In this document: one piece after another, positions 1 to 32,957 of the stretch
How the letters are laid out: each line of letters begins with the position of its first letter
Position numbering within the stretch: position 1 is the stretch's first letter
Source of the DNA: Phycisphaera mikurensis NBRC 102666
GTDB taxonomy: Bacteria; Planctomycetota; Phycisphaerae; Phycisphaerales; SM1A02
DNA length: 32,957 nucleotides
Reading direction: 5' to 3'
Assembly (NCBI GenBank): GCA_945890745.1
Contig: CAMDCW010000009.1
Span: forward strand, 1 to 32,957
The notes under the pieces: model-generated
What the model was told of the DNA's origin: nothing
Databases searched by the model: none
Seen by the model: only the letters and a program-made list of their open reading frames with translations
Made by a program: the position numbers and the translations under genes

Positions 1-1302
1 GGCGGGGCTGATCCGCGCAACCCGATGATGCAGAAGGGGCCGCCGGTGGTCATCCAGCAGCTTGGCGAGCAGGCCGATGTGGTGCCGATTGACGCCACCG
101 CTGACAAACTTCCCGATGGCATCGCGGCACTGATGATTGTGCAGCCGCGCAAGTTCACTGAAGGCATGCTGCGCGCCATTGACGCATGGGCGATTGCCGG
201 GAAGCCGCTGCTGGTTCTGGCCGATCCATACGCGGAAACCGACAGCGGCCCCGACGCGAGCGCGATGGGCGCCAAGCGTGGCGGCACCACCTATGACATG
301 GGTCCGCTCCTCAATGCGTGGGGCGTGGATATTGCCAAGGACATGGTGGTTGGTGACATCACTCATGCCACGCGCATTCGCGCGCCCTCCAAGAATGGCG
401 GCATGCGTGAACTTGATTACCCAGCATGGCTGTCCATGACACGGGAAACATTTACTGCCAACGACCCATTGGTCGGCGGCCTGCAGGCGCTCAACTTCAT
501 GAGCGCCGGAGCGATCATGCAAGTGCCTGGCAGCATGTCAAAGGTAGAGGCATTGGTGAAAACCGGCGAGAAATCGCAGATGATTCAAGCGCTCAAGCTT
601 GGATTCTTTGGCGACCCTGAACAGCTCCTCAAGGACTTCAAGTCAGATGGCACGCCAAAAATCTTGGCGGCGCGTATCACCGGCGAGATCGTTTCTGCAT
701 TCCCATCTGCAGACGGGGTTGCCGCCAAAGGCAAGGCCAACATCCTGCTGTTTGCTGATGCGGATCTACTTTCAGACGACACATGGGTCATTGATGACCG
801 CAGTGCTGGTGTCAACGCCGGGAAGCGCGCGATTGCAGACAACGGCCCAATGATTCTCAACGCCGTTGAACTGGCGGCTGGCAATCCTGCGCTTGCGCAG
901 ATTCGCGCGCGCGGGCAATTCCGTCGCCCCTTCACGGCGGTGGAAGACATGCGCAAAGAAGCCGAAACGAAGTTCATTGCGCGCGAGAAGGAATTGCAAG
1001 AAGAGATTCAGCGCACCGAGTTACAAATCGGCGAGTTGCAGCGCGAACGTACCGCGGAAGGCGTGCAACAGATCGTTCTGACGCCGGAACAGGCGCAGCG
1101 CATTCAGGAGTTGCAGACGCGCATGACCGCCGCGCGAAAGGAACTGCGGCAAGTGCAACATGATCTGCGGCGCGATGTTGAATTGTTGGGAACCCGCATT
1201 CTTGTGCTCAATGCGGTCGTATGGCCGCTGGCCGTGGCCATCGTTGCGCTCGCTTGGTACATGGTGCGCGGGCGTACCAGCCGCCGGGAGGCAGTGCAAT
1301 GA
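1..1302 (+). CDS. GldG-like ABC-type transport auxiliary protein (5' truncated by window)
   Basis: Frame open from base 1 (GGADPRNPMM...) through the 25..1302 ORF. GldG/IFT52-like substrate-binding region (PRKFTEGMLRAIDAWAIAGKPLLVLADPYAE), coiled coil, then C-terminal TM helix ending in RGRTSRREAVQ. Adjacent to a DUF4340-like gene, a common pairing. Confidence 0.8.
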   Translation, partial: GGADPRNPMMQKGPPVVIQQLGEQADVVPIDATADKLPDGIAALMIVQPRKFTEGMLRAIDAWAIAGKPLLVLADPYAETDSGPDASAMGAKRGGTTYDMGPLLNAWGVDIAKDMVVGDITHATRIRAPSKNGGMRELDYPAWLSMTRETFTANDPLVGGLQALNFMSAGAIMQVPGSMSKVEALVKTGEKSQMIQALKLGFFGDPEQLLKDFKSDGTPKILAARITGEIVSAFPSADGVAAKGKANILLFADADLLSDDTWVIDDRSAGVNAGKRAIADNGPMILNAVELAAGNPALAQIRARGQFRRPFTAVEDMRKEAETKFIAREKELQEEIQRTELQIGELQRERTAEGVQQIVLTPEQAQRIQELQTRMTAARKELRQVQHDLRRDVELLGTRILVLNAVVWPLAVAIVALAWYMVRGRTSRREAVQ

Positions 1303-2426
1303 GCCAAGGAATCATGCGGAAAAATAGAGTCATTGGAATCGCTGTTGCAGCGTTTGCACTCTCCGGGGCGGCTTTCCTCATGGCGCGCAGCCGCGACATG
1401 ACTCCCGAGCGCGCGCGTGGTTCCGCGCTGGTGGCCGGCCTGGAGTCGCGCGCTGCTGAGATCGGCGCTATTGAGTTGTTGCGCGGCAATGCAACGGTGC
1501 GGATTGAGCGGCTTGGTGGCGATCGTTGGGTGGTTGCCACCAGCGATGCCTATCCAGCGCGAACAGAACTGGTGCGGGCGCTCCTCGTCAGTATCGGCAG
1601 CTTGACGATTGATGATCGCATGACTGCAAAGAAGGATCGGCACAGTGAGCTTGGGCTCGCGTGGCCTGATGAGTCAGGGAAGGCGCGCTTGGTTCGCTTC
1701 CTGGCCACCGCGCCGGGCGCTGAACCAGTCGCAGAGGTCATTCTTGGCGACGAGCGATTTGCTCCGGACGCCGTTTTTGCGCGGTTGCCCGCGCAAGATC
1801 AAACGTGGCGAGCACTGGGACGCGTGCAGGTTCCCGCCGATGCACTGGCGTGGATTGATCGCACGCTGGTGTCACTGCCGAGCGGAGAAACGTTGTCCGC
1901 ATCGATTGCAGGACTCACCGCTACGCCAAGTCCAAACGACCCGGGCCCGCAACCGGGAATGCCACGCATGCCTTGGGGAATTGCGGTGATTGAACCCGAG
2001 CGCGAACACTGGAGCGTGGAGCAAGTTGATTCGGCAAAGACCGGGCTTCCGTCGTTCTTAGAACGATTGGAAATCGATGGCGTTCGCCGCGCACGCACCG
2101 ATATCGCCCCGGAACCACAATGGTCGCCAAGCTTTGACACGCGCGCCGCGCTCGTCACCATCAACGGGCATGCCGAGGCCGACGGTGTGTGGTTCACGCT
2201 GAGCGTGCTACCGCGCCCGGGAGCACCAGTACCAACGCCAGCGAAACATGATGGCGACCCCTTCGTGCCGGACTGGTCGGCCCTTTCCGAGGCCTGTGAT
2301 GGATGGGAGTACAAGATGCCGGCGTGGAAGGCCGACACGCTGCGGCGGATGCGCGCGCCTGCGCAGGATCCGGGCACAGAGCCAACGACGCTCCAACCGA
2401 GCACCCTGGACGATCCGAGACGCTAA
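1299..2426 (+). CDS. DUF4340-like domain-containing protein
   Basis: ORF 1221..2426; the likely start is ATG at 1299, which overlaps the upstream TGA (ATGA). N-terminal TM, then IERLGGDRWVVATSDAYPARTELVRALLVSIGSLTI typical of DUF4340. Confidence 0.72.
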   Translation: MSQGIMRKNRVIGIAVAAFALSGAAFLMARSRDMTPERARGSALVAGLESRAAEIGAIELLRGNATVRIERLGGDRWVVATSDAYPARTELVRALLVSIGSLTIDDRMTAKKDRHSELGLAWPDESGKARLVRFLATAPGAEPVAEVILGDERFAPDAVFARLPAQDQTWRALGRVQVPADALAWIDRTLVSLPSGETLSASIAGLTATPSPNDPGPQPGMPRMPWGIAVIEPEREHWSVEQVDSAKTGLPSFLERLEIDGVRRARTDIAPEPQWSPSFDTRAALVTINGHAEADGVWFTLSVLPRPGAPVPTPAKHDGDPFVPDWSALSEACDGWEYKMPAWKADTLRRMRAPAQDPGTEPTTLQPSTLDDPRR

Positions 2427-2674
2427 TCAGGCGCTGGGGTCGTGGCGACGGGTCGCGGGCGGGCGAGCACGGGGCAAGACGCGTGCTTCCCGGACCTCAC
2501 TGATCAATTCCGTGGACTCACACCAAAACTTTAACGTAAATGGGACCGAAATGATCGGAAGACCGGGAACGTCCTTGACTCGTGCCCCCGGATTCCCGAT
2601 GGTGTTCTCGGATACATGCTGGGCTTGCCAACAACGTGCGTTGCGGGAAAGGTGCTTGGCTGACTGGAGGGCAC

Positions 2675-5056
2675 ATGGGAACAGCTATTCGTCATCGTTT
2701 GCGACCCATGGTGTATGGCAGCCTCGTTGGTCTCGCTTTCGTTACTGGATTGGTGATGATCGTCCGCGATCTGCGCCTTGATCGTGCGCCACAGCCAACC
2801 AGCACCGAACTACAAGCTCGCGCCGATGCAGATGCCGATGCCGTCGATGCGCCACAGACCGCCCTGTTTTTGCGAGATGCAACCCGAGCCACTCGCGATG
2901 AAGTGACAAACGCGGTAGCCCCGGTGCTGCAACACACGGAATCGTTAACCCATCGCCCCGGCGTTGTTGCCGCCATCCTTCGTAACGACACTGCGCTTCT
3001 CCGGCAGATTGCCAACGAAGAAATTCGACGGTCGGGCACAGTGGATGCATTGGCATTTGTGGACGCAGACGGTCGGCTCTTGGCGGTGAATTCGGTGGAT
3101 ATCCACGGAACCCCATTTCCGGCAGCGCGCATTGATCTACTGATGAAACAAGACGTTTCGCAGCGTCCCGTGGTGAGTGCTTGCCTCCATTCAGATTCCC
3201 CTGTCCCAATTCTAGAATTTCAAACCTCTTGCGATTTCACCAGGATCTTGTGGGATTCAACCGGACTCTCCGTCGCGTGCAGCGCACAAGTCATCGACGA
3301 AACTACCGGCCGATGCATTGGGCTGGTGACCACGCGCATTCGCTTTGAACGTATTGAGGCTCTGATTGAAAGTGAGGAATCGCCTGGTATCGACTTGGTC
3401 ATTGTGGACGGCACCGGCCATGCCCTTGATGAACATGCGCAGCGCGGTGAAGTTGGGATCACCATTCCTACTAAAGCGCTTGCTGGCCTGGTGGGATCGC
3501 TCGATGGATCAGAAGCACAATGCTCCAGCGTTTCTACATCCGGGCAGATGGCATGTGCATTCCCACTGAGCGGATTGCGCACCGTCAAGGGCGGCAATGT
3601 GTTTGTCATCGGCGTTGCCCAGCCACGATTGATCGCCGCGGAAGTTGGTCACGGGCAATTAGTCACTGCGGCATCAACAGCCATGATTGTTGGTCTTGCA
3701 GGTCTATGCGGCGTGCTGTTATTGCAAGCTCGCAGTCAGCGTAAGGCCAGTCTGACATTGGTCACCGCGCGTAATGATGCTGATGCTGCTAGCCGCTCTA
3801 AGACTGAGTTCTTAGCCAATATGAGCCATGAAATTCGCACACCAATGACTGCCATCATTGGCTTTGTGGATCTACTTGCTGATCACGGCGATGGTCAAGC
3901 AAATGCCCCGTCCCGCGATGAGGCAGTGGAAACAATCCGCCGAAATGCGCGACACTTGCTGGCACTCATCAATGATGTCCTTGATCTTTCCAAGATTGAA
4001 GCTGGGCAAATGCGAATGGATCGCCAGCGTGTTCGCACGCTTGATCTGGTGCAAGATGCGCTGCGCCTCATGGATGACCGCGCTCGGCAGAAAGGCATTG
4101 CACTTCGCCTGGTCATGGATGGAGATGTGCCTGAATCCATCAGTACGGATCCAACACGCCTGCGCCAAGTGCTGATCAACCTCCTTGGTAATGCAGTGAA
4201 ATTCACTGACCAAGGCGCGGTCACCTTGACCTTGCGGCGGCTGGACGACCGGCAAGACAAACTCGCATTTGAGGTGGCCGATACCGGCATCGGTATGACC
4301 CCCGAACAACTTTCGCGCTTGTACCAACCGTTTGTGCAGGCCGACAGTTCCACAACCCGTCGATACGGCGGAACCGGTCTTGGGCTGGCGATCACGCGGC
4401 GCTGCATCGACATCATGGGCGGTGCCATTTCCGCGCGCAGCGCCCCTGGTAGCGGCACTACCTTTGAATTCACCATTGACACCGGCGACCTCACCGGAAT
4501 TCCAGCGGCGCGCCTCCGTTCCAATGAAACCAAGGAAGGCAGCAGCGTGCTTCGACTTCCGTCCGCGGTTCGGCAGCCGCTCTCCGGTATTCGCGTCTTG
4601 CTCGCCGAAGATGGAATTGATAATCAACGACTGATCCGCTTTCACCTGGAACGCGCCGGGGCAAATGTGGAAATTGTTGACAACGGCGCCAAAGCAGTTG
4701 AAAGGGTTCAGGATTCATCACGGATGAACCGGCACGATGTGATTCTCATGGACATGCAGATGCCCGTCATGGACGGCTACGAAGCGGTGCGCCGACTGAC
4801 CGCCGCTGGTGAACGCACGCCAATCATTGCGCTCACCGCGCATGCCATGGCGGGCGACCGGGAAAAGTGCTTAGAAACCGGCTGCCACGATTACCTGTGC
4901 AAGCCAGTCGATGCACGTGCATTGATTTCGGCCATTCGGCATGCGATTGCTCCTGGTGCCACTGAATGCACCATGGTCCGTCGCCCGGACGACATGGCGA
5001 GCGAGATCTTGAATCGGTTTCCGGATCAGGCTCCCCCACACGCGGCCGCGGGTTGA
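2675..5056 (+). CDS. Hybrid sensor histidine kinase with C-terminal receiver domain
   Basis: Likely ATG at 2675 after ctggaggg RBS. Two TM helices flank an extracytoplasmic region. H-box [17 protein letters not shown]-box [13 protein letters not shown]-boxes DTGIGM and [12 protein letters not shown] domain [20 protein letters not shown] with KPVDA. Confidence 0.93.
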
Positions 5057-5105
5057 TTCCTTGCTGCATTGACCGCAGTCCGGCGCGCGCACTAACCTAC
5101 GCGCC

Positions 5106-5960
5106 ATGACTACTAGCCATCCCGTGCGACGCATTGCGATCATCTGTGTTGTTTCAGTGGCGGCACTGGCTGCCATCGGCTGGTTTGCGCGCGACGTGAT
5201 TGCCGCATCAATTGCGCGCAGTGTTGCAACCCGACTGTTGGGAGTCAACGTCGAAATTGATTCGGTGCACCTGGATGTCTTCGGTTTAGCTGTGGAAGTA
5301 AAGGGTTTACGCGTTGCCAACCCTGCAGGCTGGGGCACCCCGCTGCTCTTGAACGCCGGAAGTATCGCCGTGCGCGTCTCTGGCGAAAGTAACAGTCAAA
5401 AACTCATCGTGGACAGTGTGGCACTGAGCAAGGTGTCGATCTGGTTCATCCGCGACGGAGACAGAAACAACGTGGCCGACGTGGTTGCCAATCTCTCCAA
5501 GGGCGATTCCAGCGAGCCGAAGGCCGCCGAAACAAAGACCACGCCCGGGATGGATCTCCTGCTCCGTGCACTGTTGTTGGAAGATGTGAATGTCTATTAC
5601 ACCGAGCGATCAAAGATCGTTGGCGACATTCCGGTAGCCGTCCATCTGAACCGGGTGGAGGTGAAGAACATTGACGGCAAGACCGCGGGCAAGGGACTCG
5701 CAGAACAACTGGTTGGGCAGGTCTTTGAAGCCGTGGTGGTGGCGGTCATGGCCGAATCCGGCAACAACCTTCCGGCAGTGCTGCGCGATCCCATCAACGG
5801 GGCTGTTCGATCTGGCGGCCGGCTCGGTGCCTCGGCCGTCAACATGATGAGCGAAGCGGCCTCGAAGGGCGGAAATGCCGTTGGGGGATTGCTGCAGGGC
5901 ATTGGCGATGCCATCACCGGCGGCAAGAAAGATGGCAGCAAAAAAGATGGCAGCAAGTAA
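5106..5960 (+). CDS. AsmA-like membrane-anchored protein
   Basis: N-terminal TM followed by ATRLLGVNVEIDSVHLDVFGLAVEVKGLRVANPAGW, characteristic of AsmA/DUF748-like N-termini; lysine-rich repeat C-terminus. Confidence 0.6.
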   Translation: MTTSHPVRRIAIICVVSVAALAAIGWFARDVIAASIARSVATRLLGVNVEIDSVHLDVFGLAVEVKGLRVANPAGWGTPLLLNAGSIAVRVSGESNSQKLIVDSVALSKVSIWFIRDGDRNNVADVVANLSKGDSSEPKAAETKTTPGMDLLLRALLLEDVNVYYTERSKIVGDIPVAVHLNRVEVKNIDGKTAGKGLAEQLVGQVFEAVVVAVMAESGNNLPAVLRDPINGAVRSGGRLGASAVNMMSEAASKGGNAVGGLLQGIGDAITGGKKDGSKKDGSK

Positions 5961-6056
5961 CCCCGCTGTCAGCCCCCCTGGCCCGCGCTTTCGCTGAAGG
6001 AATCCGGCAGAACTTGCCGATATCCGAACAGCACCCAACCTTTTTAGGAGAACGCC

Positions 6057-6812
6057 ATGCGCATGGACTCGCGCTTTGCTGTCGGAACCGTCATCGCCAC
6101 CCTTCTGTGCGGCTGCGATGCACCCACCATGCAGTCACGGATTACCGACTCGATCGGCACGCTCTCCCACGTGCAGTCATCGCCGAATCCCGTGGACTCG
6201 GAAATCTTCCGCGAGGCACGCGGTATTGCCATCGTCGACGAAACCCAAGCTGGACTAGTGATCAGCGGCGCGGGCGGTGACGGGCTCTTGTTGCGACGCA
6301 CCAGCACCGGCTGGTCCGCACCGTGCGCCATCAAGGTGCAAGGCTTCGGAGTCGGCCTCACCATTGGCGGCGAAGGACGCAGCGTTGTCATCGTGTTCTC
6401 CACCGATGCTGCTCTTGATCAATTTGTTGCCGACGGCAGCTACTTCCTCGCGCAAGCGCAGGGTGCCTTTGGCGAATCGTATAGTCGCACCAGCGATCCG
6501 GTTCAGAAACGCGATCAAGTGCGCGTCTGGGCTGTCGCCGGCGGCGTCTACGGAACGTGCGCCCTCGGCAGCATCGGCTTCAAGATCGATCACGAAGCGA
6601 ATGTTGCTGCGTACGGTGCAGGTATCTCCGAGTGGGACATTCTTGACGGCAAGGCCACCGCACCAGTCGGAATGTCCGCGCTCGCTTCACGGATCGACCG
6701 AATCACCGCACCGGTTGATGTTGGACCAAAGCAGCGGATGCGCACGGAAACAACGCCTGCGGACACAGAAGCCGCAAGCCAGTCCAAAGCGTCATCGGTG
6801 CAAGGCGACTGA
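6057..6812 (+). CDS. SYLF (YSC84-type) lipid-binding domain lipoprotein
   Basis: Start after taggag RBS. Lipobox-like LLCGC. SEIFREARGIAIVDETQAGLVISGAGGDGLLLRR...VQGFGVGLTIGGEGRSVVIVFSTDAALDQF fits SYLF. Confidence 0.82.
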   Translation: MRMDSRFAVGTVIATLLCGCDAPTMQSRITDSIGTLSHVQSSPNPVDSEIFREARGIAIVDETQAGLVISGAGGDGLLLRRTSTGWSAPCAIKVQGFGVGLTIGGEGRSVVIVFSTDAALDQFVADGSYFLAQAQGAFGESYSRTSDPVQKRDQVRVWAVAGGVYGTCALGSIGFKIDHEANVAAYGAGISEWDILDGKATAPVGMSALASRIDRITAPVDVGPKQRMRTETTPADTEAASQSKASSVQGD

Positions 6813-7799
6813 GTCTCGCTCGAGCCCGGCCCACTCCAGGAATTCACGCATCGCACGCACGGTGCCGGCGAAGTCATCACCGAATACAACATGACCGGCG
6901 CCAGGTATCAGCGCCGTGCGGCCCTGTGGCATTTCTGATGCAAACACGCTGAGCATGGATGGGTCAGTCACCGCATCGGCCGTTCCGAACACCACTAACG
7001 TCGGCGCACCAACCGCGCCCATGCGACCGCGCAGTCCATCACTCAGGAACGGCTTGATCGCCTCCACAATCAGCAACGTCTGCGGGCGACGGGCGATCGC
7101 CATATCGGCAAACCAACGACGAAACGGCGCTGGCACCGCGGGTGGTCGCACAAACACCAAGTTCATCACACGATCGAAATCCTCGCTACTGGCGATATCA
7201 AGTGGATTTGCTCCATCAGCAACGCGGCGCATGAAGTCGTTAACGACCGGCGCCTGCACCCCGGCGGGCGCAAGCATGATCAGCCCGTCCACTCGCTGCG
7301 GGAACTCGATAGCCAACTCGCAAGCGATCGCCGCACCCATGGAGGAACCCACCATGGTGGCATGCTTGATCCCCATCGCAGTCATGAACGAATCAACCGA
7401 GCGCGCGTAAAACGCACCATCATGGTGCTCCCCTTGGTGATACGCGTGACCGCCAAAGCCTGGTAGATCCGGCGCAATGGTGTGCCACCCATGCTTGGCG
7501 AACGGAGCCGAAAGTTCCATCATGGCGTCCTTACTTGCCCCGAATCCGTGCAAGAGCAGCAACACCGGACCGTCCGAAGGTCCCGCGTCAAGGTACGGCC
7601 ACTGATAGCCGTCAACAGTGATGTAACGCGACGTGATATCAAGCCGCATGTATGCGGCTTGGCGCAACGGAATCACAATGATGCGCGGATCAATCCACCA
7701 GCCGTACGCGGTGACTGCGAGCAGTGCCGCAACGCAACAACTCCCGCCCAGCACTGCACGACGGACCCACTTACGCGCCGTGCCCAACGCTGGAATCAC
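6792..7799 (-). CDS. Alpha/beta hydrolase with N-terminal membrane anchor
   Basis: LLHGFGASKD oxyanion region, VGSSMGAAIA nucleophile elbow, FGTADAVTD acid, GAGHVVF histidine; TM near N-terminus. Start overlaps TPR gene stop by 4 nt. Confidence 0.88.
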   Translation of the reverse strand: MIPALGTARKWVRRAVLGGSCCVAALLAVTAYGWWIDPRIIVIPLRQAAYMRLDITSRYITVDGYQWPYLDAGPSDGPVLLLLHGFGASKDAMMELSAPFAKHGWHTIAPDLPGFGGHAYHQGEHHDGAFYARSVDSFMTAMGIKHATMVGSSMGAAIACELAIEFPQRVDGLIMLAPAGVQAPVVNDFMRRVADGANPLDIASSEDFDRVMNLVFVRPPAVPAPFRRWFADMAIARRPQTLLIVEAIKPFLSDGLRGRMGAVGAPTLVVFGTADAVTDPSMLSVFASEMPQGRTALIPGAGHVVFGDDFAGTVRAMREFLEWAGLERDSVALHR

Positions 7800-8956
7800 G
7801 GGGCCTCGCTGCGTATCGTGCCGGCGGAGGCGCTATTCGGAACGGTCTTTCCAGGTGCGCCATGGATGGCACTCACCGTGGTCAGCAGCTTCTGCGCCAC
7901 TGCACGCTCTGGCTCACGGGCAACCGCCTGCTCAAACATTGCCAGCGACTCTTCCAAGTGGCCAGCATTGTGTGCGCTGGCACCAAGGAACATGTACCCG
8001 TCTGCCATTTCTGGATGACGCCGCACTAGGTCTTCGCCGCACTCACGGAGCCGTCCCCAATCACCAATGCGCCATGCCGCGTGGCCCAAGAGCAACATCG
8101 TCCGACCGTGTGGATCGTTGTCGTCACGGATGGAAAGCAAGATGTCCCGGGCTTCTTCCGGACGGCTCACCAAGATGAGATTGCGTGCCTTCAATCGCGC
8201 CAAGTCAGGTCTGCCGATACGGCTTGCAAGCACCGGATCTTCAAGCGCCGCAATGGATCCATTCCAGTCACCCTTGGAGTAGCGAGCAAACGCCAACTCT
8301 TCGATCAATTCTGGCGAGGCTGTTTCACGCATGGAAACACGCTCAAGCAGCTGCGCGCAGCGATCATCGTCGCCGCGCATCTTGGAAACATCCGCGCGCA
8401 ATCGATCAATCACTGGGCTGAATTCAAACTTTTTCTCAACAGCCGTCAAGCGCGCGTCAGCCTCGTCATGGCGCCCCATGAGCGTTAACATCTCAATCTC
8501 CGCGGCCACAAAGTGAATCTTGGTGGGCTCGAGTTCAGCAGCTTTGGCATACGACTCCAGAGCCTTGTCATTCTCACGCCAGCGCTGGTACACGATGCCC
8601 AAGAAGTAGTACGGCTCTGGCTTCTTTGGATCAAGATCAACAGCCGCTTGGAACGCATCACGCGATTCGTCAATGCGGGTCATCTCATGAAGGATGCGCC
8701 CACGCAACAGTTGGTACGAAGACTCCTTGGGGAAGCGAGCAATAGCGCGATCGATGTGCCCAAGCGCTGGCTCAAACTGTCCCGATTGGAACGATTGACG
8801 TGCTTGGTCGTATGCAATCTGCGCTCCGGCACGGTCATACCGGCCACGTGCTTCGTTACGAACCTGCTGCGAACGCGGCGCGCCGCATCCCGCTGCAAAC
8901 AGCGTGGCAGTGGCAAGTGATCCAGCCAATAGGCAGTGAATAAATTTGCGATTCAA
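7796..8956 (-). CDS. Tetratricopeptide repeat lipoprotein
   Basis: Signal/lipobox LATATLFAAGCGAP; several TPR units (e.g. PYYFLGIVYQRWRENDKALESYAKAAELEPTKI). Start overlaps secretin stop by 4 nt. Confidence 0.85.
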   Translation of the reverse strand: MNRKFIHCLLAGSLATATLFAAGCGAPRSQQVRNEARGRYDRAGAQIAYDQARQSFQSGQFEPALGHIDRAIARFPKESSYQLLRGRILHEMTRIDESRDAFQAAVDLDPKKPEPYYFLGIVYQRWRENDKALESYAKAAELEPTKIHFVAAEIEMLTLMGRHDEADARLTAVEKKFEFSPVIDRLRADVSKMRGDDDRCAQLLERVSMRETASPELIEELAFARYSKGDWNGSIAALEDPVLASRIGRPDLARLKARNLILVSRPEEARDILLSIRDDNDPHGRTMLLLGHAAWRIGDWGRLRECGEDLVRRHPEMADGYMFLGASAHNAGHLEESLAMFEQAVAREPERAVAQKLLTTVSAIHGAPGKTVPNSASAGTIRSEAP

Positions 8957-11244
8957 CGGTTCGGCTCCTGAGTTGGGCGCGCAGTCTTCTCACGACCAGA
9001 TTCACGGGGCAACGGCGGCGCCTCAAGATCCGGTAGTGGAAGTGGGTCAAACGGCGAGTAGTCGTCATCTACAGTTGGCGGAATGTCCTTCTTCAAGTCC
9101 TCTGGCTTAGGCGGCGTCACCCAACCCTTGGAGTACTTAAAGGTGTCAGACAGCGGCACGCCATTGAATGGCTGGCGCTGTGTTGGATCAAGCAAGTCAA
9201 TCGCATCAAGCTCCGTGCGGTACTGGTCCTTGTGATCGGTACGAATGGATTCGCGCAGCGCAATCATGGAAGGCGAATTCTTCTGCGTTCGTAGCGCCTG
9301 ATCCACATAGTAAAGCGCAGTGGATCGATCGCCTTCCTTCCACGCCTCCAGTGCTTGCAACTGGTAATTGCCCGCCAAGTGTGATTCAGAGAATGGCAGC
9401 AAGCCAGCACGTCCACCAACGCGAGCTGCTTCTGATGTTCGAAGCGCCATATCGCCGGCCTTGTAGTCCTGGGCGTCTTCCACCACGGTTGGGGTGATCA
9501 AGAAGATGATCTCTTGCTTCACCATCTGGCTTGAAGCGCCGCTGAATGCACCTGGGATCAGATCGCCCAGACCGGGAATCTGCCGGTTGGTCACCTGTGA
9601 CTGTTCCTTGAAGAGTCCGCCCAGAATGATCGTCTGTCCGCTCTTCACGCGAACATTGGTCCGAAGCTCTTGGGAAATTTCATCGGGAACGGTTGCCTTA
9701 CCGCCACCTGCGGCATCAATGTCCTTAATGCGCGCGGTACTGACCTGCGGTGCAAGTTCAAGCCGCACCATGCCATCCGGCGAAACGAATGGTCGGAAAA
9801 TCAGTTTCACACCGACATCCAAGTACTTCACTTCCTGCGTGGTACTGGTCTGCGTCTGCGTGGTTGAGAGGTAGGCGATGCGCTCACCAATGAGCACCTG
9901 GGCACGCTGCCGGTTCAGCACCGTGACCGTGGGTCGCGCGAGCACCGTGGTGTCCACCACTTGATCAAGCATCTGTAAGAAGATGGCCACATCGTTGGTC
10001 ATGATGCCCACCTTGCCGGTCGGTGGCGGCGCACCCGTGGCTGATGGATACAGTGACGCCTGCGAAGCAGTCGACGGAGTGGACGGCTTCAACAATCCGT
10101 CCTTCACATCATCAAACGCCAAGAGCGGCGAAGTGACGCTGGAGAAATCAATGTTGCCAACCACGGAGATGTCCATACCAAAGGCAGTGTCATCAGTGAG
10201 GTTCACAGTCAGAATGGTTGCCTCAACGCGCACCTGCTTCGGCGGCGTGTCGAGTTCTGCAATCAAGGTCTGGACCTGCGTAATGTTCTCCGGGAAGTCA
10301 TTGACCATGACCTTGGCAGAGAATGCAAAACTATCCGCGCCGCCATTTTCAAGCGTAGGTTGATAGCCAGGCTCCACTTTTCCAAGCGCGACAGCGGAGC
10401 CGCCTTCGGTCAAGATTGGCTTCACGAACGCGATCGCATCGTCGGCGGACAGGAATTGCAACGTAAAGACGCGGGCAACGCGATTGCGCTCGGCATCAAC
10501 TTCGCCTTGGGTCTTGACATAAATGAAGTCGCCTTCGCGGCGCCAGGCCAGACCGTTGACATTCAAGATGGCGTTGAGCGCATCTTCAAGCGGCACGTCA
10601 TACAAGTTCACGGTGACCACACCACGCACTTTGTCGCTGGCCACGATGTTCTGGCGAGCCTTGATGGAAATCAGTTCCAACAGCTTGGAAACATCAATCG
10701 CTTGCGCACTGAGGGAGAATCGACCTTCGCTGGTGACATCCACTTTCGCGTCGGGCCTGCGACTGGCGGGCACAGCAGCGCCAGCGCCCGCAGGTGCGCC
10801 TGGTGTAGACGGTGGCTCCATCGTTGGTGACGGTGGTCGTCCGCCCGGCCCAGTCAGCGGAGTAGAAACCCCGCCCTGCGCTGCGTTGGGACCAGGAACA
10901 CCCCACACGGTTGGTTTGAGTTCTGCAGTGGGGTCAGCGCCTGGATCATCGGTCGGCGCAGGAGCAGGTGCCGATTGCGCTGCGCTTGCGGGTCCAGCGG
11001 TAGCCGCGCCTTTGACGGATATTGAACTCACCGGTGCAGCGGTTGGAGATTTCGTGGGTGCAGTGCTTGGCGCAGTGCTCGGTGTAGCACTGGGCGCCGT
11101 GCTGGGCGCACTTCCAGCTGCTCCGGATGCGGAAGACTGCGCGCGTGCAACAGATGCAACCGCAAGTGTGGTGCCGATTGCAGCACACCACGCCGATCGC
11201 GCGAAGGGAGATACTGGTGAGGTGTTGTCGTTCGGTGTTGCCAT
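8953..11244 (-). CDS. Type II/IV secretion system secretin (PilQ/GspD-like)
   Basis: FSLSAQAIDVSKLLELISIKARQNIVASDKVRGVVTVNLYDVPLEDALNAIL (STN/secretin N), VEATILTVNLTD, and the secretin core ...LGGLFKEQSQVTNRQIPGLGDLIPGAFSG...QEIIFLITPTVVED. Confidence 0.94.
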   Translation of the reverse strand: MATPNDNTSPVSPFARSAWCAAIGTTLAVASVARAQSSASGAAGSAPSTAPSATPSTAPSTAPTKSPTAAPVSSISVKGAATAGPASAAQSAPAPAPTDDPGADPTAELKPTVWGVPGPNAAQGGVSTPLTGPGGRPPSPTMEPPSTPGAPAGAGAAVPASRRPDAKVDVTSEGRFSLSAQAIDVSKLLELISIKARQNIVASDKVRGVVTVNLYDVPLEDALNAILNVNGLAWRREGDFIYVKTQGEVDAERNRVARVFTLQFLSADDAIAFVKPILTEGGSAVALGKVEPGYQPTLENGGADSFAFSAKVMVNDFPENITQVQTLIAELDTPPKQVRVEATILTVNLTDDTAFGMDISVVGNIDFSSVTSPLLAFDDVKDGLLKPSTPSTASQASLYPSATGAPPPTGKVGIMTNDVAIFLQMLDQVVDTTVLARPTVTVLNRQRAQVLIGERIAYLSTTQTQTSTTQEVKYLDVGVKLIFRPFVSPDGMVRLELAPQVSTARIKDIDAAGGGKATVPDEISQELRTNVRVKSGQTIILGGLFKEQSQVTNRQIPGLGDLIPGAFSGASSQMVKQEIIFLITPTVVEDAQDYKAGDMALRTSEAARVGGRAGLLPFSESHLAGNYQLQALEAWKEGDRSTALYYVDQALRTQKNSPSMIALRESIRTDHKDQYRTELDAIDLLDPTQRQPFNGVPLSDTFKYSKGWVTPPKPEDLKKDIPPTVDDDYSPFDPLPLPDLEAPPLPRESGREKTARPTQEPNR

Positions 11245-11348
11245 AAGTGCGCTCCATCTGGCGAAACATCACGCCGACGCCCTGATATGGAATCAGGCGC
11301 CTCTTAGGAAGTGATCGGCCTTCATGGGGTCCGAACTCTTGTCGATCA

Positions 11349-11846
11349 TTAAGGTGACTGATAAGTAACGGACAAGTCCCCAGTGAAGGGGTCGAGAACT
11401 ACTTGCGCCCGCTCCGGACCATCCGAAGTGGACACAAAGATGGTCGGGACGGGGTCCATCACTCCACCAAACGGACCAAAGGTGATGTCCCGCGAGCCGC
11501 TCGAAGTGATCAACAGACCCGCGGCCACCTCTGCCCTGCCACTGCCAAACGTGGTGCGTAGTGGACCGTTTGGTCCGGTCAGTGCAGTATCTGGCGCACT
11601 CGTGTGTGCAAGGTGGTAACTGCTCCCATTGGCAGCAATACGAAGCAACACTGGATCAGCAGGCGTGGACAGCGCAACGCTGCGCGCATACCCAAGATCC
11701 GCCTCAAGGAGTCGAACGCCAGCATCCACGCGCTCAAATCGGCTGCCACCAAACATGTCAATGGCCAATCCGGCTATTACGCTCACGATGACCGCCGTGA
11801 TGAGCATCTCAATGAGCGTAAAGGCGCGAAGGCCGCGATTCATCAT
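11349..11846 (-). CDS. Prepilin-type N-terminal domain protein, GspH-like minor pseudopilin
   Basis: MMNRGLRAFTLIEMLITAVIVSVIAGLAIDMFGG class III signal; overlaps the neighbouring gene by 4 nt (11843-11846). Confidence 0.8.
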   Translation of the reverse strand: MMNRGLRAFTLIEMLITAVIVSVIAGLAIDMFGGSRFERVDAGVRLLEADLGYARSVALSTPADPVLLRIAANGSSYHLAHTSAPDTALTGPNGPLRTTFGSGRAEVAAGLLITSSGSRDITFGPFGGVMDPVPTIFVSTSDGPERAQVVLDPFTGDLSVTYQSP

Positions 11847-13516
11847 CGAGCTGCCTCCGCATTAAATCCATAGGACACGATGCGCGAAGGGAACATGTCT
11901 TCCGGATCGCCACCGCGCGAAGGCGCACGGCCCTCGGTGAATCCAGTCACCAGGTCCAACGCGTGGTCATAGAAGAAACTGGCAGTGTCATAAATCAACA
12001 AGTGGTTGGCCGCTACACGCCCGTACACCTGCGTGCGCCCAAAGAGGCGGATCGGGTTCGTTGGTAGGAACAGCGAACCAACAATGGAAGTGTCGCGGAT
12101 ATCCCAGAGGAAGAAGCTGGAGAGGAACTGCCGCATCGGATACACGCGAACCCGCCACGGCTCCATGTACTGCGGTGAAGTTGGCGCTACCGGATAGCAG
12201 TCATTGGAAGTAAACTGCGCGAACCAATTCTTCTTGTGCGGGTCGCCGTCGATGGCAACGCTATTGCAGATGTACTGCTTTCGCGGACCAACCCAGCAGT
12301 TTCGCACATCCATTGAATACCCGTTATAGATTTCAAAGGTGCTGTTTGGATTGATTTCTACGGACGAATTCTGCCAGTCCAAACCCGTCAATGCCAAGTT
12401 CGGATTGATCACGAACTTCACGTCGCCATTGATGATGATGCGCGAATCGCGCAGAATCCATGAACCGTACACCTCATAGGTGCCGGTATTCAAAGTGACT
12501 GTGGCACCACTGCGCACTTCAAAGTTCTTGGTGAACAACTGCGGAAGGAACACGGCGCGCACTCGGAATGAGTTCAGGCTGTAACTGCCGCCCGTCAAGA
12601 TGTAGTTGTTGGTGTAGTTGGTGTAGGTACCGCCAACTGACGGTGCAGCTGGGGGATTGACCATGCGAATGGAATCCAGTGGGTCCATGCGCTTCGCGGC
12701 AACAGCACTGGCACTTGCGCCTTGCACGATGAGACCAGTAGCCGAGTACGGGTAGTAAATCCATGTGGCCTTCATGGAATCTGCGTCCGACGGCGTTGAA
12801 CCCGCCACCTCTGCCTCAAAGCGACAACCGCCCTGCAGCCAGACGCCGCTTCCGAACCAGGGGAACACGTTGCTCAGGAAGGCCAGGTCGGCCTGCGTGC
12901 CAATATTCACGCGCAGTTTTTGTGCGCTCATCGGCGCATTTGGCCAACGACCAATGAAATTGTTTGAGCCATCCACAATCATGATCTTGTTGGCAAAGAT
13001 CGCGTATTCGCCCTTCACCACACTAGGAATGCTCATGTTCGCTACTGAGTTCCAAGTGGCGCCCCCGCGCGTACTGCTGACGGTGACCTCCACTTCGGTG
13101 GTGGCATCATCGGGGAAAATGTTGCCGCCATTGGCTGGATTGGCACGCTTGACAATGTCCACCAAACGAACGGTGACGGTGCCACCATCAAGCGAATAGT
13201 TGTTGAGCAGCACGCCACCAACATGATTACGACGCCAAATGGTCTCGCTGGAGCGAAGAATGCCTTTGGCAATGGACATTCCAGATGAGGCAAGCGTGCG
13301 TGCATCTGCTGCAAGCTGCGCGTTGGCTGCAATGGAAGAGGACGTTTCCCGACTCGCCACGTACGAAAGCGTCGTGGTGCCAACCACCATCATTGCGAAC
13401 AGCGCCAGCATGAGCGCCGCACCGCGTCCCATGCCCTTCCCAGTGTTGCACTGCGTCTGCACCGACCGATCGCGGCGACGGCGCGGAAGTTGAGGTTGGA
13501 AAGCGTGGTGGCTCAT
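11843..13516 (-). CDS. PilX/GspK-like minor pilin with large C-terminal beta-rich domain
   Basis: ORF 11843..13576; the likely start is ATG at 13516 (MSHHAFQPQ). GRGAALMLALFAMMVVGTTTLSYVASRETSSSIAANAQLAADARTLASSGMSIAKG resembles PilX/GspK N-termini; long beta-rich remainder. Confidence 0.68.
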   Translation of the reverse strand: MSHHAFQPQLPRRRRDRSVQTQCNTGKGMGRGAALMLALFAMMVVGTTTLSYVASRETSSSIAANAQLAADARTLASSGMSIAKGILRSSETIWRRNHVGGVLLNNYSLDGGTVTVRLVDIVKRANPANGGNIFPDDATTEVEVTVSSTRGGATWNSVANMSIPSVVKGEYAIFANKIMIVDGSNNFIGRWPNAPMSAQKLRVNIGTQADLAFLSNVFPWFGSGVWLQGGCRFEAEVAGSTPSDADSMKATWIYYPYSATGLIVQGASASAVAAKRMDPLDSIRMVNPPAAPSVGGTYTNYTNNYILTGGSYSLNSFRVRAVFLPQLFTKNFEVRSGATVTLNTGTYEVYGSWILRDSRIIINGDVKFVINPNLALTGLDWQNSSVEINPNSTFEIYNGYSMDVRNCWVGPRKQYICNSVAIDGDPHKKNWFAQFTSNDCYPVAPTSPQYMEPWRVRVYPMRQFLSSFFLWDIRDTSIVGSLFLPTNPIRLFGRTQVYGRVAANHLLIYDTASFFYDHALDLVTGFTEGRAPSRGGDPEDMFPSRIVSYGFNAEAAR

Positions 13517-13523
13517 GAGGTGC

Positions 13524-14165
13524 TTACTGACAGTCCGAATGCCGCTGCAGCGCGTCGATGATTCCACCAAGTTCAAAGTTCATTCCGCCGTGGTCGTCAT
13601 CAAGTTGAATATCCAATACCAATCGCCGGTCTGCGCATGGATTAAAGGTTGTAAAGCGAAATGTGGCCTCCAAAACACCCTCAAGGACAGTGGTGGTAAC
13701 CAGTGACCCGGACGCAGCAAGCGTTGTTCGCAGCGCTGACCAATCGGTGGCGAAGGGATAGACCGTGCGATTCAGTGTGTTACTGACCCGCTGCATGGTG
13801 ATAACGCGGTTGGTTCGGTCCACGACGTACCAACGCAGTTCGTTCCCGTGGATCGTGTCGTATTCGGTGGCGTTGGTCGGTGAACCGTCAAACGTCTCCG
13901 AAGGAAGCCATAGCGTTGCCACAGTGGTTGACTGGGAAAGAATCATTCGCGCCCGAAATAGGTGGTCCGCAATGCGCGCCTGGCCACGCGCAAGGCGCGC
14001 TACCTCTTGCGCTGCATCATCCTGACCTTGCATCCCCACCGCTACCGCCGACACCGTAGCAGCCACAGAAGCCGCAATAATCGCGGTCACTGTGATAGAC
14101 ACCAAGAGCTCCACCAATGTGAAGCCAATGCGCCGGGTACTGCATCGGGGCTGTTGCCGCATCAT
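13524..14165 (-). CDS. Prepilin-type N-terminal domain protein, GspJ/PilW-like
   Basis: RRIGFTLVELLVSITVTAIIAASVAATVSAVAVGMQGQDDAAQEVARLARGQARIADHLFRARMI. Confidence 0.8.
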   Translation of the reverse strand: MMRQQPRCSTRRIGFTLVELLVSITVTAIIAASVAATVSAVAVGMQGQDDAAQEVARLARGQARIADHLFRARMILSQSTTVATLWLPSETFDGSPTNATEYDTIHGNELRWYVVDRTNRVITMQRVSNTLNRTVYPFATDWSALRTTLAASGSLVTTTVLEGVLEATFRFTTFNPCADRRLVLDIQLDDDHGGMNFELGGIIDALQRHSDCQ

Positions 14166-14677
14166 GTTGTTGGATCCATTCCACGGAATCGCACCAGGCG
14201 TGCGAGCGTCAATCCATCGGGCCCGATGACGGCAACCTCAATTCGCTTCCCAGAAACGGTGTAGTTGTTGTACTGGGTAAGCGTGCGATTCTCAGTGATA
14301 ATCGTGGTCACCCGTGAGAGTTCTGAAAATGTGGCCGGCAAGAACTCGCGCGCCGTAGCACCGGGACGCTTCGGCGCTAAGAGCTGGCCAACTGCTTCGG
14401 TGCCAGCCAACGTGTTCATGGTTTCATAAGACTGCTCAAGTACAGAGCTCATCTGTAGTTCAGCGGCCTGCATCGCCAGCACCGAAAGTCGATTCTGCTG
14501 TTCGATCGATGAACCGACTGCCACGGACATCGACGCAGTTGCAGCCACCATCGCCACAATGATGGAGGCGATCAGCGCCTCAATGAGTGTGAACCCGCGC
14601 GGGCGCCGCATGGAGATCTGCCAGCCCGTGTGCTCCGGCTTGGGCGCTGGCGTGGGTTGTGCTGGTTGACTGGTCAT
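14162..14677 (-). CDS. Prepilin-type N-terminal domain protein, PilV/GspI-like
   Basis: RPRGFTLIEALIASIIVAMVAATASMSVAVGSSIEQQNRLSVLAMQAAELQMSSVLEQ. Start at 14677 (MTSQPAQP) or 14611 (MRRPRG); the track start at 14725 is less likely. 4-nt overlap with the GspJ-like gene. Confidence 0.8.
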   Translation of the reverse strand: MTSQPAQPTPAPKPEHTGWQISMRRPRGFTLIEALIASIIVAMVAATASMSVAVGSSIEQQNRLSVLAMQAAELQMSSVLEQSYETMNTLAGTEAVGQLLAPKRPGATAREFLPATFSELSRVTTIITENRTLTQYNNYTVSGKRIEVAVIGPDGLTLARLVRFRGMDPTT

Positions 14678-14900
14678 CAGTAGGTATCTCCGAAAAGAAC
14701 TTCCAATACAAATCCGGCTCTGCAAAGCCCAATCGGGCTTTCGGACCTTGCCATGAAGGAAATTTCATGTTTTTCGGGCGCATTGATTGCAGCACCCCCC
14801 CTTTGTTTCCGAGAGTGTTGATGTGACCGATTCAGGCAGAGTTGCTTGAATGCGGATCACTGAAAGATCGATCCAGCTAGCAAACCAAGGAGTTCTCACC

Positions 14901-15281
14901 ATGACGAACAACACCAACAACAAGAAGATGACCACGCTCCGCAAGGGCTTTACGCTTATCGAAATCCTTATCGTTGTAGTGATCATCGGCGTGCTTGCAG
15001 CGCTGGTCGTTCCATCAGTGACGGGAGCTCTTGATGATGCCAACCTGGAAGCCGCTGATGCACGCGGTGGTCAGATCACCACCATGGTGACGCGACTCAA
15101 CCAGTTCCAGCCAGCTGGAGCCAGTATCACCCTCACGGATAACACCGTCTATACGGCTACGACACTCGCACCGCTCGTAACCGCTGGATATTGCTCGGCC
15201 GAAGACCTGGCTAACCAGGTTGACGCCACCAAGGGTTGGTCGTGGAGCGCCACGACTCGCAAGTTCAGCCCTGAGCAGTAA
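14901..15281 (+). CDS. Type IV major pilin / GspG-like prepilin
   Basis: ATG at 14901 after aagga; LRKGFTLIEILIVVVIIGVLAALVVPSVTGAL prepilin motif with Glu5; small C-terminal domain. Confidence 0.88.
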   Translation: MTNNTNNKKMTTLRKGFTLIEILIVVVIIGVLAALVVPSVTGALDDANLEAADARGGQITTMVTRLNQFQPAGASITLTDNTVYTATTLAPLVTAGYCSAEDLANQVDATKGWSWSATTRKFSPEQ

Positions 15282-15312
15282 TCGGACACTGAAGCGCCGA
15301 TTGTAAGAAATC

Positions 15313-15346
15313 AAGAGGCGTCGGCAGAAGTGCCGGCGCCTCTTTT
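15313..15346 (+). terminator. Rho-independent terminator-like hairpin between pilin and pilM
   Basis: AAGAGGCGTCGGCA-GAAG-TGCCGGCGCCTCTT: 14-bp stem with one G-U pair in the plus-strand RNA and a 4-nt loop, running into TTTTCC. Confidence 0.82.
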
Positions 15347-15377
15347 CCGATACGAACCAGTAACAGGAGGCACCACG

Positions 15378-16634
15378 ATGTTTGGACTACCAATGTTTAA
15401 CAAGGGTCGCGGCGGCTGGATGCAACGGAATCGATCCGCTGCACCGATCGCAGCTGACTTCGGTCGATCCAGCATGCGCCTCTTGCAACTTGCATCCGCA
15501 GGTACTGAGTACAAGTGCACCGCGGCCGCTGAGATCGCCGGCTCAATCTTTGAGGGCAATGGGCTTCGCTTGGATTCAGCCGCGATGACGCAGCGAATCC
15601 ATGAAACCATTGTTGGACTCGGATTCTCTGGCCAGCGCGTCACCGCCACCCTCCCCGCCGAATTGTTTCAAACCGACATTGCGCGCCTTCCCGCCATGAC
15701 CGACCAGGAATTGATGGAAAGCGTTCGATTTGAAGCGATTGATCGATTTGGCATTGACGGAGACAGCTCCGTCATTGGCCATATCCGCCTTGGCGGCACC
15801 GCTGGCGGAAGCAATGAAGTTCTGATGATGGCCATTCCGCGGCACACCGTCAATGCGGCTTCGGCGGTGGTGTCTACAAATGACACCTCCGCGTTTCGCA
15901 TTGAACACGCTGCTCTTGCTGCGCTACGGACTATCACTCGCCAGCGCACCAGTGAGTGTGCTGATCCCGCTGAGTCACGCGACTTTGCGATGCTGCACCT
16001 TGAAGATCGTATTGCCACGCTGGTCTTGCTTCGCGACGGAGCACTTTCGTTTATGCGTGCAATTCGCGGTGACTGGGCTCCAGTCGGCATGACCATTCAT
16101 CGCCGTACTCATACCGGTCGCACGCTGCATGGCAATGACACTGGCACTATCAGCATGGGTTCCGACGGAGCCGATGACCAAGGAACCGCCTGGCGTTGGT
16201 GCGCGCTTGCTGAGGAAACCCTGCGCTGCCTGCGCCATGTCGAGCACAGTTCCGGCGGTTGGTATCCAAAGGAAATTGTTCTCACCGGACCTGCTGCAAC
16301 CGATCCACAAGCGGCCGCAACCATTGAGAGCGTCTGCGGAGTTCGCTCTTCGCTGGCGATGCCGATTCGCATGATTCGTGATCCGGAAGCGTGCGTTCAT
16401 GGCAACGCCTGGGTCGCTGCGATCGGTGCCGCATGCAGTGAATTGCCTGCCCTACTGCGCAACGTGCGTGCTCCCGCTGAGGTTGTCACCCAGCGCAGCA
16501 ACCGTACCGCATTCGGTGGTCGCTCGACCCCACGGACCAGCGCGAGCTCCATCATCACTCTTGAGCCCGAGCCAAAGTCGCTGACCCGACATGAATCTTC
16601 CACCCGCACTACTGCTGCAGGAGCTGCCGCGTGA
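15378..16634 (+). CDS. pilM: PilM-like type IV pilus assembly protein
   Basis: ATG at 15378 after aacaggagg. AADFGRSSMRLLQLA actin-like ATPase start, ATLPAELFQTDIARLPAMTDQELMESVRFEA; first gene of a pilMNOPBC order. Confidence 0.78.
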   Translation: MFGLPMFNKGRGGWMQRNRSAAPIAADFGRSSMRLLQLASAGTEYKCTAAAEIAGSIFEGNGLRLDSAAMTQRIHETIVGLGFSGQRVTATLPAELFQTDIARLPAMTDQELMESVRFEAIDRFGIDGDSSVIGHIRLGGTAGGSNEVLMMAIPRHTVNAASAVVSTNDTSAFRIEHAALAALRTITRQRTSECADPAESRDFAMLHLEDRIATLVLLRDGALSFMRAIRGDWAPVGMTIHRRTHTGRTLHGNDTGTISMGSDGADDQGTAWRWCALAEETLRCLRHVEHSSGGWYPKEIVLTGPAATDPQAAATIESVCGVRSSLAMPIRMIRDPEACVHGNAWVAAIGAACSELPALLRNVRAPAEVVTQRSNRTAFGGRSTPRTSASSIITLEPEPKSLTRHESSTRTTAAGAAA

Positions 16635-17344
16635 GCACCGTCTCAGCCGAGTTCATTGTTGACTTCCTGCCGCGGGATGTCCGCCGGCGTGGAGTGTTGG
16701 CAACTTCACGCCGACGCAGCATGCTGCTGCTTGGTCTACTCGGCGCTGTAGTCGTTGGCGTTGCTTGTCACTCCTGGAATCGATTCCACGAAGCTGAAGC
16801 GCGCCGCGGGGTTTCACTGGCTCTCACGACCAACGCCACCAAGGTTGACGATGTCATCGATCGCCTTGCCGGCGAACAGCGAGAATTGCATCGCTATCTC
16901 AGCGTCTACGACCGCCTTGCCCTCCCCGTGGAGCAAAGCGACATTATTGCCACCATCACCAATCTGATGCCGGATCGAACCAGCCTTTCCATGTTGCGCA
17001 TGGAAGTGAAGGAATCCGCCGCGGCTGCCACTGCGACCGCCAATGCCAAACCAGCGGTAGCACCGGGCGGCGTTGGCAATGTTCGTACTCCTGCTCCGGC
17101 CCGTTGGATGGAAATCACCATCCGTGGATACGCACAGGACAACGCCGATCTCTACGAATTTGAGCGCAAGCTTGCAAACACCAAGCCATTCGCTTCAGTG
17201 ACCGTTTCTGAAAACAAGCCGACCGACATTGCTCGCGGTCGCATCCAGGAGTTTGCCGTGAATTGCCGCATTGACCTTGATGTTCAGTATGTGCGCCCCG
17301 GCGGAAGCCCAGTCGCGTCTGTCGCCAAAGGAGGCTCAAAATGA
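16631..17344 (+). CDS. pilN: PilN-like assembly protein
   Basis: GTG start overlapping the PilM stop (GTGA). VEFIVDFLP-like opening (AEFIVDFLPRDVRRRG), single TM, then coiled coil and PilN-like fold; syntenic position. Confidence 0.72.
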   Translation: MSTVSAEFIVDFLPRDVRRRGVLATSRRRSMLLLGLLGAVVVGVACHSWNRFHEAEARRGVSLALTTNATKVDDVIDRLAGEQRELHRYLSVYDRLALPVEQSDIIATITNLMPDRTSLSMLRMEVKESAAAATATANAKPAVAPGGVGNVRTPAPARWMEITIRGYAQDNADLYEFERKLANTKPFASVTVSENKPTDIARGRIQEFAVNCRIDLDVQYVRPGGSPVASVAKGGSK

Positions 17345-17982
17345 GCACCCTGCGATTTGCCAACCTGCATATCCGTGAACGCTTCGACCGGGAAACAGTG
17401 GTTTGGGCCATTGCGCCGTCGATCGTGGCAATCATGATTACTGCGCTCTTTGTGGTGCCGAATTACTCGCGCGCACTTCGCATGCAAGACGAAGCACAAC
17501 GCCTGGAGGCGGTGAGCAGCGAGAACATCAATCAGAAGAATAATCTGCAACTCTTAGAGCGCAATGTTGCTGGCCTCCGTGATGAGTACAACCGCCGCTG
17601 CCGGCCGCTTGCCGAAGGCACGGATCGAGACCACCTACTTTCCACCATTACTCGTCCGACCGATGGGACCGTGGTGCGCGAACAGTCCATTCGAACCGGT
17701 GCGCTGGTTCAGGTAGACGGAGTTGCTATTGGAACCCCCGTGCTTCGCCGCGACGTCACGGTGGACATGTCGGCCTCATTCGAATCAATCTTCGGCGTGC
17801 TGGATGCAGCAGAGGGCGTGAACCAACTGGTCACCCCGCGTTCGGTGGAAATCGTGGTCATGAGTACCGCGCTTGAGCAAGCGGCCTCCGGCAATGCTGC
17901 TATTCGCGCCACCATCGTCTTTGAAGAGTGGTTTGAACAGCCAGCAACTACCAACGCACCCGCGAAGGAGGCTCGCCGATGA
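17341..17982 (+). CDS. pilO: PilO-like assembly protein
   Basis: ATGA overlap with PilN. Single TM (VVWAIAPSIVAIMITALFVV), coiled coil, C-terminal ferredoxin-like region; syntenic position. Confidence 0.65.
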   Translation: MSTLRFANLHIRERFDRETVVWAIAPSIVAIMITALFVVPNYSRALRMQDEAQRLEAVSSENINQKNNLQLLERNVAGLRDEYNRRCRPLAEGTDRDHLLSTITRPTDGTVVREQSIRTGALVQVDGVAIGTPVLRRDVTVDMSASFESIFGVLDAAEGVNQLVTPRSVEIVVMSTALEQAASGNAAIRATIVFEEWFEQPATTNAPAKEARR

Positions 17983-18542
17983 GTGCTCCACTCGCAGTAC
18001 GTTGGAATGAACTGTGCAGCCGCTTGGGCGTGCAGCCGAAGCAGTTTGGGTTCTTGCTTGCTGCTACTGCACTCACTGTGGCAGCACTTGGCGCGAAGAC
18101 CGTATTCAAGCCAGCGCGAGCCACTGCGGCAGCGGCGGTGCGCGTGGATTCCAGCGCTAGCAGCGCTGTGGTGCCAGTCCTCGCCGCACGCCAACGCGTG
18201 GAGCTTGTGCTGGAGTCACGCCCCATCCGCGACCCGTTTCGTCCATTCTTTATCAACCCGGATGCGGTCCCAGGCGCAGCACCAAGCGCCGGCGTAGCAA
18301 CCGGGGCGCCGGCCCCAGCCGGTCTACACCTGCGGGCAATAATCGCGGGTGAATTTGCAGTAATCGGGGAGGAAACCGTTGCTGTTGGCGATGAAGTATC
18401 CGACAGTGAAGGGCATCGCTTCGTCGTCGAAGAGATCCAGGAGCGCCGCGTGGTTCTCCGTGAGGGCGGGCGACGGGCAGAACTTGGCTACGCGTCCACT
18501 GGGCGCGCTTCGGATAAGTCCACGAAGGGAACACGGAAGTGA
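17979..18542 (+). CDS. PilP/GspC-like protein
   Basis: ATGA overlap with PilO. TM, linker, RDPFRPFFIN and LRAIIAGEFAVIGEETVAVGDEVSDSEGHRFVVEEIQERRVVLREGGRRAEL, a PilP/GspC homology-region pattern. Confidence 0.72.
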   Translation: MSAPLAVRWNELCSRLGVQPKQFGFLLAATALTVAALGAKTVFKPARATAAAAVRVDSSASSAVVPVLAARQRVELVLESRPIRDPFRPFFINPDAVPGAAPSAGVATGAPAPAGLHLRAIIAGEFAVIGEETVAVGDEVSDSEGHRFVVEEIQERRVVLREGGRRAELGYASTGRASDKSTKGTRK

Positions 18543-20329
18543 ATCACGGAGGCGATCATGGCGGACACGGAATGCAGCGCGACTCAGCGCTCAGCCGTCC
18601 GCACAACATCGAACTTTCTACGCTTCCCCCGCTCGGGCAGATTTTAGTTGAGGACGGAACGCTCAGCACCGATCAACTTCGCCAAGCCCTCGCGGCGCAG
18701 GTCAAAGGTGGCCAACGTTTGCTCTTGGGCGAAGTCTTGATTCAAATGGGCTTGGTCGACAAGACCGTTCTGTTGCAGGCCGTTGCCAAGAATCGCGGCG
18801 TTGAGTTTGTCATGGAACCAGCCGCACTGTTTGAAGAAGGCGCCATGGCGCTCATTCCAGAAAACATGCGCAAGGAACACCGCGTCTGCGCGCTATTCCT
18901 CGCTGGTACTGAACTGGTAGTTGCCACTGCTGATCCGCAGAACTACTTCGTTGAAGAACTCATTGCCCGCGAGACTGGATTCAAAGTCCGGTTTGTCGCG
19001 TCTCCCGATGAGAGCATTGATGCGCTGCTCAGTGATCCCACCCGCGCTACTGAGAATGTCAACAAGCAAGCCGAGGAATTGGTCGCTGATCTGTTCGATG
19101 GCACCGACGAGGCTGACTATCAGCTGCAGGAGAAGCGCGTCGAGGAGATGATGGGCTTCGACGCCACTGATGATGTTGGCCCAGTGGTGAAGCTTGTGAA
19201 TTTCATGATCTGCAGTGCCGCCGCTGAAGGCGCCAGCGATATTCACATTGAGCCTGACGAAGGCCACCTGCGGGTTCGCTACCGCATCGACGGCGTTCTG
19301 TTTCACAAGTTGAGCCCGCCGTATCGCATGCATGCTGCCATTTCGAGCCGCGTGAAGATCATGGCGCACATGGATATTTCAGAGCGCCGCGTGCCCCAAG
19401 ACGGCGAGATTTCTGTGCGCGTCAAGGGACGTGCCATTGACCTACGCGTCAGCACCCTGCCTGGAAAGTTCGGCGAGAAGATCGTGATGCGAATCATTGA
19501 TGTTTCGACTGCCAAGCTTGGATTGGAGAAGTTGGGCTTCCGGCCAAAGATGCTGGAGAGTTTCCAGAACGTGATTGATCAGCCTTACGGAATCGTCTTG
19601 GTGACTGGACCGACTGGATCGGGTAAGTCCACCACGCTGTATTCGGTGCTGGGAACCTTTGATACCGTCGCCAACAACGTTTCCACGGTTGAAGATCCAG
19701 TGGAAGCGAACTTGCAGGGAGTTCATCAGGCGCAAATCAATCCGAAGGCGGGTTTCACATTCTCCGGAGCGCTTCGCGCACTGCTCCGACAAGACCCTGA
19801 CATCATCATGGTCGGTGAAATTCGTGACGGCGAAACTGGCCAGATTGCGGTCCAGGCTGCGCTCACCGGTCACTTGGTACTCAGCACCCTGCACACCAAT
19901 GATGCGCCCAGTTCCATCACCCGACTCCAGAACCTGGGCGTTGAGCCGTTCCTAGTTGCAGCCAGTTTGAAGGGCGTTCTTGCGCAGCGTCTGGTGCGCC
20001 GCATCTGCAGCCAGTGCAAACAAGAATTTTCACCGGACGCGCAGCAGCTCAAGTCCCTTGGCGAATACGCACCGATGTGCAGCCGCCTCTGGAAAGGCAC
20101 CGGATGCCGCAAGTGCCATGACACTGGACTTTCCGGTCGATTGGGCGTGTACGAATTGATGGTGCCAGACGAAGCGCTCATTGACGCTGTCTGCGCCAAC
20201 TCGGAACCAGCCAAGATCCGCGAGGTTCTAAAGGCGAGCGGCTTTAACACCCTGTGGGACGACGGCGTCCAGAAGGTGCTTGAAGGAATGACCACAATTG
20301 AGGAGGTCTATGGTGCCTGCCGCCGCTGA
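18539..20329 (+). CDS. pilB: GspE/PilB family assembly ATPase
   Basis: GTG start overlapping the PilP stop. Walker A GPTGSGKSTTLYS, Asp box, Walker B, LSTLHTNDAPSSITRL, zinc motif CSQC...CRKC. Confidence 0.95.
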   Translation: MNHGGDHGGHGMQRDSALSRPHNIELSTLPPLGQILVEDGTLSTDQLRQALAAQVKGGQRLLLGEVLIQMGLVDKTVLLQAVAKNRGVEFVMEPAALFEEGAMALIPENMRKEHRVCALFLAGTELVVATADPQNYFVEELIARETGFKVRFVASPDESIDALLSDPTRATENVNKQAEELVADLFDGTDEADYQLQEKRVEEMMGFDATDDVGPVVKLVNFMICSAAAEGASDIHIEPDEGHLRVRYRIDGVLFHKLSPPYRMHAAISSRVKIMAHMDISERRVPQDGEISVRVKGRAIDLRVSTLPGKFGEKIVMRIIDVSTAKLGLEKLGFRPKMLESFQNVIDQPYGIVLVTGPTGSGKSTTLYSVLGTFDTVANNVSTVEDPVEANLQGVHQAQINPKAGFTFSGALRALLRQDPDIIMVGEIRDGETGQIAVQAALTGHLVLSTLHTNDAPSSITRLQNLGVEPFLVAASLKGVLAQRLVRRICSQCKQEFSPDAQQLKSLGEYAPMCSRLWKGTGCRKCHDTGLSGRLGVYELMVPDEALIDAVCANSEPAKIREVLKASGFNTLWDDGVQKVLEGMTTIEEVYGACRR

Positions 20330-21599
20330 TAAATCTGCTGCAATTGCTGCTTCTACGCGGAAGTTCACCTACCGCGCCCGCCGCTCGGAGGGTGGCGCGT
20401 TGGTCAAAGGTGTGGTGGAAGCACATGACCATGCAGCAGCAGTGCGCGAGCTTCGTCAGCAGGGTCTGGCCATTCTGTCAGTTGAACTCGGAGACATGGC
20501 TGCCGCAGTTGGTCAGGAATCTGACCCGGCTCGGCTGCGACGTCGACTCTCACGAGCCATGTCCAAGGACGACGTCGTTTCGTTCTGCCAACAGCTTGCT
20601 GTGATGCTTCGTACGGGCGTTCCACTTGCAGAATCACTTGACACCTATGCAGAGCAGGCTTCCAAGAAGGATGTTGCTGAGTTTGTGCGACTGATTCGAA
20701 CGGATGTCTGCGAGGGCGAAGACTTTAGTGCTGTGCTCGGAAAGTACCCACGGGTATTTCCGGCGCTGTTAGTTTCGTTGATGCGCGCTGCTGAAGCATC
20801 GGGAAAGTTGGACGAAATGTTGGCGCGCGTTTCCAAGGACCTCTCCAAGGCACGTCGAACCAGTAAGCAGATCAAGGGCGCGATGATGTACCCGGCCATC
20901 ATGCTCATTGTGGCAGTGCTGGCAGTGGTCATCATCATGGTCTTCGTTCTTCCCAAGTTCGGCCCGCTCTTTAAGGCGCAAGGCGACCGTCTGCCCGCGC
21001 CAACCAAGGCGTTGGTGTGGCTCAGCAGTTTCTTGCGCACCGGATGGATGATCTATGGACCAGCGCTCGCTGCCATTGTTGGCGGCACCTGGTGGTACGC
21101 GCGCACTGAAGCGGGACGGATCACTCTTGATACGCTCAAAATGCGCATGCCAGTGTTGGGACACATGTTCCGATGCCTGTACCTCGTGCGTTTCTCAAGC
21201 ACCATGGCCACCCTGCTCTCGGCTGGCGTTTCACTGATCGATGTAGTGCGGATCTGCCGAGAAGTAACTGGAAATGTGCACTACACCAAGTTGTGGATTC
21301 TGCTGGAGGATCGCATCAGTAAGGGGCAAGAGATTGCGCCCACCTTCCGCGAATTCGATTTCGTCCCGCGCAACGTCGTGGCAATGATTGCCAGCGGAGA
21401 GAAATCTGGTCGACTCTCTGAGGTGCTGGAACACGCTGCAACTGCTGCAGAAGACGATCTCGATATCGCGGTCAAATCAACCACCAGCATGGTGGAGCCG
21501 ATCATGATCGTCGGCATGGGTCTCGTGGTTGGCGGTATTGCTTCCGCGATGCTGCTACCGATCTTCAATATGTCGAAGAACATGCGCCCTGGCCACTGA
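20310..21599 (+). CDS. pilC: GspF/PilC family inner-membrane platform protein
   Basis: FCQQLAVMLRTGVPLAESLDTYAEQ...KQIKGAMMYPAIMLIVAVLAVVIIMVFVLPKF...ATLLSAGVSLIDVV, GspF repeats. Start at 20310 (ATG) or 20313 (GTG) downstream of gaggagg; overlaps pilB. Confidence 0.94.
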   Translation: MVPAAADKSAAIAASTRKFTYRARRSEGGALVKGVVEAHDHAAAVRELRQQGLAILSVELGDMAAAVGQESDPARLRRRLSRAMSKDDVVSFCQQLAVMLRTGVPLAESLDTYAEQASKKDVAEFVRLIRTDVCEGEDFSAVLGKYPRVFPALLVSLMRAAEASGKLDEMLARVSKDLSKARRTSKQIKGAMMYPAIMLIVAVLAVVIIMVFVLPKFGPLFKAQGDRLPAPTKALVWLSSFLRTGWMIYGPALAAIVGGTWWYARTEAGRITLDTLKMRMPVLGHMFRCLYLVRFSSTMATLLSAGVSLIDVVRICREVTGNVHYTKLWILLEDRISKGQEIAPTFREFDFVPRNVVAMIASGEKSGRLSEVLEHAATAAEDDLDIAVKSTTSMVEPIMIVGMGLVVGGIASAMLLPIFNMSKNMRPGH

Positions 21600-21638
21600 A
21601 CCTGCGTTTACAACACTACCCACACGCAGCGTGCGTAC

Positions 21639-23726
21639 TCAGTGCACACGAATACGAATGCGAATGTTCGCATCGTCAGGGAGTACCGTCAGGCGCGCCT
21701 CACCAGTGGACTGTCGTGTTCCGTGCTCAATCAATAGTGGCTTTCCGGCAGCATCACTTGCCGTGAGGACAATGTCCTTTGCTTGCCACGCACCGGCGCT
21801 TTTCACGAATGGCAACGCTACGTACCAAGTACCGGCCGTAAATTGCTGATCATTGGGCACACTCATCCGAAGCGTTGCGCCGCGCGGCATTGCTCCAACG
21901 TCCAGAGTGAAGAGCCGCGGGAGGCTTTCGACCGCTGCAGTTGGCTCCATGTTGATGGCAACGATGGGCGTGTCTGCACCCACCCATGAGGTGCGTGCGG
22001 TCTGCCAACCTTCCAAGGTCACCTCAACGGCGTGCGGAGCGGCTGTTGCCGGTATCAGGATGACCGCAGGGGTACGACCGCGCGCAGTTCCATCGACAGT
22101 GACCGATGCGCCAAGTGGCGCGCTGATCACTTGAAACTGCGACATGCGAACGCTGGGCGCGGGAGCGTTTGAGGATGATCCGGACACCCCGGATGATCCG
22201 GATGCCCCCGGCGACCCGACATCTCCGGGATTTCTTGGAGGAGCAGTGTTCGCTGCGCTGTTTCCGGATGCCATGCCACTCGCCATCTCAATCCATGTGC
22301 GAGCGCGCGTCACCAAGGCGCGCACATCAATCAACCCAAACGACATGGCGAGCGCGAGAGCAACGGCACACACGAGCAGAAATCCACCGATCCACGCACC
22401 GCGGCGCGGCGCGCGTGCCGGCGGCGACGTCTTGACATCACTTCCATTAATACGCACCACCCCACCAGCACCCACCGCGATACGCGGGCGCTCTGCTTCC
22501 GGCTGCACACCCGCGTGACCACTGCGGGTACCGCCAGTGGCTACTGGAGCAGCAGCGGAAATGCGCGATCCGTTCACCACCCAACCACGAAGGCGCAGCG
22601 TCAAGGCGTGCGCATCATCGGGGCGCTGCGATTTTTTACGGCTCAGTCCATCCATGACAATCGCTGCTAATTGATCGTCCAGACGCGGATTGCATTCGCG
22701 AACATCCGCTGGATCCGTCTCGCACACCAATCGCGCAGCCTCATGTACTGGCAAGCCGCGCAAATCATGCGGCTGCACACCGGTGAGCAACTCGTACAAC
22801 ACGGCACACAGGGCGTACACATCGGTGCGCGCATCAATGCCGCGCGGATCAGCAATGAATTGCTCTGGGCTCATGTATTGCATGGTGCCCACCAATTGTC
22901 CGGTTTCGGTGCGAATGGTGGCCGCTGCATTATCAACAGCAATGGCACGCGCCACGCCAAAATCAATGACTTTTACACGGCCGTGGCGATCAACAAGAAT
23001 ATTCGGCGGCTTGATATCGCGATGTACCCACCCCTCGCGATGTGCAAATGCAACGGCATCGCACGCTTGCAGAAACGCGTCAACCGTTTCGCGTGTTCCT
23101 AGGCGCTCAAGGAATACGTAATCGGAAATGGTTTGCATCCCCTCGACATACTCCATGACGATGTAGGGGATATCCACATCCGCGTCCTGCTCGATGCCCG
23201 TGCGAAACACGGTCGCAATGCCGGGATGACGCAACTTTTCCATCATGCGCCCTTCGCGGTCAAATCGCTTGCGGACATCTTCGTCCCGAAGGGTTCGCAG
23301 CAATACCTTGAGCGCAACGCGTGTTCCCGATGTCAGGTCGATACCTAGATAGACGCGCCCCATACCGCCCGAACCAATCACGCGCTCAATCTTGACGCCG
23401 CCCAGTTCTTTCCCAAGGTATGGGTCCATGGCGCGCGCCGCATCCGTCGGGCGCGCCTCGGCAACACCATCGTGGCCGGCATTCTGCGCGGCAAGATCGT
23501 CCTTCGCCATGGCTATCGTGGCGCCAGCGTGCACACGCTCATCGGCAGCTGGCTCAACCTTGGAAGGCGTCCATGCACGCGTCGGGTCGGATGCCAACGC
23601 GTTGTCAACCGCACGGCGCGTGTCTGGATCAAGCCGGAATCCATCCAAGAACGCGCGCCGCTCTGCCGTTGGCAAGCGCCGCGCCGCCTCGGCAAGTTCC
23701 GCGATCCGGGCTCGGTCTGCGTTCAT
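21639..23726 (-). CDS. Transmembrane serine/threonine protein kinase with PEGA domain
   Basis: GSGGMGRVYLGID, VALKVL, HRDIKPPNILVD, VIDFGVARA, MSPEQF; TM helix GGFLLVCAVALALAMSFGLIDV; PEGA motif GASVTVDGTARGRTPAVI. Confidence 0.94.
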   Translation of the reverse strand: MNADRARIAELAEAARRLPTAERRAFLDGFRLDPDTRRAVDNALASDPTRAWTPSKVEPAADERVHAGATIAMAKDDLAAQNAGHDGVAEARPTDAARAMDPYLGKELGGVKIERVIGSGGMGRVYLGIDLTSGTRVALKVLLRTLRDEDVRKRFDREGRMMEKLRHPGIATVFRTGIEQDADVDIPYIVMEYVEGMQTISDYVFLERLGTRETVDAFLQACDAVAFAHREGWVHRDIKPPNILVDRHGRVKVIDFGVARAIAVDNAAATIRTETGQLVGTMQYMSPEQFIADPRGIDARTDVYALCAVLYELLTGVQPHDLRGLPVHEAARLVCETDPADVRECNPRLDDQLAAIVMDGLSRKKSQRPDDAHALTLRLRGWVVNGSRISAAAPVATGGTRSGHAGVQPEAERPRIAVGAGGVVRINGSDVKTSPPARAPRRGAWIGGFLLVCAVALALAMSFGLIDVRALVTRARTWIEMASGMASGNSAANTAPPRNPGDVGSPGASGSSGVSGSSSNAPAPSVRMSQFQVISAPLGASVTVDGTARGRTPAVILIPATAAPHAVEVTLEGWQTARTSWVGADTPIVAINMEPTAAVESLPRLFTLDVGAMPRGATLRMSVPNDQQFTAGTWYVALPFVKSAGAWQAKDIVLTASDAAGKPLLIEHGTRQSTGEARLTVLPDDANIRIRIRVH

Positions 23727-23848
23727 CTGCGCCGAAGTGTACGGCGAAAACAGCCGTCTGCGGTGTTATTGGGACAAGCTCTCGCCCGAAACGGAGCACC
23801 GCCATGGAACTGTAAGGATCCAACGGCAGCCATGCCGAAGAAGGGACT

Positions 23849-24184
23849 ATGCCAAAGGGTGCCCTCTTCGCCGTCATGTTCGCCGCGATCTACCTGCTTC
23901 TTCGCGGAGCAGGAATCATCAACGATGGACCATTCGTGGTGTGGTCACAAGCCGCGCTGTTTGGGATCTTCCTGATCGGGTCCGGCGTCAGCGTTCGCGC
24001 TGGCAACGCCTTGTGGGCCGCCATCTTTGCGGCGCTCGCCATCGGTTGGAACCCATGGGTGAAGTTGAGCGCCTGGCACCAGCCGCTGCCGTGGGACAAG
24101 TGGGCAACCGCCATGTCACTTCTCTGTGGCGCCACCGCTGGTGCCTTCGTGGTCCGTTACTGGGGCCGCGGCGAGACGGCCTGA
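23849..24184 (+). CDS. Small multi-TM hypothetical membrane protein
   Basis: 111-aa ORF with hydrophobic helices (ALFAVMFAAIYLLLRGAGII, AALFGIFLIGSGVSV, AALAIGWNPWVKL), more credible than the overlapping antisense and other-frame ORFs. Confidence 0.6.
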   Translation: MPKGALFAVMFAAIYLLLRGAGIINDGPFVVWSQAALFGIFLIGSGVSVRAGNALWAAIFAALAIGWNPWVKLSAWHQPLPWDKWATAMSLLCGATAGAFVVRYWGRGETA

Positions 24185-25599
24185 CCGTCACCTGCAAGAT
24201 CAAAGACGTACGCACCGCCCGGCTCAAGGCCGAGATTGGTGTTCTTGGAACGTCCCACCACAACGATCGGCCAATCGGCTGCAACATCGTTGCCGAAACT
24301 TCGCTGCGCACACGGCGCCGCGGGCATGAGGCGCTTGGTATTGATCCACTGGCCATCGCGCTCTTCAAAGACCAATGCCATGCCTGGCGTGGCATCGCCA
24401 AGTTCATCGGCTCCTCGCGCGCTGGTATCGCCAAGCACGATGTGACCCTTGGAACTTGCCATGGCAAATCCGTAGGCACGACCCGGAACAATGCCGGTCT
24501 GTGGCACCAGCTCTTGCCGCAACGTCCATGTGCCGCCGATCCGTGCAAAGAGCCAAACGCGCGAGGGGGCCTGCAAGTCATCCGGGTCCATGCCACGCAC
24601 GATGAGCAGATCACCTTCCACCACAACACTCAAGCCAAAACACTTCATATCCGTGACTGATGCGCCCAGGATTTCCGCTTCCGGCATCCACTGCCCGGAC
24701 ATGCGTCGGTACACATGAACGCGCGCGCTACCGGAGATCGGCATCGTCTCCGATTGTCGCGGCGGAATGGTGGCTGGCCGACCGATCGCCAAGACATCGC
24801 CGTCAACATCAAGCGATGCGCCAAACCACATTGCCTCCGTGGGCACGCCATTCGCAGCACTCGGCGCCCGAACAAATCCATCAAGATTCCAAACACCCTG
24901 CCGATTCGAATAGATGAACGTCTTCGGATCACGTTCGCGATCGGCACTTGCGGCGCCGAGGTTGAAGCGCATGTCGGTGGCACTCACCGCAAGGGTTGCG
25001 CCGTCACTTGCAAACCACGAGCCGAAGGTGGCGATGTCTGCACCCGCTGGTAATGCAACGGTAGCCACTTCTTTCACTTGCCCATCACGCGGCGTCAGGA
25101 CGCGCAGCGAAGTGCCAAGCCCATTGCGATTCACCGCGGTAAAGAGGAACGGGCCGCCGCGCTCAAGCCGTTGAAATCCGTAGTCCCCGGGCATGCTGTC
25201 CGACAATTGCGAAAGTTTCAGGTTGGCTTTCCATGCTCCGTCCGGTGCACGATCCCATGTGCAAATCTGCCCGAACGATCCAATCGACATGGCGCGCTCT
25301 GGACCCGTTGCAAACACCTGACTACCGATCACCGCCACGCGATATCCCCAGGTCGGAGAGATGGTCGGCACCGGCGCACTGAGTACGGCGGTCTCTGTGA
25401 TCGGCGCCAGCGCAACCAACGCGGATCCAGGACTGGAATTGGCGGCAGGCGCGGAAACTAACCGCGGCGCGGCACCCGTGGTCGGAGCAAGTAACTGCGG
25501 AACCGGTTGCCCAGAAGCACCCTGCATTCCATGAGCCGGCAGGACAACCATGGACGATGCGCACGCTGCAATCGCGACAATATTCATTGGATAAGCCAT
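24157..25599 (-). CDS. Secreted FG-GAP-like beta-propeller protein
   Basis: N-terminal signal peptide; repeated segments of the type FGSWFASDGATLAVSA, FGASLDVDGDVLAIG, FGLSVVVEGDLLIVRG, YGFAMASSKGHIVLGD, FGNDVAADWPIVVVG. Confidence 0.75.
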   Translation of the reverse strand: MAYPMNIVAIAACASSMVVLPAHGMQGASGQPVPQLLAPTTGAAPRLVSAPAANSSPGSALVALAPITETAVLSAPVPTISPTWGYRVAVIGSQVFATGPERAMSIGSFGQICTWDRAPDGAWKANLKLSQLSDSMPGDYGFQRLERGGPFLFTAVNRNGLGTSLRVLTPRDGQVKEVATVALPAGADIATFGSWFASDGATLAVSATDMRFNLGAASADRERDPKTFIYSNRQGVWNLDGFVRAPSAANGVPTEAMWFGASLDVDGDVLAIGRPATIPPRQSETMPISGSARVHVYRRMSGQWMPEAEILGASVTDMKCFGLSVVVEGDLLIVRGMDPDDLQAPSRVWLFARIGGTWTLRQELVPQTGIVPGRAYGFAMASSKGHIVLGDTSARGADELGDATPGMALVFEERDGQWINTKRLMPAAPCAQRSFGNDVAADWPIVVVGRSKNTNLGLEPGGAYVFDLAGDGQAVSPRPQ

Positions 25600-25611
25600 C
25601 GAATCAAGGGG

Positions 25612-26256
25612 TTAAGAGTGACGAGCGCGCGGGCGACCCGGCACCCGTAGTGCATGGAACGCGTGTGCGCATGCTTCAACAAGTGCTTGCTCGCTGGGAA
25701 GATTGTGCTTGCCTCCATCGTCGCGCGGAGACACAATCGTGCAGCCAATAGCGTGCAATGACTGCAGGTTGGCCACCAGAATTGAGTTGTGCATTGATCC
25801 GTGCATGGTGGGCGCAAAGAGCACCGCCGCGCTGCCGCGCTCCATGCGACCAATCGCACTTGCCAACGTTGCAGTGACTGGCGTGTCGGCAATTCCGTGA
25901 GCGCATTTGCCGATCACGCTGTACGTTGCGGGCGCGGTCAAATACACGTCAAAGGGCGCCGCGTCTGAAAGATGTTCGGCATTGGCGGTGAGTTCCACAA
26001 TGACCGGCCGCGTGCATGACCACTCCAGGGCTTCGCGCGCAACGTAGCGAAGCGCCTCGGTGGTTGCGAATGCGGTGACCTCGGCGCCTTGACGGCGCAA
26101 CGCCCGGGCCAGCAGCGGAGCCTTCATTGCCGCAATACCACCCGTTACCAAGAGCGCCACGCGCGCGCCTTCAAGGGCACTTCCCTCGCGGCGAACTTCG
26201 TGATCTCCAAGATCGCTTGGGGTGGGGGCAGGAAAGTGAAATCCTTCTTCTGACAT
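25612..26256 (-). CDS. Flavoprotein, phosphopantothenoylcysteine decarboxylase-like
   Basis: VALLVTGGIAAMKAPLLARALRRQGAEVTAFATTEALRYV...DVYLTAPATYSVIGKCAHGIADTPVT...VLFAPTMHGSMH, HFCD/Dfp-type flavoprotein pattern. Confidence 0.82.
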   Translation of the reverse strand: MSEEGFHFPAPTPSDLGDHEVRREGSALEGARVALLVTGGIAAMKAPLLARALRRQGAEVTAFATTEALRYVAREALEWSCTRPVIVELTANAEHLSDAAPFDVYLTAPATYSVIGKCAHGIADTPVTATLASAIGRMERGSAAVLFAPTMHGSMHNSILVANLQSLHAIGCTIVSPRDDGGKHNLPSEQALVEACAHAFHALRVPGRPRARHS

Positions 26257-26301
26257 GGCTCACTAATCCTAGCCGAATGCCCCGATATCCTTCGTACTCC
26301 C

Positions 26302-28266
26302 GTGAGCGACACTACCCCTGATGAACTCCCAGATGACGCGCCGTGGTTGCGCCGCAACCGCGAACTCCTGGAGCCGGCGGTGGCGGCGACCGCCCTGCTG
26401 GCTGGCTGGCTGCTGCAGCGAAACGAAGCGCCGCTGGCCGCGTGGGGCACGCTGTTTGCCATCAGTTACGTTGTGGCCGGCTGGTCAGCGTTCGCCGAAG
26501 GAATGCGCGAACTGCGACGCGGGCACCTTGATGTGGACTTCCTCATGGCGGTGGCCGCCTTGGGTGCCGCCGCGATCGGTGAGTACGCCGAGGGCGCCAT
26601 GCTCTTGGTGCTCTTCTCACTCGGACACGGGCTGGAGCACTACGCCATGGGCCAGGCGCGTAAGGCCATCCGGTCGCTTGGACGACTCACGCCCAAGACC
26701 GCATGGGTACGCAGAGGTAACGAATTCGCTGAGGTAGCTGTCGCAAGCGTTGCACTTGGAGATCTGGTGCGCGTTCGACCCGCCGAACGTGTAGCGATGG
26801 ATGGAACGGTTGCTGCCGGTGCGAGCAGTATTGACCAAAGCCCGATTACCGGCGAAAGTATTCCAGTCGAAAAGGGCACCGGCGACGATGTGTTCGCTGG
26901 CACGCTCAATGGCGATGGCTTGCTGGAAGTGAAAGTCACGCGTATTGCTGCCGATTCCACCGTTACTCGGATGATCCGTATGGTGGAAGAAGCGCAAGGA
27001 CAGAAGTCCACCACGCAGCGCTACGCAGAGCGATTTACGCGGGTGTATGTCCCGGCCGTCATTGGCTCAACCGTTGTAATGGCCATTCTGCCCCCCGTGG
27101 TTGGATGGCTTCCGTGGAGCGATGCGTTCCTGCGGGCGATGACGCTCTTAGTTGGAGCATCTCCCTGCGCACTGGCCATCAGCACTCCAGCTGCAGTGCT
27201 CGCAGGCGTCGCCCGCGCGGCGCGACATGGCATATTGATCAAAGGTGGCGCGCATCTTGAATCACTGGGCGCCATCAATTGCTTTGCCATGGACAAGACC
27301 GGCACGTTGACGGTTGGACGGCCAGCGCTTCGCCGCGTGATTACCTTTGCAGGAGCAGACGAAGCACGCGTCCTGCGTACCGCTGCGGCTATTGAAGATC
27401 ATTCGACGCATCCACTTGCTAGCGCGATTGTTGGCGCAGCGCGATCGCGCGGCATCACCTTTGCGGCGGCGACGGACGCACAAGCGATCCGCGGCAAGGG
27501 CATGACTGGCATGGTGGATGGTGAACGCGTTCACCTGGGAGCGCTCCGACTCTTTGTTGGCGACGAAGCCGGACGCGACGCCACTGCGCCACCACGCGCC
27601 ACCGCTGAGGCCTCTGCCGCGATTGCATCGTTGGAGGCGGAAGCGTGCACGGTCATGTTGGTTGCCGCGGATGGAAAGTTCCTTGGAGCCATCGGACTGA
27701 TTGATGGGCCTCGCCCAGAAGCTGCCGAGGCGATCGCTGAACTGCATGCGCTGGGAGTCAAGCCGGTGGTCATGCTCACTGGCGACAACGAGGCGGTTGC
27801 TCAGGCCGTGGCTCGCTTGGTAGGCATTGATGAAGTGCGCGCAGCACTGATGCCAGAGAACAAAATTAATGCCGTGCGCGAACTGCAATCGCGGTACGGC
27901 GCACTTGCCATGGTGGGCGATGGTGTGAATGATGCCCCTGCACTGGCGGCTGCTACCGTTGGAATTGCCATGGGGAAATCGGGCACCGACGTTGCCCTCG
28001 AAGCTGCTGACATTGCACTGATGTCTGACGACCTCATGCGCCTGCCGTTTGCTGTTGGAATCAGCCGCGCTTCCCGATCCATCGTGCGCCAGAATGTCTT
28101 CATCTCCATGGGAATGGTCTTTACATTGATTCCCTTAGCAATCCTAGGAATCATTCCTATCTGGCTTGCCGTCATCATGCATGAAGGATCGACCGTGTCG
28201 GTCGTACTCAACAGCCTGCGGCTCCTTGGCTACAAGTTGCCGCCGCGCCCAACCGCTACTCCGTAA
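26302..28266 (+). CDS. P1B-type metal-transporting ATPase, P1B-4-like (SPC/HEGST motifs)
   Basis: GTG start. DKTGTLT phosphorylation motif, TGES, GDGVNDAPAL hinge, TM motif ASPCALAIS, C-terminal HEGSTVSVVLNSLRLLGY. Confidence 0.92.
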   Translation: MSDTTPDELPDDAPWLRRNRELLEPAVAATALLAGWLLQRNEAPLAAWGTLFAISYVVAGWSAFAEGMRELRRGHLDVDFLMAVAALGAAAIGEYAEGAMLLVLFSLGHGLEHYAMGQARKAIRSLGRLTPKTAWVRRGNEFAEVAVASVALGDLVRVRPAERVAMDGTVAAGASSIDQSPITGESIPVEKGTGDDVFAGTLNGDGLLEVKVTRIAADSTVTRMIRMVEEAQGQKSTTQRYAERFTRVYVPAVIGSTVVMAILPPVVGWLPWSDAFLRAMTLLVGASPCALAISTPAAVLAGVARAARHGILIKGGAHLESLGAINCFAMDKTGTLTVGRPALRRVITFAGADEARVLRTAAAIEDHSTHPLASAIVGAARSRGITFAAATDAQAIRGKGMTGMVDGERVHLGALRLFVGDEAGRDATAPPRATAEASAAIASLEAEACTVMLVAADGKFLGAIGLIDGPRPEAAEAIAELHALGVKPVVMLTGDNEAVAQAVARLVGIDEVRAALMPENKINAVRELQSRYGALAMVGDGVNDAPALAAATVGIAMGKSGTDVALEAADIALMSDDLMRLPFAVGISRASRSIVRQNVFISMGMVFTLIPLAILGIIPIWLAVIMHEGSTVSVVLNSLRLLGYKLPPRPTATP

Positions 28267-30458
28267 CGCGGATCGCGATATCCCGTGGCGCGGCTCAAGT
28301 ACCCGCTTGAGTAGTCATTGGCATACTCGTACCACCACGCCATACTTCCGCGCGGCGCGGTCGGACCACTGGATGCTGATGCCGCTCGCGTGCGCTCATC
28401 TTGCGCGCGACGGTTTGCGTCGCGCAGGTCACGGAGACGCGCTTCTTCCGCGCGTTCGGCGCGGCGCGCTTCGTCCGCGTTGGATCGCGCCGCTGCTTGG
28501 CGGGCACGCCATTCTGCTTCTTGCGAATCAATGCGGCGCTGATCAGCGGCACCTTGCTGCCGCGCCGCATCAGACTGTTCACGGGCATTGCGCTCGGCGG
28601 TTGCCGCGTTATCACGAGCAAGCTGCGCGGCCGTTCGAGCATTTGCCCACTGATTCCAGTACGGATTCCAATGGCGCCACCAGGATCGCCAGTCTGACCA
28701 CCAGGCGGGATTGCGCCAGCCCCAACCGCATGCGCTGGTCCAACCTGGGCACCAACCCCAGCCGATCCATCCGCCCACCAGGACATCCGGGTCAAGCGCA
28801 GGCTGTGTGTCTTGATCAGCGTCCTCAGTCGGCGGCGCAAACGTGCCGGTATTCATATCGAACGTCAAGGGAAGGTCAAAGGTCTGTGGCTGCGGCATCC
28901 ATCCGTTGTCCGCGAGTGCTACGCCAGGTTGGTCGTAACCATTGCCATAGACCACGGTGCCGTCATCGACAAACGTGCCCAAGTACGCGGGCACATACGA
29001 GAACGTCACGCTGTCAGCGGTCGATCCCACAATTTCAACTGCGGTGGCTGCATAGAGAGGCGAAAATGCTTGGATCTGCGAAATGGCGTCTGGCAAATCA
29101 TCACACACTTGCCACGGCCCTTGCGGTGCCGCAGCGCTAAACCACACCGCGTTGTCGCAGCAGTAGTAGTAACGATCGCATTCGATCACTGGCTGAGAGG
29201 CGTTTACTGAGCCGCGCAGGAGTGTGCCAGCAATGCCCTGCCAAAGCGGAGTGCCGCGCCACGTGAGGCTGCAACGGGCTGCGGCACGAACGATCTGCAC
29301 GGTGCGAGCCTCCTGCGCCGCTGCGACCGCTGCGACTGACTCCGGCGTCTGTGGAACACTCGCCTTCACGTGATCAAACACGCGGCCGCCCGGTAATGCC
29401 CGAAACGCGGCTGGAACCGCCGCTGGCGCAACGCGGGTCCACGCACCGTCCAGCGTGGACGCAGAGAACCAGCGCCCGGATGCCAGCGTCCACCACGCCG
29501 TGGGAGCCGCCGTGCGCAGGAGCACTGCACGCGAGTTCGCCACCCACTGCACGCCGGGCGCAACCTCAGCAAGGATTGGTTCGCCGTTCATGGCGATCAA
29601 TACGGTTGGTTCCGTGACCACGAACACGGCAGGGAGTGCCGCTGGCGCCGCGCTGGGCGTCGGCGCGGCGCTCGGCGTCGGCGCGGCGCTCGGCGTCTGC
29701 CCGGCTGGCGCTAACACGTTCACTCCAGCGGGCGGCATGGGCGCCGTTCCGATGGCCGCTATGACTGCGGCAGGCGGCGCAGCAACAGAACTGTAGCCCT
29801 GCGCAAGCTGCATGCTTGCCATCCAGTGACCATCACCAAGTCGAACCACAAACGATCCGTCCTGCGCTTGCAGTACCAGGAACGGTGTATTGATCACCTG
29901 TCGCCAGTTGGTGTCGGCCAAGTCTTTGAATTGCGGATCACCGTCAATGGTGATCAGCGTCGCACGCTGCCGCGCCACGCGGAAGTTTGGAACGAAGTCG
30001 CCAAGGCCGGGAGTACCCGCAGCTCGCGAATTCTCAATCTGCATGTCATGCACCAACGCGCGCCGAGTGATGCAAAAAGCACGGTTTGCAAGCGCGCGTT
30101 GGATGGCATCAATATCGTCCTGCGCCGCACCGACACCCGCAAATGTCAACGAATCAACTTGAAATGAAGCAATCTCAAGTTCGCCATCGTCCGCCGCTGA
30201 TGCCGCCTGTGCTGACACGGTCATCACGCCAATGTCCGCAGGCGAAACACTGGCTACCCCGTTACGCATACGTGTCACTGCATGGGTCAGACCCACCATG
30301 TCGCCACCGTACGAATTGAATTGGGGGGCGTAAACAACAAAACTACGATCCCCCGCACTCACTGTCTGTGGCCACGAAGATTCCGCAGCTGCCGGCATAC
30401 CAAGGCCAGCACAACATGCCATCGCGGCCACTCGGATAAGTCTCAGCAGCAATCTCAT
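28230..30458 (-). CDS. Exported Trp-rich protein with YVWFxA..GPW-type repeats and coiled-coil C-terminus
   Basis: Signal peptide (MRLLLRLIRVAAMACCAGLGMPAAAE); NAVWFSAAAPQGPWQVCDDLPDAISQI...YVPAYLGTFVDDGTVVYGNGYDQ; Trp-rich stretch; Ala/Arg/Glu-rich helix. Confidence 0.78.
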   Translation of the reverse strand: MRLLLRLIRVAAMACCAGLGMPAAAESSWPQTVSAGDRSFVVYAPQFNSYGGDMVGLTHAVTRMRNGVASVSPADIGVMTVSAQAASAADDGELEIASFQVDSLTFAGVGAAQDDIDAIQRALANRAFCITRRALVHDMQIENSRAAGTPGLGDFVPNFRVARQRATLITIDGDPQFKDLADTNWRQVINTPFLVLQAQDGSFVVRLGDGHWMASMQLAQGYSSVAAPPAAVIAAIGTAPMPPAGVNVLAPAGQTPSAAPTPSAAPTPSAAPAALPAVFVVTEPTVLIAMNGEPILAEVAPGVQWVANSRAVLLRTAAPTAWWTLASGRWFSASTLDGAWTRVAPAAVPAAFRALPGGRVFDHVKASVPQTPESVAAVAAAQEARTVQIVRAAARCSLTWRGTPLWQGIAGTLLRGSVNASQPVIECDRYYYCCDNAVWFSAAAPQGPWQVCDDLPDAISQIQAFSPLYAATAVEIVGSTADSVTFSYVPAYLGTFVDDGTVVYGNGYDQPGVALADNGWMPQPQTFDLPLTFDMNTGTFAPPTEDADQDTQPALDPDVLVGGWIGWGWCPGWTSACGWGWRNPAWWSDWRSWWRHWNPYWNQWANARTAAQLARDNAATAERNAREQSDAARQQGAADQRRIDSQEAEWRARQAAARSNADEARRAERAEEARLRDLRDANRRAQDERTRAASASSGPTAPRGSMAWWYEYANDYSSGYLSRATGYRDPRYGVAVGRGGNL
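29644..29697 (+). repeat. Three tandem 18-bp units encoding PSAAPT-type linker in the minus-strand protein
   Basis: ggcgccgcgctgggcgtc / ggcgcggcgctcggcgtc / ggcgcggcgctcggcgtc; last two units identical. Confidence 0.85.
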
Positions 30459-30877
30459 GGCTCCACCACCGCCAGCTTGGAACTTGCGCCCTTGACCCGT
30501 TCAAACGATGTCACCATCAGCTTGGACCGAGGAGCGCACGTATCACGAACCAATTCAACGTCCATAGTCATGCTGCCAATGCGCACCTTGTACTGACCAA
30601 TGTCATCCGCACACATGGGCGACTCGCGGCGCGTCTGCATGACCAGGGTTCCTTCCTCCGGGTCAAACGTAAAGGATCCCATCACCGGACGCGGCTGCTC
30701 CTTGATGGCGATCGAATACAGACCACTGCGCGAAAAGGTAATCATCGTTCCGTTCGCTGCTGCGCGCCAGTCGCCTACGACTGCCGCATCTGGCTCCTCA
30801 ACTTTGGTCCTTCCCAGGCAGCCAACAAGCATGAGGGCGGAGATGACTATCAATGCTGGTTTCGCTTGGAACATCAC
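30455..30877 (-). CDS. Small lipoprotein, hypothetical
   Basis: Lipobox LIVISALMLVGC; VVGDWRAAANGTMITFSRSGLYSIAI lipocalin-like opening; 4-nt overlap with the downstream Trp-rich protein gene. Confidence 0.68.
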   Translation of the reverse strand: MMFQAKPALIVISALMLVGCLGRTKVEEPDAAVVGDWRAAANGTMITFSRSGLYSIAIKEQPRPVMGSFTFDPEEGTLVMQTRRESPMCADDIGQYKVRIGSMTMDVELVRDTCAPRSKLMVTSFERVKGASSKLAVVEP

Positions 30878-30947
30878 CGCACGGTAGCGGAAAGTTCAAG
30901 TGCAAATCACCCGCTACGCCAACCTCCGCCCGTGAATCCATGCCTGG

Positions 30948-31646
30948 TTAGGCCCTCGGCCGCGGCATCCATCGATCCCGATCGGCAAGGGAGCGGGGAT
31001 TGAACGGTCCGCGAACGCCAGCGCCGCGCACCGATTCCTCCGGCTCATGCCCCGCCTGTTGCCGATCAAAGAGTTGCTTGCCCATGCCGTGGTCATCAAG
31101 ATCCATGGGATGCAGGCAATCGATGAACTCTGAGGCCTCGGACTCCGGAGGTAAGCAACGGGTTGGCTCATCAAGAATTCGGTAATAGAGCCGCGCATAG
31201 AGATCACGATCACAAAGATGATCGCTATTCAGAATGAATACCCCGGAAGCGGCCAGCGCCTCTACGACGGTCCAAAGCTCATCGTGCAGATCTTCGTCGG
31301 CCGCCAGATCTTGCGGCGGGACCGGCACAATGTGATGCTCCAGCAACATGGCGCGCCCGGTAGTACTCGGTGCCATTTCCATGTCATAGACAAGCGTCCA
31401 GTAGAAGCGATCCGGTTCACCGCCGGTCTCTTGAGCGGTAGAAACCAGTTCGTCGATGCGCTGGCTCCGTTCCGCAGTCTGCGCTTTCCGCATCGCGGTC
31501 GCTTCCCGTGCCAACTGCGCAAGGCGCGCCTGATCAAGCCCGCCTCGAAGGGTCCGCCTACGCCGCACCCGGCGACTCACTGACGCAACGCTACGTTGCC
31601 CCTGCGCACCAGACACACTTGCCGATCCGTCAGTTCCATAACACAT
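30948..31646 (-). CDS. Hypothetical cytoplasmic protein
   Basis: ORF 30948..31745; likely ATG at 31646 (MCYGTDGSAS) with GAGGAGG RBS upstream. No family recognised. Confidence 0.6.
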   Translation of the reverse strand: MCYGTDGSASVSGAQGQRSVASVSRRVRRRRTLRGGLDQARLAQLAREATAMRKAQTAERSQRIDELVSTAQETGGEPDRFYWTLVYDMEMAPSTTGRAMLLEHHIVPVPPQDLAADEDLHDELWTVVEALAASGVFILNSDHLCDRDLYARLYYRILDEPTRCLPPESEASEFIDCLHPMDLDDHGMGKQLFDRQQAGHEPEESVRGAGVRGPFNPRSLADRDRWMPRPRA

Positions 31647-31763
31647 GATTCCACCTCCTCGGTTGAAGATCCTTGCACGCGCAAAGTACGCAGCACTTTG
31701 ATCACAACCAGAAATGGCGGCGGAATTTCTCCGCACATTGCACATTCAGTAGCCGCACCAGCG

Positions 31764-32957
31764 TCAATGCGCGTGAATTCGGAACGTTGGCGCTTCGCCG
31801 GAACCGCCCCGCACCTTCAGCACCATGTTCAAGCGCTCGCCGGGCAGCAGGGACACCAGATTCGGTGAACATTCCGTCCAGTCACACTCCGGCTCAATCC
31901 ACAGGTCGCGCACCAATGTCCGAGCGTGGACCTGAATCCACAAGTCACTCACCGATCGCCCGGTAGTGACTTCAAATTCCGGCTTGGTTTCCGGCTGATC
32001 ACGATCAGCGGCAAACCACCACCACGCGCGCATGCGGTCGCGATCGGCCAGCGGAATCTCTTCGCCGATGGCATCGTCCTGACTGGGCACATCAACCGTT
32101 ATGCCCTCAGCGCGCGCATCGTCCGGCGCGCCCACCAGGTCCTGCACCTCCAGTGACATATCAACCGAACGCGGCGGAACCACGATGCGTTCTTGCGCCT
32201 GCGCGAAGATCTTTCCATGGACATCAATCCGCCGAACAATGACATGTGCATTCCATCGCGACACGGTGTCATTCACTAGCACCACCCGCAGCGCGCGCAC
32301 ACCATCTGCATCAGCAACACCCACGGGCTGAATGGTGACTAACTTTGGAGCCGCCGCCCGACGCACCGCGTGGTACGCCGGCTTGGGTCGCATCTTTCCA
32401 TCAATGATGCTCCAACTATGGCCAGTCCACACGTCATTGAGCTGCCAGACGAGACTTCCTGATGATCGTTCGGGATGCGCCCGCAGCCAAGTGATCGCCG
32501 TCTCCATCGCCCGCGCTTGCAATAGCTGCGCCTGCCAGTGCCACTCTGCGAAGTCACGCGCTGGACGAAACGCTGCCTCCATATAAGTTGAATACTGTGG
32601 CGCATCACCACCCGTGGCGCGTTGTCGCAATGCCAGCGCCGGCGAGCCAATCGTTAACGCCGCGTCGCCAAGCGCCTCCCGCAATGACTGCATGTTGGCG
32701 GGACCCTGATGGCCAAATTCACTGGTAAAGCGCGGCACCATTGCTCGATAGCCGTCCAACTTCAAGTCCCAGGTATGCCGATCGCCGTGGTCCGGATCAT
32801 TGGCATGCACATCAAGCGAACCACTCCACGGGCTATCCACCCAGTAGGGACGCGTTGGGTCCAACTCCGCGCAGATGCGCGGCAACAACTCTGCCCAGTA
32901 TCGAATTCCCCACGACTGCTCAGGAGCCAGCCGCTCGCGGAATCCCCACGACTGCCA
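31764..32957 (-). CDS. Glycoside hydrolase family 2 / beta-mannosidase-like protein (N-terminus beyond window)
   Basis: Frame open to base 32957 (WQSWGFRERLAPEQSWGIRYWAELLP). RPYWVDSPWSG, PRFTSEFGHQGPANMQSL (nucleophile Glu context), GSLVWQLNDVWTGHSWSIIDGKMRPKPAYHAVRRA. Confidence 0.85.
   Translation of the reverse strand, partial: WQSWGFRERLAPEQSWGIRYWAELLPRICAELDPTRPYWVDSPWSGSLDVHANDPDHGDRHTWDLKLDGYRAMVPRFTSEFGHQGPANMQSLREALGDAALTIGSPALALRQRATGGDAPQYSTYMEAAFRPARDFAEWHWQAQLLQARAMETAITWLRAHPERSSGSLVWQLNDVWTGHSWSIIDGKMRPKPAYHAVRRAAAPKLVTIQPVGVADADGVRALRVVLVNDTVSRWNAHVIVRRIDVHGKIFAQAQERIVVPPRSVDMSLEVQDLVGAPDDARAEGITVDVPSQDDAIGEEIPLADRDRMRAWWWFAADRDQPETKPEFEVTTGRSVSDLWIQVHARTLVRDLWIEPECDWTECSPNLVSLLPGERLNMVLKVRGGSGEAPTFRIHAH

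Follow-up and report, generated by a model that had tools for sequence, protein, structure and literature searches.

GspK of the type II secretion system (T2SS) and PilX of type IVa pili (T4aP) have been placed as tip pilins, the mark of which is a missing Glu5, and in Myxococcus PilX has been modelled as the carrier of PilY1 (PMC7541494; PMC12040237). ComZ of Thermus thermophilus (6qvi) binds DNA and is needed for transformation; it is a GspK-like pilin whose final strand is preceded by an inserted beta-solenoid. The nearest published relatives of this solenoid are the DUF3494 ice-binding solenoids, and the ComZ lysines K98 and K233 have been tied to DNA binding (PMC6561018). Moreover, the modular pilins of Streptococcus sanguinis, with their vWA or lectin-type modules, have been proposed or demonstrated to act as adhesins (PMC8179133). 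Modular tip pilins are already known, and the solenoid pilin described here is ordinary in that respect. It is notable because it places the ComZ architecture in a conserved slot across the Phycisphaerae, where PilY1 is not recognisable. ComZ had been described as unusual and, to judge from the predicted structures, a solenoid spliced into an ordinary pilin seems to be otherwise known only from ComZ of Thermus; the same build would now occupy a conserved phycisphaeral slot. No papers on a pilin-plus-solenoid tip protein of the Phycisphaerae were found in the literature searched, which covered few subscription journals.

The DNA analysed here (the window) is a stretch of 32,957 nucleotides from a freshwater planctomycete. 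On its minus strand, an ORF running from an ATG at 13516 to a stop at 11843 encodes a product of 557 aa. The frame reaches farther 5', to a TTG at 13576; ATG13516 was taken as the start because it fits the spacing to the upstream minor pilin (7 bases lie between it and the preceding gene's end) and because two homologues are exactly 557 aa long. At its other end the gene overlaps the downstream one by 4 bases. The gene is real and part of a four-gene minor-pilin operon, and a chance ORF is excluded by homologues in 122 of the 151 genomes of the same family, together with the almost constant order of the genes across the loci examined. The three neighbours, all on the minus strand and all with prepilin motifs, bear out the location in a minor-pilin cluster that an earlier note on this DNA had claimed. 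They encode a GspI/PilV-like minor pilin (14162-14725), a GspJ/PilW-like one (13524-14165) and, downstream, a GspH/FimU/FimT-like one (11349-11846) without the FimT C-terminal DNA motif. Note that the J/W and I/V names come from gene order, the prepilin motif and weak HMM matches that do not reach the curated cut-offs.

We classify the 557-aa protein as a K-class (GspK/PilX-position), ComZ-like modular minor pilin, and consider it probable that it is the tip-capping, ligand-binding minor pilin of a type IV pilus machine. This reading draws on computed features, namely the gene and its conservation, the operon slot, the missing Glu5, the predicted domain order, the lack of a recognisable PilY1 and the existence of lectin-bearing versions; cleavage, tip position, display and the class of ligand are what we infer.

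The protein opens with a basic leader (residues 1-32; 13421-13516, minus strand, as for all its parts) that prepilin peptidase is predicted to cut after Gly32, an invariant residue. The sequence here reads RG^AALMLALFAMMVV, so that position 5 after the cleavage site is not Glu, and the alignment showed Glu5 in 0 of the 40 family members. In the AlphaFold model, an N-terminal alpha-helix (residues 31-89; 13250-13426) is followed by pilin beta-strands (residues 102-162; 13031-13213). The hydrophobic N-terminus described earlier is real, and the GspK profile matches residues 31-120 weakly (19.9 bits, E 4e-4, below the cut-off of 130 bits); PilX_N (PF14341) gave no match at E<=1 in the Pfam profile search. 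The protein thus shares with GspK and PilX the operon position, the missing Glu5 and the pilin N-domain. Unlike them, it lacks a PilX_N match and has, in the model, a beta insert in place of the GspK alpha-domain.

This insert is predicted to be a beta-solenoid, DUF7305-type at its C-terminal end, occupying residues 173-516 (11969-13000). The model of the window protein (40 sequences, mean pLDDT 78.9, pTM 0.65) shows it as a succession of short strands, and for most blocks between about residues 301 and 520 pLDDT exceeds 90; DSSP assigned strands across its whole length, in agreement with the beta-strand-rich C-terminal part proposed from the sequence. A final strand lies past the solenoid at residues 544-551 (11864-11887), with low confidence in this protein. 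The model of L054, a homologue with 24% identity (34 sequences, pLDDT 86.5, pTM 0.80), repeats the order of pilin strands, solenoid and last strand, the latter at residues 503-513 with a block pLDDT of about 86. In both models the solenoid falls between the penultimate and the last pilin strand, a placement given by strand order, the sheet partner of the last strand not being seen. The two models are not fully independent, since they come from related alignments and one common method.

Foldseek searches of the PDB with both models returned chains A-C of 6qvi, ComZ, as the only matches at E<=0.001 (best E 7.8e-7 for the window protein and 6.0e-7 for L054; prob 1.00), and the next matches were DUF3494 ice-binding solenoids. 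The predicted C-terminal fold is a beta-helix or solenoid, and neither a GspK alpha-domain nor disordered. Global TM-scores to ComZ were only about 0.2, so the domain orientation either differs or is wrongly modelled. In the models, the agreement with ComZ in strand order, nearest fold and secondary matches is strong; since the superposition does not agree, we claim the same topology as ComZ and not the same shape. When the protein and two profiles were searched against PDB sequences, no pilin was matched and 6qvi was absent at E<=10; the short matches returned, which resemble chance hits or generic beta repeats, were rejected as homologues. On these predicted structures, ComZ is the closest precedent for the 557-aa pilin. 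Both proteins are of similar size, lack Glu5, combine a pilin domain with a large, ice-binding-protein-like beta-solenoid before the last strand, and are encoded beside a GspI-like minor pilin. They differ in that sequence homology is undetectable, the domains are not superposable, the window protein has an extra Cys-containing loop, and DNA binding is here putative.

The solenoid also has a family-level signature. On the window protein, PF23981 (DUF7305) scored 14.9 bits in hmmscan (E 0.026), below the 27-bit gathering cut-off, and a genome-wide search of its own genome gave nothing at E<=0.1. Across the family, the profile matches 35 of 40 members (E<=0.1, best 1.3e-19), many of them above the cut-off, so the DUF7305 link that had been suggested is real at that level. 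The matches lie inside the solenoid, mostly in its second half, and the Pfam model spans only part of it. At E<=1e-5, DUF7305 was present in 21 of 119 genomes sampled across the phylum. A weak match in Thermus composti does not establish that the match is ComZ. Our literature search found no papers on DUF7305.

The likeness to ComZ raises the possibility that the 557-aa pilin is a DNA receptor, binding extracellular DNA at the tip before PilT retracts the pilus and ComEC imports the strand. ComZ, the closest solved structure, does bind DNA; ComEC and PilT are encoded in the host genome, ComEC is found in 127 of the 151 relatives, and the mature window protein is mildly basic (computed pI 8.5). 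However, most homologues are acidic, with net charges down to -81, and the ComZ lysines cannot be mapped onto the window protein. FimT binds DNA through a C-terminal G-[RK]-x-[RK] motif in those diderm competence pili that have been studied (PMC12040237), and the FimT-like partner lacked this motif at its C-terminus in 24 of 24 sequences. ComEC is also common among bacteria without a solenoid pilin. Its co-occurrence was discarded as a test of DNA uptake because, within the family, ComEC and the solenoid pilin are both near-ubiquitous. We therefore regard a role in DNA uptake as doubtful.

The genes around the minor pilins encode most of a filament machine. On the plus strand lie a GspG-like major pilin candidate, identified by HMM (14850-15281), PilM, PilN, a PilO-like and a GspC/PilP-like protein (15330-18542; the last two are weak HMM matches), and a PilB/GspE-type ATPase with PilC/GspF (18539-21599); on the minus strand, a secretin with N0 and a single Secretin_N domain has PilQ as its best match (8953-11244). 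The ATPase (18539-20329) carries an MshE-type c-di-GMP motif (46.3 against an NCBIfam cut-off of 38 bits), so pilus extension may be under c-di-GMP control. PilT lies elsewhere, contig C62 carrying it together with additional PilB and PilC genes, and was not counted as a member of this cluster. Genome-wide there are several filament ATPases and four secretins, and the type IVa pilus set comprises PilM, PilN, PilO (weak), PilB, PilC, a PilQ-like secretin and PilT. A second filament locus of the same genome (L096:5899-14206) encodes PilB-like, PilT, PilB-like and PilC proteins, then two large proteins with the prepilin-like starts RRGFTVVE and ERAFTLIE and no NCBIfam match at E<=1e-6.

These parts bear on whether the 557-aa protein could instead cap a type II secretion pseudopilus in the manner of GspK, its solenoid contacting secreted cargo. 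The weak GspK match would fit such a cap, as would a major pilin that scores best with GspG, a PilC that scores best with GspF, a weak GspC-like match and the absence of PilT beside the minor pilins. Against this, PilM and PilN are separate rather than a fused GspL, the secretin has one Secretin_N domain and matches PilQ best, the ATPase is slightly better as PilB and bears the MshE-type motif, the GspK alpha-domain is missing, and the nearest fold is ComZ. Overall, PilM/N/O, the PilB-type ATPase, the PilQ-like secretin and PilT point to a type IV pilus rather than a type II pseudopilus, though not with certainty, and we consider the secretion cap unlikely.

The place that we assign to the tip-capping pilin is held by PilY1 in other type IVa pili. 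The earlier note had reported no PilY1 in the window, and our searches extend this to the host genome, where nothing scored above the cut-off and the best E was 0.07. PilY1 was likewise found in 0 of 98 good genomes of the family, with one fragment among all 151; no control genome matched at E<=1e-5.

Homologues occur in named Phycisphaerales and Planctomycetes MAGs, including some from Lake Baikal and Lake Pavin, and a profile search of 248 genomes from the class gave matches to the pilin family, many of them partial, in 150. The order PilV/I, PilW/J, solenoid pilin, GspH/FimU recurs in most loci and in sister families; in one exception (L045) the GspH gene precedes the solenoid pilin, and in a few loci one neighbour was undetected. 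In closer genera, represented by nine of the loci checked, the minor pilins have the PilM-N-O-PilB-PilC genes and the secretin next to them; in the family's more distant genera, the loci checked showed none of these genes around the four minor pilins. In two sister families belonging to the same taxonomic order (f3 and f4), the slot directly after the PilV/I and PilW/J genes encodes pilins of 1298-1493 aa, whose N-terminus matches the 557-aa pilin family and which contain 2-3 matched stretches of the Laminin_G_3 concanavalin-A-like lectin domain (E down to 4e-60). They include single genes (L110:2650-6765, minus strand; L111:1804-5700, plus strand) and a tandem pair (L112:1687-5613 and 5595-10076, plus strand), and one giant also has DUF7305.

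Such lectin domains in same-slot relatives imply that the 557-aa pilin probably holds what the pilus grips. In S. sanguinis, PilB and PilC likewise combine a pilin with an adhesive module, for which a tip location has been proposed (PMC8179133), and PilC shares concanavalin-A-like lectin domains with the giant pilins; the PilB module follows the pilin, whereas the solenoid of the 557-aa pilin precedes the last strand. By analogy, the lectin and adhesin modules favour ligand binding without naming the ligand. The pattern of conservation is relevant to a third reading, a purely structural cap, in which the solenoid has no ligand and serves to set the size of the tip or to stabilise it. In close relatives, the solenoid end (459-520) and tail (521-557) are conserved at least as well as the pilin domain. 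Such a cap would suit a conserved gene whose best-kept stretches include these parts rather than an obvious variable ligand face. In distant relatives, however, residues 173-412 have changed more rapidly than the pilin domain, and this divergence of the first part between genera, the sheer size of the solenoid and the same-slot lectin additions suggest a ligand role; a cap that binds nothing seems to us quite improbable. An extra loop off the solenoid (residues 413-458; 12143-12280) with a Cys/GDPHxxxW motif is shared by close relatives, distant homologues mostly having gaps there, and is a candidate ligand or metal site.

For the ligand-binding tip pilin, we propose that cleavage behind Gly32 would let the helix enter the pilus core. 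Without Glu5, the solenoid pilin would cap the filament, above the PilV/I, PilW/J and FimU/H-like pilins. Its solenoid, spliced in ahead of the final pilin strand as it is in ComZ, would be exposed at the extreme tip and serve there to bind a ligand, with surfaces, particles or glycans as the likeliest targets. The solenoid pilin would thereby take the place held by PilY1 in other type IVa pili. The tip role already suggested for this protein agrees with the absent Glu5, the operon slot and the ComZ-like architecture. Of the two functions offered, 'tip adhesin or cargo', the adhesin gains indirect support from the lectin modules found elsewhere in the slot and from the lack of PilY1; cargo received no specific support. 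More tentatively, and with somewhat less than even confidence, a ComZ-architecture tip pilin may have replaced PilY1 across the Phycisphaerae, the slot having diversified into bare solenoids, loops and lectin giants as the main surface receptor. If true, this would provide a testable tip adhesin for the Phycisphaerae and a natural series of modules on how tip pilins choose ligands.

Four genomes (G255, G315, G360 and G045; loci L070, L071, L075 and L076) have 2-4 copies of the pilin, several lying near one another on a single contig, which suggests alternative tips. Finally, a contig from a record titled as a Chitinophaga pinensis MAG (L032) encodes a protein 97% identical to the phycisphaeral pilin of the window, and the record is probably a mislabelled bin.
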